Below, piece after piece: positions 1 to 64,000 of a stretch of 64,000 bases of DNA. The first letter of the stretch is position 1; every line of letters starts with the position of its first letter. Under the pieces are notes generated by a model. It had not been told where the DNA came from. It ran no database searches and worked only from the letters and a program-made list of their open reading frames with translations. The stretch comes from Lachnospiraceae bacterium (GTDB lineage: Bacteria; Bacillota; Clostridia; Lachnospirales; Lachnospiraceae): the NCBI GenBank assembly GCA_029006155.1, contig JAQXGF010000027.1, positions 1 through 64,000 of the forward strand, in the 5' to 3' direction. The position numbers and the translations under genes were made by a program.

Positions 1-176
1 GACTGATTAAAATTCTTCAGAGAGGTGATAACATTGAAGAAGCATACAGAAGAAGTTTGTCTGATGTAGGACAATTTGATGGTATTTCAGACGAAGTAGA
101 TTACATTGTCAACAATAAGAATTACATTAAAAGCATTGACGAAATGACAAGAGAGGTATTGGCAAAACTAAAATAA
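1..176 (+). CDS. C-terminal end of an unrecognised protein (truncated by window edge)
   Basis: An open frame runs in from the left edge with codons in phase with position 3 and stops at TAA 174-176. It gives about 57 residues ending in EVLAKLK. The tail is charged, looks helical, and has no motif I recognise. A strong promoter starts five bases after the stop, so the gene seems to end a transcription unit. AT-rich codon use matches the accessory segment up to about 1450 rather than the GC-richer core. No function can be assigned. Confidence 0.55.
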   Translation, partial: LIKILQRGDNIEEAYRRSLSDVGQFDGISDEVDYIVNNKNYIKSIDEMTREVLAKLK

Positions 177-180
177 CTAC

Positions 181-209
181 TTGACAACTACACGGAACAA
201 CCCTATAAT
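181..209 (+). promoter_or_regulatory. Consensus sigma-A promoter
   Basis: Perfect TTGACA (181-186) and TATAAT (204-209) with 17 bp spacing. No convincing coding sequence follows before the hairpin terminator at 334-378, so the predicted transcript is a short RNA of about 160 nt. The surrounding bases resemble the promoter at 690-718 (shared TGACAACTA, GAAC and CTATAAT blocks), so the two look like copies of one module. Confidence 0.6.
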
Positions 210-238
210 AAAGAAAACAAGGTTGTTCTCTATATCAC

Positions 239-609
239 AGGGCAAAGGCTTTTATCCAGTTTTAGGGCAAAAGTTTCAGCCAGTGAAAAATCTAAATTCA
301 CGTAAATAAGCGTGAAAGTGTCCAAGCATAAGAATAACCTTGGAGAACTGTAGAAATACGGTTCTTCAAGGTTTTTTGTTTCTATGGCAGCAGTTTCACA
401 GGATTTACTGATATTTGGAAAGTAGAGAAAAGCCTTATTTTAAGGGCTTTCAAGGGTCTTGATTTCCTCATAAAATTCGTATTTCATGAGGAACTATGTA
501 GGGCAAAATGGTAGAAGCAATAAAAGTGGATACGACAGTTGATAGGATAAGGTCTAAAAGTAAAGAGGATAGAACTTTTGCCTTAAAACTGGATAATCAC
601 TTTTGCCCT
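239..609. repeat. Imperfect 36-bp inverted repeat (arms 239-274 and 574-609)
   Basis: The two 36-nt arms are reverse complements at 31 of 36 positions, with no gaps, and are 299 bp apart. Each arm contains AGGGCAAA/AGGCAAAAGT blocks, and a further GGGCAAA copy lies at 501-507. Read outward, both arms encode a similar peptide tail (TFALKLD followed by CP), so they may be inverted copies of the end of a lost gene or terminal repeats of a small mobile element. No transposase lies between them. Confidence 0.5.
334..378 (+). terminator. Rho-independent terminator (loop GTAGAAATAC)
   Basis: AACCTTGGAGAAC pairs with GTTCTTCAAGGTT around a TGTAGAAATACG loop and is followed by TTTTTTG. The loop sequence recurs in the hairpins at 621-664 and 1464-1507. 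The preceding TGTCCAAGCATAA also recurs before the third copy. Confidence 0.75.
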
Positions 610-620
610 ATGACAGAATT

Positions 621-664
621 GACCCTGTAGGTCTGTAGAAATACAGACCCACAGGGTCTTTTTT
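621..664 (+). terminator. Rho-independent terminator, second copy of the family
   Basis: GACCCTGTAGGTCTGTA pairs with TACAGACCCACAGGGTC, followed by TTTTTT. It ends 26 bp before the fic promoter and so insulates that gene. It differs from the copy at 1464 by paired changes (CCCTG/CAGGG against CCTTG/CAAGG). Confidence 0.75.
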
Positions 665-689
665 GCTGAATCAATTTGCCTGTAACTAC

Positions 690-718
690 ATGACAACTAT
701 ATAGAACGATGCTATAAT
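690..718 (+). promoter_or_regulatory. Promoter of the fic-like gene
   Basis: ATGACA (690-695) and TATAAT (713-718) with 17 bp spacing. It lies directly upstream of the ribosome binding site AGAGGTG (735-741) and the ATG at 750. Confidence 0.6.
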
Positions 719-749
719 GTAGAAACAAATGAAAAGAGGTGTATATATA

Positions 750-1418
750 ATGTCAAAATTTGAAGATAGATTTCATCTGACACCCAAACAGAGTTTGTTT
801 CTGGCAAAAAAGAAATGGGATGAAAATGTATATTGTGGGATGAAAATGGAAAACAGAGCAGTTACATTTCCGCAGACGCAGACGATATTAAATGGTGTAA
901 ATGTACCCAATGTACAGCTCGATGATATTCAGGCAATACTAAATATGCGTGATGCATGGAAATTCCTGTTAAATACAGTAAGTGAGAAAGTAACATTTGA
1001 GTATTGGTGTAAATTAAATGAATATATAGCCAGAAATGAAGCTCTTGAGTGGGGAAAACTGCGTACTGGAAGTGTTGGAATTTCAGGAACAGATTATGAA
1101 CCACCAATTCCAACGAAAGAAAAAACAATAGAAGAATTGGAAAACATTTTATCTGCTCCAGATGCTTCCGCAACAGATAAAGCATTAGAAGCTTTTGTAT
1201 GGGGAACAAGAGGTCAGTTTTTCTGGGATGGAAACAAACGTACAAGTTTAATGCTTTCAAATAAGATTCTGGTTTCTTCTGGTTCTGGTATTATGACAAT
1301 TACAGATAAATATATGGAGCAGTTTAATGCATTATTGCTGAATTACTATAATACTGGTAAAAGCGAAGAACTGAAACAATTTTTATATGAAAATGCAATA
1401 CAAGGCATGACAATTTGA
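750..1418 (+). CDS. Fic-fold protein with a non-canonical active-site motif
   Basis: A 222-residue Fic/DOC-type protein. Fic enzymes transfer AMP or other phosphate-containing groups to target proteins through the motif HxFx(D/E)GN(G/K)R. Here the motif reads QFFWDGNKR at residues 156-164: the acidic residue, GN, Lys and Arg remain but the catalytic His is Gln. The usual inhibitory-helix signature (S/T)xxxE(G/N) is also altered, to TILNG at 45-49. I chose the ATG at 750 because AGAGGTG lies 8 bp upstream; an ATG at 729 in frame has no binding site. It is a single-gene unit between its own promoter and a bidirectional terminator, in AT-rich accessory DNA. It may be a variant-chemistry or inactive Fic; the target is unknown. 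Confidence 0.75.
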   Translation: MSKFEDRFHLTPKQSLFLAKKKWDENVYCGMKMENRAVTFPQTQTILNGVNVPNVQLDDIQAILNMRDAWKFLLNTVSEKVTFEYWCKLNEYIARNEALEWGKLRTGSVGISGTDYEPPIPTKEKTIEELENILSAPDASATDKALEAFVWGTRGQFFWDGNKRTSLMLSNKILVSSGSGIMTITDKYMEQFNALLLNYYNTGKSEELKQFLYENAIQGMTI

Positions 1419-1463
1419 AGCAATCCGCCCAACCAACAGAATTAGTGTCCAAACATAAAAATT

Positions 1464-1507
1464 GACCTTGCAGGTCTGTAGCAATACAGATCCACAAGGC
1501 CTTTTTG
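1464..1507. terminator. Bidirectional terminator between fic and the LRR gene
   Basis: GACCTTGCAGGTCTGTA pairs with TACAGATCCACAAGGCC. TTTTT follows on the plus strand, and the complement of AAAAATT gives a T tract on the minus strand. It sits between convergent genes and is the third member of the GTAG(A/C)AATAC-loop hairpin family. Confidence 0.7.
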
Positions 1508-1518
1508 TGCAGGCATCC

Positions 1519-2340
1519 TTACAGATACTCCACCTTGAATCCGTTCTCCCGGCAGTATCGGTCCATCTTCGATCCCTGATAGCAGCGGATGGTTGCAGAA
1601 CGGTTGATGATCCACTCCCCGATGAATTCCGGGTCATGCCGCACTTCGAGATACTGCAGGCGGTTGCATCCGTGGAACGCCCATTTGCCGATGTAGCGGA
1701 CACTCTTTGGCAGGCGGACACAGGTAAGATTCGTGCATTTAAAGAAGGCGCTTTCATCCAGCGCTTCTAAGGTATCCGGCAGTTCCAGCGTGCGGAAGCC
1801 GCAGAAATAAAATGCCTGTATCCCGATCACACGCAGCCCTGGGGGAAAATAGACCTGATCCAGTGATTTACACCGGTAAAAGGCGCGGTCGTGAATTTCA
1901 GTAACCGTAGATGGCAGCAGCAAAGAGCTGAGGGACTGGCATTCGGAAAACGCATTCTGGTAAATATTCGTAAGGCGGCTTCTGCCCTGAAACGTCACTG
2001 CCTCAAGGCGGCGGTTCCTGCTCAGGAACTCCCGCGGCAGGGCGTGCGGGGTGGCTGGCAGCACGGCGCTTTTCATTGCACTGCAGTCCGAGAATGCAGC
2101 ATTCCCAAGCTCTGTGACGGTCGCAGGCAGCTCGATCTTCTTTAAAAAGGCGCAGCCCTGAAAGGCACGTTCTCCGATACGTGACAGTCCCGGCGGAAAC
2201 GAAACGGTCTGGATCTGATTGCGGCGCTGGAATGCTTCATTCCCGATCGACTTCACATAATAGGGAAGCTTTGTATCCGTGGCCAGATACTTTGAAGCAC
2301 CGGGCCGGGTAATTATTGTACTCTGCATAAAATTTGACAT
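1519..2340 (-). CDS. BspA-like leucine-rich repeat protein
   Basis: A 273-residue protein made almost wholly of LRR_5 (BspA/TpLRR) repeats of about 23 residues, with recurring IGERAFQGC, LGNAAFSDC, IHDRAFYRC and IGKWAFHGC blocks and LPxTVTEI-type strands. This family commonly sits on the surface of gut and oral bacteria in adhesion roles, but this copy shows no signal peptide, transmembrane segment or LPXTG motif, so it may be cytoplasmic or a non-secreted relic. The ATG at 2340 is preceded by AGAGGAG at good spacing. It is transcribed alone, convergent with fic and divergent from the RNA at 2526. Function in this cell is unknown. Confidence 0.8.
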   Translation of the reverse strand: MSNFMQSTIITRPGASKYLATDTKLPYYVKSIGNEAFQRRNQIQTVSFPPGLSRIGERAFQGCAFLKKIELPATVTELGNAAFSDCSAMKSAVLPATPHALPREFLSRNRRLEAVTFQGRSRLTNIYQNAFSECQSLSSLLLPSTVTEIHDRAFYRCKSLDQVYFPPGLRVIGIQAFYFCGFRTLELPDTLEALDESAFFKCTNLTCVRLPKSVRYIGKWAFHGCNRLQYLEVRHDPEFIGEWIINRSATIRCYQGSKMDRYCRENGFKVEYL

Positions 2341-2416
2341 AAAAAAACTCCTCTTGTAAATTTCGTATACAAAGGAGAAGAGACCCTGATTCTTCCAATT
2401 TGTTATCTACAAATTC

Positions 2417-2445
2417 ATTGTACCCTATCCTGCCGAAAAAAGCAA
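2417..2445 (-). promoter_or_regulatory. Promoter of the LRR gene
   Basis: On the minus strand TTGCTT (2445-2440) and TACAAT (2422-2417) are 17 bp apart. This gives a 5' leader of roughly 70 nt before the ATG at 2340. Confidence 0.5.
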
Positions 2446-2490
2446 ATAGAAAACGATGAAAAACCGTCAAATTTGACAAAGGAAAAACAC

Positions 2491-2519
2491 TTGAAAAAAC
2501 TAACAGGGCAGACTATAAT
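2491..2519 (+). promoter_or_regulatory. Promoter of a stand-alone RNA
   Basis: TTGAAA (2491-2496) and TATAAT (2514-2519) with 17 bp spacing. No start codon with a ribosome binding site follows before the terminator at 2651-2690. Confidence 0.6.
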
Positions 2520-2525
2520 AAAAGA

Positions 2526-2690
2526 ACAGCTTATAAGGAATGGAAAGCAGCGTCGTAAATGGGGTTCCATACAGGTGTGCGCCTGCCGTAAAGTCGGCAT
2601 ATGACCGCTTTCTCCATAGGGTAGCATTGATTCGCATAGAGCATCTACTAGGTAACAGATATTCTGAAAGGAATCTCTGTTACCTTTTTT
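2526..2690 (+). ncRNA. Unclassified structured small RNA, about 165 nt
   Basis: The segment lies between a sigma-A promoter (2491-2519) and a strong terminator (GGTAACAG 2651-2658 with CTGTTACC 2677-2684, then TTTTTT). By eye it folds into an outer helix, TGGAAAGC with GCTTTCTCCA, enclosing three adjacent hairpins: ATGG/CCAT, CAGG/CCTG (2572-2584) and GCCG/CGGC. It has no plausible open reading frame. I compared it with the 6S, SRP, tmRNA and lysine or c-di-AMP riboswitch signatures I remember and found no match. Nucleotides 2571-2594 recur at 22 of 24 positions in the B12-riboswitch leader (3205-3227). The downstream genes are behind terminators, so it probably acts in trans or is a leader that has lost its gene. 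Confidence 0.55.
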
Positions 2691-2773
2691 GTTCCATATA
2701 TTTCATAGGATGATGAAAAAGAAACCGGGAAGCACCTGGCTGATAATGAATAATTGTGCGAATATTTATTCAT

Positions 2774-2799
2774 AAAGGCATATATTGCCTTTATTTTTG
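2774..2799 (+). terminator. Small terminator-like hairpin
   Basis: AAAGGCA pairs with TGCCTTT around a short TATAT loop and is followed by TTATTTTTG. It lies between the small RNA and the riboswitch promoter. Just before it is an in-frame 21-codon ATG...TAA stretch (2710-2775), which has no clear promoter of its own. Confidence 0.4.
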
Positions 2800-2860
2800 T
2801 GCTTAAAATCATAACAGTAGAAAATAAAAAGAATTGATATCAGAATTATCTAAAAATATC

Positions 2861-2888
2861 TTGACAAATTCGCGGGTGGGGGTATAAT
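2861..2888 (+). promoter_or_regulatory. Promoter of the B12-riboswitch surface-protein operon
   Basis: TTGACA (2861-2866) and TATAAT (2883-2888) with 16 bp spacing, immediately upstream of the cobalamin riboswitch. Confidence 0.7.
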
Positions 2889-2905
2889 GGAAAGCAAGGA
2901 TACGG

Positions 2906-3025
2906 ATCAGGGATTTTATGGACGCTGTCGCGGAAAAAGAACAGCACCCATAGGAAGCCGGGTGAGAATCCCGCACAGGAACGCTACTGTGATGAGCCAT
3001 GCTCTAAGTCAGGTCGATCTCTGAT
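2906..3025 (+). promoter_or_regulatory. Cobalamin (adenosylcobalamin-type) riboswitch
   Basis: The conserved cobalamin aptamer core is readable in order: a GGAAGCCGGGTGAGAATCC block at about 2952-2970, then a CGCTACTGTGA block, then the distal AAGTCAGG element at 3006-3013. The closing helix P1 pairs ATCAGGGAT (2906-2914) with ATCTCTGAT (3017-3025). In this family, binding of B12 usually lowers downstream expression. Here the first downstream genes are secreted proteins rather than B12 synthesis or transport genes. Confidence 0.88.
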
Positions 3026-3074
3026 ACGTCGTGCACGGACCCTCGAGCTCAGGGTGCACGGTATTTCGCAGTTC

Positions 3075-3105
3075 GGATGTACTCCTTTGGGTGCGTCCTT
3101 TTTTT
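3075..3105 (+). terminator. Riboswitch expression-platform terminator
   Basis: A ten-pair stem, 3075-3084 with 3089-3098 including G-U pairs, is followed by TTTTTTT. A competing hairpin at 3031-3059 (GTGCA and CCCT against AGGGTGCAC) lies between it and the aptamer. This fits transcriptional control by the cobalamin riboswitch. Confidence 0.7.
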
Positions 3106-3270
3106 ATCCCCATAAATATTTTCGGGGATGCGAGAGGACGACGCAGGAGAGAGACCCTTTACAGCCGAATGAAGAATACGCCTGGTACATGGGGAGGGGA
3201 GGACACAGGTGTGAGCCTGCCGAAAGTGAGCCCCCGTTCAAAGGAACCAGTAACAAACAGAGGATTGCCA
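3106..3270 (+). promoter_or_regulatory. Long structured leader after the riboswitch terminator
   Basis: About 165 nt separate the terminator from the first start codon. The segment holds ATCCCC/GGGGAT (3106-3129), a possible closing pair CTGGT/ACCAG, a GGGG/CCCC helix and a CAGG/CCTG hairpin. Positions 3205-3227 match the small RNA at 2571-2594 at 22 of 24 positions. It may be a second regulatory domain. I cannot name the class. Confidence 0.4.
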
Positions 3271-3292
3271 AATGGCAGAAAGGAAAATGAGT

Positions 3293-3865
3293 ATGAAGAC
3301 TAGAATGAAAAAGGTATCAGCACTTGTATTGGCAGCAGCTATGGCGATGGGAACCTATACGTCCGCTTTCGCAGCAGATATGACCGTATATCTGCGTAGC
3401 ATTGGAAAGGACGCTACCGCTCCGACTCCGGAACTTTCTTTTACGGTTCATAATGTGAATTCTACTATGTCAATTTACAAGGCATTAGAATTGGCACCAA
3501 ATACGAAGGGAATGCTTGATACTGGAGTTACTTTGAGCACCGAGTGGTCTCGTGTAACTAACAAGGATAATACCGAAGATTGGTATTTAACGTATCTCAA
3601 GGCATCGGATGCAAACGCTAAGGTTGAATATGAGGCAGAGAATAATGGCGGAAATACTAAATTATACAAAGACAGTGAAGGGAATTATATCGGTGGAGTT
3701 TATGAAGGAAATTCTTGGATGTGGTGCATGGCAGATGCTACCAGCTACCCTGAAGATATTACTTTAAGCGATCAGAAGTGTAAGGACAGCAATTTCGCTA
3801 TTATTCTGAGTTATGATTATTCTTCTTTCAAGTGGGGTGACACCACTGGGACTCCGGAGCCGTAA
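3293..3865 (+). CDS. Secreted DUF4430-type protein, candidate corrinoid-binding protein
   Basis: A 190-residue exported protein. Residues 1-27 form a clear signal peptide ending in AFA before AD. The rest resembles the DUF4430 domain, the fold of the transcobalamin C-terminal (beta) domain: an N-terminal strand (MTVYLRSIG), a SIYKALELA helix, and NSWMWC near residue 140 in the place of the family's GWMY element. The start at 3293 has AGGA 8 bp upstream and gives the best signal peptide; ATGs at 3272 and 3287 are in frame and remain possible. It is the first gene after the cobalamin riboswitch, which suggests that it binds or presents corrinoids outside the cell. No sortase or lipid anchor is visible. 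Direct ligand binding is inferred. Confidence 0.75.
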   Translation: MKTRMKKVSALVLAAAMAMGTYTSAFAADMTVYLRSIGKDATAPTPELSFTVHNVNSTMSIYKALELAPNTKGMLDTGVTLSTEWSRVTNKDNTEDWYLTYLKASDANAKVEYEAENNGGNTKLYKDSEGNYIGGVYEGNSWMWCMADATSYPEDITLSDQKCKDSNFAIILSYDYSSFKWGDTTGTPEP

Positions 3866-3881
3866 AGGAGAGTAGGAAGAG

Positions 3882-6083
3882 ATGAAAAGGAAAAAGTGTA
3901 TTCTATTGTTGTCAGCTTCACTGGTATTTTCTACACTTACTCCCTCAATGATCTATGCAGAAGAGAACGAAATTCTTGCAGAAGAATCAGTGGAAATGAC
4001 TGATGATAATGGAAAAGTGGTCGAATCGGAGTCATCGGAAGATCATACTTCTATATCCATTGAATCAATTCAACCGGTAGAGTTGAGTACATCTGATACG
4101 ACGGAAGAACGGGCAGCGGTGCAGGAAATGGCGGATACTGAAAGTTCCCAGTGGACAGATTTGGTTGACTGCAATCTCCGTTATCGATATGCAGATACTG
4201 TTTTGTACATTGATGTGCTTGATAAAAATAAAGAGGTAACAGCAGATTTCGATACTTCCAGTCCGTGGACGGATAGTGCTGTATCTAAGACCGTTACAAA
4301 AATTGTGGTTGAAGACGGTATTAAAAGTATAGGAAAGAAATGGTTTAAAACAAGTACAACAGCATCATATCAGTATTTAAAAGAAGTTGTTTTGCCTTCC
4401 AGTGTAAAAAAAATAGGAGCTTGTGCGTTTGATGGTAATCAAAAGATGCAGATGATTAATCTGGAGAACGTTCAGGAAATTGGCGATACCGCGTTTCAAG
4501 GATGCAAAGCTTTAACTCAGCTTCAGCTAAATTCAGCAAAGAGTATTGAACAATATGCGTTTAATTCGTGCTCAAAAGTACAGTATCTTACTCTTGGTCA
4601 GGCAGATGTTCAGGTTGGCGAAGCTGCATTTGTTTGCAGAAATTTGAAGACTGTTTGTTATGCTGGAACAAAAGATGGATGGTCTGCGATTTGTGCGAGT
4701 GAAGATCGTCGTTTAAAACAAGTCACGGCTGTTCACTGCAAAGGCGAAGCGGCGACACCTAAAGATGCCACTTGTACAGAAAAAGGCTATGAAAGCGTAA
4801 CCTGTGCCATTTGCGGTGACTCCTATGCAGGTGATGTAATTGAAGCGCTGGGACATGACTATTCGGATGAGTATACAGTAGATGTAGCACCGACCTGTAC
4901 CGAGAAAGGTTCCCAGAGTAAGCACTGCACACGGTGTGGCGAGGCAGATCCGGACAGTGTAGAAGAACTGGCAGCACTGGGGCATGAGTATGCAGCAGAG
5001 TATACGGTAGATGTAGCACCGACTTGTACGACAGCAGGTTCCCAGAGTAAGCACTGCACGAGATGTGGCGAGGCAGATCCGGACAGCGTACAGGAGATCC
5101 CGGCATTAGGTCATGACTATGTCTCCAAAGTGACAAAGGAAGCGACCTGCACCGAGGATGGCGTACAGACGGATACCTGTACCCGTTGCGGCGATGTGAA
5201 GACACAGGCGATCAAGGCAACCGGCCATCAGTGGAGTGACTGGAAAAAGACAGCGGACGCCACGGTCAGTGGTGCAGAGCAGCAGCAGAGAACCTGCGCG
5301 ACCTGTGGCACGGTAGAGACAAAGTCCGTAGGTGAGAAACTGGCTCCGACCGCGACCGTCAATGCATCGACCATCATCTTAAAGGTAAAGCAGTCCACGA
5401 AGGGCCTGAAGGTCACCGGGCTGGCTAAGGGTGATTCCGTAGCAGCATGGAAGTCTGCCGACACAAAGGTATTTACCGTAAAGGGCAATGCCGATGGCAC
5501 CTGCACCCTGACTGGTAAGAAGAAGGGCAGTGCAAAGCTGGAGATCACGCTGGCGAGCGGCCTGACAAAGACTGTGACTGTAAAGGTACAGACAGCATCG
5601 GTCAAGACGAGCAAGGTCACAGTCGCAGAGAAGAAGCTGACGGTAAAGAAGGGCGAGAAAGCATCCCTGAAGGCGACGGTAGCTCCGTTCACTTCTGCAC
5701 AGAAGCTGACCTACATTTCTTCGAATAAGAAGGTAGCAACGGTCAGCAAGAACGGCGTTGTCACGGCGAAGAAGGCTGGCACGGCAAAGATCACCGTCAA
5801 GTCCGGCAGCAAGAAAGTCATAGTGACGATCATGGTGCCGAAGACAAAGACGACGGCGATCACCGTGGTAAAGAACATCACAGTAAAGAAGGGCAAGACC
5901 TGCAGCCTGAAGGCAAAGGTCGCTCCGAAGAACAGTGATGAGAAGATCACTTACACCTCTTCGAACAAAAAGATCGCGACCGTGACAAAGAGCGGCAAGG
6001 TCAAGGGTGTGAAGAAAGGTACGGCGACGATCACGGTAAAATCCGGATCTGAGACCGTCAAAGTAAACGTGACTGTAAAGTAA
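3882..6083 (+). CDS. Secreted LRR / CxxC-repeat / Big_2 surface protein
   Basis: 733 residues. A signal peptide (1-27) is followed by an acidic linker, BspA-type LRR_5 repeats (about 135-260), a series of Cys-pair repeats of the TCTEKG...CTRCG type (about 289-483), and Big_2-type immunoglobulin-like domains (about 487-733) with repeated TYTSSNKKVATV blocks. It follows the DUF4430 gene by 16 bp and should share its riboswitch control. The first 850 nt are AT-rich while the Cys and Big_2 part is GC-richer and closely resembles the end of the 1814-residue protein, so the gene looks like a mosaic. There is no LPXTG motif; wall attachment, if any, would be non-covalent. A surface scaffold or adhesin is likely, but the ligand is unknown. 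Confidence 0.8.
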   Translation: MKRKKCILLLSASLVFSTLTPSMIYAEENEILAEESVEMTDDNGKVVESESSEDHTSISIESIQPVELSTSDTTEERAAVQEMADTESSQWTDLVDCNLRYRYADTVLYIDVLDKNKEVTADFDTSSPWTDSAVSKTVTKIVVEDGIKSIGKKWFKTSTTASYQYLKEVVLPSSVKKIGACAFDGNQKMQMINLENVQEIGDTAFQGCKALTQLQLNSAKSIEQYAFNSCSKVQYLTLGQADVQVGEAAFVCRNLKTVCYAGTKDGWSAICASEDRRLKQVTAVHCKGEAATPKDATCTEKGYESVTCAICGDSYAGDVIEALGHDYSDEYTVDVAPTCTEKGSQSKHCTRCGEADPDSVEELAALGHEYAAEYTVDVAPTCTTAGSQSKHCTRCGEADPDSVQEIPALGHDYVSKVTKEATCTEDGVQTDTCTRCGDVKTQAIKATGHQWSDWKKTADATVSGAEQQQRTCATCGTVETKSVGEKLAPTATVNASTIILKVKQSTKGLKVTGLAKGDSVAAWKSADTKVFTVKGNADGTCTLTGKKKGSAKLEITLASGLTKTVTVKVQTASVKTSKVTVAEKKLTVKKGEKASLKATVAPFTSAQKLTYISSNKKVATVSKNGVVTAKKAGTAKITVKSGSKKVIVTIMVPKTKTTAITVVKNITVKKGKTCSLKAKVAPKNSDEKITYTSSNKKIATVTKSGKVKGVKKGTATITVKSGSETVKVNVTVK
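4854..5111 (+). repeat. Tandem repeat, two 129-bp units
   Basis: Units 4854-4982 and 4983-5111 encode two near-identical 43-residue Cys-pair modules (shared YTVDVAPTCT and SQSKHCTRCGEADPDSV). Partial diverged units flank them. Confidence 0.8.
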
Positions 6084-6117
6084 ACGGACACAGAGGAACA
6101 AAACAGGTTTTACAAAG

Positions 6118-6162
6118 AAGGGCTTTTCTTTCAGAGCAACTACGGAAGAGAAGCCCTTTTTC
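6118..6162 (+). terminator. Terminator between the second and third surface genes
   Basis: AAGGGCTT (6118-6125) pairs with AAGCCCTT (6151-6158), with further TCTT/GAAG pairing inside, followed by a short T run. It could reduce or separate expression of the 1814-residue gene from the riboswitch transcript. Confidence 0.65.
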
Positions 6163-6187
6163 GAAATGGAAGGGAGGATATAAAAGA

Positions 6188-9100
6188 ATGAGGCGTACAT
6201 GGAGATGTCTGGTAGGCTGGCTGCTCGTGGGACTGATGGTTCTGCAGCTTCCGATGACGGCACTGGCAGACGAGATCGTCCCGATCGAGGTGGAGGAGGC
6301 TGCGGAGCCTTCACTTTCAGAGGCAGAGACCGGACAGATGGATGAAGAGGATCCTGTGATGGATTCGGATTTGCCGGTGGATTCAGCAGAAGATTCAGCG
6401 GTTCCATCAGAAGAGAAATTGTCGTCCGATACCGACCTGATCGAAGGGATCGAAGTGCTCAGCGATGCGGAGGCTGCGGCGCTGGATGCACAGGCGGACG
6501 AGAGTGGGACAGAAGATGCTGAGGCGACTGAGATCGAGGTGACGGTCAGCGTCAGCAAATTTGGTGAATTTTTAAAAGATAAAGACGGTGAGCTGATGAC
6601 CGGGCGCACGGTAACACTGACCGGTCAGGCATCCTATACAATGGATGACGCACTGAAGGCAGCGCATGACCAGTATTATCCGGGCGGGGCGGAAGCTGGC
6701 TATGATTATCATGCGGATGAAGAAGGGTTTTATGACGGCGTGATCTATCGCCTGTGGGGAATCGACAGGAAGGTTGGTTCACGTATTGGATACGCCCTGA
6801 ACCATGATACTTCGGTTATGTGGGCGAATCCTGCACTGAGTGAAAAAGTGCAGGATGGCGACGATCTGCAGTTTTTTGTTCAGCAGAAGAATGAACTGTT
6901 AGCTTTTTTTGCGCAGACAGAACAGACGGTTCGGGAGGATCAGAATGCGGTTTTGCGTCTGCGGACGGCGAACGGAAACCAGTATAAAGACTGTGCGGGT
7001 GCATCCATTTATATTGACGGAGAGCTGCAGGAAGGGCTTATCACGGATGAGAACGGACGTGTGACACTCCCGGCATTGCCTTATCGGGAAGCGCCTTATT
7101 TCATTACGGCAAAAAAAACAACGCTGGTAGGTGGAGAAGAGCGTACTGCTATTACAGCGGCATACAGCAGGCTGACGGTCATTCAGGCGGGGGAAGCATC
7201 TGGAAATTATGTGAAAAGCGTGACACTGCGGAATGTGTTGGACTGGTATGAAAAAAAACAGACCGAGATGACCCTGGAAACACTGGACGGGAGTGAGGCA
7301 TTTTTAGTACCTTCGGAATATGTCCATATGCCTTTGGATAGCCAGACCAATGCGTATATGTATGTATCAGCAGAGCTTTCGGATGATCTGCCGGAGGATG
7401 CGAAGGCGTATGTAGTCTATGAGGATCCCTCAGATGAGACCATGCACCGCGTTACTCTACAAAAAAAAGGTTTCACTTATCTAATCGGTGCAATCCATAA
7501 GGGAAACCGGAATCAGGCAATTCAGTCCTTGCAGATCGAAGTCCGCAGGAATGGACAGCTGGTGGAAACGCATACGCTCCCAGTGACGTATAAAAATCAT
7601 CTGCGTTTTCTTTCGGTACAGGATTCCTGGGGACATGAGCTACTGCCGGGACTCGCGGATACGACATATGACCAGTCATGGACGATAGAAGTGCCGGAAA
7701 ATGCGACGAGTGTGACGATTCAGTCAACACCGTATGGTTATAGTAATAATTATGGCGCCTGTACTACAAAAGAGCTGGCCATAAATGGTGAAGCGATTCC
7801 TCTTGCGTTTTATCAATCTTATCAGTTTGTTCCGGACTGGCAGACACACGAGGAATACATCATTGAGATGCGGATTATAGATGAGGCAACACTTCATTGT
7901 CTTGATTCGGCTTCCTATACGATTACTTTGAAAAAAGGTGGATGGGATTACACACCGGATGTCCAGCTTACAAGTACCCGTGGAATAGGGATGTTGGCAC
8001 AGGGGTCAGAGCCACCAGTCCTGACCGCAAATGTCTCAGTGACAGGACCAAATGGAGAGGTGGAGGATACCAGTTCCTGCAGTTATCAGTGGGGGTATTA
8101 TACAAAAAATCGTAAGATTTATACTGAAATCGAAGGTGCTACGGAAGTTTCTTATATAGTACCGACAGATACCAGAACGATTGCAAGAGGATACTGCTGT
8201 AGAGTGACTTATGAGAAAGAGGGGCATGTTTATTCGGGAGAGAGTGGTATCAAAAACTTTTTTATTAACCCGGAAAAAGTAGAGACACCAGTGATTGAAA
8301 AGCAGCCGCAAAATGTACAGCATGTGCTTGGTAAGCAGGAAATTATCCAACTGGAAATTGCATTAGAAAAGACGGAGTGGGAGTATGACACATTCAGTGA
8401 CTTTAAAGCAAGGTATCAGTGGTATCAGAGCGCAGAGGCAGATGTCACAAAAGGAAGACTGCTTGCAGGCGCAACAGAGGCGACTTATAACCCTATAGTA
8501 ACAAAGGCGGGAACGGTATATTATTACTGTAAGGTAAAATATGAGCGAAATGATTATAATGCAGATACGGGGAATGTATATTCTTACAGCGATGAGGTCT
8601 GCTCAGACATCGCAAAGGTTGAATGCATTACAGAGTCTTTCCCATGGGAAGGAAATGGCTCAGAAAGCAATCCGTATCAGCTGAAGACCGCAGAAGATCT
8701 GGAAGCGCTGCGAGAGAAAGTCAACACGGATGGCTATTCCTTCGATGGCATGCATTTCCAGATGATGGCAGACATCACACTTCCATCCAACTGGAAGCCG
8801 ATCGGGGGCTTGGCTACCGGACATGGCCTGTCGGAAAACGGCAAATACCTCTGGGCTTTTTCCGGGATACTGGACGGCGCAAACCATACGCTCACGGTGG
8901 CAGATGGTGGGAAACCACTGTTCAATTACACGAGAGAGGCTACGATCGAGAACCTGAAGCTTTACGGAAAACAGATCGACGGCTACGGCCTGATCGACCG
9001 CTATACGGTCGATTATGGTACGGATGGCAATTATAATACGGGTTGCCCGGATACCGCAGTGATCCGCAACGTTACCCTGCTTTCCGGCATGAGCACGAAA

Positions 9101-11632
9101 AAGGCAGGGCTGATCGGTGGCTATGCCTCGGGCGCGAATGACATTGAGATCGAAAACTGTACGGCGGAAGCCGGGGTAATCATTGGCTATACCGGGCAGG
9201 AATCCGGTATCGGTACGTTTGCTGGCGGTTTTAATGGCGTAATGCGCAACTGTACCAGTGCGGCAACAGTATGCGGAGTCGATAAGGTCGGAGGACTGGT
9301 AGGTGCCAAGGGACAGTCGATGGGGGCATGCACGGTCACGAACAGCAGCTTCACAGGGACAGTCATGGCATCCGGCAAATGGGCAGGCGGCATCCTCGGC
9401 AGTGGCTATGAGGCTTCTTCGGCACCAAACACGCCGGTGGCATCTGTGAAGAACTGCTACGTGGCAGGCAAGGTTTCCGGAGGATCAAATGTTGGCGGCA
9501 TCTTCGGTGGCGAGCCGAGCTGCAAACAGTGCTGGGGCAACGGCAGCGGTGCGATCACGAACAACTTCTTCTACGGCACAGTCAGCGGCAGCAGCAACGT
9601 AGGTGCGATTGTCGGGTATCTGAGAGGGTTTGACAAGTTTCAGGGCATTTCGAACAATTATTACCTGGATACCTGTGGGGCTGCTTCTGGCATTGGTGGT
9701 ATCGGTACGATTCTGACGATATCCGGCAACCCGCAGGATCTTCCGTATGAATACGATGACACTTACGGCATCGATTACAAGTTTGACCAGACCCTGTACT
9801 GCTTCCCGAAGACGGCAACGGAGTTCGCCAATGGCACGGTGACAGCCGGTCTGAACAGCGGCAACTATACGAACTGGGAGCAGGGAACGAATTATCCTGT
9901 TTATGGAGCCGGGGCTTATGCGACGGCGCTGGAGATTTCCGGTGACTACAAGAAGGAGTATGACCTTGGCGAGGAGCTCGACCTTTCCGGTGCGACGATC
10001 ACGGTCACGATGAGCAACGGCACGAAGGCACATCCGGAGTGGAAGGAGCTGACCTTCGTTGGTTACAATCCAAATAAGGTCGGCAGCCAGATGCTGCAGG
10101 TCAAGTACGGCGCGGTAGAGACGACGATCACGGTCGCAGTATTCCAACCGGCCGGAAAGATCGCAGTGACGTTTTCTTTACTTGGCGATACGGTTCACGA
10201 CAGCGATACGGACGGACAGGTACATACGTTAAGCAAGGGCAACCTGCAGACGTGGATTCCGGAGACGCAGATGGTCGTGGATGGCCGCGCGACAGTCAAG
10301 ACGGTACTGGAAGCAGCCCTGGCGGAAAATGGCATGAGCTGCTACAACCCGAAGGGCAATTATGTCGTATCCGTCACAAAGGGGGATGTGACCCTTGCAG
10401 AATTTACGAACGGAAAGAACACGGGCTGGATGTACACCTTAAACGGACACCACCCGGAGAATGCAGTCAATGAGCAGTACCTGAACAATGGGGATGTGAT
10501 CGTCTTCCACTACACGGATTACTACCAGATCGAGGAGCATGAGCACAAATGGCTGACAAGCTGGAGCTACGACGCATCTTCCCACTGGAAAGCCTGCGAG
10601 TGGAACTGTGGGTCGAAAAAAGAGGAAGCACCGCACACGTTTGGTGCATGGCGTACCGTCTCTTCGGCAACGGTGGATGCAGCCGAGATGCAGGCGCGGT
10701 CCTGTGCCGTCTGCGGCTATCAGGAGATGCGAAGCTACGGCAGCCCGCTGGAGAAGACCTGCTTAAATGACGGCGTCTCGCACCGGTACGGGGCATGGAC
10801 GACGGCCACGGCGGCGACGGTATTCTCACCGGAGACGCAGGCCAGCACCTGTGAGCTCTGCGGCAAGAAGCAGTACCGGCAGGCCGGCAGCGCACTCGCG
10901 CCGACGATGCAGGTCAATGCAGAGAAGATTATCTTAAAGACCGGACAGGCAACGACCGGCTTCCGGGTAAGCAATCTTGCGGCGGGAGACTCGGTAGCCT
11001 CCTACACATCGAGCAACACGAAGCTCTTTACCGTCAACGGAAGCGGTAAACTGACCGCAAAGAAGAAGACCGGCAGTGCGAAGCTGACGGTGACACTTGC
11101 GAGCGGCTACAGCCGTACCGTGACGGTCACGGTCCAGAAGGCGGCAGTCAGGACGACGAAGCTCACGGGCCTTGCAAAGAAGATGACACTGGAAAAAGGA
11201 AAGAAGGCGACGCTTTCTCCGGTCGTCACTCCGTTTACCTCCCGGCAGAAGGTGACCTACACCTCTTCCAATAAGAAGGTGGCAACGGTCAGCGCAAAGG
11301 GTGTCATCGTGGCAAAGAAGTCCGGTACGGCCAAGATCACCGTCAAGTCCGGCAATAAGAAGTTTGTCGTGACCGTGACGGTACCGAAGACTCCGACGAC
11401 TGCGATCACCGGCGTCCCGGCGACAGTCAGTGTGAAAAAAGGAAAGACGTATACCTTAAAGGCAAAGGCAGCTCCGAAGGGCAGCGAGGAGAAACTGACC
11501 TACACTTCTTCGAACAAGAAAGTAGCAACGGTCAGCAAGAGTGGTAAGATCAAAGGTGTGAAGAAAGGCACGGCGACGATCACCGTGAAGTCCGGAAAGG
11601 TATCGGTGAAGGTGACGGTAACCGTAAAATAG
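6188..11632 (+). CDS. Giant secreted multidomain protein with two DUF4430-like domains
   Basis: 1814 residues; GGGAGGA precedes the ATG. Domains in order: signal peptide (about 1-27), acidic linker, DUF4430-like domain 1 (about 118-235), beta-rich Ig-like modules, a GLUG-type repeat region (about 835-1170) with repeated VGGLVG/AGGILG blocks, a Big_3-like domain (about 1250-1318), DUF4430-like domain 2 (about 1325-1448) with the hallmark GWMYTLNG and a later NGDVIVFHYTDY, Cys-pair repeats (1453-1568), and Big_2-like domains (1571-1814) homologous to those of the preceding gene. DUF4430 is related to the transcobalamin beta domain. Position behind a cobalamin riboswitch therefore supports a corrinoid-capture role. 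No sortase motif is seen. Whether the riboswitch reaches this gene past the terminator at 6118 is uncertain. Confidence 0.82.
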   Translation: MRRTWRCLVGWLLVGLMVLQLPMTALADEIVPIEVEEAAEPSLSEAETGQMDEEDPVMDSDLPVDSAEDSAVPSEEKLSSDTDLIEGIEVLSDAEAAALDAQADESGTEDAEATEIEVTVSVSKFGEFLKDKDGELMTGRTVTLTGQASYTMDDALKAAHDQYYPGGAEAGYDYHADEEGFYDGVIYRLWGIDRKVGSRIGYALNHDTSVMWANPALSEKVQDGDDLQFFVQQKNELLAFFAQTEQTVREDQNAVLRLRTANGNQYKDCAGASIYIDGELQEGLITDENGRVTLPALPYREAPYFITAKKTTLVGGEERTAITAAYSRLTVIQAGEASGNYVKSVTLRNVLDWYEKKQTEMTLETLDGSEAFLVPSEYVHMPLDSQTNAYMYVSAELSDDLPEDAKAYVVYEDPSDETMHRVTLQKKGFTYLIGAIHKGNRNQAIQSLQIEVRRNGQLVETHTLPVTYKNHLRFLSVQDSWGHELLPGLADTTYDQSWTIEVPENATSVTIQSTPYGYSNNYGACTTKELAINGEAIPLAFYQSYQFVPDWQTHEEYIIEMRIIDEATLHCLDSASYTITLKKGGWDYTPDVQLTSTRGIGMLAQGSEPPVLTANVSVTGPNGEVEDTSSCSYQWGYYTKNRKIYTEIEGATEVSYIVPTDTRTIARGYCCRVTYEKEGHVYSGESGIKNFFINPEKVETPVIEKQPQNVQHVLGKQEIIQLEIALEKTEWEYDTFSDFKARYQWYQSAEADVTKGRLLAGATEATYNPIVTKAGTVYYYCKVKYERNDYNADTGNVYSYSDEVCSDIAKVECITESFPWEGNGSESNPYQLKTAEDLEALREKVNTDGYSFDGMHFQMMADITLPSNWKPIGGLATGHGLSENGKYLWAFSGILDGANHTLTVADGGKPLFNYTREATIENLKLYGKQIDGYGLIDRYTVDYGTDGNYNTGCPDTAVIRNVTLLSGMSTKKAGLIGGYASGANDIEIENCTAEAGVIIGYTGQESGIGTFAGGFNGVMRNCTSAATVCGVDKVGGLVGAKGQSMGACTVTNSSFTGTVMASGKWAGGILGSGYEASSAPNTPVASVKNCYVAGKVSGGSNVGGIFGGEPSCKQCWGNGSGAITNNFFYGTVSGSSNVGAIVGYLRGFDKFQGISNNYYLDTCGAASGIGGIGTILTISGNPQDLPYEYDDTYGIDYKFDQTLYCFPKTATEFANGTVTAGLNSGNYTNWEQGTNYPVYGAGAYATALEISGDYKKEYDLGEELDLSGATITVTMSNGTKAHPEWKELTFVGYNPNKVGSQMLQVKYGAVETTITVAVFQPAGKIAVTFSLLGDTVHDSDTDGQVHTLSKGNLQTWIPETQMVVDGRATVKTVLEAALAENGMSCYNPKGNYVVSVTKGDVTLAEFTNGKNTGWMYTLNGHHPENAVNEQYLNNGDVIVFHYTDYYQIEEHEHKWLTSWSYDASSHWKACEWNCGSKKEEAPHTFGAWRTVSSATVDAAEMQARSCAVCGYQEMRSYGSPLEKTCLNDGVSHRYGAWTTATAATVFSPETQASTCELCGKKQYRQAGSALAPTMQVNAEKIILKTGQATTGFRVSNLAAGDSVASYTSSNTKLFTVNGSGKLTAKKKTGSAKLTVTLASGYSRTVTVTVQKAAVRTTKLTGLAKKMTLEKGKKATLSPVVTPFTSRQKVTYTSSNKKVATVSAKGVIVAKKSGTAKITVKSGNKKFVVTVTVPKTPTTAITGVPATVSVKKGKTYTLKAKAAPKGSEEKLTYTSSNKKVATVSKSGKIKGVKKGTATITVKSGKVSVKVTVTVK

Positions 11633-11677
11633 GAAAATTTTTCCAGAAGCGAAAGCAGAAATACGAACAATGAGAAA

Positions 11678-11719
11678 AAGAACCGCAGGCGAATCCAATT
11701 CGGAACACCTGCGGTTCTT
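11678..11719. terminator. Hairpin after the giant surface gene
   Basis: AAGAACCGCAGG (11678-11689) pairs perfectly with CCTGCGGTTCTT (11708-11719). There is no good T tract on the plus strand; the minus strand has TTTTTC. It is probably the 3' end of the upstream mRNA. Confidence 0.55.
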
Positions 11720-11787
11720 ATGATATACGTGCTATTTCAGGGCTTTTTTGTTTTATTTTTCGGAATATCCGGAATCTTGGTTGATTC

Positions 11788-11816
11788 TTGACAAATGAAA
11801 CGGGGTGTAGTAATAT
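11788..11816 (+). promoter_or_regulatory. Promoter of larE
   Basis: TTGACA (11788-11793) and TAATAT (11811-11816) with 17 bp spacing, 40 bp before the larE start. Confidence 0.6.
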
Positions 11817-11855
11817 AGCAATATTTGATTTTCGTGAAAAGGAGAGAACGGTAAA

Positions 11856-12704
11856 ATGGCAAATACAGGTTTTATTGATATCCCGGCTCCGTCCAGGGAA
11901 CAGAAGGAAAAACTGGAAGCTTTACGGACATATCTGAAAGGACTTGGCAGTGTGGCGATTGCTTTTTCCAGTGGCGTGGATTCGACGTTCCTTTTGAAAG
12001 TGGCACATGATATGTTGCAGGATCGCTGCATCGCTGTCACTGCGATGTCGTGTTCTTTTCCAAAAAGAGAGCTGGAAGAGGCAAAGGCGTTTTGCCGGAA
12101 AGAGGGGATCCGTCATATCGTGGTAGAATCAGAGGAACTGGAGATCGAAGGATTCTGCCAGAACCCGAAGAACCGCTGCTATCTGTGCAAACGGGAACTG
12201 TTTGAGAAGATCGGCCAGATCGCAGAAAAGGAAGGACTGGCAGCGATTGCAGAGGGGTCGAATCTGGATGACAATGGAGATTACCGCCCGGGACTGCAGG
12301 CGGTAGCAGAACTTGGGATCAAGAGTCCTCTGCGGGCCTGCGATCTGGACAAGCAGGACATTCGTGTATTGTCGAAGATGCTGGGGCTGCCGACCTGGGA
12401 AAAGCAGTCCTTTGCCTGCCTTTCCTCCCGGTTCGTCTATGGAGAGACGATTTCAAAGGAAAAGCTTTCTATGGTAGACCAGGCAGAGCAGCTTCTGCTG
12501 GATCTTGGGTTTCACCAGGTGCGTGTCCGGATTCATGGCAGTATCGCCAGGATAGAGATCCTGCCGGCAGAATTTGAACGGATTTTGCAGGAGGACAACC
12601 GGGAGAAGATTTATACGACATTAAAAGAGCTGGGATTTTCCTATGTCACCCTGGATCTGCTCGGCTATCGGACCGGAAGTATGAATGAGACGCTTAAAAA
12701 GTAA
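11856..12704 (+). CDS. larE: ATP-dependent sacrificial sulfur transferase LarE
   Basis: 282 residues of the PP-loop ATP pyrophosphatase superfamily. LarE adenylates the pyridinium dicarboxylate made by LarB and inserts sulfur, giving with LarC the nickel-pincer nucleotide of lactate racemase. The PP-loop is SSGVDST at 38-44. Cys188 in SFACLSSR aligns with the sacrificial Cys of LarE. Extra cysteines at 101, 108 and 111 (NRCYLC) suggest it could be one of the LarE proteins that use a cluster-bound sulfur instead. It has its own promoter and an AGGAGA site. larB, larC and a racemase are not in the window, so the partner genes must lie elsewhere or the enzyme serves another thiolation. Confidence 0.88.
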   Translation: MANTGFIDIPAPSREQKEKLEALRTYLKGLGSVAIAFSSGVDSTFLLKVAHDMLQDRCIAVTAMSCSFPKRELEEAKAFCRKEGIRHIVVESEELEIEGFCQNPKNRCYLCKRELFEKIGQIAEKEGLAAIAEGSNLDDNGDYRPGLQAVAELGIKSPLRACDLDKQDIRVLSKMLGLPTWEKQSFACLSSRFVYGETISKEKLSMVDQAEQLLLDLGFHQVRVRIHGSIARIEILPAEFERILQEDNREKIYTTLKELGFSYVTLDLLGYRTGSMNETLKK

Positions 12705-12721
12705 TAGCCAGGGGATGGAGA

Positions 12722-12770
12722 CGAAAAAGCCCTCCGGCAAATCCGCAGAGGATCGCCGGAGGGCTCGTCT
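12722..12770. terminator. Convergent terminator between larE and pfp
   Basis: AGCCCTCCGGC (12728-12738) pairs with GCCGGAGGGCT (12755-12765). The minus strand reads into TTTTTCG, so it mainly ends the pfp transcript; on the plus strand the T run is weak. Confidence 0.75.
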
Positions 12771-12782
12771 TATATCTGAGAT

Positions 12783-14444
12783 TTATTTCTGGTGCTCAAG
12801 TGCAAGGGTGATCGTGGTGATATCGCAAACCTCGGTCGGTCCGTAGTACTGAATCGCACCCGGATATACAAAGCAGGTATCCTTTGCCCACTCTTCACGG
12901 TGAGACTCGAAGTATTTGAACGGAGCGCCATCCAGCTCTACGAGCGCCTTCTTGATGACCGGCTTGTCCTCGCCGTGACGTCTCTCCATGTTCATCATCT
13001 TCGTGATCGGCATACCGCCGGCTACCCACTCATTTGCCGGAGCAGAGAGGTTGGAGACCTTGGAAAGGTATCCGGTGTAGCCATACTGGATCAGCATGAA
13101 TGCGTTGTAGCCTAAGGAGTAGCAGTAGTCTGCGTCGAAGTTCGACGGGAATGCACATCTTCCCTCGTATCCAAGGAAATGATGAAGGGCATTGAATTTG
13201 CCGTTGTATGTACCAGCTGCTCTTCTTGCCTCCAGCTTATCCTTTACAAGAGCGGAGAACAGCTTCTCGGACTCGATCAGGGATACCTGTACGTTGCCGT
13301 GCGGGTCTCTCTCGAGGAAGAGCTGCTGCTGAATCGCCTGCGGAAGGATTGCGAATACAGCCATGGACTCTTTGGTCAGACCTTTTTCGATGAATGCATA
13401 CTTGTCAGCCCAGGTCGGAAGCGCATTGAACTCGTCTGCCTTGCTGCCGGCGAGGAGCTCGTTGATCTCCTGGATCAGTACGGAGAACTCCGGAACGAAC
13501 TCTACGACGCCCTCCGGGATGATCGCAACACCGAAGTTCATGCCATTTGCTGCTCTGGTCGCTACGGAATCTGCGATGTAGTCAGCGATCTGGGAAAGAG
13601 ACATCTTCTTCTCAGCGACTTCCTCAGAGATGAGGCAGATGTTCGGCTGTGTCTTCAGTGCACACTCCAGGGCAACGTGGGAAGCGGAACGTCCCATGAC
13701 CTTGATGAAGTGCCAGTACTTCTTTGCGGAGTTGCAGTCTCTCTCGATGTTTCCGATCAGCTCACTGTAAGTCTTGGTCGCGGTATCGAAACCGAAGGAG
13801 CACTCGATATCGTCGTTCTTCAGGTCGCCGTCGATGGTCTTCGGGCATCCGATGACCTGTACGCCGGTGTTGTGTGCTGCGAAATACTCAGCGAGAACAG
13901 CAGCGTTTGTATTGGAATCGTCGCCACCGATGATAACGATCGCGGTGATGCCGTGCTTCTTGCACACCTCAGCTGCTACTTCGAACTGCTCCTCGGTCTC
14001 GAGCTTTGTTCTGCCGGAACCGATGATGTCGAATCCGCCGGTGTTGCGGTACTCATTGATGTACGCGTCGTCGAAGATCAGGTACTTGTCCTCGATCAGT
14101 CCGCTCGGGCCGCCCAGGAATCCGTAAAGGACGTTCTCGGAGTTGGTAGCCTTTAATGCGTCATACAGTCCGCATACGACATTGTGTCCGCCCGGTGCCT
14201 GTCCGCCGGAGAGGATGACACCTACGACCTGCTTCTTGTCAGCAGAGGTGTTCTGGCCCTTCTGGAAGGTGATCTCATTTTTTCCGTATGTATTCGGGAA
14301 AAGTGCTTTGATCTTATCCTGGTCAGCGACGCTCTGAGTGGCCTCGCCTTCCTTTACACAGATGTCTGCAATGCCATGTCTGAGCATGCCCGGAAGCTTC
14401 GGAGCGTACTCATATCTTGCTTTCTGCAATGGTGAAATGTTCAT
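12783..14444 (-). CDS. pfp: Pyrophosphate-dependent 6-phosphofructokinase
   Basis: A long-form PPi-PFK of 553 residues. It reversibly phosphorylates fructose 6-phosphate with pyrophosphate in glycolysis and gluconeogenesis. Visible motifs are GGQAPGGHN (80-88), the PPi-type GGDDSNTN (173-180; the second Asp marks pyrophosphate use) and PKTIDGDL (201-208). The start at 14444 is preferred because AAAGGAG lies at normal distance; the ATG at 14450 is only 2 bp from it. It is transcribed alone. The first leader bases are AT-rich and the T-rich end of the terminator lies at 12722-12770. The assignment is firm. Confidence 0.93.
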
Positions 14445-14523
14445 GTCCATATCTCCTTTATTTTAAAATATGATCGTAGTAAATTTTAATACATTTCTGT
14501 GAAAAAGTAAACCCCCAGCCCCG

Positions 14524-14551
14524 TTGACAAGTCAGGAAAAATTGTTACAAT
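14524..14551 (+). promoter_or_regulatory. Promoter and GC hairpin leader of trxA
   Basis: TTGACA (14524-14529) and TACAAT (14546-14551) with 16 bp spacing. The leader that follows contains CGGCGG/CCGCCG (about 14562-14600), a possible regulatory hairpin upstream of the GGAGG site. Confidence 0.55.
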
Positions 14552-14628
14552 GAAGCTGAGACGGCGGAGCTTTTACATCAGGGTAGGACATAAGCCGCCG
14601 GATCAGAAAACAGAAGGAGGCATTTCAT

Positions 14629-14940
14629 ATGGCAGTTACCGTAATTAATCGTGATAATTTTGAAGAGAAAGTCATAAAATCAGACAAGCCGGTCATCCTG
14701 GATCTGTGGGCCAGCTGGTGTGGACCGTGCAAGATGCTCGCCCCGGTCGTGGAGGAGCTTAGCGAGGCACATCCGGAGGTGCTCGTGGGCAAGGTGAATG
14801 TCGATGAGGAGCCGGAGCTGGCAGACCGCTTTGGCGTGACCGCGATCCCGATGCTCGTGCTCGTGAAAAACGGCGAGGTCGCAAAGACGGCGGTCGGCTA
14901 TCAGTCGAGACAGCAGCTGGAGGAAACGCTGCTTGGGTAA
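14629..14940 (+). CDS. trxA: Thioredoxin
   Basis: A 103-residue classical thioredoxin with the active site WCGPC (Cys31 and Cys34), the buried Asp in LDLWAS and the cis-proline segment AIPML. It reduces disulfides in cytoplasmic proteins such as ribonucleotide reductase. The ATG follows GAAGGAGG. The gene just downstream (15101) encodes a small six-Cys protein like the catalytic subunit of ferredoxin-thioredoxin reductase, so electrons may come from ferredoxin rather than NADPH; a terminator at 14992-15037 lies between them. Confidence 0.95.
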
Positions 14941-14991
14941 GCGATTCGCCGGAGTCGTTGCGCGCAGGAACAGATATTGTGAAAATAGCAG

Positions 14992-15037
14992 GGTGCCGTG
15001 CGATCATCCATGGATGGTGGGGCGGCGCCTTTTTTTA
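14992..15037 (+). terminator. Terminator after trxA
   Basis: GGTGCCG (14992-14998) pairs with CGGCGCC (15023-15029) around an inner CATCC/GGATG hairpin, followed by a T tract at 15030-15036. Confidence 0.8.
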
Positions 15038-15100
15038 TAGAGCGCGCGGCTCTGGCTCCGGGATGGTTGACCGTAAAAATAGAAAACGGGGGAAAATGAC

Positions 15101-15298
15101 ATGAAAGTACGTTTGAATGAGAATAAAGAAATGGTTGATATGGTAAAAGAAGGGCTGAAGGCGCGCGGCGGATACTGCCCGTGCCGCCGGGAGATGACCG
15201 AAGATACCAAATGCATGTGCAAAGAGTTCCGGGAGCAGATCGCAGATCCGGAATTTGAGGGATATTGCCACTGCATGCTGTATTATAAGGAAAAATGA
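15101..15298 (+). CDS. Small ferredoxin-thioredoxin reductase catalytic-chain-like protein
   Basis: A 65-residue protein with three Cys-x-Cys motifs: CPC (26-28), CMC (38-40) and CHC (56-58). The CPC...CxC...CHC pattern is the signature of the ferredoxin-thioredoxin reductase catalytic subunit, where four Cys hold a 4Fe-4S cluster and two form the redox disulfide. The middle motif is CMC rather than CPC and the protein is shorter than plant or cyanobacterial FTR. No variable subunit gene is adjacent. Its place directly after trxA supports a thioredoxin-reducing role. No strong promoter is seen between the trxA terminator and this gene, so it may depend on readthrough. Confidence 0.75.
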   Translation: MKVRLNENKEMVDMVKEGLKARGGYCPCRREMTEDTKCMCKEFREQIADPEFEGYCHCMLYYKEK

Positions 15299-15333
15299 CC
15301 GCGTGATAGAAGCGGGAAAGGTGCAGGAATGAG

Positions 15334-15363
15334 TTGACAAAAATTTCAAAGGTATGCTAGAAT
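15334..15363 (+). promoter_or_regulatory. Promoter and dyad upstream of citrate synthase
   Basis: TTGACA (15334-15339) and TAGAAT (15358-15363) with 18 bp spacing and an extended TG. Immediately downstream is the dyad CTCGCA-C-TGCGAG (15372-15384), a plausible operator, perhaps for the MarR protein encoded downstream. Confidence 0.5.
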
Positions 15364-15458
15364 ACTAAAAACTCGCACTGCGAGATATTTTGGGTTAAAT
15401 GACACTGGGAGGGGAGCCTGCGAGGCAGGACATCATGGCAGAAAAGAAGGAGGGCTTT

Positions 15459-16814
15459 ATGAAGGATACGGATATGAAGGACTACATGGAGGGGCAGGCG
15501 GCAGTCTGCGCACAGGCTGATCAGATCGACAAGGAGCTGTATCTGAAATACGGTGTGAAGCGCGGACTGCGTGACCTGAATGGAAAGGGCGTGCTGACCG
15601 GCCTGACGAATATTTCAAACGTCGTGGCATTTAAGGAAAACGGGGAGGAGCGGATCCCGTGCGACGGAGAGCTCTGGTACCGCGGCTACAATGTACGGGA
15701 TCTCATCGCGGGAGATGGAGACAGCCTGTTTGGGTTTGAGGAGACCGCCTATCTGCTTCTGTTCGGGAAGCTTCCGGATCGGGCAGAGATGGAGCAGTTC
15801 AAGCAGGTGATCGCGGAGAGCCGGGATCTGCCGACGAATTTTACACGCGATGTCATCATGAAGGCGCCGAGTGCCGACATTATGAACTCGATGACGAAGA
15901 GTGTGCTGACGCTCGCTTCCTATGATAAAAAGGCGACGGTACTCGATCTCGACAATGTGCTGCGGCAGTCGATCATGCTGATCAGTATTTTCTCGATGCT
16001 GGCCGTCTATGGCTATCATGCATACAATCATTATGAGCGGGACGGCAGTATGTACATCCACCGCCCGGATCCGCAGCTCTCGACCGCGGAGAATTTTCTG
16101 CGGATGCTCCGCCCGGACATGCAGTTCAACCACCTGGAGGCGAAGGTGCTCGAGGTAGCGCTGATTCTCCACATGGAGCATGGCGGCGGAAACAATTCCA
16201 CCTTTACGACCCGTGTCGTGACATCTTCCGGTTCGGATACGTATTCCGCGATCGCAGCGGCGCTTTCTTCCCTGAAGGGGCCGAAGCATGGCGGAGCCAA
16301 TATTATGGTCATGAAGATGATGGACGACATCCGCGCACATGTGCGGGACTACCATGACGACGAGGAGATCGAGGCATACCTTGCGAAGATTCTGAACAAG
16401 GAGACGTTTGACCACAAGGGACTGATCTATGGAATGGGCCATGCAGTCTATTCCGTCTCCGATCCGCGTGAACGCGTGCTGAAGTCCTTCGTGAAGCAGC
16501 TGGCGGTACAGAAGCAGCGGGAAGAGGATTCACTTTTGTACGAGCAGATCGAGCGGATCGCCCCGATGCTCATCGCGAAGCAGCGCAAGATGTATAAAGG
16601 CGTCAGCCCGAACGTGGACTTCTACAGCGGATTTGTCTATGATATGCTCGGCATTCCGGTAGAGCTGTACACTCCGCTGTTTGCGATCGCCCGGATCGTC
16701 GGCTGGAGTGCACACCGGATGGAGGAGCTCGTGAGCATGGATAAGATCATCCGCCCGGCGTACAAGAGCCTGATGGTGGAGCATGCATATATTCCGTGGG
16801 ATGAGCGCGGATGA
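15459..16814 (+). CDS. Citrate synthase
   Basis: About 451 residues. It condenses acetyl-CoA with oxaloacetate to citrate, most likely to feed 2-oxoglutarate and glutamate synthesis in this fermenter. Family motifs are present: LHMEHGGGNNSTFTTR with the substrate-binding His, SSLKGPKHGGAN, and GMGHAVYSVSDPR with the second active-site His. The ATG at 15459 has AAGGAGG 5 bp upstream. In-frame ATGs at 15399 and 15435 lack a good site, although an N-terminal extension cannot be excluded. The MarR-type gene begins about 55 bp after the stop. A 2-methylcitrate synthase is a less likely alternative. Confidence 0.88.
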   Translation: MKDTDMKDYMEGQAAVCAQADQIDKELYLKYGVKRGLRDLNGKGVLTGLTNISNVVAFKENGEERIPCDGELWYRGYNVRDLIAGDGDSLFGFEETAYLLLFGKLPDRAEMEQFKQVIAESRDLPTNFTRDVIMKAPSADIMNSMTKSVLTLASYDKKATVLDLDNVLRQSIMLISIFSMLAVYGYHAYNHYERDGSMYIHRPDPQLSTAENFLRMLRPDMQFNHLEAKVLEVALILHMEHGGGNNSTFTTRVVTSSGSDTYSAIAAALSSLKGPKHGGANIMVMKMMDDIRAHVRDYHDDEEIEAYLAKILNKETFDHKGLIYGMGHAVYSVSDPRERVLKSFVKQLAVQKQREEDSLLYEQIERIAPMLIAKQRKMYKGVSPNVDFYSGFVYDMLGIPVELYTPLFAIARIVGWSAHRMEELVSMDKIIRPAYKSLMVEHAYIPWDERG

Positions 16815-16869
16815 AGGATGGCAGGAAAGGATGAGGCATACAGAGGATATGCCACAGAGGGAGAGAGAA

Positions 16870-17313
16870 GTGAGAACAGAAGAAACGCAGACGGCGAAGG
16901 ATCCGGATGCGATCAGTGAGGAGCTGTATGCTGCGATGGCGGGCCTTGGCAGACGCAGGGAGCAGAAGGTCACGACCGCCAGCGCGAGCGGTGAGGAGGG
17001 GCTGCTGCATTATCTTGCCTACAAGCACGATGGCGTGTACTCCGGTGTGTTAAAAGAGCAGCTCGGCGTCGGCTCCGGACGGATGGCAGATATCCTGCGC
17101 CGTCTGGAGGAAAAGGAGCTGATCGTGCGCAGTGAGGATGCGAAGGACAGCCGCCGGGTCGTGGTGCACATCACAGAGCTCGGACGGGAGCACGCCGTCA
17201 GTATGAACCGCAGGGTGCTGGCCTGGTATGGCCGCCTCCACGACTATCTCGGCGAGGAGGACAGCCGGGAGCTGATCCGGCTTTTGAAAAAGCTGAGCGA
17301 ATTTCAGGGATAA
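16870..17313 (+). CDS. MarR-family winged-helix transcriptional regulator
   Basis: About 148 residues from a GTG preceded by GAGGGAG. Upstream in-frame ATGs at 16801, 16831 and 16849 have poorer spacing, so the start is uncertain. The core is a winged helix: a GEEGLLHYLAY helix, SGVLKEQLGVGSGRMADILRRLEEKELI as the recognition helix region, and a wing with DSRRVVVHITELG. These are typical of MarR repressors that bind as dimers to short palindromes. It follows citrate synthase directly and may control it through the dyad at 15372-15384. No ligand can be inferred. Confidence 0.8.
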   Translation: MRTEETQTAKDPDAISEELYAAMAGLGRRREQKVTTASASGEEGLLHYLAYKHDGVYSGVLKEQLGVGSGRMADILRRLEEKELIVRSEDAKDSRRVVVHITELGREHAVSMNRRVLAWYGRLHDYLGEEDSRELIRLLKKLSEFQG

Positions 17314-17355
17314 TCGACCGGGAAAAAGAAAGAAAAGATTTGCGGAAAATTCCGG

Positions 17356-17384
17356 TTGACATTATTAGATGAATTTGTTAAACT
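17356..17384 (+). promoter_or_regulatory. Promoter of guaB
   Basis: TTGACA (17356-17361) and TAAACT (17379-17384) with 17 bp spacing. No purine riboswitch is recognisable in the short leader. Confidence 0.5.
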
Positions 17385-17404
17385 CTCTAGTCAAAGCCAC
17401 ATAG

Positions 17405-18895
<1,491 letters not shown>

Positions 18896-18912
18896 ATAGA
18901 AAATGGGAAAAA

Positions 18913-18951
18913 GAGGACAGCTTTTCCGATAAGAAAAGCTGTTCTTTTTTC
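18913..18951 (+). terminator. Terminator after guaB
   Basis: GGACAGCTTTTC pairs with GAAAAGCTGTTC, followed by TTTTTT. Confidence 0.85.
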
Positions 18952-18989
18952 GATTCCTGTTGTATACTAGAGGGTGTTTGCTTTGACAG

Positions 18990-19772
18990 ATGAGACACTG
19001 GAAATTCAGGAAAGGATATCGATACAGACTTATGAAAAACAGACAGAGACGTACTGGAAATGGAAGCGGGCGTTACGTTCGCAGGGCGCTGATCTGGGCG
19101 ATTGCCATGCTGCTGACCGCACTGGCCGTCTATCTGCTGCTGTCGCAGCTTCCAAAAGATGATATGGATGTCGATGCACTTCTGGAGGAGAGCTCCACGA
19201 TTCCGATCGAGACAGAAGCACCGGAGACCGAGACGGAGCAGACGAATCCGGTGCCGTATCCGGATATCGACGAGCAGCTGCTCACGATCAATGACTGGTC
19301 CAGACCGGGGACGAAGACCGATGCGATCGAGTATGTCGTCGTGCATTACCTTGGCAATCCGAAGACGACAGCCCAGCAGAACCACGACTATTTTGAAAGC
19401 CTGAAGGATCTGCAGGATGTGTCGATGAGCGCCAATTTTGTTGTCGGACTGGAGGGCGAGATCATCGAGTGCGTGCCACCGGGAGAGATCGCTTACGCAT
19501 CCAACTCCATGAACCACCTGTCGATCTCGATTGAGAACTGTCACCTCGACGACAGCGGACGGTTTACGGAAGCGACGTATACCTCGCTCGTACACCTCAC
19601 CGCATGGCTGGTCTGCGAGTATCATCTGGACCGGGAGCATATCATCCGGCACTATGATGTCACTGGAAAGGAATGCCCGTTGTACTATGTAGAGCATGAG
19701 GACAAATGGGAAGAGTTCCGCGATGATGTAATGAACTACATAGAAGAATGCAAAGAGGCAAAGGGAAAATGA
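18990..19772 (+). CDS. Membrane-anchored N-acetylmuramoyl-L-alanine amidase (Amidase_2)
   Basis: About 260 residues. A basic N-terminus is followed by one membrane segment (about 34-52), an acidic linker rich in E, T and P, and an Amidase_2/PGRP-type catalytic domain. The zinc-binding pattern is suggested by VVVHYLG near the start of the domain and RHYDVTGKECP near its end. It should cleave the MurNAc-L-alanine bond of peptidoglycan on the outer face. The start is uncertain: the ATG at 18990 has AGAGGGTG 13 bp upstream, and an ATG at 19032 is also in frame. The end overlaps the next gene by 4 bp (ATGA). Confidence 0.8.
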   Translation: MRHWKFRKGYRYRLMKNRQRRTGNGSGRYVRRALIWAIAMLLTALAVYLLLSQLPKDDMDVDALLEESSTIPIETEAPETETEQTNPVPYPDIDEQLLTINDWSRPGTKTDAIEYVVVHYLGNPKTTAQQNHDYFESLKDLQDVSMSANFVVGLEGEIIECVPPGEIAYASNSMNHLSISIENCHLDDSGRFTEATYTSLVHLTAWLVCEYHLDREHIIRHYDVTGKECPLYYVEHEDKWEEFRDDVMNYIEECKEAKGK

Positions 19773-21271
19773 TCAGAGAATATTATGAAGCAATCTGCAA
19801 AGGAGTCGATGTCCGGGCGAATTTGATCGCGCTGCGCAGTGCACTCAAGGATGAAAAAGAGGTCCGGGCATTTGCCTATCTGCTCGGCGGAGATTTTTCC
19901 GTGCTGGGGGATCTGCTGGCACATGAGGATCCGAAGGTGCGGAAAAATGCGGCGATTCTGCTCGGAAAGATGGAATCAGAAGATCTTCTGCCGCTTTTGT
20001 TTGAGACTTATCAGAAGGAAACGACCCGCTTTATCCGGGCAGACTATCTGAAAGCGATGGAGCATATGGATTATACGCCGTATCTGGGGGCTTTGCAGGA
20101 GCGGCTGCAGGAGCTGCGCAGCGTGCAGGCGGCTCCGGAAGAGCAGAAGCATGTGGCGGAGGAGATCCGGATGCTGCAGGCGATGGTGCTGAAGCACCAA
20201 AAGCTGGAGCTGCATCCGTTTACCGCGCTGGATCAGGCGGAAGATGTGATCCTCGTCACGAATAAGGAGCAGAGCGCGGTGACGGCCCGGAAGTTTCCAT
20301 CTGGCTGCTGCCGGCGGTTAAAGGGCGGCGTGCGCGTAAATGGAGTGCCGATGCGGGAGATCCTTCCGATCCGTACGTACACAGAGCTGCTGTTTCCGAT
20401 TGAAGCAGAGGCTTTGCCGCAATCGGATCCGGAACTGATCGGGCGTAGACTGGGTGAGGAGTCGGAGCAGGAGGGTTCCCTGACGAAGCGCATGCAGCGG
20501 ATGCACAGCGGAGCGGGGCCATACCGGTTCCGCATTGAGCTGAAGGGCCGGATGGAAGCATCCAAAAAGGGCGCCTATATCCGGAAGGTTTCGGATGCGC
20601 TGGAGCGTGCTTCCAAAGGCATGTGGATCAACTCGGCTACGGATTATGAGGCTGAGGTGCGGCTGTTAGAGCGAAAGGACGGAGGATTTACACCGTTTCT
20701 GAAGCTGTATACGATCAAAGATAAGCGCTTTTCTTATAGGAAGGAATTCGTCGCATCGTCGATCGCGCCGGTCAATGCGGCGCTGACGGCAGAGCTTGCG
20801 GTGAAGTATTTAAAAGAGGATGGCCAGATCCTGGATCCGTTCTGCGGCGTCGGGACGATGTTGATCGAGCGGAATAAGGCCGTGAAGGCGAAGGAGATCT
20901 ACGGGCTGGATATTTTCGGAGAGGCGATCGAGAAAGCACGCGTCAATGCCCAGCGGGCCGGTTGCCGGATCCAGTTTATCAACCGTGATTTCTTCACGTT
21001 TGAGCATGCGTATCTGTTTGATGAGATCATTTCGGACCTTCCGCAGGTGACACAGGCGAAGCCGAAGCAGGAGATTCACGAGCTGTATCTGGAGTTTTTC
21101 CGGAAGGCACCGCAGCACCTGAAGGAGAATGCAGTGCTGATTCTCTATGTGACAGAGCCACAGTTCGTGGCGGAGGCAGTGCGGCGCCATCCGGAATATC
21201 GGGTCGAGGAGACATTCCTGATCAATGAGAAGAACCGGACGACGGTGTATGTGCTGCGGTATCTTGGGTGA
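19769..21271 (+). CDS. HEAT-repeat / SAM-dependent RNA methyltransferase fusion
   Basis: About 500 residues. The N-terminal ~110 residues look like HEAT-type helical repeats (VRKNAAILLGKMESEDLLPLL). A central beta-rich part resembles a divergent THUMP/RlmL-TrmN region, and the C-terminal Rossmann methyltransferase carries motif I DPFCGVGTM at 356-364. Motif IV reads DLPQVTQ in place of the DLPFG or NPPYG of known Trm14/RlmL-type enzymes. It probably makes an N2-methylguanosine in tRNA or rRNA. It is co-transcribed with the amidase through an ATGA overlap, which sets the start at 19769; the ATG at 19748 is an alternative. The substrate is unknown. Confidence 0.7.
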   Translation: MIREYYEAICKGVDVRANLIALRSALKDEKEVRAFAYLLGGDFSVLGDLLAHEDPKVRKNAAILLGKMESEDLLPLLFETYQKETTRFIRADYLKAMEHMDYTPYLGALQERLQELRSVQAAPEEQKHVAEEIRMLQAMVLKHQKLELHPFTALDQAEDVILVTNKEQSAVTARKFPSGCCRRLKGGVRVNGVPMREILPIRTYTELLFPIEAEALPQSDPELIGRRLGEESEQEGSLTKRMQRMHSGAGPYRFRIELKGRMEASKKGAYIRKVSDALERASKGMWINSATDYEAEVRLLERKDGGFTPFLKLYTIKDKRFSYRKEFVASSIAPVNAALTAELAVKYLKEDGQILDPFCGVGTMLIERNKAVKAKEIYGLDIFGEAIEKARVNAQRAGCRIQFINRDFFTFEHAYLFDEIISDLPQVTQAKPKQEIHELYLEFFRKAPQHLKENAVLILYVTEPQFVAEAVRRHPEYRVEETFLINEKNRTTVYVLRYLG

Positions 21272-21377
21272 GGAAATGCATACATAACGGTGGCAAAAAA
21301 GCGCGGGCGTGAGATGAGGGTATGGCTTGCATGGCTCGCTGCCACAGAAATAAAGTGGAAGTATACGAGGGGGAATT

Positions 21378-22772
21378 ATGAATTTGAAGAGATACATCGG
21401 TGATCGGAAGTTTTACGCGATGGCGCTGGCGATTGCGGTGCCGATCATGGTGCAGAACGGAATTACGAATTTTGTCGCGATGATCGACAATATTATGATC
21501 GGGCGGATCGGGACGGAGCAGATGTCCGGTGTCGCGGTGGTCAATCAGCTGCTGTTTGTCTTTAATCTCAGCGTATTTGGAATGCTCTCCGGCGCAGGGA
21601 TCTTTGGCGCACAGTTTTTCGGGAGTGGCAATACCGAAGGATTTCGCAACACGTTCCGGTTTAAACTGATTTCGTGCTTTGTACTTACGGTAGCCGGAAT
21701 CCTGCTGTTTCTGACGCAGGGCGAGAAATTGATTATGCTTTATCTGCATGATGAGAGCGGCAGCGGGATGGTGGAGCTGACGTTAGACTATGGCATGCGC
21801 TATCTGCGGATCATGCTGATCGGGCTTGTGCCGTATACACTGGCCCAGATCTATGCGAGTACGTTGCGTGAGACCGGAGAGACGGTCGCGCCGATGCGGG
21901 CCGGGATCGTGGCGGTGGCGACGAACACGGTGCTCGACTACCTGCTGATCTTTGGCCTTGGCGCGATTCCGGGCTTTGGCGTAGAGGGTGCGGCGGCTGC
22001 GACGGTCGTGGCACGCTGCGTGGAGTGTGTGCTGATCGTATCGTGGACGCACCGCCGTGCGGAGCGGTTTGCCTTTATCCGGGGTGTGTATCGTTCGCTG
22101 AAAGTGCCGGGCAGCCTTGCCTGGAAGATTCTGGTAAAGGGTTCGCCGCTGATGTTCAACGAATTTATCTGGTCACTTGGGATGGCGATGCTGGCGCAGT
22201 GTTATTCCATGTACGGGCTGGAGGTGATCGCAGCCCAGAATATATCTTCGACGATTTCAAATGTATGCAACGTGATCTGGATCGCGATGGGAAATGCGAT
22301 CGCGATCATCATCGGGCAGCTGCTCGGTGCCGGGAAACTGGAGGAGGCGAAGGACACCGACCGGAAGCTGATCTTCTTCTCGGTAGTCAGCTGCCTTGGC
22401 ATCGCGGTCGTGCTGGTCGGTCTGGCATTTGTCTTTCCTCATATTTATAAGACAGAGCAGAGTGTCCGCGCGCTGGCGACGCAGTTTATCCTGATCTCAG
22501 CAGCGATGATGCCGTTCCAGGCATTTTTGAATGCCGCCTATTTTACGATCCGCTCCGGAGGAAAGACCGGCATTACCTTTTTCTTTGATGGCGGCTTCAT
22601 GTGGATCTGCGCGATTCCACTGGCGTTTGTCCTGAGCCGGTTTTCCGGTTTTCCGATTCTCGTGACGTATCTGCTCTGCCAGATTCCGGATATCATCAAA
22701 TGCGTGATCGGCTACATTCTCGTGAAGAAGGGGATCTGGATCGAGAACCTGGTAGGGTCAGGAGAAGGCTGA
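21378..22772 (+). CDS. MATE-family multidrug/cation antiporter
   Basis: 464 residues with about twelve hydrophobic segments in two related halves, typical of MATE exporters that move drugs or metabolites out using a Na+ or H+ gradient. The N-terminal MVQNGITNFVAMIDNIMIG segment is characteristic of the DinF/NorM-like branch. GAGGGGG precedes the ATG. The gene lies about 100 bp after the methyltransferase, with a loose hairpin terminator at 22873-22924. The substrate cannot be read from sequence. Confidence 0.88.
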   Translation: MNLKRYIGDRKFYAMALAIAVPIMVQNGITNFVAMIDNIMIGRIGTEQMSGVAVVNQLLFVFNLSVFGMLSGAGIFGAQFFGSGNTEGFRNTFRFKLISCFVLTVAGILLFLTQGEKLIMLYLHDESGSGMVELTLDYGMRYLRIMLIGLVPYTLAQIYASTLRETGETVAPMRAGIVAVATNTVLDYLLIFGLGAIPGFGVEGAAAATVVARCVECVLIVSWTHRRAERFAFIRGVYRSLKVPGSLAWKILVKGSPLMFNEFIWSLGMAMLAQCYSMYGLEVIAAQNISSTISNVCNVIWIAMGNAIAIIIGQLLGAGKLEEAKDTDRKLIFFSVVSCLGIAVVLVGLAFVFPHIYKTEQSVRALATQFILISAAMMPFQAFLNAAYFTIRSGGKTGITFFFDGGFMWICAIPLAFVLSRFSGFPILVTYLLCQIPDIIKCVIGYILVKKGIWIENLVGSGEG

Positions 22773-22872
22773 GGCAGGTGCAAAGGCTTCGGCGGCACGT
22801 TACAGATAAAGTTTTGTGGGCAGTTTTGCCGGAATTGTCGCAGAGGCGATCGGCAGAAATAAGAACCGTAGG

Positions 22873-22924
22873 AATCCTTCCTTGGTTGAGATGAAAATGT
22901 CTTGACCGAGGGAGGATTTTTTTG
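22873..22924 (+). terminator. Terminator downstream of the MATE gene
   Basis: AATCCTTCCTTGGT pairs with ACCGAGGGAGGATT, followed by TTTTT. The 100 bp between the MATE stop and the hairpin contain nothing else I recognise. Confidence 0.7.
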
Positions 22925-23180
22925 GCGTGTACGATGATATTCATGCACATTCCGGCACTTGAACATTTATAGAGATAAAAGAAATTATGAAATGGAATGG
23001 TATAAAAGATAAAGATATTTACAGAAAAGAGAGAGTAGTAACAAAAACGGAAAACAAGAGAGAATAACAAGTAGTAAAAAATAAACAAGGTATGAAATGG
23101 ATGACAGAAAGATACAGGGATTGTAAAAGGAAATATAGAAGGAAATAGAGGAGATGGCAGAATAAGAAGGAGATTATAAA
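22925..23180. other. A-rich intergenic stretch without a recognised gene
   Basis: Strongly purine-rich on the plus strand (runs of AAGAGAGA, AGAAGG, AAAATAAA). No open frame with a ribosome binding site is present on either strand. It sits between the MATE terminator and the tRNA-Gly terminator and may be relic DNA. Confidence 0.4.
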
Positions 23181-23210
23181 AATAAAAAGCTCTCAGAAAT
23201 CTCTGAGAGC
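23181..23210 (-). terminator. Terminator of tRNA-Gly
   Basis: On the minus strand GCTCTCAGA pairs with TCTGAGAGC (23210-23189), followed by TTTTTATT. Confidence 0.85.
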
Positions 23211-23215
23211 GGAAG

Positions 23216-23288
23216 AGCGACAGACGGGACTCGAACCCGCGACCTCCACCTTGGCAAGGTGGCGTACTACCAACTGTACTACTATCGC
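23216..23288 (-). tRNA. tRNA-Gly (anticodon GCC)
   Basis: A 73-nt cloverleaf on the minus strand. The acceptor stem GCGATAG pairs with CTGTCGC with one G-U pair. The anticodon stem CCACC/GGTGG encloses loop TTGCCAA, with anticodon GCC. The T arm GCGGGTTCGAGTCCCGT is canonical. The discriminator base is T and CCA is not encoded. A terminator follows on the same strand. Confidence 0.95.
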
Positions 23289-23429
23289 ATGTGTGCCTGA
23301 CTCACAAGCAAGTAATACTATACTATGGATTTTTGATACTGTCAACACCTTTTTTGAATTTTTTCAATTTTTTTGATTATCGGAACAATTCACAAAATAA
23401 AAATTTATCAATCTGAAAAATTTGTCTCG

Positions 23430-23457
23430 TCAACAGGAAAAATCTGTGGTAAAATAG
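23430..23457 (+). promoter_or_regulatory. Probable promoter of fba
   Basis: TCAACA (23430-23435) and TAAAAT (23452-23457) with 16 bp spacing. The leader contains GGTGTGGC/GCCATACC (about 23465-23489), a small hairpin of unknown role. Confidence 0.4.
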
Positions 23458-23525
23458 CGATGATCGGTGTGGCGATGCAAGCCATACCGAGACTAGGTCA
23501 TAAGTACTAAAGGAGGAAAAGAATT

Positions 23526-24494
23526 ATGGCATTAGTAACAACCACTGAAATGTTTAAGAAAGCCTACGATGGCGGCTACGCAATCGGCGCTTTCAACGTA
23601 AACAACATGGAAATCGTTCAGGGTATTACAGAAGCTGCCGGCGAGCTGAAGTCCCCGGTTATTCTGCAGGTTTCCAAGGGAGCAAGAGCTTATGCGAACC
23701 ACACCTATCTGGTAAAGCTGGTTGAGGCTGCTGTAGCTGAGAACCCGGAGATCCCGATCGCTCTGCATCTGGATCACGGCGACAGCTTCGAGCTCTGCAA
23801 GAGCTGCATCGATGGCGGATTCACCTCTGTCATGATCGACGCTTCTTCTAAGAGCTTCGAGGACAACATCGCTCTGACCAAGCAGGTTGTTGAGTACGCA
23901 CATGCACACGGCGTCGTTGTTGAGGCTGAGCTGGGTACTCTGGCTGGTATCGAGGACGAGGTAGTCGTTGAGTCTGGTCATGAAAGCTATACACGTCCGG
24001 AAGAGGTTGAGGAGTTCGTAAGCAGAACAGGCTGCGATTCCCTGGCTATCGCAATCGGAACGAGCCATGGCGCTTACAAGTTCACCGCTGATCAGTGCAC
24101 AAGAAATGCAGATGGCATCCTTGTTCCGCCACCACTTCGTTTCGACGTTCTGGAAGAGTGCATCAAGAGACTGCCGGGCTTCCCGATCGTTCTTCACGGT
24201 TCTTCTTCCGTACCGCAGGAGTTCGTTAAGATGATCAACCAGTACGGTGGAAATATGCCGGATGCAGTAGGTATTCCGGAGGATCAGCTGAGACAGGCTG
24301 CGAAGCTTGCCGTTTGCAAGATCAACATCGACTCCGATATCCGTCTGGCTATGACCGGAACCATCCGTAAGTACTTTGCTGAGCATCCGGATCACTTCGA
24401 TCCGCGCCAGTACCTGAAGCCGGCTCGTCAGGCTGTTAAGGAAATGGTAGCTCACAAGATCGTCAATGTACTTGGCAGTGACGGAAAGGCTTGA
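23526..24494 (+). CDS. fba: Class II fructose-1,6-bisphosphate aldolase
   Basis: 322 residues of the zinc-dependent class II aldolase family, which cleaves fructose 1,6-bisphosphate to two triose phosphates in glycolysis. The zinc-site segment ALHLDHGDS and the later IGTSHGAYKF and VLHGSSS blocks are typical. The ATG follows AAAGGAGG. It forms a single-gene unit with a strong terminator. Its codon choice differs from its neighbours in preferring GCT, GTT and TCT, as expected for a highly expressed gene. It pairs functionally with pfp elsewhere in the window. Confidence 0.95.
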   Translation: MALVTTTEMFKKAYDGGYAIGAFNVNNMEIVQGITEAAGELKSPVILQVSKGARAYANHTYLVKLVEAAVAENPEIPIALHLDHGDSFELCKSCIDGGFTSVMIDASSKSFEDNIALTKQVVEYAHAHGVVVEAELGTLAGIEDEVVVESGHESYTRPEEVEEFVSRTGCDSLAIAIGTSHGAYKFTADQCTRNADGILVPPPLRFDVLEECIKRLPGFPIVLHGSSSVPQEFVKMINQYGGNMPDAVGIPEDQLRQAAKLAVCKINIDSDIRLAMTGTIRKYFAEHPDHFDPRQYLKPARQAVKEMVAHKIVNVLGSDGKA

Positions 24495-24521
24495 TGAATC
24501 CATAATTGTTTGTATTCTTTT

Positions 24522-24556
24522 CCCCGACAGGAGCAATCCTGCCGGGGATTTTTTAT
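24522..24556 (+). terminator. Terminator after fba
   Basis: CCCCGACAGGA (24522-24532) pairs with TCCTGCCGGGG (24537-24547), followed by TTTTTT. Confidence 0.9.
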
Positions 24557-24602
24557 TTTACAGCAAAAACGATCGCCAACACAAAGATTTTCGGAATAGC
24601 CC

Positions 24603-24631
24603 TTGCATTTTCCGTAAAATAGTGCTATGAT
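24603..24631 (+). promoter_or_regulatory. Promoter of the rimP-nusA-infB operon
   Basis: TTGCAT (24603-24608) and TATGAT (24626-24631) with 17 bp spacing, followed by a 100-nt leader. Confidence 0.55.
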
Positions 24632-24658
24632 GGCAAAGAAATAGATAAAGCACGAATG

Positions 24659-24690
24659 TAAGAGTGGGCCGTTGGTCCACTCTTATTTGT
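24659..24690 (+). promoter_or_regulatory. Leader hairpin of the rimP operon
   Basis: TAAGAGTGG (24659-24667) pairs perfectly with CCACTCTTA (24677-24685) and is followed by TTTG. A similar hairpin before rimP is common in Firmicutes as far as I recall; it may act as an attenuator sensitive to NusA. Confidence 0.6.
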
Positions 24691-24737
24691 GAAAAAACCT
24701 TTTTCATGTTTCAGGAAAACCGGCAGGAGGATTGTGA

Positions 24738-25205
24738 ATGAGCAAGAGAGAGATCTACGAGCAGAAGACAGAAGAACTGATCATGCCGCTGATTGAGCAG
24801 CATCAGTTCGAACTTGTGGATGTAGAGTATGTAAAGGAAGGCGGCAACTGGTATCTGCGGGCTTACATCGATAAGCCGGGCGGAATCACCGTGGATGACT
24901 GCGAACTGGTCAGCAGGGCGCTGAGCGATCTACTGGATGAGCATGATTTTATCGAGGATGCATATATCCTTGAGGTAAGCTCACCGGGACTCGGACGGCC
25001 GCTGAAAAAGGATAAGGATTTTGCACGCAGCATCGGAGAAGAAGTAGAGGTGAAGACGTTTCGGGCGATCCAGCATCAGAAAGACTTCATCGGTATCCTG
25101 AAGGCATATGATAAGGAAAAGATTGTGCTGGAGCTGGAAGGCGGAGAAGAGATGGAATTTGCCCGTGCGGATATAGCACTGGTACGTTTGGCATTTGATT
25201 TTTAA
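24738..25205 (+). CDS. rimP: Ribosome maturation factor RimP
   Basis: 155 residues, normal length. RimP binds the 30S precursor and helps S19/S12 assembly around the 16S pseudoknot. The N-terminal alpha-beta part has FELVDVEYVKEGGNWYLRAYIDKPGG and the diagnostic LEVSSPGLGRPLKKDKDF. The C-terminal beta barrel follows. AGGAGG precedes the ATG by 7 bp. It is the first gene of the long translation operon and is followed by nusA after 23 bp. Confidence 0.95.
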   Translation: MSKREIYEQKTEELIMPLIEQHQFELVDVEYVKEGGNWYLRAYIDKPGGITVDDCELVSRALSDLLDEHDFIEDAYILEVSSPGLGRPLKKDKDFARSIGEEVEVKTFRAIQHQKDFIGILKAYDKEKIVLELEGGEEMEFARADIALVRLAFDF

Positions 25206-25228
25206 CATACAGGGAGGATGATAAGAAA

Positions 25229-26425
25229 ATGAACAGCGAGTTATTCGAGGCGCTTGAAGTGCTCGAAAAGGAAAAAAATATCAGCAAGGATACATTGCTC
25301 GACGCGATCAAGCAGTCGCTGCTGCAGGCATGCAAGAATCATTATGGAAGAAATGAGGCCAATAATGTAGTAGTAAATATTGATCCGAAGACCTGTGAAT
25401 TCGAAATTTATGCGGAGAAGCGGGTGGTAGATGTCGTGGAAGATGATCTGGAGGAGATCAGCCTGGCAGATGCCAGAATGAAGGATCCAAGATACGAACT
25501 CGGCGATATCGTGCGCGTGGATATCAAGTCCAAAGAGTTTGGCCGTATCGCAACGCAGAATGCAAAGAATGTGATCCTTCAGAAGATCCGCGAGGAAGAG
25601 CGCAAGGTGCTGTTCGAAGAATATTATGAGAAGGAAAAGGATATCGTGACCGGTATCGTACAGCGCTATATCGGGCGTAACGTCAGCGTGAATCTCGGCA
25701 AGGTGGATGCAATGCTCAACAGTGAGGAGATGATCCGCGGAGAGGTCTATCATCCGACTCAGCGTATCAAGGTATGTGTGCTGGAAGTAAAGGATACGCC
25801 GAAGGGACCGAAGGTGCTTGTATCCCGGACACATCCGGAATTTGTAAAGCGCCTTTTCGAGGAAGAGGTAACCGAGGTACACGACGGTATCGTAGAGATC
25901 AAGAGTATCGCGCGTGAGGCAGGCAGCCGCACAAAGATCGCAGTATGGTCCAACAATCCGGATGTCGATCCGGTCGGAGCCTGTGTCGGTGTGAACGGTG
26001 CACGTGTCAATGCGGTGGTCGATGAGCTGAACGGCGAGAAGATCGATATCATCAACTGGGATGAGAATCCGGCGCTCCTGATTGAGAATGCGTTAAGCCC
26101 GGCCAAGGTTATCTACGTGCTGGCGGATCCGGATGAGAAGACGGCGAAGGTCGTTGTCCCGGATTATCAGCTCTCCCTTGCGATCGGTAAGGAAGGACAG
26201 AACGCGAGACTGGCAGCACGTCTGACCGGTTTCAAGATCGATATCAAGAGTGAGACACAGGCACGTGAGTCCGGTGATCTTCTGGAATACGAAGAGGACT
26301 ATTACGAGGACGAGGATGCGGACGACGATTCCTACGAGGAGGGATCTGAGGAGACTGCAGAGGACGCAGCAGAGGAGCCGGAAGCTCCGGCAGAGGATGC
26401 GGCTGCAGACGACGGTCAGGAGTAA
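25229..26425 (+). CDS. nusA: Transcription termination/antitermination factor NusA
   Basis: 398 residues: NusA N-terminal domain (1-125), S1 domain (about 130-200), and two KH domains (about 200-350) with the invariant [14 protein letters not shown] and [20 protein letters not shown] highly acidic tail of about 50 residues ends the protein in place of the AR repeats of enterobacterial NusA. It binds RNA polymerase and nascent RNA, modulating pausing and termination. It is preceded by GGGAGGA and followed by ylxR after 2 bp. Confidence 0.96.
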
Positions 26426-26427
26426 GT

Positions 26428-26709
26428 ATGGCAGCACCGGCAAAGAAGATCCCGCTGCGTAAGTGCACGGGATGTCAGGAAATGAAACAGAAAAAGGATA
26501 TGATGCGGGTTCTCAGGACGGCAGAAGGAGACATTGTGCTCGATACGACCGGAAGGAAAAATGGAAGAGGCGCTTATCTGTGCCGTTCCATGAGCTGCTT
26601 CGAACAGGCCGTAAAGAACAAAGGTCTGGAGCGGTCGCTGAAGGTGAAGGTGCCGGAGGAGACATATGAGAGCCTGAAGAAGGAGATTGAAGCGTTTGAA
26701 AAGAGATAG
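26428..26709 (+). CDS. rnpM: YlxR-family RNA-binding protein (RnpM)
   Basis: 93 residues. The YlxR fold carries the conserved IPLRKCTGC motif near the N-terminus, with GRGAYLC further on. Members bind structured RNA; in Bacillus subtilis the protein has been linked to RNase P control. The position between nusA and ylxQ is conserved across Firmicutes. AGGAG precedes the ATG. It overlaps the ylxQ start. Confidence 0.9.
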   Translation: MAAPAKKIPLRKCTGCQEMKQKKDMMRVLRTAEGDIVLDTTGRKNGRGAYLCRSMSCFEQAVKNKGLERSLKVKVPEETYESLKKEIEAFEKR

Positions 26710-27055
26710 CGTATTATCGCTTATCAGTATTGCGAAGAAGGCAGGTAAAATCGCATCCGGTGAGTTTCAGACAGAGGCTGCGGTAAAGTCCGGGAAAGCG
26801 TTTCTGGTGCTTGTATCGGAAGAGGCATCGGCAAATACCGCGAAGAAATTTCGGAATATGTGCGAGTTTTACGAGACCCCCATTTACTTTTATGGAGAAA
26901 AGGAAGCGCTGGGGGCAGCGATCGGATGTGAATTCCGTGCATCGCTGGCGGTGCTGGATCAGGGGCTTTCCGGTTCCATACAGAAAAAGCTGGAACAGGC
27001 AGGGATAAAGAATGGAAACGGAGGGCATGAATATGGCGACGATCAGAGAGCATGA
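26696..27055 (+). CDS. L7Ae-family ribosomal-like protein YlxQ
   Basis: About 119 residues. An L7Ae/L30e/S12e-fold protein expected to bind kink-turn-like [42 protein letters not shown] is split across the typical first half of the fold. No ATG is available near the expected start. The TTG at 26696 is 10 bp from AGGAG; a TTG at 26687 is closer to it and less likely. It overlaps rnpM by 14 bp and infB by 23 bp, the usual tight packing of this operon. Confidence 0.82.
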
Positions 27056-29645
27056 GCCTGCAGAAGGGCTTCGGAAAGAGAACAGGGAGATATCGGCAAA
27101 GATGAAGGAGGATGAGCAGATGCAGAAGGATACAGATGCAGAGAAGAGAACGGAGGCGACTGAGGCAGGCGCACAGCCGCCGAAAAAGAAAAATATTATA
27201 CAGGTGTTCCGTCCTCAGAACAGTAAGACTGGAATGGTAAAGCCGGGGGCGAGACCGAAGCCGCAGGGCAGCAAACCGCAGGGCGCAAAGCCGCAGGCAG
27301 AAAAGAGCCAGAGCGCGGCAAAGCCGGCAGTAAAGACGGAGAGTGCACCGAAGGAGGCCGCACCGGCAAAGACGGCGGAGGCAGCAAGTGCTCCGGAGAC
27401 AAAGGCTGCAGCACCGGTAAAGGCAGCGGAGACGGCAGCAAAGCCGCAGAGCACCGGCACAGGCACAAGACCGCAGAGCGATCGTCCGCAGGGCAGCAGA
27501 CCGCAGGGCGACCGTGCAAGAACACAGGGCGACCGTCCGCAAAATGGTGGCAGAAGCCAGGGTGGACGTTCCTATGACGGTCAGGGCAGAAGCCAGGGCG
27601 GTGGACGTGACGGCCAGGGAAGAGGCAATGGACGTTCTTATGACGGTCAGGGCAGAGGCCAGGGCGGAAGAGGCAACGGCGTAAACATCCCGAAGGCTCC
27701 GACCGAGTCCAAGCCGCTGGAGAAGGAGAGCAGAAAGCGCACGGAGCGCGGCGACCGCAACCGCGTGGAGAAGGGTGAGAAGCTCGAGCGGATGGAGAAG
27801 AACCAGAGCGGACGTCCGAACCAGAAGGGTGGAAAGAAGACGCAGGCTCCGGTAAAGCCGCCGGTACAGAAGCAGGAGAAGCCGGAGGATACGATCCGCA
27901 CGATCACGATTCCGGAGAAGCTGACGATCAGCGAGCTCGGCGAGGCGATGAAGGTACAGCCGGCACAGATCGTAAAGAAGCTGTTTTTACAGGGTACGAT
28001 GGTGACGGTCAACCAGGAGATCGACTTTGACAAGGCAGAGGAGATCGCGCTGGAGTTCAACTGCATCTGTGAGAAGGAAGTAAAAGTCGATGTGATCGAG
28101 GAGCTCCTGAAGGAAGATGAGGATCCGGAGGAGACACTCGTAGCCCGTCCGCCGGTTGTGTGCGTTATGGGACACGTTGACCATGGTAAGACTTCCCTGC
28201 TGGATGCGATCCGTGACACGCATGTCATCGACCGCGAGGCAGGTGGAATCACGCAGCACATCGGTGCGTACGTTGTATCGATCAACGGACAGAAGATCAC
28301 CTTCCTGGATACGCCGGGCCATGAGGCATTTACCGCAATGCGTATGCGTGGTGCCAATTCTACCGATATCGCGATCCTGGTCGTAGCGGCAGACGACGGC
28401 GTGATGCCGCAGACGCTCGAGGCGATCAGCCATGCAAAGGCAGCCGGCATCGAGATCATCGTAGCGATCAACAAGATCGATAAGCCGAGTGCAAATATCG
28501 ACCGTGTAAAGCAGGAGCTCTCTGAGCAGGGCCTGATCCCGGAGGACTGGGGCGGAAGCACGATCTGTGTTCCGGTATCCGCACACACCCATGAGGGTAT
28601 CGACAACCTTCTGGAGATGATCCTTCTGACGGCAGAAGTCGCAGAGCTGAAGGCAAACCCGAACCGCCGCGCGAGAGGTCTTGTCATCGAGGCAGAGCTG
28701 GATAAGGGTAAGGGACCGGTCGCAACGGTGCTGGTACAGAAAGGTACGTTGCATGTCGGTGATCCGATCGCAGCGGGATCCTGCCACGGTAAGGTACGTG
28801 CGATGATGGATGATAAGGGACGCCGTGTCAAAGAGGCAGGTCCGTCCACACCGGTCGAGATCCTCGGACTTTCCGATGTGCCGAATGCAGGCGAGATCTT
28901 CATGGCGATGGAGAATGAGAAGGAAGCAAGAAGCTTTGCAGAGACCTTCATCAGCGAGGGCCGTGAGCGGATGCTGGAGGAGACGAAGTCCAGAATGTCT
29001 CTGGATGATCTGTTCTCCCAGATTCAGGCAGGCAACTTAAAGGAGCTGGATATCATCGTCAAGGCAGACGTACAGGGTTCCGTCGAGGCAGTGAAGCAGA
29101 GCCTGCTGAAGCTCTCCAATGACGAGGTAGTCGTAAAGATCATCCACGGTGGTGTCGGTGCGATCAATGAGTCCGATGTCATCCTGGCATCTACGTCCAA
29201 TGCGATCATCATCGGATTTAACGTGCGTCCGGATGCGACGGCAAAGGCGACTGCAGAGCGCGAGGGCGTCGATGTACGTCTGTACCGTGTCATCTACGAT
29301 GCGATCGCAGATGTCGAGGCAGCGATGAAGGGTATGCTTGATCCGGTCTACGAGGAGAAAGTCATCGGCCATGCAGAGGTACGCCAGACATTCAAGGCGT
29401 CCGGTGTCGGCACGATCGCTGGTTCTTATGTACTGGATGGTACGTTCCAGAGAGGCTGCAAGGTACGCATCACGAGAGAGGGCAAGCAGATTTACGAGGG
29501 AGCACTTGCATCCCTGAAGCGTTTCAAGGACGACGTAAAGGAAGTCAAGGCCGGCTACGAGTGCGGACTTGTATTTGAGAAATTTAATGATATTCAGGAG
29601 ATGGATATCGTAGAAGCATATATCATGGTAGAGGTTCCGAGATAG
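27033..29645 (+). CDS. infB: Translation initiation factor IF-2
   Basis: About 870 residues. IF-2 is the GTPase that brings fMet-tRNA to the 30S subunit and promotes subunit joining. An unusually long disordered N-terminal part (about 30-270) is first rich in A, K and P and then in G, R, Q and D (SQGG, DGQGR repeats). The GTPase domain begins at GHVDHGKT (380-387), followed by DTPGHEAF and NKID. Domains II-IV are complete. The ATG at 27033 is 7 bp after GGAGGG and is preferred over ATGs at 27012 and 27027. Confidence 0.96.
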
Positions 29646-29669
29646 CCTCTGTGCCATTGCTTCGTGGCG

Positions 29670-29702
29670 TACAGCCATCCGGCGCAATACCGGGTGGCTG
29701 TA
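29670..29702 (+). other. Stable intra-operon hairpin between infB and rbfA
   Basis: TACAGCCATCCGG (29670-29682) pairs with CCGGGTGGCTGTA (29690-29702). There is no T tract, so it is more likely an mRNA stabiliser or processing site than a terminator. Confidence 0.5.
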
Positions 29703-29739
29703 TGTGGAAGAAGCAGTAATATGGAAGAAAGGGATATCT

Positions 29740-30126
29740 ATGAGAAAAAACAGTATTAAAAATACGCGGATCAACGGGGAGGTACAGAAGGAGCTTTCCG
29801 TGATTATCCAGAATGAGATCAAGGATCCGCGGATTGCGCCGATGACCTCCGTAGTAGCGGTAGAAGTCGCGCCGGATCTGAAGACATGCAAGGCGTATAT
29901 TTCCGTGCTGGGCAATGAAGAGGCGGCACAGAACACGCTGGCAGGCTTAAAGAGCGCGGAGGGCTATATCCGCCGTCAGCTGGCACGCACGGTAAACCTC
30001 AGAAATACGCCGGAGATCCGGTTCATTCTGGATCAGTCGATTGAATATGGAGTGACGATGACGAAGCTGATCGATGATGTACGGAAGAGAGATGAGGAAG
30101 AGCATGAACAGGACACTGAAGCTTGA
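29740..30126 (+). CDS. rbfA: 30S ribosome-binding factor RbfA
   Basis: 128 residues. RbfA binds immature 30S subunits near the 16S central region. The KH-like fold is evident from IIQNEIKDPRI, VVAVEVAPDLKTCKAYISVLG and LRNTPEIRFILDQSIEYG. The ATG at 29740 is preceded by GAAAGGGAT; an upstream in-frame ATG at 29704 lies inside the hairpin region. It overlaps nrnA by 23 bp. Confidence 0.95.
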   Translation: MRKNSIKNTRINGEVQKELSVIIQNEIKDPRIAPMTSVVAVEVAPDLKTCKAYISVLGNEEAAQNTLAGLKSAEGYIRRQLARTVNLRNTPEIRFILDQSIEYGVTMTKLIDDVRKRDEEEHEQDTEA

Positions 30127-31075
30127 AGAAGAACTGCAGGGTGTACATTCCGTCGGGATTGCCGGACATATCCGGCCGGACGGCGATGCGGTGGGATCCT
30201 GTATCGGACTGTATCTGTATCTGAAAGAAAATTATCCGCATCTTGCGGTGCAGGTATATCTGGAAGAATTTCCAAAGTCGTTTACGATGCTAAAAGGGAC
30301 GGAGACGGTCTCCCATGTGTTCCATGCAGATGCGCCGCATGATCTTTTTATTTCCCTGGACTGTGCGGATGAGAAGCGGCTTGGCGATGCGCTGCCGCTT
30401 TTGCAGAATGCAAAGCATACGCTCTGCATTGACCACCATATCAGCAACGTCGGCTTTGCCGATGTCAACGATATTCGCCCGGATGCCAGCTCGACGTCCG
30501 AGATCGTAGCGGATCTGCTCGATGCGTCAAAGATCTCACAGGAAGTGGCAGAGGCACTTTATATGGGGATTGTGCATGACACCGGCGTGTTCCGGCATTC
30601 CTGCACGTCTCCGGAGACACTGGAAGTGGCGGCAAAGCTGATGCGCAAAGGCGTCCGCTGCAATAAGATCATCAACGATACGTACTATGATAAGACGTAT
30701 TATCAGAATCAGATTCTGGGCCGCGCACTTTTGGAGAGTGTGCTGCTTTTGGACGGCAAGATTATTTTCAGCGCAGTCCGGCAAAAAGAGATGGCATTTT
30801 ATGGCGTCGGACCTTCGGATCTGGAAGGGATCGTCCAGCAGCTGATGGGGACGACCGGTGTGGAGGCGGCAATTTTCCTCTACGAGATCGCACCGCAGCA
30901 GTTCAAGGTGAGCCTGCGCTCCAGAGAAAAGGTCGATGTGAGCGAGATCGCCAGCTATTTTGGCGGCGGCGGCCATGTCCGCGCGGCAGGCTGCACGATG
31001 CAGGGCAGTGTCTACGATGTTGTGAACAACATTACGTACCATATTGAAAAGCAGCTTTGCGGAGAAGAACAGTGA
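30104..31075 (+). CDS. nrnA: DHH-DHHA1 oligoribonuclease / pAp phosphatase (NrnA type)
   Basis: About 324 residues. NrnA-type enzymes degrade nanoRNAs and dephosphorylate pAp using Mn2+. DHH motifs are visible in order: IAGHIRPDGDAVGS, ISLDCAD, the DHH in CIDHHISN, and the DHHA1 GGGGHVRAAG near the C-terminus. The first His-containing motif reads GHIRPDGD. The ATG at 30104 follows GAGG; 30074 and 30092 are in-frame alternatives. Its stop overlaps the truB GTG start. Confidence 0.92.
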   Translation: MNRTLKLEEELQGVHSVGIAGHIRPDGDAVGSCIGLYLYLKENYPHLAVQVYLEEFPKSFTMLKGTETVSHVFHADAPHDLFISLDCADEKRLGDALPLLQNAKHTLCIDHHISNVGFADVNDIRPDASSTSEIVADLLDASKISQEVAEALYMGIVHDTGVFRHSCTSPETLEVAAKLMRKGVRCNKIINDTYYDKTYYQNQILGRALLESVLLLDGKIIFSAVRQKEMAFYGVGPSDLEGIVQQLMGTTGVEAAIFLYEIAPQQFKVSLRSREKVDVSEIASYFGGGGHVRAAGCTMQGSVYDVVNNITYHIEKQLCGEEQ

Positions 31076-31995
31076 CAGACGGAATTATCAATGTATACAA
31101 AGAGCGGGGCTTTACCTCCCATGATGTGGTGGCAAAGCTCCGCGGAATTTTGAGACAGAAAAAGATCGGCCATACCGGGACGCTGGATCCGGAGGCGGAA
31201 GGGGTACTTCCGGTCTGCCTCGGCAGTGCGACGAAGGTCTGCGAGCTTCTGACGGATAAGGAGAAGACTTACCGTGCAGTGCTGCTGCTCGGTGTGACGA
31301 CCGATACGCAGGATGCGACGGGGACGGTGCTGAAGGAACAGCCAGTCACCTGTGAGGAACCGGCCGTCCGGGCGTGTATCGCATCGTTTATCGGTGAGCA
31401 GGATCAGGTACCGCCGATGTATTCGGCTTTAAAGGTAAATGGAAAGAAGCTCTACGAGCTGGCCCGTCAGGGGATCGAGGTGGAGCGAAAAGCCCGGAGG
31501 ATCACGATCCGTCAGATCCGCATCTGCGCGATCGACCTGCCGCGCATTACGATGGAAGTGACCTGCTCGAAGGGTACTTATATCCGGACGCTGTGCCACG
31601 ATATCGGGGCAGCGCTGGGCTGTGGCGGATGTATGGAGTCGCTGCTGCGCACACAGGTCGGGCCGTTTCGCCTGGAGGAGAGTGTGCGGCTTTCCGAGAT
31701 CGAACAGCTGAGGGATGCGGGACGGCTTTCGGAGGTGATCCGACCGGTCGATTCGGTGTTTCAGTCGTATGAGGCATTGCATCTGACACAGGCCGGTGAC
31801 CGGCTCGTGCAAAACGGCAATCCGATTGAGGCGATACCGGAGCTGGTGGCTGACGCCGCAGAAGAGGTGACGATACCAGATGGGATGCGGTACCGGATTT
31901 ACAGCAGTGAAGGCGTGTTCTGGGCTGTGTATGAGTGGCGGCAGGCGAAGGGACGGTACTGGCCGGTAAAGATGTTTTTAGGCGGAGAGAGATAG
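31072..31995 (+). CDS. truB: tRNA pseudouridine(55) synthase
   Basis: About 307 residues. TruB makes pseudouridine 55 in the T loop of tRNAs. The catalytic Asp is in GHTGTLDPEAEGVLPV, with Tyr in KTYRAVLLLG and the KGTYIRTL segment following. The start is a GTG at 31072 that overlaps the nrnA stop (GTGA) and has GGAGAA upstream. A C-terminal PUA-like part is present. ribF begins 4 bp later. Confidence 0.95.
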   Translation: MTDGIINVYKERGFTSHDVVAKLRGILRQKKIGHTGTLDPEAEGVLPVCLGSATKVCELLTDKEKTYRAVLLLGVTTDTQDATGTVLKEQPVTCEEPAVRACIASFIGEQDQVPPMYSALKVNGKKLYELARQGIEVERKARRITIRQIRICAIDLPRITMEVTCSKGTYIRTLCHDIGAALGCGGCMESLLRTQVGPFRLEESVRLSEIEQLRDAGRLSEVIRPVDSVFQSYEALHLTQAGDRLVQNGNPIEAIPELVADAAEEVTIPDGMRYRIYSSEGVFWAVYEWRQAKGRYWPVKMFLGGER

Positions 31996-31998
31996 TAC

Positions 31999-32895
31999 AT
32001 GAGATATTTTGAAAATACGACGGATTTTTTCTGTGATGGCCCGTCTGCGGTGACGCTCGGCAAGTTCGACGGATTGCACCGCGGGCATCAGAAGCTGATC
32101 CGGAAAATCACAGAATTGAAAAAAGAGGGGCTGGAGGCGGTCGTTTTTTCTCTTGCCCCGGAGGAACGTCCATATCTGCTCTCCCCGGAAGAGAAGCGGC
32201 GGAAAGTAGAAGCGTTCGGGATGGATGTGATGATCCGCTGCCCGTTTGTTCCGGAGATTCTGAATATGGAGCCGGAGCAGTTTGTGTCGGAGATTTTGAA
32301 ACAAAAGCTGCACGCTTCGTATGTGGTCGTCGGTACGGACTGGCGGTTCGGACATGAGCGAAAAGGAGACGTAACGCTGTTGCAGTCTCTCCAGAAGAAA
32401 TATGAATTTAAAGTCATCGTAGTGGAAAAAGAATGTTGCCGTGGTCAGGAGATCAGCAGTACATTTGTGAAGCAGGCGCTTGCCGCAGGCGATATGGAGC
32501 TGGTGGAAGAGCTACTTGGCTATCCGTATGAGGTCGGAGGGATCGTGCAGCACGGGCAGCGGCTCGGACGTCGCCTTGGCATGCCGACCGTGAATCTGAT
32601 TCCGGAGGCGGAGAAACTTCTGCCGCCATGTGGCGTCTACTACAGTGATGTGCAGGCGGAAGGGCAGCTGTATCACGGCGTGACCAATATCGGGTACAAG
32701 CCGACGGTGGACGGATCGTTCCTTGGCGTGGAGACATATCTGTATGAATTTCATCAGAAAATTTACGGAAGAGAAGCGACGGTCGGGCTGCGGCATTACA
32801 GCCGTTCAGAGCAGAAGTTTGACTCCATCGACGCGCTGAAGCATCAGATGCAGAAGGATATCGCCTCCGGAAAGGAGTATTTCCGTGTATCATGA
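31999..32895 (+). CDS. ribF: Bifunctional riboflavin kinase / FAD synthetase
   Basis: 298 residues. It converts riboflavin to FMN and then to FAD. The N-terminal nucleotidyltransferase domain has VTLGKFDGLHRGHQ and VGTDWRFG; the C-terminal kinase domain has RLGMPTVNL and the TNIGYKPT block. It commonly follows truB in Firmicutes. GGAGAGA precedes the ATG. The last 11 bp overlap the next gene. Confidence 0.95.
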   Translation: MRYFENTTDFFCDGPSAVTLGKFDGLHRGHQKLIRKITELKKEGLEAVVFSLAPEERPYLLSPEEKRRKVEAFGMDVMIRCPFVPEILNMEPEQFVSEILKQKLHASYVVVGTDWRFGHERKGDVTLLQSLQKKYEFKVIVVEKECCRGQEISSTFVKQALAAGDMELVEELLGYPYEVGGIVQHGQRLGRRLGMPTVNLIPEAEKLLPPCGVYYSDVQAEGQLYHGVTNIGYKPTVDGSFLGVETYLYEFHQKIYGREATVGLRHYSRSEQKFDSIDALKHQMQKDIASGKEYFRVS

Positions 32896-33340
32896 GCTGT
32901 GGAATGCGAGCATTGTGCTTCTCGTTTTGGGCGGGCTGTGCTTTCTCGCCGCGCAGATCTGCAATGCCTGCTCGTATCGCTACCTGCGCTATCCTGCCAG
33001 GGCAGAGGCACGTGTGGTGGACATCGTGGCGGTACCGCGCGAGGGGGATGCGGCCTTATCCGAATACCACAACCGGCTGGCGGCGGTATTTGAATTTTAT
33101 GCGGATGGCCGCCCGGTAAAAGTCGTCGATGCGGCAGAGACGTATCCGTGCCCATACCGGAAAAATGAGCGCGTGCAGATCTGCTATGACCCGAATGACC
33201 CGAAACGCCATGAAGTCATAAAAAAGGATAAATGGAAGACGCTTTCAAAACGGTTCAACCGGCTTGGCATTTTGCTGCTGCTCGCAGGCTGCGGACTGTT
33301 TTTGTTTTATGCAGGTTCGGTAGGGAAAAGTCGCCCTTGA
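32885..33340 (+). CDS. Membrane protein, DUF3592-like
   Basis: 151 residues with a hydrophobic segment near each end (about 9-27 and 127-147). Between them is a beta-rich extracytoplasmic or cytoplasmic region with the pattern Y(H)NRLAAVFEFYADGRPVK and QICYDPNDPKR, which resembles DUF3592. Function is unknown. The start is a GTG at 32885 with AAAGGAG 6 bp upstream, overlapping ribF, so the two are translationally coupled. It closes the operon ahead of the rpsO promoter, which lies inside its last codons. Confidence 0.72.
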   Translation: MYHELWNASIVLLVLGGLCFLAAQICNACSYRYLRYPARAEARVVDIVAVPREGDAALSEYHNRLAAVFEFYADGRPVKVVDAAETYPCPYRKNERVQICYDPNDPKRHEVIKKDKWKTLSKRFNRLGILLLLAGCGLFLFYAGSVGKSRP

Positions 33341-33365
33341 CGGGGATCCGATTCTGTGTTATAGT
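33337..33365 (+). promoter_or_regulatory. Promoter of rpsO
   Basis: TTGACG (33337-33342, overlapping the end of the upstream gene) and TATAGT (33360-33365) with 17 bp spacing. Confidence 0.55.
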
Positions 33366-33385
33366 TTTCCGGTATGAGATTCAGC

Positions 33386-33433
33386 CGATACTCAGAGACG
33401 TGGACACTCCGACCGGTTTCTTAGTATCAGGCG
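33386..33433 (+). promoter_or_regulatory. rpsO leader stem-loop, candidate S15 autoregulatory site
   Basis: GCCGATACT pairs with AGTATCAGGC around a 30-nt apical part that can form smaller hairpins. It ends about 12 nt before the GGAGGAG site. S15 commonly represses its own mRNA through such leaders; the assignment is by position and shape only. Confidence 0.45.
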
Positions 33434-33454
33434 ATTATATTTAGGAGGAGAACC

Positions 33455-33721
33455 ATGATTTCAAAGGAAAAGAAAACAGCAATCATCAATGAGTACGCAA
33501 GAAAGCCGGGCGACACAGGTTCACCGGAGGTTCAGATCGCAGTTCTGACCGCAAGAATTCAGGAGCTCACCGAGCATCTGAAGAGCAATCCGAAGGATCA
33601 TCACTCCAGAAGAGGACTTCTGAAGATGGTAGGTCAGAGAAGAGGACTTCTTGCATACCTGAAGAAGACCGATCTGGAAGGATATCGTACCCTGATTGCA
33701 AAACTTGGTATCAGAAAATAA
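33455..33721 (+). CDS. rpsO: 30S ribosomal protein S15
   Basis: 88 residues, exact family length. S15 binds the 16S central domain early in assembly. The text [35 protein letters not shown] and LGIRK are all conserved. GGAGGAG precedes the ATG. A terminator at 33731 follows, and pnp comes next, the widespread rpsO-pnp order. Confidence 0.98.
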
Positions 33722-33730
33722 TTTACCAAT

Positions 33731-33759
33731 AAGGGCGGGAATTTTTCCGCCCTTGTTCT
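33731..33759 (+). terminator. Terminator after rpsO
   Basis: AAGGGCGG pairs with CCGCCCTT around GAATTTTT. The T tract is weak (TTGTTCT), so some readthrough to pnp is likely. Confidence 0.65.
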
Positions 33760-33780
33760 GTATCAAAGCAAAAGAAGACT

Positions 33781-33880
33781 GATCTGCAGGAAATGTCCCG
33801 AGACCACTGAAAAGAAGATTTTGAGGAAAAGACGCGATGCAAAGTCTGTTTTTCAGTAGTTTCGGACTCTTGCAGATATC
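33781..33880 (+). promoter_or_regulatory. Long stem-loop leader of pnp
   Basis: Arm 33781-33813 and arm 33849-33880 form an imperfect duplex of about 30 pairs: ATCTGCA/TGCAGAT at the base, TCC-GA-AC in the middle and ACTGAAAA/TTTTCAGT at the top. This recalls the pnp leader of enterobacteria, where RNase III cleavage and PNPase set autoregulation. Confidence 0.6.
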
Positions 33881-33928
33881 CGTTTCATTTTGCAGGTTAT
33901 TTACACCAAAACGAAAAGGAGACTGATT

Positions 33929-36013
33929 ATGTACAAGAGTTTTTCAATGGAATTAGCCGGCAGAACTCTGACCGTTGATGTCGGACGTGTCGGCGCACAG
34001 GCAAATGGCTGTGCATTTATGCATTACGGTGATACGACCGTGCTTTCTACCGCGACGGCTTCCGAGAAGCCGAGAGACGGCATCGATTTCTTCCCGCTCA
34101 GCGTAGAGTACGAGGAGAAGTTTTATTCCGTAGGAAAGATCCCGGGTGGCTTCAATAAGAGAGAGGGAAAGGCTTCTGAAAATGCAGTCCTGACTTCCCG
34201 TGTCATTGACCGTCCGATGCGTCCGCTGTTCCCGAAGGATTACCGCAACGACGTTACCTTAAATAATATGGTAATGTCCGTAGATCCGGAGTGCCGTCCG
34301 GAGCTGACCGCGATGCTCGGTGCAGCGATTTCCACGAGCATTTCCGATATCCCGTTTGACGGTCCGTGCGCGATGACGCAGATGGGTCTTGTAGACGGCG
34401 AGCTGATCGTGAACCCGTCTCAGGTACAGTGGGACAAGGGTGACCTGCAGCTGACCGTTGCGTCTACCAGAGAAAAGGTCATCATGATCGAGGCCGGCGC
34501 AAATGAAGTAAAAGAAGAAGTGATGATCGATGCCATTTACAAATGCCATGCGATCAATCTTGAGATCATCAAATTCATCGATCAGATCGTAGCAGAGGTC
34601 GGCAAGCCGAAGCACAGCTACGAGAGCTGCGCAGTTCCGGAGGAGCTGTTCGCAAAGATGAAAGAGATCGTGACACCGGAGGAGATGGAAGCAGCGGTAT
34701 TTACCGATGTGAAGCAGGTGCGCGAGGAGAACATCCGTCAGGTGACTGCGAAGCTGGAAGAGGCATTTGCAGACAACGAGGAGTGGCTGGCGATCCTTCC
34801 GGAGGCTGTTTACCAGTACCAGAAGAAGACCGTCCGCAAGATGATCCTGAAGGATCACAAGCGTCCGGACGGACGTGCGATCGATCAGATCCGTCCGCTG
34901 GCTGCCGAGGTAGACATCATTCCGAGAGTACACGGCTCCGCAATGTTTACGAGAGGACAGACGCAGATCTGTACCGTTACGACGCTGGCTCCGCTTTCTG
35001 AGATGCAGAAGGTAGACGGACTCGATGAGAACATCACGAGCAAGCGTTATATGCACCATTACAATTTCCCGTCTTACTCCGTAGGAGAGACCAAGGTCAG
35101 CCGTGGTCCGGGACGCCGCGAGATCGGACATGGTGCGCTGGCTGAGAAGGCACTCGTTCCGGTACTCCCGAGCGAGGAGGAGTTCCCGTATGCGATCCGT
35201 ACCGTCTCTGAGACGTTCGAGTCCAACGGTTCTACTTCTCAGGCAAGTATCTGCGCATCTACGATGTCTCTGATGGCAGCAGGTGTTCCGATCAAGAAGC
35301 CGGTAGCAGGTATCTCCTGTGGTCTGGTGACCGGTGAGACGGACGATGATTATATCGTACTGACTGATATTCAGGGACTTGAGGATTTCTTTGGCGATAT
35401 GGACTTCAAGGTAGCTGGTACCTTCGATGGTATCACTGCGATCCAGATGGATATCAAGATCCACGGATTGACCCGCCCGATCGTAGAGGAAGCGATCGCA
35501 CGGACCCGTGCAGCGAGAGAGTACATCCTGCGCGAGATCATGCTTCCGTGTATCGGAGAGCCGAGACCGACCGTCGGAGAGTATGCACCGAAGATCATCT
35601 CCATGCAGATCGACCCGCAGAAGATCGGTGATGTAGTCGGACAGCGCGGCAAGACGATCAATACGATCATCGAGCGCACCGGCGTGAAGATCGACATCAC
35701 AGACGACGGCAATGTATCGATCTGTGGTACCGACCAGAAGATGATGGATAAGGCGAAGAAGCTGATCGAGATCATCGTGACCGACTTTGAGGCCGGCCAG
35801 ATTCTCGAAGGTGACGTTGTCAGCATCAAGGAGTTCGGCGCATTCATCGAGTTCGCTCCGGGTAAAGAGGGAATGGTACACATTTCCAAGATCGCAAAGG
35901 AGCGCATCGACCGCGTTGAGGACGTCCTGACACTGGGCGATCACGTGAAGGTCGTTTGCCTTGGCAAGGATAAGATGGGCAGAATGAGCTTCAGCATCAA
36001 GGATGTAAAATAA
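33929..36013 (+). CDS. pnp: Polyribonucleotide nucleotidyltransferase (PNPase)
   Basis: 694 residues. It degrades RNA from the 3' end using phosphate. Two RNase PH-like domains (about 1-220 and 310-540) flank a helical domain. The second PH core has PGRREIGHGALAEKAL and MSLMAAGVPIKKPVAGI. KH and S1 domains follow (GKTINTIIERTG; FGAFIEFAPGKEGMVHIS). The ATG at 33929 has AAAGGAG upstream and gives the family length; an in-frame ATG at 33890 would add 13 residues within the leader. Confidence 0.97.
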   Translation: MYKSFSMELAGRTLTVDVGRVGAQANGCAFMHYGDTTVLSTATASEKPRDGIDFFPLSVEYEEKFYSVGKIPGGFNKREGKASENAVLTSRVIDRPMRPLFPKDYRNDVTLNNMVMSVDPECRPELTAMLGAAISTSISDIPFDGPCAMTQMGLVDGELIVNPSQVQWDKGDLQLTVASTREKVIMIEAGANEVKEEVMIDAIYKCHAINLEIIKFIDQIVAEVGKPKHSYESCAVPEELFAKMKEIVTPEEMEAAVFTDVKQVREENIRQVTAKLEEAFADNEEWLAILPEAVYQYQKKTVRKMILKDHKRPDGRAIDQIRPLAAEVDIIPRVHGSAMFTRGQTQICTVTTLAPLSEMQKVDGLDENITSKRYMHHYNFPSYSVGETKVSRGPGRREIGHGALAEKALVPVLPSEEEFPYAIRTVSETFESNGSTSQASICASTMSLMAAGVPIKKPVAGISCGLVTGETDDDYIVLTDIQGLEDFFGDMDFKVAGTFDGITAIQMDIKIHGLTRPIVEEAIARTRAAREYILREIMLPCIGEPRPTVGEYAPKIISMQIDPQKIGDVVGQRGKTINTIIERTGVKIDITDDGNVSICGTDQKMMDKAKKLIEIIVTDFEAGQILEGDVVSIKEFGAFIEFAPGKEGMVHISKIAKERIDRVEDVLTLGDHVKVVCLGKDKMGRMSFSIKDVK

Positions 36014-36057
36014 ATATCATAGATATGAGCCTGACAGTCGATGAGATCGTCAGATAG

Positions 36058-36090
36058 AAAGCGCCTCAGGTTCTCTGGGGCGCTTTCTGG
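36058..36090 (+). terminator. Terminator after pnp
   Basis: AAAGCGCCTCAG pairs with CTGGGGCGCTTT around GTTCT. The T tract is short. Confidence 0.75.
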
Positions 36091-36141
36091 ATTTCCAGAT
36101 GATTTTTCTTTTCGCGAGGGGCAGGAAGGAGTATATATTAG

Positions 36142-38325
36142 ATGAAATATAGACTGGTAAAAGGATTGGTAGGAATTTCGGCGGTGATGCTGTTGGCGAC
36201 CGGATGTGAGTCCGGAAAGAAAGCAGAGACAGAAGCGGTATCGCTGGAGATCGCAGATATGGCAGTGGTCGATGAGAGCGAATCGGAGTCCGAGAGCGAG
36301 ACGGGATCGGAAGCTGAGACAGAGCTGCAGACAAAGGAGCTGGATCTGAGCGAGACCGAGACGGATAAAGCCGGGAAGAAAGACTCCGGTGCGCTGGTCG
36401 ATGAGAGCGAGTCTGAGACAGAGGCCATGACTGCATCGGCACAGGCTGAGACGAAGAAAGGAAAGTCCCAGGCTAAGACGACGGAGAAGGAGACGGAGTC
36501 CGAGACGGTAAAGCAGACGGAGAAGACGACTGCCAAAAAGCAGTCCGGCGCGAACCAGAAGCAGACCGAAACGGCGGCCCAGACCGAAAAGATGTCGGAG
36601 GAGACGGCGGTACAGAGCCAGTCTGAGACGACCGCAGCGGCAAAGACCGGGACGAAGCAGACGGAGCAGTCGGAATCAGAACAGAAGGTGCAGACCGGGG
36701 AGAGAAAGGATTCTGCTGTGACGACGGCCACGACCGAGCGGGAGACGCTGGCTGGTGAGACGAAGGCTTCTGAGGCGATGACGGAGAGCGAGACAGAAGC
36801 AAAGTCTGAGAAACAGACCGAAGTGGGATCTGCGGGACAGTCGAAAACTGAGACGGAAGCAGAGACGGAAACGGAAGTGGTAACGGAGAACACAACCGGA
36901 GTGAAAAACAGTGCAGCGGCAGAGACCGAAAAGGGAAACAGTACGGACACGAAGAGCGAAACGGAGACCGAGCGGGAAACTGAGACGGAAGCGGTAATGG
37001 AGTCTGAGGTATCTGAGGCAGCCCCGCAGCTTCGGGTGATTAACGATCAGATCATCGTCCGCAGCGAGGCTTCCACGGAGAGTGAGAAGCTGGCGACCCT
37101 GACACCGGGAATGCTTGTGATCGCGATTCAGGAGGATGGTGAGTGGACACAGATCCGGTTCCAGTCGCCGGATGGATTTGAGGATGGCTATGTCAAGACG
37201 CAATATCTGAATGATCTGGATCAGCTGCGTGAAGTCAAAGAGAAGATCAATGTCCGCAAGGAGGCAGATAAAGAATCTGCAAAGCTCGGTGAGCTGAATG
37301 CAGACGATCTGGTGCTCGTCACAGGGACAGAGAAGAAAGACTGGTCTGCGATTCTGTATTCGACAGACGGCGAGAATACGACCGCTTATGTAATGACAGA
37401 GTTCCTGGAGCCGGTAGAAGTCGACACCCTTGAGAACAGTATCGTTGGCGAGGAGGAGCGCATCCTGCGCGAAGGACTGGAGCCGGAGAGCGAGACGGAG
37501 ACAGAAGTAGAAACCGAGTCTGAGACCGAAACGGAAACCGAGACAGAATCAGAGAGTGAAACTGAAACGGAGGCAGTAACGGAAGCGAAATCTGAGAGTG
37601 AAAGCGAGACGGAGGTAGCAACCGAGTCTGAGACAGAAACTGAGACAAAGACCAAGACGGAAGCGGCGACAGAAGTTGGAACGGAATTAGAAACTAAGGG
37701 AGCAACGGAAGCTGCAACGGAATCGGAGACGACAACGGAGGCTGAAACCGAGACAGAAAACGTAACCGAATCAGCGACCGAAACCGAGACGGAGCAGGCA
37801 ACCGAAGTGGCGACGGAAGAAGGAAGTGAGGCAGAGTCGGTAGCAGAATCCGAGTCCGAGACATCCGCCGGGTCACTTACGTTTGCATCTTCACAGGACG
37901 CTCAGTTCGCCCTCATGAAACAGCTCTTCCCGGAGGCATCGACGATCGGTGTCATTTATTCCGCAGATAACAAGGCGGCGAAGACCGAGCTGACAGAGTA
38001 TGAGACACTGGCAAACGAGTATGGCTATGAGCTTGTGACGACAGAAGTGGCCTCTGCAGAAGATATTGATTTTGCAGCGTCAGAGCTGGTCGGTGAAGTA
38101 GACGGTGTATTCTGCATGGATGATGCGACATTAAACGATCTGATGCAGACGATCTGTGCCTATGCGGATGAGGTAGAGATTCCGGTATTTGGTGTAGAGA
38201 AGGGGCAGGTAGAGAGCGGCTGCCTGGCGGCCTATGATGGCACACTTTACTGGAATGCGACAGAGGCAGGCAAGCTTGGCAAGTCCGCGGATGCACTGTC
38301 CGGTAACGTAGTGACTGTGGACTGA
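36142..38325 (+). CDS. Ser/Glu/Thr-rich lipoprotein with SH3 domains and a periplasmic-binding-like domain
   Basis: 727 residues. A lipoprotein signal with lipobox LATGC (Cys22) anchors it to the outer face of the membrane. Two long low-complexity tracts (about 50-290 and 440-570) consist of Thr-Glu-Ser-Glu repeats. Between them are two bacterial SH3-type domains, IIVRSEAS...GYVKTQYL (about 296-352) and INVRKEAD...AYVMTEFL (about 356-420). The C-terminal ~150 residues resemble the ABC_sub_bind periplasmic fold (AQFALMKQLFPEASTIGVIYSADN; VFGVEKGQVESGCLAAYDG). It probably spans the wall and binds a peptidoglycan component or small ligand. Expression is by its own unit after the pnp terminator, with pepM18 14 bp downstream. 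Function is not established. Confidence 0.78.
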   Translation: MKYRLVKGLVGISAVMLLATGCESGKKAETEAVSLEIADMAVVDESESESESETGSEAETELQTKELDLSETETDKAGKKDSGALVDESESETEAMTASAQAETKKGKSQAKTTEKETESETVKQTEKTTAKKQSGANQKQTETAAQTEKMSEETAVQSQSETTAAAKTGTKQTEQSESEQKVQTGERKDSAVTTATTERETLAGETKASEAMTESETEAKSEKQTEVGSAGQSKTETEAETETEVVTENTTGVKNSAAAETEKGNSTDTKSETETERETETEAVMESEVSEAAPQLRVINDQIIVRSEASTESEKLATLTPGMLVIAIQEDGEWTQIRFQSPDGFEDGYVKTQYLNDLDQLREVKEKINVRKEADKESAKLGELNADDLVLVTGTEKKDWSAILYSTDGENTTAYVMTEFLEPVEVDTLENSIVGEEERILREGLEPESETETEVETESETETETETESESETETEAVTEAKSESESETEVATESETETETKTKTEAATEVGTELETKGATEAATESETTTEAETETENVTESATETETEQATEVATEEGSEAESVAESESETSAGSLTFASSQDAQFALMKQLFPEASTIGVIYSADNKAAKTELTEYETLANEYGYELVTTEVASAEDIDFAASELVGEVDGVFCMDDATLNDLMQTICAYADEVEIPVFGVEKGQVESGCLAAYDGTLYWNATEAGKLGKSADALSGNVVTVD

Positions 38326-38339
38326 GGAGATAGAAGAAG

Positions 38340-39683
38340 ATGGAAGAAAAACAGAAAGAACAGATGACCGGATTTGAGTTCCGGAAAGAGGCAGAAGGGC
38401 TGCTGGAATTTATCGCCAAGAGTCCGACGGCCTTCCATACCGTGGCAAATGCAGCTGCCATGCTGGAGGCGGCAGGCTATTGCCGCCTGGCAGAGAGCGG
38501 GCGCTGGGCGCTTGCGGCGGGCAATCAATATTATGTGACAAGAAATGGCTCCTCCCTGATTGCGTTTTCGATTCCGAGAGCCGAGATCGGACCGTTCCGG
38601 CTGTTCTGCAGCCACAACGATTCTCCGACCTTTAAAGTGAAGGTAAATGCGGAGATGGAGGCCGGCAAATGTTATACAAAGCTGAATGTCGAGCAGTACG
38701 GCGGAGCTCTGCGGGCACCGTGGTTCGACCGCCCGCTTTCCCTTGCCGGCCGGGTGCTGGTACAAAATGGAAGCGCGATCGAAACCAGACTGGTCTGCGT
38801 CGACCGGGATCTGCTCATGATTCCGAGCGTTGCGATCCATATGAACCGGGATGCAAATGAGGGAGCGTCCTACAATGTACAGAACGATATGTGTCCGGTA
38901 TTTGGGGACGCAGATGCAAAAGACGGGCTGAAGAAGCTCATTGCTCAGGAGGCAGGCGCAGAAGAGGAGCAGGTGCTTGACATGGATCTCTTTCTCTACA
39001 ACCGTCAGCACGGTACGTTTGTCGGGCTGAATGAGGAGTATCTTGCAGCACCGCGTCTGGACGACCTACAGTGTATGTACGGTTCGCTGCGTGGATTTCT
39101 TGAGGCGGATGCGAAGTCCGGCATTCCGGTATACTGTGCGTTTGACAATGAGGAGACCGGCAGTGTCTCCCGTCAGGGTGCGGCCTCTACGTTTTTGCAT
39201 GACGTACTCGTGCGGATCTGTGCGGCATTTGGCGGTACGCAGGAGGATTATCTGCGGGCAGTGGCCGGCAGCTTTCTGATTTCCGGTGACAATGCGCACG
39301 CTTTGCATCCGAATCATCCGGAAAAGGCAGACCCGGTGAACCGGCCACAGATGAATCAGGGCGTTGTCGTAAAATACAACGCAAACCAGAAATACACTTC
39401 CGATGCCAGAAGCAGTGCGGTACTGCGCATGCTCTGCGCCCGCGCAGGCGTACCGTGTCAGAGCTACACGAACCGCTCCGACATGGCAGGCGGCTCCACC
39501 CTCGGCAACATCTCCAATACGCAGGTATCGTTGCAGGCCGTCGACATCGGTATGCCACAGCTCGCCATGCATTCGTCTTACGAGATGGCCGGCACCAGAG
39601 ACACCGCATACCTGGCCGCCCTCGCGAAAGAATTTTTCGAGGCGGAGCTGATCGTGACAGATGAGGAGATTCGGATTTCTTAA
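38340..39683 (+). CDS. M18-family aminopeptidase
   Basis: 447 residues. M18 enzymes are two-zinc cytosolic aminopeptidases that favour acidic N-terminal residues. Typical blocks are CSHNDSPTFKVK (first zinc ligand region), FDNEETGS (metal-bridging and general base region), SGDNAHALHPNHPEK and the C-terminal MHSSYEM His. GAGGAG precedes the ATG. It follows the SH3 lipoprotein closely and is probably co-transcribed. No reason for the pairing is visible. Confidence 0.93.
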   Translation: MEEKQKEQMTGFEFRKEAEGLLEFIAKSPTAFHTVANAAAMLEAAGYCRLAESGRWALAAGNQYYVTRNGSSLIAFSIPRAEIGPFRLFCSHNDSPTFKVKVNAEMEAGKCYTKLNVEQYGGALRAPWFDRPLSLAGRVLVQNGSAIETRLVCVDRDLLMIPSVAIHMNRDANEGASYNVQNDMCPVFGDADAKDGLKKLIAQEAGAEEEQVLDMDLFLYNRQHGTFVGLNEEYLAAPRLDDLQCMYGSLRGFLEADAKSGIPVYCAFDNEETGSVSRQGAASTFLHDVLVRICAAFGGTQEDYLRAVAGSFLISGDNAHALHPNHPEKADPVNRPQMNQGVVVKYNANQKYTSDARSSAVLRMLCARAGVPCQSYTNRSDMAGGSTLGNISNTQVSLQAVDIGMPQLAMHSSYEMAGTRDTAYLAALAKEFFEAELIVTDEEIRIS

Positions 39684-39705
39684 TTTACATATAATAAAAT
39701 TATAA

Positions 39706-39822
39706 ATCGTATATCACAAGCGTAACAATAAAGTAACTGCTACTGGTGTAGTGATAGGACAAATTTTAGAAATACCAGAAATAAATACGGTTGCACAACG
39801 GAATGCAGTTATATCTGTATAA
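39706..39822 (+). pseudogene. Possible remnant of a coding sequence (no start)
   Basis: A 38-codon open stretch ending at TAA 39820-39822 reads like real protein (VVIGQILEIPEINTV near its middle) but has no start codon or ribosome binding site and is preceded by a stop. It is AT-rich compared with both neighbours. It may be the tail of a lost gene. I cannot name the family. Confidence 0.25.
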
Positions 39823-39869
39823 AAACGTTGCGGATTTTTGGAAGTAAAAAAGTGCTATAAATATGTAAA

Positions 39870-39899
39870 GAGGAAGGCAACGGTAAGCTGCCTTCCTCA
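39870..39899 (-). terminator. Terminator of the tyrA-aroA operon
   Basis: On the minus strand GAGGAAGGCAGC pairs with its complement CCGTTGCCTTCCTC, followed by TTTACATATTT. It lies 31 bp after the aroA stop. Confidence 0.65.
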
Positions 39900-39930
39900 A
39901 ATTTCTTTAATGGGAACTTTTAGCGATTTC

Positions 39931-41211
39931 TCACACCGTCCCCAGCCCTTCCAGATCCGCATAAAATCCCGGATAGCTGATCTTCACGCAGTCGGCATCC
40001 TGGATCTCGGTCTCACCGTCTGCTGCAAGCGCAGCAACGGCAAAGCTCATCGCGATGCGGTGGTCGAGGTGCGGGTCGATCGTAGCGCCGTGCAGTGGCT
40101 TGCCGCCGTGGATCACCATTCCGTCGTCGGTCGGCTCGACCTCTGCGCCCATGCGCCGCAGGTTTTCCGTCATGACAGCGATGCGGTCAGACTCTTTGAC
40201 TTTGAGCTCTGCAGCATCTTTTATAATGGTCGTCCCGTCTGCAAAGGCGGCGAGCACGGCGATGACCGGAAGCTCGTCGATCAGAGTCGGGATCAGATCG
40301 CCCTCGACGGTTGTGGCATGTAAAGAGGAGGAGCGGATCAGCAGATCGGCACATGGCTCTGCACCGTCCGTATTTTCATTTACGAGTGTGACATCGCCGC
40401 CCATGGCACGGACGACACGCAGCATCCCGTCGCGGGTCGGATTGATGCCGACATTTTTCAGGAGTACCTCAGAACCCGGTACGAGCAGTGCCGCAGCGAT
40501 AAAGTAGGCGGCGGAAGAGATGTCGCCCGGTACGTTGATCTTCTGTCCGGTCAGCTTCGGATCCGGGAGGATCGTGGAGGTCGTGCCTTCACAGCGGATA
40601 TCCGCACCGAAGTAGCGGAGCATCAGCTCGGAGTGATTGCGGGAGATCGCAGGCTCGGTCACGGAGGTCGGCGCATCTGCATACAGTCCGGCGAGCAGCA
40701 CACAGGACTTGACCTGTGCGGAGGCGACTGGAGAGAGGTAATGGATGCCGTGCAGCGGGCTTCCTTTGATCTGAAGCGGTGCACAGCCATTTTCGTGAAC
40801 AGAAGTGATGGAAGCGCCCATCTGTGAAAGCGGTGTCATGACGCGCTTCATCGGCCGCTTCTGGATCGAGGCGTCTCCGGTGATCACGGAATCAAACGGC
40901 TGTCCGGATAAAATACCGGAGAGCAGGCGGACGGTCGTGCCGCTGTTGCCTGCGTCGATGATGCCGGATGGCTTGGTGAGCCCATGCAGCCCTTTTCCGT
41001 GTACGACGACAGAGGTGCCGTTCTGTTCGACGGAGATGCCCATCTGCCGGAAGCAGCCGATCGTGGAAAGGCAATCTGCTCCGGTGAGAAAATTTTCCGC
41101 CTCGGTGATGCCTTCTGAGAGTGCACCGAACATCACACTGCGGTGCGAAATCGATTTATCGCCCGGAACTGCGAGTTCGCCGCGCAGCGGGCCACGTTTC
41201 TGAATAATCAT
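39931..41211 (-). CDS. aroA: 3-phosphoshikimate 1-carboxyvinyltransferase (EPSP synthase)
   Basis: 426 residues. It joins phosphoenolpyruvate to shikimate 3-phosphate in aromatic amino acid synthesis. Conserved segments are PGDKSISHRSVMFGALSEG, IDAGNSGTTVRLLSGIL, GDASIQKRPMKR and LKVKESDRIAVMTENLRRMG. The NAGNSGT loop reads DAGNSGT. It lies 12 bp after tyrA on the same strand and is co-transcribed from the promoter at 42373-42401. Length is normal. Confidence 0.95.
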   Translation of the reverse strand: MIIQKRGPLRGELAVPGDKSISHRSVMFGALSEGITEAENFLTGADCLSTIGCFRQMGISVEQNGTSVVVHGKGLHGLTKPSGIIDAGNSGTTVRLLSGILSGQPFDSVITGDASIQKRPMKRVMTPLSQMGASITSVHENGCAPLQIKGSPLHGIHYLSPVASAQVKSCVLLAGLYADAPTSVTEPAISRNHSELMLRYFGADIRCEGTTSTILPDPKLTGQKINVPGDISSAAYFIAAALLVPGSEVLLKNVGINPTRDGMLRVVRAMGGDVTLVNENTDGAEPCADLLIRSSSLHATTVEGDLIPTLIDELPVIAVLAAFADGTTIIKDAAELKVKESDRIAVMTENLRRMGAEVEPTDDGMVIHGGKPLHGATIDPHLDHRIAMSFAVAALAADGETEIQDADCVKISYPGFYADLEGLGTV

Positions 41212-41223
41212 GTAAACTCCTTC

Positions 41224-42324
41224 CTACCGTACCCATACCTGATAGCGGTGCTGACGGAGGACATCAGCTGCGCGCAGCGACGGCTCCTCCTCGTAGAATT
41301 CGATCTGGAGTACGCCTTCTTCGAATTCCCGGCTGTGTACGATGCCGATGTTCTTAATGCTGATGCCGTTGACTGCGAGTGTCGTGGCGATCGTGGCGAT
41401 CGCTCCGGACTCGTCGATGATATCGCAGAACACCCGGTACGTTTTCTTGATGCTGCCAAGTGAGCGGGAAGAAAACGAATCGCGGTAATTCCGGGAGCGC
41501 GCGAACATCTGATTGATCGCGGCGCCGTTGCCTGCGTTCATCTCCTGGCGGGACTCTTCGAGCAGTGTGACAAAGGTATCCATGACTCTGGAAATATTGT
41601 CGTGGTTCTCGATGCAGATCTGTTCCCACATCTCCGGGGAAGATGATGCAATCCGTGTGATGTCCTTGAAGCCTCCGGCTGCGAGCATTTTCATCATTTC
41701 CTCTCTGGAATCCAGGTCGTGCACGGTGTTGACGAGTGCAGCGGCGATGAGATGCGGCAGATGGCTGATAGCTGCAGTCGCATAGTCATGCTCTTTGTAG
41801 TTTAAAATGACCGGAAGCGCGCCGAACTGCTGTACCGTCTGGCGATACCAGTCGATCTTCTCCTGTGCCGTATCCTTTGACGGCGTAATAATATAGTAAG
41901 CATTTTCAAATAAATGTGCCTGCGCGTGTGCGAAGCCGGATTTCTCAGATCCGGTCATCGGATGTCCGCCGATAAAGCGTCCGTCCAGCCCCATTTCAGA
42001 TGCGGCGAGATGGATGTCTGTCTTGACACTGCCGACATCGGTGAGGATGCAGTCCGGGGAGACGATATCCTTCAGGACGCGCAGGGCGGAAATATTCGTC
42101 GCGACCGGTGCACATAAAAAAATGCAGCTGCATGTGGCAAACTGCGGGTCATCCACGGAAGAGCAGGCGACATCAACGGCCTTTGCCTTCAGGGCTTCCT
42201 CGAGCGTCGCGCGGGTGCGCGTATAGGCAAGGATCCGGCAGGATGGATCGGTGCGCTTTAACGCTTTTGCGAGCGAGCCGCCGATCAGTCCGAGGCCGAT
42301 AAATCCATAAGTATTCTGTTTCAT
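41224..42324 (-). CDS. tyrA: Prephenate dehydrogenase with ACT domain
   Basis: 366 residues. It oxidatively decarboxylates prephenate to 4-hydroxyphenylpyruvate for tyrosine. The Rossmann motif GFIGLGLIGGSLAKAL is at the N-terminus. GGHPMTGSEKSG, SHLPHLIAAALV and FKDITRIASSSPEMW are family blocks. The C-terminal ~75 residues form an ACT domain, likely for tyrosine feedback. The unit tyrA-aroA is transcribed leftward from a good sigma-A promoter. No T-box or trp-type leader is evident in the 50-nt leader. Confidence 0.94.
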   Translation of the reverse strand: MKQNTYGFIGLGLIGGSLAKALKRTDPSCRILAYTRTRATLEEALKAKAVDVACSSVDDPQFATCSCIFLCAPVATNISALRVLKDIVSPDCILTDVGSVKTDIHLAASEMGLDGRFIGGHPMTGSEKSGFAHAQAHLFENAYYIITPSKDTAQEKIDWYRQTVQQFGALPVILNYKEHDYATAAISHLPHLIAAALVNTVHDLDSREEMMKMLAAGGFKDITRIASSSPEMWEQICIENHDNISRVMDTFVTLLEESRQEMNAGNGAAINQMFARSRNYRDSFSSRSLGSIKKTYRVFCDIIDESGAIATIATTLAVNGISIKNIGIVHSREFEEGVLQIEFYEEEPSLRAADVLRQHRYQVWVR

Positions 42325-42372
42325 AATCAGTCGTTATCCTTTCCAGAGCAAACGGCTCTAACATGTGCCTTT

Positions 42373-42401
42373 ATTTTACTATTCACTTCATGGTATGTCA
42401 A
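42373..42401 (-). promoter_or_regulatory. Promoter of tyrA-aroA
   Basis: On the minus strand TTGACA (42401-42396) and TAAAAT (42378-42373) with 17 bp spacing. Confidence 0.7.
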
Positions 42402-42580
42402 CAAAATAATTTAGCGCTTTAAAGGATAAAATTGATCTAAAAATCTGAAAAAAGAAATAACTATAGACAGCGGGAGATAAATTGTGCTGAATTGTGTGTG
42501 AAAAATACACTTTTTATAGTGAAAGACTCCATGGTATTTGTTCTGACAAATAAAAACATTGTTAAATTTGAATGAAATGC

Positions 42581-42609
42581 TTGAAATTTTCGAAAAATTT
42601 TAGTAGAAT
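42581..42609 (+). promoter_or_regulatory. Promoter of the EF-G-like gene
   Basis: TTGAAA (42581-42586) and TAGAAT (42604-42609) with 17 bp spacing. The 180 bp between this and the divergent tyrA promoter are AT-rich with no recognised gene. Confidence 0.6.
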
Positions 42610-42664
42610 ATGGACATGTGGATTTGTTGTGACCACGGACTAACTAGTATTGGAGGAAAAAGCT

Positions 42665-44743
42665 ATGAATGTTTACACAACAGACAAAATTCGTAACGTC
42701 GTAATCCTCGGACATGGCGGAGCAGGAAAGACAAGTCTTGTGGAGTCTATGGCATATCTGTCAGGTATTACGAGCAGATTGGGAAATGTAGCTGAGGGAA
42801 ATACGATCAGCGATTATGATAAAGAGGAAATTAAGAGAAAGTTTTCAATCAGCACATCCATGGTGCCGATCATCTGGGGCGATACAAAGATCAATGTACT
42901 CGATACACCGGGCTACTTCGATTTCGTGGGAGAGGCAGAGGAAGCTGCCGCAGCTGCAGACGCAGCGATCATCGTAGTCAATGGTAAGAATGGTGTCGAG
43001 GTCGGAACGGAGAAGGCATGGGATCTGTGCGAGAAGTATAAGCTTCCGAGATTCTTCTATGTTTCGAATATGGACTACGACAGTGCCAGCTACCGTGAAG
43101 TTGTGGAGAAGCTGACGGAGCTGTACGGCAAGAAGATTGCACCGTTGTTCCTCCCGATCCGTGAAAATGAGAAGTTTGTCGGCTACGTCAATGTCGTAAA
43201 GATGGCAGCCAGAAGATACGTGAATAAGAACGAAAAGGTAGAGTGTGAGATTCCGGAGTATTCGAAGGAGTATCTGGAGCGCTACCGTGAGAATCTGCTC
43301 GAGGCAGTAGCAGAGACGAGCGAAGAGTTCATGGATCGCTATTTCAATGGTGAAGAGTTCTCTGAGGCAGAGATCGTGGCTGCGTTGCATGCAAATGTCA
43401 GCGACTGCTCGATCGTACCTGTGACGATGGGTGCCAGCCTGAATCTGCAGGGTATCGTGATCCTGCTCGATGACATTGTCAGCTACATGCCGTCTCCGGA
43501 GTCCAGAAAGATCGCCGGTGTCAATATGAAGACCAAGGAGATCTTTGAGGCGAACTACGATTTCGCAAAGCCGAAGTCCGCATTTATTTTCAAGACGATT
43601 GTAGATCCGTTTATCGGAAAATATTCGATGATCAAGATCGCATCCGGCGTTATCAAGAGCGATGATACCCTTTACAATGAGGCGAGAGACGAAGAAGACC
43701 GCATCAGCAAGCTCTATGTATTCGAGGGCAGCAAGCCGATTGAAGTAAAAGAGCTGCACGCAGGTGATATCGGAGCGATCGGTAAGCTCAACGCGGCGAC
43801 CGGCGATACTCTTTCTACAAAGGCCAATCCGATAGCCTACGGAAAGATCGAGGTATCCACTCCGTATACATACAAGAGATACCGCGCAAAGGTAAAAGGC
43901 GAGGAAGATAAGGTCGCTCAGGCACTGGCAAAGATGGCGCAGGAAGATCTGACGATCAAGGTGGTCAATGACGGCGAGAACCGCCAGACACTCCTCTATG
44001 GTATGGGCGATCAGCATCTGGATATCATTGCGAGCCAGCTGCTCACGAAGTATAAAGTAGATATGACACTGGAGAAGCCAAAGGTAGCGTTCCGCGAGAC
44101 GATCCGCAAGAGCTCCGACGTAGATTCCAAGTACAAGAAGCAGTCCGGCGGACATGGACAATACGGACATGTCAAGATGCGCTTCTCCCCGCTTGGTGAT
44201 CTCGAGGTGCCGTATGAGTTCTCACAGGAAGTAGTCGGCGGTGCAGTTCCGAAGAACTACTTCCCGGCAGTAGAGAAGGGTATTCAGGATTCTGTAGTGA
44301 AGGGACCTCTGGCCGGATATCCGGTCGTTGGTGTAAAGGCCGTGGTTTACGATGGTTCTTATCATCCGGTAGACTCCTCTGAGATGGCATTCAAGACAGC
44401 AGCGAGCCAGGCATTCAAGAAGGGCTTCATGGAAGCCAGCCCGGTACTGCTTGAGCCGATCGCATCTTTGAAGGTCACGGTTCCGGATAAATTCACCGGT
44501 GACGTGATGGGAGATCTGAATAAGAGAAGAGGCCGTGTACTCGGCATGAATCCGGATCACAAGGGCAATACGATCGTCGAGGCAGACATCCCGATGTCTG
44601 AGCTGTACGGCTATTCGACGCAGCTTCGCTCCATGACCGGCGGCAGCGGTACTTATGAGTATGAGTTCGCACGCTACGAGCAGGCTCCGGCAGATGTACA
44701 GCAGAAAGAGATCGAGGCACGTCAGAAGGCAGCTGAGGAGTAA
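42665..44743 (+). CDS. EF-G-like translational GTPase paralogue
   Basis: 692 residues colinear with elongation factor G domains I-V (GHGGAGKTS P-loop at 16-24; QSGGHGQYGHVKMRF; GDVMGDLNKRRGRVLGM). Two GTPase elements depart from true EF-G: the DTPGH motif is DTPGY (His replaced by Tyr84), and NKMD is SNMD (134-137). The G2 region reads GNTISDYDKEEIKRK rather than the EF-G form. This is the EF-G-like group common in Firmicutes. It may act in ribosome recycling, stress or resistance-like protection. The start at 42665 has GGAGG upstream. It is a single-gene unit. Confidence 0.85.
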   Translation: MNVYTTDKIRNVVILGHGGAGKTSLVESMAYLSGITSRLGNVAEGNTISDYDKEEIKRKFSISTSMVPIIWGDTKINVLDTPGYFDFVGEAEEAAAAADAAIIVVNGKNGVEVGTEKAWDLCEKYKLPRFFYVSNMDYDSASYREVVEKLTELYGKKIAPLFLPIRENEKFVGYVNVVKMAARRYVNKNEKVECEIPEYSKEYLERYRENLLEAVAETSEEFMDRYFNGEEFSEAEIVAALHANVSDCSIVPVTMGASLNLQGIVILLDDIVSYMPSPESRKIAGVNMKTKEIFEANYDFAKPKSAFIFKTIVDPFIGKYSMIKIASGVIKSDDTLYNEARDEEDRISKLYVFEGSKPIEVKELHAGDIGAIGKLNAATGDTLSTKANPIAYGKIEVSTPYTYKRYRAKVKGEEDKVAQALAKMAQEDLTIKVVNDGENRQTLLYGMGDQHLDIIASQLLTKYKVDMTLEKPKVAFRETIRKSSDVDSKYKKQSGGHGQYGHVKMRFSPLGDLEVPYEFSQEVVGGAVPKNYFPAVEKGIQDSVVKGPLAGYPVVGVKAVVYDGSYHPVDSSEMAFKTAASQAFKKGFMEASPVLLEPIASLKVTVPDKFTGDVMGDLNKRRGRVLGMNPDHKGNTIVEADIPMSELYGYSTQLRSMTGGSGTYEYEFARYEQAPADVQQKEIEARQKAAEE

Positions 44744-44809
44744 GAGGCAGCCCGACGGTGAGGTCTGAGATAGAAGATGTAAATGATATTCTAAGATAAT
44801 AAAATGAAG

Positions 44810-44852
44810 GCAGGGGACTGCGGCAGGAATGTTGCAGTCCTCTGCTTTCTTT
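44810..44852 (+). terminator. Terminator after the EF-G-like gene
   Basis: GCAGGGGACTGC (44810-44821) pairs with GCAGTCCTCTGC (44834-44845), followed by TTTCTTT. Confidence 0.8.
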
Positions 44853-45075
44853 ATGCAAGTAATGAGCTAAATCCCGTGCTTATATGAAATTAATTAGCGA
44901 AGTGAGTTGCTCATAGTTATAGGTTTAAGCAAGTCATATTTATGAAATAATAAAAGAACGAAAGATATATACTTGCCTATATATAATTGGTTAAATTTGA
45001 ATTTTGATTAAATAAAAATCAAGGCTTCAAAAACATGATAGATTGCATCATATAGAAGCAAATGTTTGGTAGATA
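44853..45075. other. AT-rich intergenic region, nothing recognised
   Basis: About 220 bp of AT-rich sequence with no supported gene, RNA or clear promoter. It lies between convergent transcripts and may be relic DNA. Confidence 0.4.
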
Positions 45076-45843
45076 TTATAGATACGCCAGCAAAATCTCC
45101 GCCAGCATCCGATGCCCCTGCTCAGTTAGATGCACTCCATCTGTCGTCATGTTCTGCACCCCATCCTTAGCCACTGCGGCATCAAACCGCTCCTGCACAG
45201 AAATGCAGGAAATTCTGGCAGTGGGAAATTCGGCTTGTATCTGTGCGGCCCGGGTGCGGAGCAGCTGGCAAAGTGCGTTCAGCCGGGGATGCCAGGTCAC
45301 GAGTTCTTCCGGAACGGAAAAGAGAAACGGCTCGATCACGACGATCCGGCAGCATCCGGAGGCAATGAGTCCGCGCAGCAGCGTATCAAACGCATCCAAT
45401 GCATCTGCGAGTACGGAAGCAGCAACCGCTTCAGCATTTCCATGTGCCATAATATCTCCGACATCATTGATCCCGCCGAGCAGAAAGACGGTATCAAAAT
45501 GTTGCCCGCTCCACATCCGTTGCCATTTGCGACAGATACGGGGGAGCGTGAAGCCATCCACACCGCCATTGATGAGAGAAAAATCGTTGTAGTCGCCGGT
45601 CGGCATCCAACGTGAAAATCCCCTCTGCATTGGTGATGCCTGTAATTTGGAAGAGTTGCCTGTTTTGGATTGTGTTTGGCTTTGACGAGATACCGTGTTT
45701 ACTGTCTGCATAGGGTTTTTAGAGAGCGCCTCCGCCATATATGTTACATATCCGGTTCCGAGATTATCTCTCGTAAAGCAGTGGTCGCAGTCGGTGATAC
45801 TGTCGCCCAGAAATAAAATTTTTCGTGTATTCCTCGTATCCAT
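45076..45843 (-). CDS. SGNH/GDSL-family hydrolase
   Basis: 255 residues. The nucleophile block is LFLGDSITD near the N-terminus; GGINDVGD provides the Gly/Asn oxyanion residues; DGVHLTEQGH carries the catalytic Asp-His near the C-terminus. Such enzymes are esterases or lipases, often sugar-ester deacetylases. No signal peptide is present, so it acts in the cytoplasm. It is divergent from the SCIFF operon and has no operon partner. The substrate is unknown. Confidence 0.88.
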   Translation of the reverse strand: MDTRNTRKILFLGDSITDCDHCFTRDNLGTGYVTYMAEALSKNPMQTVNTVSRQSQTQSKTGNSSKLQASPMQRGFSRWMPTGDYNDFSLINGGVDGFTLPRICRKWQRMWSGQHFDTVFLLGGINDVGDIMAHGNAEAVAASVLADALDAFDTLLRGLIASGCCRIVVIEPFLFSVPEELVTWHPRLNALCQLLRTRAAQIQAEFPTARISCISVQERFDAAVAKDGVQNMTTDGVHLTEQGHRMLAEILLAYL

Positions 45844-46026
45844 CGTTTATTCTCCCTTCTTTAGAAATCCTACCCGATCTGCCTCAAAATGGCAACCACA
45901 AATAGAAATCCCGCAGGATAAAAAAAGGTACTTTTATTTTCGAAAATTCTGTGATACAATAGCAAGCAGAGCGATGCGGGCAGACAGCCCGTTTGCTGCG
46001 AATAACTGCATAAGGAGGATAGAACT

Positions 46027-46167
46027 ATGAAGCATATTAAGACACTGAATACCAAGTCTCTGCAGAATACGCTGAAGAAGGGCGGATGTGGCGAGTGCCA
46101 GACATCCTGTCAGTCTGCATGTAAGACATCCTGTACCGTAGGAAATCAGACCTGCGAGCACAAATAA
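46027..46167 (+). CDS. scfA: SCIFF ribosomal peptide (six-Cys precursor)
   Basis: 46 residues, too short for many gene finders. It begins MKHIKTLNTKSLQNTLKKGG and then carries six Cys at 21, 24, 28, 32, 36 and 43 (TSCQSACKTSC), the hallmark of the SCIFF family (six cysteines in forty-five residues) that is near-universal in Clostridia. The radical SAM maturase downstream forms a thioether link from a Cys to a Thr-type residue. GGAGG lies 7 bp before the ATG. A strong hairpin follows. The biological role of the mature product is unknown. Confidence 0.95.
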   Translation: MKHIKTLNTKSLQNTLKKGGCGECQTSCQSACKTSCTVGNQTCEHK

Positions 46168-46190
46168 GAGAAGAAAGAAATGACTCACTG

Positions 46191-46268
46191 CCTGATATCG
46201 GATGTGGCCATCAGCCGCAGGCAAGACATGCCGGCGGCTGGCATGGGCAGCCCGATATCAGGTTTTTT
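46191..46268 (+). terminator. Terminator-like attenuator between SCIFF and its maturase
   Basis: CCTGATATCGG (46191-46201) pairs perfectly with CCGATATCAGG (46252-46262), enclosing a second long stem (CCAT..CAGCCGC with GCGGCTGGCATGG), followed by TTTTTT (46263-46268). Partial termination here would make much more peptide mRNA than maturase mRNA. Confidence 0.8.
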
Positions 46269-46296
46269 CGTGAGTCCAGAAGAGAGGAGCTTTGCT

Positions 46297-47664
46297 GTGA
46301 TCCATCAGTATAAAAATAATGGATACAACATCGTGCTGGACGTCAACAGTGGCTCTGTACATGTCGTGGATGAGCTCGTCTATGATGTGATCGCATTGTT
46401 AGAGGAAGGAAAATCCGAGCAGGAGACCGTAGAAGCCTTAAAGGACCGTTATCCGGAGGCGGAGCTTTTGGAAGCACTCGACGAGTGCCGGGAGCTGAAG
46501 GAAGCAGGGGTACTGTTTACCGAAGATATTTACGAGAAAGCTATTTTTGATTATAAAGCACGACCAACTGTTGTGAAGGCACTTTGCCTGCATATCGCAC
46601 ACGACTGCAATCTTGCCTGTAAGTACTGCTTCGCAGAAGAGGGTGAGTATCATGGCCGTCGCGCACTGATGAGCTATGAGGTCGGCAAGAAGGCGCTGGA
46701 TTTCCTGATTGCGAATTCCGGAAGCCGCCACAATCTTGAGGTCGACTTTTTCGGCGGTGAGCCGCTGATGAACTGGCAGGTCGTAAAGGATCTGGTCGCA
46801 TATGGCCGCAGCCAGGAGGAGCCGCATAATAAAAAATTCCGTTTTACACTGACGACGAACGGTGTACTGCTGAACGATGAAGTCATGGACTTCTGCAACC
46901 GCGAGATGGCAAACGTCGTGCTGAGTATCGACGGACGCCCGGAGGTGCACGATTACATGCGCCCGTTCCGCAACGGCAAGGGCAGCTACGATCTGGTGCT
47001 TCCGAAGTTCCAGAAGTTCGCGAAGAGCCGTCAGGGCAAGAGCTATTACGTCCGTGGTACCTTTACCCACAACAATCTCGATTTTTCCGAAGATGTTCTG
47101 CACCTTGCGGATGCGGGATTTGACCAGGTATCGGTGGAGCCGGTTGTCGGACCGGATACGGAAGAGTACTCCCTGAAGCAGGAAGATCTTCCGATCATCT
47201 TGGAGCAGTATGATAAGCTGGCTGCAGAGATGGTAAAGAGAGAAAAAGAGGGAAGAGGCTTTACCTTCTTCCATTTTATGATTGATCTGACCGGAGGCCC
47301 GTGCGTGTACAAGCGTTTAAGCGGCTGTGGTTCCGGTACGGAGTATCTGGCGGTAACGCCGTGGGGAGATTTTTATCCGTGCCACCAGTTTGTCGGTCAG
47401 GAGAAGTACCTCATGGGAAATGTAGACGAGGGCATCAAGCGTCAGGATATTGTGGACGAGTTCAAGTGCTGCAATGTCTACACAAAGGAAAAATGCCGGA
47501 ACTGCTTTGCAAAGTTCTACTGCAGCGGCGGATGTGCGGCAAATTCCTACAATTTCCATGGTACGATTCAGGACGCTTACGATCTTGGCTGTGAGCTCCA
47601 GCGCAAGCGCGTGGAATGCGCGATCATGATCAAGGCTGCGCTGGCTGATCAGGAAGAGAACTGA
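46297..47664 (+). CDS. scfB: SCIFF maturase, radical SAM/SPASM protein
   Basis: 455 residues from a GTG with AGAGAGGAG 7 bp upstream, which gives the usual IHQYKNNGYN start; the longer frame from 46180 runs through the attenuator. An N-terminal PqqD-like recognition part is followed by the radical SAM cluster motif CNLACKYC (Cys104, 108, 111), FFGGEPLMNW, and a Cys-rich SPASM domain for auxiliary 4Fe-4S clusters (CHQF, CRNCFAKFYCSGGCAAN, DLGCELQRKRVEC). It installs thioether bonds in the SCIFF peptide. secDF follows 100 bp later. Confidence 0.96.
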   Translation: MIHQYKNNGYNIVLDVNSGSVHVVDELVYDVIALLEEGKSEQETVEALKDRYPEAELLEALDECRELKEAGVLFTEDIYEKAIFDYKARPTVVKALCLHIAHDCNLACKYCFAEEGEYHGRRALMSYEVGKKALDFLIANSGSRHNLEVDFFGGEPLMNWQVVKDLVAYGRSQEEPHNKKFRFTLTTNGVLLNDEVMDFCNREMANVVLSIDGRPEVHDYMRPFRNGKGSYDLVLPKFQKFAKSRQGKSYYVRGTFTHNNLDFSEDVLHLADAGFDQVSVEPVVGPDTEEYSLKQEDLPIILEQYDKLAAEMVKREKEGRGFTFFHFMIDLTGGPCVYKRLSGCGSGTEYLAVTPWGDFYPCHQFVGQEKYLMGNVDEGIKRQDIVDEFKCCNVYTKEKCRNCFAKFYCSGGCAANSYNFHGTIQDAYDLGCELQRKRVECAIMIKAALADQEEN

Positions 47665-47764
47665 CTTGCATATCCGCCGGGGATTCCCCGGCTGCGATAA
47701 AATATTACGCAGCGGCGGATGGCAGGATGCTTCCGGACCGCTGCAGCAAAGAAGGAGAAGTGCC

Positions 47765-49909
47765 ATGAACAAGAAAAAGGCAAAAATCAGTCTTGTCGTG
47801 CTGGCGCTGGTTACCGCTTTATTTGCATATACGGTAATCATCGGTATCGGCAAGACGGGGACAGGCGCGATGCGGAATATCATTCTGGGCCTGGACCTTT
47901 CCGGTGGCGTGAGCATTACTTATCAGGCTGTCGGAGATGAGGAGCCGTCTGCAGAGGACATGAGCGATACGGTCTACAAGCTGCAGCAGCGTGTACAGGG
48001 CTACAGTACAGAGGCTCAGGTATACCAGGAAGGCTCTGATCGGATCAACATCGAGATTCCGGGTGTCAGCGATGCCAATGCGATTCTCGAAGAGCTCGGC
48101 AAGCCGGGTTCTCTGGAGTTCCGTCTGACGGACGGTACGGTCGTACTGACCGGTAACCAGGTGGCAAATGCGACTGCAAAGCAGCAGCAGGACAACATGG
48201 GCAACCGTGAGTATGTCGTACAGCTGGAGCTGACCGAGGACGGTACAAAGGCATTTGCAGATGCGACGACCGCCAATGTCGGCAATGTCATCCAGATCGT
48301 ATACGATGACAATGTCATCAGTGCACCGCGTGTCAATGAAGCGATCACCGGTGGTACGGCGATCATCTCCGGCATGGCGAGTGCAGAGGAGGCGCAGAAC
48401 CTTGCTTCTTCGATCCGTATCGGTTCCCTTTCCCTTCAGCTGGAGGAGATCCGTTCCAACGTGGTCGGAGCACAGCTCGGTGAGGATGCGATCCGCACGA
48501 GCCTGATTGCAGGTGCGATCGGACTTGCAATTGTCATCATTTTCATGATCATTGTCTATGCACTGCCGGGTATCTGCGCAGGTATCGCACTGATCATCTA
48601 TACACTGATGATGCTGCTCTGCCTGAATGCATTTGACCTGACGCTGACCCTGCCGGGTATCGCAGGTATCATCCTGTCGATCGGTATGGCGGTGGATGCG
48701 AATGTTATCATCTATGCGCGTATCCGTGAGGAAATCGCGGAAGGCGCATCGGTAAAGGGTGCGATCCGCACCGGATTTAAGAAAGCACTCTCTGCGATCA
48801 TTGACGGTAATGTCACGACGCTGATCGCTGCATTTGTGCTGAACCTTCTCGGTACCGGAAGTGTCAAGGGCTTTGCACAGACACTGGCACTTGGTATCGT
48901 ACTTTCCATGTTTACGGCGCTGGTTATTTCCAGACTGCTCATTACTTCTTTCTATGAGCTTGGCTTCAAGGATGAGAAGTATTATGGAAAGGCAAAGAAG
49001 AGAACCGTCATCAATTTTGTTGGAAAGTGGAAGGTCACTTTTGCGATTGCGGCTGTATGCATTCTCTCTGGCCCGGTTGCGATGCTGATCAATTCCAGCG
49101 CAGGAAACGGTGCGCTGAACCTGAGCATGGACTTCCGCGGTGGTACATCGACGAGCATTACATTTAACGAGGATCTGTCCATCAGTGATATTGATTCTGA
49201 AGTAAAGCCGCTGTTCCAGGATGTGACCGGAGATGCGGAGATTCAGTCTCAGAAGGTAGCCGGATCCAATGACGTTTACATCAAGACCCGTGTGCTGACA
49301 CTGGATGAGAGAGAGGCGATCTCCAAGGCTATCCAGGATAAGTTTGGCATCGATGAGAAGGCAATTTCCTTCGAGACGATTTCTTCGACCGTCAGCAATG
49401 AGATGCGTCAGGACGCAGTAGTTGCAGTCATTGTCGCTGCGATCTGCATTCTGATCTATATCTGGTTCCGGTTCAAGGACATCCGCTTCGCAGGCAGTGC
49501 GGTGCTGGCACTGATGCATGATGTGCTCATCGTATTTGCGTGCTATGCAATCGTACGGATTTCTGTCGGCAGTACCTTTATTGCCTGCATGCTGACGATC
49601 GTGGGATATTCCATCAATGCGACGATTGTCATCTTTGACCGAATCCGTGAGAACCTCAAGGACATGAAGCAGGCATCTCTGGAAGATATCGTAAATACGA
49701 GTATCACAGAGACGCTGACGAGAAGTATTTATACATCCTTCACGACCTTTGTCATGGTAGCTGTGCTCTACATTCTCGGCGTGGCGACGATCAAGGAGTT
49801 CTCGCTTCCGCTGATCGTAGGTGTCGTAGCCGGAGGTTATTCTTCTGTCTGCATCACCGGCGCATTGTGGTATCTGCTGAAAAAGCACAGTGTCAAGAAG
49901 GCAAATTAA
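47765..49909 (+). CDS. secDF: SecD/SecF fusion protein translocase component
   Basis: 714 residues, with SecD (about 1-420) and SecF (about 430-714) fused. It uses the proton gradient to assist Sec-dependent export at the membrane. LGLDLSGGVSITYQ marks the SecD start and MDFRGGTSTSITF the SecF start; each half has six membrane segments, with ILSIGMAVDANVIIYARIREE in SecD and IVGYSINATIVIFDRIREN in SecF. The ATG at 47765 is preceded by GAAGGAGAAG. Neighbourhood with the SCIFF genes is conserved in Clostridia. Confidence 0.96.
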   Translation: MNKKKAKISLVVLALVTALFAYTVIIGIGKTGTGAMRNIILGLDLSGGVSITYQAVGDEEPSAEDMSDTVYKLQQRVQGYSTEAQVYQEGSDRINIEIPGVSDANAILEELGKPGSLEFRLTDGTVVLTGNQVANATAKQQQDNMGNREYVVQLELTEDGTKAFADATTANVGNVIQIVYDDNVISAPRVNEAITGGTAIISGMASAEEAQNLASSIRIGSLSLQLEEIRSNVVGAQLGEDAIRTSLIAGAIGLAIVIIFMIIVYALPGICAGIALIIYTLMMLLCLNAFDLTLTLPGIAGIILSIGMAVDANVIIYARIREEIAEGASVKGAIRTGFKKALSAIIDGNVTTLIAAFVLNLLGTGSVKGFAQTLALGIVLSMFTALVISRLLITSFYELGFKDEKYYGKAKKRTVINFVGKWKVTFAIAAVCILSGPVAMLINSSAGNGALNLSMDFRGGTSTSITFNEDLSISDIDSEVKPLFQDVTGDAEIQSQKVAGSNDVYIKTRVLTLDEREAISKAIQDKFGIDEKAISFETISSTVSNEMRQDAVVAVIVAAICILIYIWFRFKDIRFAGSAVLALMHDVLIVFACYAIVRISVGSTFIACMLTIVGYSINATIVIFDRIRENLKDMKQASLEDIVNTSITETLTRSIYTSFTTFVMVAVLYILGVATIKEFSLPLIVGVVAGGYSSVCITGALWYLLKKHSVKKAN

Positions 49910-49952
49910 AGAATCTGTATTGCAATAGAATACAATAAAATGCAATAAAATG

Positions 49953-50021
49953 AATCCACCGCAGGGCGGAGACGGTCATGGAATATGGCGGTTCATCCGG
50001 ATATCTGCGGTGGATTTTTTA
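49953..50021 (+). terminator. Terminator after secDF
   Basis: AATCCACCGCAG (49953-49964) pairs perfectly with CTGCGGTGGATT (50005-50016), followed by TTTTT. The loop is 40 nt long. Confidence 0.8.
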
Positions 50022-50060
50022 TTCCTGATTTTGTATAAAATTTAACGGCGGAAGTGTCCA

Positions 50061-50074
50061 ATACCGTCCGGTAT
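50061..50074 (+). promoter_or_regulatory. Short perfect dyad upstream of the sugar transporter
   Basis: ATACCG and CGGTAT are separated by two bases. It lies about 140 bp upstream of the transporter promoter in otherwise empty sequence (50022-50214) and may be an operator for a regulator encoded elsewhere. Confidence 0.35.
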
Positions 50075-50214
50075 AGAAGAAGGGCAGTGCACAATATATA
50101 CAAAGGGTGTTCACCTGGCAAAGAAAAGTGTCTTTCTGACGAGGAAAAACAGGGTATCCTCGGCGGAACTGCCAAAAAATGTAACAAAATTAGGTGCAAA
50201 TGTGTCGAATATGG

Positions 50215-50242
50215 TTGCAATTTCTGTGAAAGCTGCTATAAT
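50215..50242 (+). promoter_or_regulatory. Promoter of the sugar ABC transporter operon
   Basis: TTGCAA (50215-50220) and TATAAT (50237-50242) with 16 bp spacing. Confidence 0.6.
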
Positions 50243-50321
50243 TATCTCCATTATGTGGGGTTTATGTACGCCACATGCGGGCATGACTCAACAGAAAACA
50301 CAATCAGAAAGGGAGAACATT

Positions 50322-51572
50322 ATGGCAAAGATCTCAAAGAAAATGATGGCAACTGTTCTGACCGCTTCTATGGTAGCAGCACTTGGCAGCACAAGCGCAT
50401 TCGCTGAAGAAGCAGCTTCCGATGAGGATTTCAGCGGCGTAGAGCTGAACTTCTGGACCGCACCGTACGGTGATGATGAGGAAGCATTCCTGAAGGAGCA
50501 TCTTGCAGCATGGGAGGAGCGCACAGGCGCAACCGTTAACATCGAGATTACCCCGTGGGACAGCTACGAGGAGAAGATGATGACCGGTATCGCAGGTTCT
50601 GACGGACCGGACGTTGCTTACATGTACAACGAGATGATCTACAACTACATGTCAAACGGCCAGCTCGAGCCGCTCGATGACTACTTCACCGATGAGGAGA
50701 AGGACAACTACATTTACTGGAGCAACGGTACCGTTCAGGGTACACAGTACATGCTTCCGTATCTGGTAGGCGCTCCGCGTATCCTGTTTGCAAACATGGA
50801 TCTGCTGAACGAGGCTGGATGGGATCACGTACCGACGACCTGGGATGAGCTGAAGCAGTGTGCAAAGGACGTTCAGGAGAAGACCGGTAAGATCGGATTT
50901 GACCAGTACTGGAAGGGATATTTCGGAGACCTCGATGAGATCTACTTCCCGTATCTGTGGCAGGCAGGCGGAGACATCGTGGATGCAGACGGCAACGTAA
51001 CTCTGGATTCCGATGCAGCTCTGAAAGCAGCTGAGTTCGTATACAGCTTAAAGACCGAGGGTATCCTTCCGGAGTCTTGCGTTTCCAGAGATGCAGACGC
51101 AGTTGTTCAGGACTTCCGCAGCGGCGAGGTAGCAATGTTTGTTTCCTCTTCTGTAGGAGCAAAGAAGACCACAGAGGCTGGTATCAACTGGGATTACGTT
51201 CCGTACCTGACGGATGAGCAGGGTGGTACCTTCGTAGCAAATGACTCTCTCGTAATGCTGAGCAGCTGCGAGAACAAAGAGGCAGCAGCATCCCTGATGA
51301 AGGAGCTCACTTCTGCAACGATGATGCAGGATTTCCACGAGAACCTTTACAGCATGCCGCCAATCACGAAGGAAGAGACCTATGCAGACGATCCGAAGTT
51401 CGAGGAGATGTACAGCGGAGATGCTTCTTCACAGTTCCACGCACTTCCGATCATGAACAACAGCTCACAGATCATGTCTACTCTGTATGCAAACCTGCAG
51501 AGAATGATGATGGACGAGATTACTCCGGAAGAGGCACTTGCTGAGACCATGAGCTATGCAAACAGTCTTTAA
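50322..51572 (+). CDS. Extracellular sugar-binding protein (ABC type) without lipobox
   Basis: 416 residues of the family-1 (MalE-like) solute-binding proteins: LNFWTAPYGDDEEAFLKEHLAAWEE at the mature start, DGPDVAYMYNEM, and YMLPYLVGAPRILFANMDLLNEAG are typical. It should capture an oligosaccharide for the two permeases. The signal peptide (1-25) ends in AFA before EE with no Cys, so it is not an obvious lipoprotein, which is unusual for a Gram-positive transporter. The ATG at 50322 follows AGAAAGGGAG. It is first in the operon, with a hairpin after it that should favour its mRNA. Confidence 0.88.
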   Translation: MAKISKKMMATVLTASMVAALGSTSAFAEEAASDEDFSGVELNFWTAPYGDDEEAFLKEHLAAWEERTGATVNIEITPWDSYEEKMMTGIAGSDGPDVAYMYNEMIYNYMSNGQLEPLDDYFTDEEKDNYIYWSNGTVQGTQYMLPYLVGAPRILFANMDLLNEAGWDHVPTTWDELKQCAKDVQEKTGKIGFDQYWKGYFGDLDEIYFPYLWQAGGDIVDADGNVTLDSDAALKAAEFVYSLKTEGILPESCVSRDADAVVQDFRSGEVAMFVSSSVGAKKTTEAGINWDYVPYLTDEQGGTFVANDSLVMLSSCENKEAAASLMKELTSATMMQDFHENLYSMPPITKEETYADDPKFEEMYSGDASSQFHALPIMNNSSQIMSTLYANLQRMMMDEITPEEALAETMSYANSL

Positions 51573-51618
51573 TTCTTACGGAGAATAAGAGTACTTAGAC
51601 GGGATGATTGAAACTGCA

Positions 51619-51655
51619 GTGGCGCGGGAATATCGATTTCCGCGCCGCTTTAGAT
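51619..51655 (+). terminator. Intra-operon hairpin after the binding-protein gene
   Basis: GTGGCGCGGAA-type arm pairs with TTCCGCGCCGC and is followed by a poor T tract (TTTAG). It is likely a partial terminator or 3' stabiliser giving excess binding protein over permease. Confidence 0.6.
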
Positions 51656-51719
51656 GTACCAGAAAATGTACCAGAATACAGCATCTCCCGTTACGCTATT
51701 AGAGAGTGAGGCATTTTCT

Positions 51720-52601
51720 ATGACTAGAAAAATGAAAAACAACATCGCGGGATGGCTGTACGTGCTTCCGAGTTTTTTGCTTTTGATCACGTTCTTTATA
51801 ATTCCGATTTGTAGATCTTTTTATTACAGCATGACGGACTACAGTGTTTTGTCCAGTCCGGTTTTCTGTGGATTTAAAAACTATATCAATGCATTCAAGG
51901 ATTCCTTCGTACAGGCATCCCTGAAGAATACCTGCATCTATGTACTGGTTACGGTTCCGATGCAGACGATTCTCTCCATGGTCATTGCGGCAGTGATCGC
52001 AATGAAATTCCAGAACAAGTATGGCCGTTTCGTAAAGGCATGCCTGTTCATCCCGGTTATTTCTTCTTCCGTCCTTGTCGGAACACTGTTTACCCTTCTG
52101 TTCACGACGGATGGCGGTGTCGTAAATACCGTACTTTCCGTATTTGGAATCGGTCCGGTCAACTGGCTCGGACAGTCCAGCACCGCGCTGATCACGGTAT
52201 GTATCGCGGCGATCTGGAAAAATGTCGGATATTTCCTTGTTATCTTCTATGCAGGACTGATGGATATCCCGACATCTCTGTATGAGGCCGCACAGGTCGA
52301 CGGCGCAAGCAAGATTCAGCAGTTCTTTGCAATCACACTGCCGTGTCTGAAGCCGATCACCTACCTGGTCGTTACCCTTGGCATCATCTGGTCCTTCCAG
52401 TCCTTCGATATCGTCTATGCGATGACAAAGGGTGGTCCTGGCCAGTCTACGTATACACTTGTTTATACGATTTACAACGCTGCATTCCGTGAGTACCGCA
52501 TGGGCTATGCGTGTGCAGTAGCAGTAATTCTGTTTATCTTGATTTTGGTTGTAAACAATATCCAGAGATTCTTCCTGGGTGACAAGAAGGAGGAGGCATA
52601 A
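51720..52601 (+). CDS. Sugar ABC transporter permease (MalF-like)
   Basis: 293 residues with six membrane segments. The EAA loop is present as YEAAQVDGASKIQQFFAITLPCLKP, which contacts the ATPase. GWLYVLPSFLLLITFFIIP is the first segment. The ATG at 51720 has GTGAGG upstream; an in-frame ATG at 51654 lies within the hairpin region. The next permease begins 3 bp after its stop. No ATPase gene is in the operon, so a shared MsmK-type ATPase elsewhere is expected. Confidence 0.92.
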   Translation: MTRKMKNNIAGWLYVLPSFLLLITFFIIPICRSFYYSMTDYSVLSSPVFCGFKNYINAFKDSFVQASLKNTCIYVLVTVPMQTILSMVIAAVIAMKFQNKYGRFVKACLFIPVISSSVLVGTLFTLLFTTDGGVVNTVLSVFGIGPVNWLGQSSTALITVCIAAIWKNVGYFLVIFYAGLMDIPTSLYEAAQVDGASKIQQFFAITLPCLKPITYLVVTLGIIWSFQSFDIVYAMTKGGPGQSTYTLVYTIYNAAFREYRMGYACAVAVILFILILVVNNIQRFFLGDKKEEA

Positions 52602-52603
52602 AC

Positions 52604-53434
52604 ATGAATGACGTAAATAAGTCTCTTTCCCATCGGGTCTCTATGATTATTCTGGGTGCATTCCTCGGCCTGCTGGCGATTCTTGCCTGCTTCCCGTTTG
52701 TGTATATGCTCCTGCTTTCCTTTACAAATTCGACATCGCTTCGTTTCTCTTTGAGTGATGTGCATCTGAACTTTGTAAACTATAAGGATGTCTTTGAAAA
52801 GACGAAATTTATCTTCCCGCTGAAGAACAGCGTCATCGTCGCATTCTTCACCTGCCTGATCAACGCGCTGTTCTGCTCCATGGCGGCCTATGGTCTGGAG
52901 AAAAAGCGTTTTGCCGGCAGCAAGGGCGTATTTGCACTGTATATGGCGACGCTGGCAGTTCCGGGTCAGGTAACGATGATTCCGGTATTCCTGATGATGC
53001 GTGACCTGAACCTGATGAATACCTACTTCGCACTGATCTGTCCGTCGGTCGATGCATTCGGCGTGTTCCTGATCAAGCAGTTCATGAGCTCGGTTCCGGA
53101 TGAGCTGATCGAGGCTGGTCAGATCGACGGAGCGGGAGAGATCTATACCTTTACAAAGATCGTTATCCCGCTGATCAAGCCGGCGCTCGTATCCCTGACG
53201 GTATTTACCTTCATCTCCGCGTGGAACGGATTCCTGTGGCCGTTGGTTATCTGCTCTGACAGTAAGATGCAGACACTTCCGGTAGCATTGTCTCTGTTGA
53301 AGGGTAAATTCGATACGAACTATGGTCTTGTCATGGCAGGTTCCACACTGACCTTCATCTTCCCGTTCCTGCTGTATGCATTCTTGCAGAAGCAGTTCGT
53401 AGAAGGTATCGCACTGAGCGGCGTAAAGGGCTGA
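52604..53434 (+). CDS. Sugar ABC transporter permease (MalG-like)
   Basis: 276 residues with six membrane segments. The EAA loop reads IEAGQIDGAGEIYTFTKIVIPLIKP. FTNSTSLRF and FVEGIALSGVKG at the end are characteristic of MalG-like partners. AAGGAGGAGG lies before the ATG. It forms a heterodimer with the preceding permease. Confidence 0.93.
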   Translation: MNDVNKSLSHRVSMIILGAFLGLLAILACFPFVYMLLLSFTNSTSLRFSLSDVHLNFVNYKDVFEKTKFIFPLKNSVIVAFFTCLINALFCSMAAYGLEKKRFAGSKGVFALYMATLAVPGQVTMIPVFLMMRDLNLMNTYFALICPSVDAFGVFLIKQFMSSVPDELIEAGQIDGAGEIYTFTKIVIPLIKPALVSLTVFTFISAWNGFLWPLVICSDSKMQTLPVALSLLKGKFDTNYGLVMAGSTLTFIFPFLLYAFLQKQFVEGIALSGVKG

Positions 53435-53469
53435 TTGGATTCTGTAATAATTGATTTTTCTGAAGTTGG

Positions 53470-53513
53470 GCAGCAGCTTTCGGACGGAGACGTGCCGGGG
53501 CTGCTGCTTTTTA
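53470..53513 (+). terminator. Terminator-like hairpin before the GH123 gene
   Basis: GCAGCAGC pairs with GCTGCTGC, followed by TTTTTA. Readthrough or a hidden promoter is needed to express the enzyme gene that starts 20 bp later. Confidence 0.65.
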
Positions 53514-53532
53514 AAACTAAAGGAGGAGCGAA

Positions 53533-55260
53533 ATGAAAAATAAAATTGAAATTTTATACGACGGTGTGCAGCTGCAGCTGACGGATTCCCTGACGAAAGT
53601 GTTCTGGGATGAAAGGCCGAAGGCGATGGCAGAGGGAGATACCGTACAGGTGTTGCGCGGCGAGTGTGTGTCCTTCCAGCTGGCCTATTCGTTTGCCGGA
53701 TGGCGGTTCGGGGAGGGACGGGTGCAGTCCTTCCGTTTTGCAAAGGTAAAGGTAGAATCTCCGGTATTGCCGTATCTTCAGGTACGGAAGGTCATGAATG
53801 TGCCGAGCCGGTATGCAGCACATAAGAAAAATGATGACAATTACCTGCGCCGGGAGCCGGGACTGTATCCGGATCTGCTCGAGGCGCTCGAGGAGGACTG
53901 TGTCGTTTTCCAGGAAGATCAGTGGAACAGCCTTTGGATCGATCTGGAGGCGCCGGCAGATGCGACGCCTGGAACGTATCCGGTGACGATTACATTTACC
54001 GATGCACAGGAGGCGGACGGGCAGGTACTGGCGCGCATCGAGACAGAGGTGACGATCCTTGCGCCGGTATTGCAGGAGCAGAAGCTGATCCGGACGGAGT
54101 GGTTCTATGTGGACTGTCTGGCAGACTACTACCATGTGCCGGTGTTCTCGGAGGAGCATTGGAAGATCATCGAGCATTTCGTGGCGACGGCAGCACATCG
54201 CGGCATCAATATGATCCTGACGCCGCAGTTTACGCCGCCACTCGACACCGCAGTCGGCAAGGAGCGCACGACGGTACAGCTTGTAAAGGTGGAAAAGACG
54301 GCAGATGGCTATGCCTTTGATTTTACTGATCTGGAGCGCTGGATTGTGATGTGCCAGAAAAATGGCATCCGTTATTTTGAGATGTCCCATCTCTTTTCCC
54401 AATGGGGTGCGGTCGCAGCGCCGAAGATCGTCGGAATGGTCGACGGAAAAGAGCAGGTATTGTTCGGCTGGGATACTCCGGCAGCGGGTGGAGAATATGA
54501 GAAATTTTTACATACCTACCTTCCACAGTTGAAACAGAAGCTTATGGAGCTTGGTGTTCTGGAAGAGGCATATTTCCACATTTCCGATGAGCCGAACCTG
54601 AATCAAATCGATTCCTATCGGGCGGCGAGTGAGATTGTTCATAAGGATTTGGAAGGCTGCAAGTTCCTGGAAGCGCTTTCGGACTATGAATTTTACCAGA
54701 CCGGGCTTGTGAGCCGTCCGGTGTGTGGGTCAAACCATATCCAGCCGTTTCTCGAGAAGCAGACGCCGGGACTTTGGACTTATTACTGTACCGCGCAGGG
54801 CGTCGATGTGAGTAACCGCTTCATGGCGATGTCGCTTGGGCGTACCCGGATGATCGGCGTACAGCTGTATAAGTTCGGTATCGAGGGCATGCTGCACTGG
54901 GGCTACAATTTTTACAATGGCGTCGATTCTCTGTGTAAGATCGATCCGTACCGCGTGACGGATGCCTGTGGCGCTTATCCATCCGGCGATCCGTTCATCG
55001 TCTATCCGGGCGAGGGCGGCTATCCGGAGGAATCGATCCGCATGATGGCGCTCGAAGAGGCCATGACCGATGTGCGCGCTCTGCAGATGCTGGAGGGCTT
55101 CATCGGCAGAGAGCAGGTGCTTGCGCTGATCGAGGAAGGTTTAACACAGCCGCTGGAGTTCGACAAGTTCCCGGCGTGGCCGGAGGATGCGGCATATCTG
55201 ACGAATCTGCGTGCAAAAGTGAATGCAAAGATCTGTGCATGTGCGGCGGAGAGAAGATAG
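53533..55260 (+). CDS. GH123-type glycoside hydrolase (DUF4091), probable beta-N-acetylgalactosaminidase
   Basis: 575 residues. The N-terminal ~200 are beta-sandwich (WIDLEAPADATPGTYPVTITF), and the rest is a TIM barrel of the DUF4091/GH123 type. The known GH123 enzyme releases terminal beta-GalNAc by substrate assistance, using an Asp-Glu pair; here the pair is Asp352-Glu353 in HISDEPN. No signal peptide is present, so it acts on imported sugar. AAAGGAGGAG precedes the ATG. Its position after a carbohydrate ABC transporter suggests that the transporter brings in a GalNAc-containing glycan, such as mucin or glycolipid fragments. Specificity is inferred. Confidence 0.78.
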   Translation: MKNKIEILYDGVQLQLTDSLTKVFWDERPKAMAEGDTVQVLRGECVSFQLAYSFAGWRFGEGRVQSFRFAKVKVESPVLPYLQVRKVMNVPSRYAAHKKNDDNYLRREPGLYPDLLEALEEDCVVFQEDQWNSLWIDLEAPADATPGTYPVTITFTDAQEADGQVLARIETEVTILAPVLQEQKLIRTEWFYVDCLADYYHVPVFSEEHWKIIEHFVATAAHRGINMILTPQFTPPLDTAVGKERTTVQLVKVEKTADGYAFDFTDLERWIVMCQKNGIRYFEMSHLFSQWGAVAAPKIVGMVDGKEQVLFGWDTPAAGGEYEKFLHTYLPQLKQKLMELGVLEEAYFHISDEPNLNQIDSYRAASEIVHKDLEGCKFLEALSDYEFYQTGLVSRPVCGSNHIQPFLEKQTPGLWTYYCTAQGVDVSNRFMAMSLGRTRMIGVQLYKFGIEGMLHWGYNFYNGVDSLCKIDPYRVTDACGAYPSGDPFIVYPGEGGYPEESIRMMALEEAMTDVRALQMLEGFIGREQVLALIEEGLTQPLEFDKFPAWPEDAAYLTNLRAKVNAKICACAAERR

Positions 55261-57072
55261 ATGAATGAAAAATGGTATGTAGCCGCGAAAAAAGCAGACT
55301 TTCCGGGGATCGCCGAGCGGTTCGGGATTGATCCGGTGACGGCGCGCATCATCCGCAACCGGGATGTGGTCGGCGATGACGCGATCCGCCAATATCTGTA
55401 TGGGACACGGGAAGAACTCTGTGATCCGGCAGAGCTTCTGGGTGGAATGGAAGCAGCGTCTCTTTTGAAACAGAAAATTGAGGCGGGCAAGAAGATTCGG
55501 ATCATTGGCGACTATGATATCGACGGTGTCAATTCGACCTATATTTTGTATCGGGCGCTGACGCGCTGTGGCGCGCAGGTGGACTATGAGATCCCGGATC
55601 GGATGAAGGATGGCTATGGATTGAACATCTCCCTGCTGAAGCTGGCACTCGAGGAAGGCATCGACACGGTCCTGACCTGTGACAACGGAATCTCGGCGAT
55701 TGCGGAGATCGCTTATGCAAAAGAGAACGGGATGACGGTCATTGTGACGGATCATCATGAGCCGCTGTTTGAAGAGGCGCAGGAAGAGAATCCGCAGGAT
55801 CCGGCGCGGCGCATCCCGTCTGCGGATGGGACACGCATCTTCCGCCTGCCGCCCGCCGATGTACTCGTCAATCCGAAGCAGCCGAACTGCCCGTATCCGT
55901 ACAAAAAGCTGTGTGGGGCAGCCGTTGCGTGGAAGGTCGTCTGCCTGTTGTATCGCCTCTGTAGGATTGAGGAAGAAGCAGAGCAGTTTCTTCAGTTCGT
56001 CGGCTTTGCAACGGTCGGGGATGTCATGGAGCTGGACGGAGAGAACCGGATTCTTGTAAAAGAGGGATTGAAGCAGCTGCGGAACACGCAGAACTATGGC
56101 TGGCGTGCGCTGATTCAGGCGAACAATCTGGAGTTTGCTACTTTAAATTCCTACCATATCGGATTTGTGCTCGGCCCGTGCATCAATGCGAGCGGGCGAT
56201 TGGATACGGCAAAGCGCTCTCTGCGCCTGCTGCTTGCAAAGGATGCAAAAGAAGCAGAAACACTGGCGGCGCAGCTCAAGCAGCTGAACGATGAGCGAAA
56301 AGAGCTGACGCAGGCGGCGGTTGATCTGGCCTGTGAGCAGATCGACGGGAGCGGAGAGGCGAATGACCGTGTGCTCGTCGTTTATCTGCCGGAGTGCCAC
56401 GAGAGCATTGCCGGAATTGTGGCGGGGCGGATCCGGGAGCGGTACGGAAAGCCGACGTTTGTCGTGACCAATGCGGAGGCAGAGGACGAGGCAAAAGGAT
56501 CCGGGCGGTCGATCGAAGCGTATTCGATGTTTGAAGAGATGGTGAAATGTCAGGATCTGTTCCGGAAATTCGGCGGACATCCGATGGCGGCCGGTTTTTC
56601 TCTGCCGCGCAGCCGGATCGATGAGATGCGCCGCCGCCTGAATGAGAACTGTACGATGACAGAAGAGGATATGGCAGAAAAAGTCATGGTCGATGTGCCG
56701 ATGCCGATCCATTACATCCGGGAATCACTGGTCGAAGAACTTTCCGTGCTGGAGCCGTTTGGAAATGGCAATGAAAAGCCGCTGTTTGCAGAACGTCATC
56801 TGAAGCTCCTCTCGGCACGCATTCTCGGAAAAAATGCAAATGTCCTGAAACTTCAGGTGGCCAATGGCGCGGGCTGTACGATGGAAGCCCTCTACTTTGG
56901 CATTCCGGACAATATTCTGAACTATCTGACGGATAAGTATGGAAAAGAGGAAGTGCAGAAGCTCCTGTGGGGAAAGGCCAATCAGATCGAGATGGATCTG
57001 ACCTATTATCCGTCGATCAATGAATATCAGGGGAGAAGGACGCTGCAGATCGTGATAAAAAATTTCAGGTAG
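55261..57072 (+). CDS. recJ: RecJ-like single-strand DNA exonuclease (DHH family)
   Basis: 603 residues. RecJ digests single-stranded DNA 5' to 3' in recombination and repair. DHH motifs are IRIIGDYDIDGVNSTYIL, CDNGISAIAEI, VTDHHEPL, and GHPMAAGFSLP of DHHA1. An OB-like C-terminal part follows. It is shorter than E. coli RecJ but close to other clostridial forms. The ATG starts directly after the GH123 stop, with GGAGAGAAG upstream, so the two genes are coupled, a pairing with no obvious functional logic. Confidence 0.88.
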   Translation: MNEKWYVAAKKADFPGIAERFGIDPVTARIIRNRDVVGDDAIRQYLYGTREELCDPAELLGGMEAASLLKQKIEAGKKIRIIGDYDIDGVNSTYILYRALTRCGAQVDYEIPDRMKDGYGLNISLLKLALEEGIDTVLTCDNGISAIAEIAYAKENGMTVIVTDHHEPLFEEAQEENPQDPARRIPSADGTRIFRLPPADVLVNPKQPNCPYPYKKLCGAAVAWKVVCLLYRLCRIEEEAEQFLQFVGFATVGDVMELDGENRILVKEGLKQLRNTQNYGWRALIQANNLEFATLNSYHIGFVLGPCINASGRLDTAKRSLRLLLAKDAKEAETLAAQLKQLNDERKELTQAAVDLACEQIDGSGEANDRVLVVYLPECHESIAGIVAGRIRERYGKPTFVVTNAEAEDEAKGSGRSIEAYSMFEEMVKCQDLFRKFGGHPMAAGFSLPRSRIDEMRRRLNENCTMTEEDMAEKVMVDVPMPIHYIRESLVEELSVLEPFGNGNEKPLFAERHLKLLSARILGKNANVLKLQVANGAGCTMEALYFGIPDNILNYLTDKYGKEEVQKLLWGKANQIEMDLTYYPSINEYQGRRTLQIVIKNFR

Positions 57073-57224
57073 ATCATTTATATTTCATTTGATTTTTATG
57101 TGGCTATCGGCGAAATATACTGCGAAATTATTCCATTTATGATACAATAAAAATTATGAAATACAGTGACCGATACATATATCGCAAGAGAGAAATATAA
57201 GAGAACCATGGGAGGTTTCGTTTT

Positions 57225-57959
57225 ATGAAATTACTGATTATACGACACGGAGATCCGGACTATGACAGGGATTCGCTGACGCCGAAGGGCTGGAAGGAAG
57301 TAGAATATCTTTCCGAGCGGATCGCAAAGCTGGACATCCGCGATTTTTACGTTTCTCCGTATGGACGTGCAAAGGATACGGCATCCCTCACCCTGAAAAA
57401 GATGGGACGTACCGCGACGGAGTGTGAGTGGTTGCGCGAATTTACCCCAAAGATCGTCCGCCCGGACCGGGGACCGGAGCCTGCTGCCATCTGCTGGGAC
57501 TGGCTTCCGCAGGACTGGATGAAAGAAGAAGACTTCTTCCACTATGACCGCTGGATGAATCCAAAAGTCATGCAGGATGGACACGTCGGCGAAGAATACA
57601 AATGGGTCACAGACAGCCTCGATGAACTGCTGGCCCGCTATGGCTATGTGCGCGAAGGACACTACTACCATGTGGAAAAGTCCAATAACGATACGATCGC
57701 CTTTTTCTGCCACTTCGGGCTCGGCTGCGTCCTGATTTCCCATCTGATCGGTGTCTCTCCGATGGTGCTCTGGCACGGACTGTGCGCCGCACCGAGTTCT
57801 GTCGCAGTTCTCAACACAGAAGAGCGCCGTCAGGGTATCGCCAGCTTCCGCATGAGCGAGTACGGCGATATCTCCCACCTCTACGCCAATGATGAGCCAC
57901 CTGCATTTGCGGCACGATTCTGCGAGCGCTATGAAAACGAAGAAGAGCGGCATGACTGA
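57225..57959 (+). CDS. Histidine phosphatase family protein
   Basis: 244 residues. The N-terminal LLIIRHGDPDYD is the RHG motif with the phosphorylated His; SPYGRAKDTASLTL carries the second Arg; FFCHFGLGCVL carries the second His. Members hydrolyse phosphoesters of sugars, proteins or nucleotides. GGGAGGT precedes the ATG. A weak promoter with TACAAT at 57143-57148 lies upstream. The target is unknown. Confidence 0.88.
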   Translation: MKLLIIRHGDPDYDRDSLTPKGWKEVEYLSERIAKLDIRDFYVSPYGRAKDTASLTLKKMGRTATECEWLREFTPKIVRPDRGPEPAAICWDWLPQDWMKEEDFFHYDRWMNPKVMQDGHVGEEYKWVTDSLDELLARYGYVREGHYYHVEKSNNDTIAFFCHFGLGCVLISHLIGVSPMVLWHGLCAAPSSVAVLNTEERRQGIASFRMSEYGDISHLYANDEPPAFAARFCERYENEEERHD

Positions 57960-58035
57960 TAAGATCATCGTATTGAGCATTTAATAAACGAGAAACTATA
58001 TAGTACCGCGAGTGATTAATTACATATAAATGGGT

Positions 58036-58079
58036 GAGGCTGGATGTTGCTCTATAAGAAGTGGCATCCAGTCTTTTTC
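58036..58079 (+). terminator. Terminator after the histidine phosphatase gene
   Basis: GGCTGGATG pairs with CATCCAGTC, with a 19-nt apical part, followed by TTTTT. It marks the junction to the AT-rich island. Confidence 0.75.
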
Positions 58080-58182
58080 TTAGAAAGCAGTGAGTCCCAT
58101 GTCGGCAAAATAACATATAAGAAATGAGAGGAAATAGATTCATTGCCGATAATGTGGTATACTAATTATAGTAAATGCGATA

Positions 58183-58407
58183 CCTTTCAGTTGTCAGGAT
58201 GGCAATGGGCGTGTGGGACGACTGATTATGTTCAAGGAATGCCTGAAATACAATATTGTTCCATTCATTATCGAAGATAATTTGAAAATGTTTTATTATC
58301 GTGGGTTGAAAGAATGGAACAATGAGAAAGGCTATCTGACAGATACTTGCCTGACGGCGCAAGATAGATATAAGGCGTATCTGGATTATTTTAGAATTGT
58401 ATATTAA
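58183..58407 (+). pseudogene. Decayed fic remnant (C-terminal part)
   Basis: A reading frame ending at TAA 58405-58407 carries the Fic core with QDGNGRVGRLIMFKECLK. Upstream, where HPF should adjoin QDGN, the frame reads IPFSC before QDGN: His is lost and two codons are inserted. A stop at 58150-58152 blocks any further extension. Only about 74 codons of a normally 200-300-residue protein remain. A GTG at 58213 could in theory start a 64-residue peptide but has no binding site. This is a former Fic gene next to the restriction genes. Confidence 0.7.
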
Positions 58408-58448
58408 GAGAGAAAAAATAATGATGAGAATTATATGAAAGCGAGGCG

Positions 58449-59459
58449 ATGTGCGTGCTAATGAATACACAGGAGTATCTCTCTGTTATTGAAAATATCA
58501 AAAGTGAAATCAGGTCTGCACAGTATCGTGCAGCGGTTCATGCGAACGCAGATATGCTGTTGCTTTATCATGATATAGGTCGTGTAATCAATGAACATAA
58601 ATCATGGGGTAACAAATTTATTGATAATCTTTCCACTGATATTCGGATTACCTTTCCAGAAAGCAAGGGATATTCTGTTCGCAATCTAAAATACATGGCA
58701 AAATTCGCTGAGACTTATCCAGATAGGGAATTTGTGCAGACGGTGTCTGCACAAATTCCGTGGTCTCATAATATTGCAATTCTGGAAAAGGTCAAAAATC
58801 CGGAACAGCGCATATGGTATATTGAAAAGACGGCTGAAAATGGATGGTCTCACAATGTCCTGATTCATCAAATTGAAAGCGGATTGTATCAGCGGCAGGC
58901 TCTGGCAGATAAGGTCACAAATTTTGAGCACCGTCTACCATCTCCACAGAGTGAACTTGCGGTGCAGACCATGAAGGACCCATATGTATTTGATTTCATT
59001 CCTTTTAGGGAAGATATGCTCGAACGAGACATTGAGCAGGCGCTGGTTCGTGATGTCACAAAACTTCTTCTGGAACTCGGAACGGGATTTGCATTCTTGG
59101 GGAATCAATATCACCTGAATGTAGGCGGCGATGATTTTTATATTGATTTACTGTTTTATAACCTGAACCTTCGCTGCTATGTGGTTATCGAACTGAAAAC
59201 CGGTGACTTCAAGCCAGAATATGCTGGTCAGCTGAACTTTTATCTGTCAGCGGTGGATGGTATTTTGAAGAAAGAGCAGGACAACCCGTCTATTGGTTTG
59301 CTTTTGTGCAAAAGCAAGAACAATGTGGTTGCAGAATATTCTCTCAAGGATATTTCAAAGCCGATTGGTGTGAGCGAATATAAAATAACCAGCAGGCTGC
59401 CGGATGATTTGGAAAAGCAGCTGCCGTCTGTTGAGGATATTCAGAAACGGATTAAATGA
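58449..59459 (+). CDS. YhcG/DUF1016-family PD-(D/E)xK nuclease
   Basis: 336 residues. The N-terminal half is the DUF1016 N-domain (LLYHDIGRVINEHKSWGNKFIDNLS; YSVRNLKYMAKFAETYP), and the C-terminal half is a PD-(D/E)xK nuclease with DFYIDLLFYN and YVVIELKTGDF. YhcG proteins recur in defence islands and beside type I restriction systems, and have been proposed to act on Holliday junctions or to modulate restriction. The start could be ATG 58449, GTG 58455 or ATG 58461; a GAGG at 58443 best suits the GTG. It is followed by hsdR 49 bp later and is probably co-expressed. Confidence 0.85.
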   Translation: MCVLMNTQEYLSVIENIKSEIRSAQYRAAVHANADMLLLYHDIGRVINEHKSWGNKFIDNLSTDIRITFPESKGYSVRNLKYMAKFAETYPDREFVQTVSAQIPWSHNIAILEKVKNPEQRIWYIEKTAENGWSHNVLIHQIESGLYQRQALADKVTNFEHRLPSPQSELAVQTMKDPYVFDFIPFREDMLERDIEQALVRDVTKLLLELGTGFAFLGNQYHLNVGGDDFYIDLLFYNLNLRCYVVIELKTGDFKPEYAGQLNFYLSAVDGILKKEQDNPSIGLLLCKSKNNVVAEYSLKDISKPIGVSEYKITSRLPDDLEKQLPSVEDIQKRIK

Positions 59460-59508
59460 AGTTGAGAAGTTTTCAGGCAAAACGATACTATGGAGGGAGG
59501 ATGTACAA

Positions 59509-61848
59509 ATGAATACTGTTCTACCAAAGAGTGAAATGTCAGAAGAAGATGTTAAATTGCAGTATATCACTCCGGCGATTACTTCTAAATGGGATAGAGG
59601 TAAGATTACCATGGAGACACAGGTTACAGATGGTAAAATCAACTTGAAGGGGAATTTTGTATTCCGTGAAAAACCGAAGCGTGCAGATTATATTTTATAT
59701 CTGAATGCAAACAATCCGATTGCCATTATTGAAGCAAAAGACAATAAGCACAGTATTTCTCATGGTTTGCAGCAGGCTATGGCCTATGCCAAGATGCTTG
59801 ATCTTCCGTTTGCATATAGCTCGAATGGAGATGGTTTTGCAGAGCATGATTTTGTTACGGGGAAAGAACGCCAATTTAAACTGGATGAATTTCCAACGGA
59901 GGTAGAGCTGATTACCCGCTTTAAGGAAGAGTCTGGGATGACACCAACACAAGAAGCGATAATTGAACAGCCTTATTACAGTAGTCAAAATACATATCCA
60001 CCTCGTTATTATCAAAGAATTGCCATTAACCGAACCGTAGATGCTATTGCAAAAGGACAGAATCGCCTGTTGCTTGTTATGGCCACCGGTACAGGAAAAA
60101 CTTACACGGCGTTCCAGATCGTTTATCGTATGCTACAAAGCGGATTAAAGCGCAAGATTTTGTATCTTGCTGACCGTAATATTCTTGTGGATCAGTCTAT
60201 TCAGCAGGACTTTGCTCCGTTAGAAAAAGTGATTCACAAGATCAATGTGTCTAAAGATGATAAAAACACTATTACTTCTCATGAGGTATATTTCTCTCTG
60301 TATCAACAACTGGTTGGTGACGATGATAAGGAGCATTTCAGCGAGCTTTTTACATCGGATTTTTTTGATCTCATTATTGTAGATGAATGTCATCGCGGAT
60401 CTGCCAAGGAAGAGAGCCGTTGGCGCAGAATTTTAGAATATTTTAGTTCTGCCACTCAGATTGGTATGACTGCTACACCGAAGGAGACCAAGTATATTTC
60501 CAATCTAAGCTATTTTGGAGAACCTGTTTATATGTATAGCCTGAAAGAGGGCATTGAAGATGGTTTTCTTGCACCGTTTAAGGTTATCAATATTATGACA
60601 GATATTGGAGAAGGATGGAGACCACGTAAGGGACAGAGAGATATTTATGGCAATGAAATAGAAGATCGCATTTATACCAACAGCGATTATGATTACAATA
60701 TTATCATTGAGGATCGCATTCAGCAGGTGGCAGCCGAAACCACCCGTTATCTGAAAAGTACAGATAGAATGGCAAAAACCATTGTGTTTTGTGCGACGGA
60801 AGATGCGGCTGAGCGTATGCGTCAGGCATTGGTCAATCTGAATTCCGATATGGTAAAAGAAAATCCGGATTATGTTGTACGTATTACTGGCAGTGATGAT
60901 TATGGTAAAAAGAAATTGGACTATTTTATTTCTGTTTCTGCACCATATCCTGTTATTGCGACTACATCTAAACTCTTATCTACGGGTGCAGACTGCAAGA
61001 TGACAAAGCTGATTGTTTTGGATGAAATGATTGGTTCTATGACAGAATTTAAACAAATTATCGGTCGTGGCACCAGACTGCGTGAAAAAGAAGGAAAAAC
61101 ACACTTTGTTGTTATGGATTTCCGCAATGTCACCAGATTGTTCGCTGATCCTGACTGGGACGGTCCAATTATGGTTGATCCTGGATTTATTTCGGGAGAA
61201 CATGCAACGCCACCAACTCCGGGGCCAGATGTTCCATCTGATCCGATTGTTCCACCGGGGCCGAAAAGTCCAAAGCCCATTGTCAGTCGTGATGGCTGTA
61301 AGGTGGAGATTATTCACAAAACAGTATCGGTATATGATGCAAATGGGAAATTGCTTCGTCAGGAAAGTATTGTGGACTATACAAAAGAAAATATCCGTGG
61401 AGAATATGCCTCTTTGGATAATTTCATTCGCCAATGGTCGAAGGAAGAGAAGAAAGAGAAAATCAGGGAGATGTTACTGGAGCGTGGCATTGACCTTGAA
61501 TTGATGAAATCAGAACAAGGTATGGAAGACGTAGATGATTTTGATTTTATCTGTCATGTAGCATTTGACAAGAAACCGTTGACTCGTAAAGAGCGGGCCA
61601 ACAATGTGAAGAAAAAAGATTTTCTCAGCAAATATAGCGGTATTGCAAGAGAAGTGCTGGAAAGTCTTCTTGATAAGTATATGAACACTGGAATTTATGA
61701 AATTGAAAAAACAGAGATTTTAAAACTCGATCCGTTTCAGAAACTCGGAAAACCTGCAAAGATTGCCGGATATTTTGGAGGAAAGGCTGGCTATATGCAG
61801 GCTGTTAAGGAACTTGAGAATGCGATTTACGCAGATGAAGCTGTATAA
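59509..61848 (+). CDS. hsdR: Type I restriction enzyme R subunit
   Basis: 779 residues. The nuclease domain has IAIIEAKD (Glu75, Lys77); the helicase motor has Walker A ATGTGKT (192-198) and Walker B DECH (292-295), and the later QIIGRGTRLRE is motif VI. A C-terminal domain like that of EcoEI R follows. It translocates and cuts DNA lacking methylation at the HsdS-defined site. The ATG at 59509 lies after GGAGGGAGGATG; an upstream in-frame ATG at 59404 would extend into the YhcG gene. Confidence 0.94.
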   Translation: MNTVLPKSEMSEEDVKLQYITPAITSKWDRGKITMETQVTDGKINLKGNFVFREKPKRADYILYLNANNPIAIIEAKDNKHSISHGLQQAMAYAKMLDLPFAYSSNGDGFAEHDFVTGKERQFKLDEFPTEVELITRFKEESGMTPTQEAIIEQPYYSSQNTYPPRYYQRIAINRTVDAIAKGQNRLLLVMATGTGKTYTAFQIVYRMLQSGLKRKILYLADRNILVDQSIQQDFAPLEKVIHKINVSKDDKNTITSHEVYFSLYQQLVGDDDKEHFSELFTSDFFDLIIVDECHRGSAKEESRWRRILEYFSSATQIGMTATPKETKYISNLSYFGEPVYMYSLKEGIEDGFLAPFKVINIMTDIGEGWRPRKGQRDIYGNEIEDRIYTNSDYDYNIIIEDRIQQVAAETTRYLKSTDRMAKTIVFCATEDAAERMRQALVNLNSDMVKENPDYVVRITGSDDYGKKKLDYFISVSAPYPVIATTSKLLSTGADCKMTKLIVLDEMIGSMTEFKQIIGRGTRLREKEGKTHFVVMDFRNVTRLFADPDWDGPIMVDPGFISGEHATPPTPGPDVPSDPIVPPGPKSPKPIVSRDGCKVEIIHKTVSVYDANGKLLRQESIVDYTKENIRGEYASLDNFIRQWSKEEKKEKIREMLLERGIDLELMKSEQGMEDVDDFDFICHVAFDKKPLTRKERANNVKKKDFLSKYSGIAREVLESLLDKYMNTGIYEIEKTEILKLDPFQKLGKPAKIAGYFGGKAGYMQAVKELENAIYADEAV

Positions 61849-61887
61849 GTTGCAAGAAAAAACAAAAAGATTAAGGTGGTATAGACC

Positions 61888-63411
61888 ATGAGTAATTTAT
61901 CAGGATTTGTAAAAAGACTTCGTGACATTATGCGAAATGATGCAGGTATCAATGGTGATGCCCAACGTATTGAACAGATTGCATGGATGCTTTTTTTGAA
62001 AGTGTATGATGCAAAAGAGCAAGATTGGGAATGGGATGACGAGGAGTATGTTTCTATTATTCCGGAAAAGTGTCGCTGGCAGAACTGGGCGGTTGATGAT
62101 CATACAGGAACTGCTTTGACGGGTGATAAACTGTTAAACTTTGTGAATAATACACTGTTTCCTGTATTAAAAGGAAATGATATCAAGGATACTACCGGAA
62201 AAATAACCATTCCGGGTGTCAAAGTTGATTCATCAACCCCAATAAAGAAAGCCATCGTGCAAACTACTTTTGCTGATGCGAATCAGTATATGAAAGATGG
62301 AGTTTTACTTCGTCAGGTTATCAATATTATAGATGACCTTGACCTCGGAGATTATGAGGAAAGTCATGCTTTTGGCGAGATTTATGAGACTATTTTGAAG
62401 GAATTGCAAAGTGCCGGTTCTTCCGGAGAATTTTATACACCTCGTGCAGTGACGGATTTTATGGCAAAGATGATTAATCCTCAGATTGGCGAACAGGTTG
62501 CAGATTTTGCCTGTGGCACCGGTGGTTTTCTTACAAGCTGGCTAAAAGAACTTTCTAAAAAAGTAAAGACGACGGAAGATCAGGAAGCTTATGATAATTC
62601 CATTTACGGCATTGAGAAAAAGCAGTTTCCTTATATGCTGTGTATCACTAATATGTTACTGCATGGTATGGATGTGCCGAAGATTTACCACGATAACTCT
62701 TTATTGAAAGATGTTCTTGATTATACTGTGGATGACCAGTTTGATGTTATTCTGATGAATCCGCCCTACGGTGGTAATGAGAAAACAGAAGTGAAAAATC
62801 ACTTTCCGGCAGATCTGGCGAGCAGCGAGACAGCTGATCTGTTTATGTCTGTTATTATGTATCGACTGAAAAAGAACGGTCGTGCAGCGGTTATTTTGCC
62901 GGATGGATTTCTGTTCGGCACAGATAATGCCAAAGTTGCTATTAAGAAAAAACTGCTTTCAGAATTTAACCTGCACACTGTAATTCGCATGCCGCACAGC
63001 GTATTTGCCCCGTACACATCCATTACTACCAATATTTTGTTTTTCGACCATACAAAGCCGACAGAAGAAACATGGTTCTATCGTTTGGATATGCCGGAAG
63101 GATATAAGAACTTTTCTAAGACTAAAGCAATGGAACTTAAACATTTTGAGCCAGCTATTGAGTGGTGGAATAACAGAGAAGAAATCAATGTAGATGGCTT
63201 TGACAAGGCAAAGAAATATACGGCAGAAGAGATCATTGCGAGAAATTATAATATCGACCTTTGCGGATACCCTCACGAGGAAGAAGAGATTCTGCCACCC
63301 AAGGAACTGATTCAACAGTATCAGGAAAAGAGAGCAAGCCTGAATGCAGATATAGATCGTATTTTGGCTCAGATTACGGAAATATTGGGAATTGATTTGG
63401 AGGAAGAATAA
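61888..63411 (+). CDS. hsdM: Type I restriction enzyme M subunit (N6-adenine methyltransferase)
   Basis: 507 residues. HsdM_N helical domain (about 1-150) is followed by the methyltransferase with FACGTGGFLTSW (SAM-binding, 207-218) and the catalytic NPPYGG (291-296). Length is normal. It modifies adenines in the HsdS target and protects the host. It starts 39 bp after hsdR and its stop overlaps the hsdS start (TAATG). Confidence 0.95.
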   Translation: MSNLSGFVKRLRDIMRNDAGINGDAQRIEQIAWMLFLKVYDAKEQDWEWDDEEYVSIIPEKCRWQNWAVDDHTGTALTGDKLLNFVNNTLFPVLKGNDIKDTTGKITIPGVKVDSSTPIKKAIVQTTFADANQYMKDGVLLRQVINIIDDLDLGDYEESHAFGEIYETILKELQSAGSSGEFYTPRAVTDFMAKMINPQIGEQVADFACGTGGFLTSWLKELSKKVKTTEDQEAYDNSIYGIEKKQFPYMLCITNMLLHGMDVPKIYHDNSLLKDVLDYTVDDQFDVILMNPPYGGNEKTEVKNHFPADLASSETADLFMSVIMYRLKKNGRAAVILPDGFLFGTDNAKVAIKKKLLSEFNLHTVIRMPHSVFAPYTSITTNILFFDHTKPTEETWFYRLDMPEGYKNFSKTKAMELKHFEPAIEWWNNREEINVDGFDKAKKYTAEEIIARNYNIDLCGYPHEEEEILPPKELIQQYQEKRASLNADIDRILAQITEILGIDLEEE

Positions 63412-64000
63412 TGACTGGACAACAGTTAAAAAATTCAATATTACAGATGGCTGTTCAGGGGAAGCTTGTTCCGCAAGACCCAAATGACGAACCGGCTTCT
63501 GTATTACTTGAGAGAATAAGAAAAGAAAAAGAACAGCTTATCAAAGATGGGAAAATTAAGAAGGAAAAGAACCCTTCTTATATCTTCCGTGGTGCCGATA
63601 ACCTGCCTTATGAGAAAGTCGGCAAGAATGAGCCTGTGTGCATTGCGGATGAGGTGCCGTTTGAGATTCCGGAGAGTTGGGAGTGGGTGAGAATAGGTAC
63701 TGTTTTTACATTACAGGCTGGTAAAAATATTAAAGCATCTGATATTTTTGAATCAAACTTTGATGGATCATATTTATGTTATGGCGGGAATGGCGTAAGG
63801 GGTTATGTAAAATCATATAATCGCGAAGGTACTTATCCGATTATCGGTCGTCAAGGAGCATTATGTGGAAATATAAAATATGCAAAAGGGAAATTCTATG
63901 CTACAGAACATGCTGTTTGTGTCGAAACCTTTGCCAAAACTAATGTTAAGTGGGCATGTGCTTTTTTAGAAGCGCTTAACCTAAATCAGTATGCAACTGC
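63411..64000 (+). CDS. hsdS: Type I restriction specificity subunit (truncated by window edge)
   Basis: The frame is open from the ATG at 63411 to the end of the window, giving 196 residues. It begins MTGQQLKNSILQMAVQGKLV, a typical HsdS start, with PFEIPESWEWVRIGTVF introducing the first target recognition domain and IIGRQGALCGNI within it. HsdS selects the DNA sequence for the enzyme. It overlaps hsdM by one base, so translation is coupled. Whether the second recognition domain or extra hsdS copies with inversion sites follow cannot be seen. Confidence 0.93.
   Translation, partial: MTGQQLKNSILQMAVQGKLVPQDPNDEPASVLLERIRKEKEQLIKDGKIKKEKNPSYIFRGADNLPYEKVGKNEPVCIADEVPFEIPESWEWVRIGTVFTLQAGKNIKASDIFESNFDGSYLCYGGNGVRGYVKSYNREGTYPIIGRQGALCGNIKYAKGKFYATEHAVCVETFAKTNVKWACAFLEALNLNQYAT

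Follow-up and report, generated by a model that had tools for sequence, protein, structure and literature searches.

Secreted transcobalamin-like proteins of Gram-positive bacteria, including fusions to a toroid and members of operons with CbiO/CbiQ genes, have been described before, and vitamin B12 scavenging was proposed as their role (Burroughs et al. 2007, PMC1796856). A sequence-only reading of the locus studied here had suggested that a Firmicute capture system built on a DUF4430 scaffold would be new. That suggestion fails, because B12 scavenging by such Gram-positive proteins was already predicted in the 2007 paper. The word 'riboswitch' does not occur in the main text of that paper. 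We did not find the link between riboswitches and DUF4430 in print, and regulon tables in supplements may contain it. The nearest hint is that some high-threonine proteins of Clostridium ljungdahlii adjoin adenosylcobamide riboswitches (PMC5640608). In animals, crystals of the isolated β domain of human transcobalamin show it bound to cyanocobalamin and to cobinamide, and assembly of the separate α and β domains requires ligand (PMC5599065).

The window, by which we mean the whole 64,000-nucleotide stretch of Lachnospiraceae DNA that was analysed, carries an operon with an elaborate leader on its forward strand. A sigma-70-type promoter (TTGACA-16-TATAAT, 2861-2888, 12 of 12 consensus positions) is followed by a compact cobalamin (AdoCbl-type) riboswitch aptamer at 2935-3062, 3' hairpin included. 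The Rfam model RF01482 (AdoCbl) matched this segment over positions 1-149 of 149 with 49.0 bits (E-value of 9.3e-8 in E-value mode, 1 kb searched), one bit below its gathering score of 50; at the gathering threshold, tRNA was accordingly the sole Rfam entry in the whole window and the aptamer was not listed. In a whole-genome search the segment was the best RF01482 match (E-value of 7.3e-8), while RF00174 gave it only 20.4 bits. Our own covariance model, R1, which was trained solely on 11 riboswitches of this genome that do not include the window's aptamer, scored it at 28.1 bits. By eye, the aptamer is of a compact kind that lacks the long insert of the genome's 11 RF00174 matches over cut-off. 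Its core is near-identical, by alignment, in three leaders of a Parablautia sp. Marseille-Q6255 locus (L185), two of which match RF01482 (34.8 and 36.7 bits) and all three of which match R1 (35-37 bits). Judged by covariance model, the riboswitch of the window is real. The complete cobalamin aptamer of the sequence-only reading thus stands, with its span moved from 2906-3025 to 2935-3062, and so does the terminator platform behind it, a 10-pair terminator-like stem with a T-run at 3075-3105, upstream of the first gene, that is the probable expression platform.

In the minimum-energy fold of the leader, the aptamer helices and the terminator form together, and when the 3' arm of the terminator was blocked an alternative pairing with the 5' end appeared. 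The z-score of the leader fold is only -1.4, and these modelled energy folds leave the switching direction unsettled. A neighbouring element at 2491-2690 is at most a doubtful further cobalamin riboswitch; Rfam gave no such match up to an E-value of 10. A weak relative of this element lies on another contig of the genome, C118 (20.8 bits with R1; unlisted by Rfam up to an E-value of 1).

Three closely spaced genes follow on the same strand, P1 (3272-3865, 197 aa), P2 (3882-6083, 733 aa) and P3 (6188-11632, 1814 aa), and by eye all three products have signal-peptide-like N-termini, in agreement with the three exported proteins first proposed. No terminator-like site was found on the + strand between 3200 and 11632; the sole one between 3200 and 12000, at 11758-11774, lies after P3 and is the probable operon end. 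Pfam detected no transporter or B12-synthesis family in P1-P3, as the sequence-only reading had stated, and no ECF S, T or A gene among them. P2 is a BspA-type protein with LRR_5 (E-value of 2.9e-19) and C-terminal Big_2 repeats (E-value of 5.9e-25). Proteins on contigs C118 and C8 contain stretches ~56-62% identical to the C-terminal 280-370 residues of P2 and P3, and judging from this similarity these ends look like a shared surface module.

P3 combines a borderline N-terminal DUF4430-like region with Big_3, DUF4430 and Big_2 domains. Its DUF4430 domain (10292-10516, + strand, aa 1369-1443) matches PF14478 with 40.9 bits against a cut-off of 23.8, and its predicted model has the transcobalamin β-domain fold. 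P3 joins the transcobalamin-like SLBB clade as a new member; such likeness of fold alone is no proof of function. The N-terminal region (6518-6967, + strand) is a possible diverged DUF4430-like domain with borderline hhalign probabilities of 43% and 49% (P-value of 1.7e-4). Pfam found neither Prenyltrans nor another α/α toroid in P3. Two DUF4430 carriers had been proposed among the three proteins, and only P3 retains profile support. P1 is at most a doubtful DUF4430 protein: it had no Pfam match, reached 0.6% in hhalign, gained no support from hmmsearch with filters off, and gave a poor single-sequence fold model (pLDDT 41). This near-orphan had two weak N-terminal NCBIfam matches below cut-off, and its best BLAST relative, at locus L217, was 32% identical over 88 aa, mostly in the signal-peptide region. 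P1 homologues occurred in three of 200 genomes of the family at E-values up to 0.01, one being the genome itself and the other two weak, and none appeared in the GTDB scan described below.

How often a cobalamin riboswitch precedes DUF4430 was determined in two samples. A PF14478 search of 200 genomes of the same family, its own genome included, gave matches in 95; excluding that genome and three sub-cut-off matches left 142 matches in 93 genomes and 119 regions, where R1 matches down to ~21 bits were counted. A same-strand riboswitch lay upstream of DUF4430 within 1, 3, 5 and 8 kb in 39, 49, 59 and 70 of the 142 cases, against 0, 1, 2 and 3 with a riboswitch downstream on either strand, a comparison that is fair only to 5 kb since ~8 kb was fetched upstream and ~5 kb downstream, some flanks of the 119 regions being shortened by contig ends. 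Random placement of the riboswitch matches within the regions gave a 3 kb count of 9.2 ± 2.8, with a maximum of 20 in 2000 trials. As a small negative control, eight other loci totalling 76,503 bases (L166-L170, L175 and L176 of the own genome, plus L155) contained no R1 match. Counting against a role in capture, the other 93 of the 142 matches lack a riboswitch in the 3 kb upstream.

The second sample was a GTDB scan with P3's domain and six relatives as queries, which returned 129 relatives, reduced to 79 distinct loci; it partly overlaps the family set, with at least four contigs, as judged from their lengths (10702, 152884, 38638 and 17069 bases), in common. R1 found 69 matches in these loci, 66 of them on the gene strand. 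A riboswitch lay upstream of the match in 49 of the 79 loci, including those of Emergencia timonensis, Sporobacter termitidis, Parablautia sp. and Cellulosilyticum ruminicola, and R1 found none upstream in 30, among them Butyricicoccus sp. Marseille-Q5471, Acetitomaculum ruminis and Blautia glucerasea. Where the ORF start was visible (n = 70), the riboswitch was within 1.5 kb of it in 43 loci and within 600 bp in 34. Six loci had a riboswitch downstream on the same strand and three had one on the other strand. Together, the two samples bear out a recurrent association of riboswitch and DUF4430 across related bacteria.

The neighbourhoods of DUF4430 genes point towards import in part of the family. 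By seed searches, an EcfT relative lies within 7 kb on the same strand of 49 of the 142 matches. A small membrane protein, S1, lies within 1.5 kb of 53 further matches, and 40 have neither neighbour; a riboswitch within 8 kb upstream occurs in 25, 27 and 18 cases of these three groups, respectively. S1 was taken by eye for an ECF S component, an assignment that Pfam did not uphold: of five proteins tested, three had no ECF match and two matched PF12822 at 14.7 and 10.6 bits against a cut-off of 30.7, while a separate run of two proteins gave no ECF match at an E-value of 0.001. We therefore count the EcfT and S1 neighbours apart and not as a joint 102 of 142. A larger S protein of a second kind scores above the PF12822 cut-off (46.0 and 37.7 bits). 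The EcfT of the own genome (L166) belongs to the CbiQ family (30.5 bits, cut-off 25), and Pfam found no CbiQ match for the EcfT relatives of loci L053 and L126.

Related loci show the same parts in several arrangements. By sequence, L126 unites a P3 homologue, a riboswitch and ECF genes in a single operon. The riboswitch (RF00174, 86 bits) comes first, followed by a small ORF and the genes for a 1959-aa protein and a DUF4430 protein, and the operon continues with an EcfT relative and an ATPase-S fusion. Its 1959-aa protein has P3's domain order plus a toroid (26.8 bits, cut-off 26.5) and is 33% identical to P3 over 870 aa, with a further 33% over the N-terminal 268. A P3 homologue at L086 (39% over 887 aa) is also behind a riboswitch (R1, 34.6 bits). 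As in the window, riboswitches lead units for exported-looking DUF4430 proteins in L113, L136 (three consecutive units) and L143, and no gene nearby was recognised as ECF; in L143 the first gene of the unit encodes a small DUF4430 protein. The Parablautia locus has three riboswitches in a row, each preceding a gene with DUF4430 above cut-off, of which the first is P3-like and the third resembles a gene on contig C8.

The own assembly consists of 150 contigs, and the window begins at a contig end. On other contigs, by sequence similarity, the genome holds a matching ECF/DUF4430 module in pieces. C95 encodes an S protein and an EcfT that are 46% and 34% identical to those of L126, and the contig end there cuts the ATPase gene. 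C8 encodes a DUF4430 partner 43% identical to that of L126, and no riboswitch was found before its DUF4430 genes (R1; Rfam up to an E-value of 1). C118 encodes a toroid-plus-DUF4430 protein, with DUF4430 at 50.1 bits and Prenyltrans at 22.4 bits, under the cut-off of 26.5. The riboswitch beside this toroid gene faces the opposite way, towards an LRR gene, which counts against a part in capture. That LRR_5 gene, which has no obvious signal peptide, is behind a B12 riboswitch, and by eye a similar one is present in L237. Other B12-riboswitch units of the genome encode an exported-looking CbiK and, by eye, a NEAT-like protein.

Since the same pairing of riboswitch and DUF4430 occurs in many related bacteria, the operon is probably part of extracellular B12 catching. 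The recurrent riboswitches, the CbiQ-type ECF neighbours of part of the family and the β-domain fold all provide contextual support for the extracellular corrinoid capture first suggested. We consider it about two-to-one likely (a probability of roughly 0.66) that the operon is a B12-repressed unit for extracellular corrinoid capture, held at the surface and feeding an ECF importer. In this reading, the direction of switching, the export and surface anchoring of the proteins, the binding and hand-over of ligand and the assembly of the halves in trans are inferred. At high cellular cobalamin the compact riboswitch would bind it, ending transcription at the terminator; at low levels P1, P2 and P3 would be produced and exported. 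P3 would be held at the surface via its Big_2 repeats, where its transcobalamin β-like domain would supply one side of a clamp for corrinoids. The α/α toroid that would complete this clamp lies outside the operon and may come from the exported C118 protein. A toroid supplied in trans is possible by analogy with the human protein, whose halves assemble with ligand and whose β domain binds alone (PMC5599065). From there the bound corrinoid would go to the ECF importer module on C95 and its DUF4430 partner on C8.

Tentatively, and with less confidence than in capture as such, we extend this to a split extracellular transcobalamin in Clostridia under B12-riboswitch control. Separate genes or units might supply its exported β (DUF4430) and α (toroid) halves, which would clasp a corrinoid between them at the cell wall and attach to the anchored DUF4430 protein of an ECF importer.

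The alternative that survives best, although we think it unlikely, is that these are adhesins or other surface proteins made under B12 scarcity, with DUF4430 binding another ligand such as a glycan or metal. P2, with its LRR and Big_2 domains, has no B12-linked domain, the remaining Pfam matches of P3 are Ig-like, and the LRR_5 genes of C118 and, by eye, L237 would fit such a role. So would the title 'putative metal-binding protein' given to RUMGNA_00854 of Ruminococcus gnavus (PDB 3u7z), a DUF4430-fold chain of ~100 residues whose solved structure, unlike P3, lacks a large surface architecture. Against this alternative stand the riboswitch association, which tracks DUF4430 across differing partner domains, and the CbiQ-type ECF genes that adjoin part of the DUF4430 family. 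Less probable still is that the captured ligand is not complete B12 but a corrinoid precursor or relative (cobinamide, another cobamide or a cobalt-tetrapyrrole). Cobinamide is also a ligand of the isolated human β domain (PMC5599065), and the CbiK and NEAT-like units noted above would suit such a diet; our data do not separate precursor from B12, and this would be a refinement of corrinoid capture. We think it very improbable that decay or mis-assembly has left the operon as a functionless remnant of some larger locus with riboswitch, DUF4430 and ECF genes: the triple Parablautia array with its P3-like and C8-like genes and the fragmented assembly with the window at a contig end would allow it, but all three reading frames are long and uninterrupted, the promoter, the aptamer and the terminator are in place, and units without a recognised ECF gene also occur in L113, L136 and L143.

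Corrinoid capture remains our preferred reading, and several known systems come close to the operon. Like those of Burroughs et al. 2007 (PMC1796856), it encodes an apparently secreted multidomain protein with a transcobalamin C-terminal β-grasp domain and Ig-like companions; a second such protein is present in the operons described there, for which B12 scavenging was predicted. It differs from the systems described in that paper in that a B12 riboswitch stands at its head and both a toroid and CbiO/CbiQ (ECF) genes are absent. We regard the operon as a variant that has neither toroid nor transporter and whose probable function is capture. The riboswitch link provides regulatory evidence, in many genomes, for the 2007 prediction of Gram-positive B12 scavenging (PMC1796856), and names concrete proteins, leaders and partners; we found no earlier regulatory evidence for it in the literature searched. 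Human transcobalamin, haptocorrin and intrinsic factor share only 11-22% sequence identity with the P3 domain, and P3 differs from these carriers in having no match to the α toroid and in its surface-repeat architecture.

The B12 importer ECF-CbrT (Santos et al. 2018, PMC5997447) resembles the ECF module that is the probable membrane partner here, whereas the window has no importer gene and the S proteins here are at most candidate CbrT orthologues, the small S1 neighbours being candidate ECF components. The BtuG lipoproteins of Bacteroides (Wexler et al. 2018, PMC6143338), for which the search in that paper gave no homologues outside Bacteroidetes, offer a parallel in that surface corrinoid capture under B12-riboswitch control would be common to both. 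Domain content and cell envelope differ between the two systems. BtuG presumably has a β-propeller fold, and Pfam found no β-propeller family in P1-P3. If capture is the right reading, Lachnospiraceae and their relatives compete for corrinoids via surface carriers that share the fold of the host's carriers, which would bear on gut B12 ecology and on the origin of animal B12 carriers. A split transcobalamin, if true, would correspond to BtuG-BtuB on the Gram-positive side and would be an extant relative of whatever gave rise to those animal carriers.

Upstream of the cobalamin riboswitch operon, window positions 2491-2690 hold an element of about 170 nt that may be a small RNA or a leader. By eye, it combines a promoter (TTGAAA-17-TATAAT) with a hairpin followed by a T-run, and Rfam returned no convincing match to it. 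A 90% copy on another contig of the same genome (C138:4355-4526) adjoins a related LRR gene, as in the window, and no cobalamin riboswitch was found beside this copy with R1, a covariance model built from 11 riboswitches of this genome. A diverged relative lies on contig C118 (L024:18690-18925). We also observed a 21-nt near-repeat (90%) between the element (2571-2591) and the P1 leader, 3' of the terminator (3205-3225).

LRR_5-type genes, all on the minus strand, were identified with Pfam in the window (1519-2340) and on C118 (L024:11188-12027), and by similarity or eye at a further locus of this genome (L175:3353-4174) and in Blautia glucerasea (L237:3237-4121). All four are oriented divergently from the element or a surface-protein gene, and their proteins lack an obvious signal peptide. 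On C118 and in B. glucerasea, the gene is preceded by a minus-strand cobalamin riboswitch. Close to the contig end, window 729-1418 (+) encodes a Fic-family protein (PF02661, 26.1 bits against a cut-off of 24).

Loci L136 and L185 (Parablautia) each contain three consecutive cobalamin riboswitches, every one followed by its own DUF4430 gene. At two other loci, ORFs of about 100 aa that resemble each other by eye separate the riboswitch from a large DUF4430 gene (L126:3614-3949 and L098:4394-4693).

Two more cobalamin riboswitches occur on contig C50 of this genome (L029:2388-15388). Behind one are an exported-looking CbiK-type chelatase and a weak NEAT-like neighbour. Behind the other is an exported-looking 1595-aa protein with NEAT-like repeats, seen by eye and without a Pfam match. 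It is accompanied by a Peripla_BP_2 protein, along with ABC transporter genes (by eye). The C50 units are possibly another tetrapyrrole capture system.
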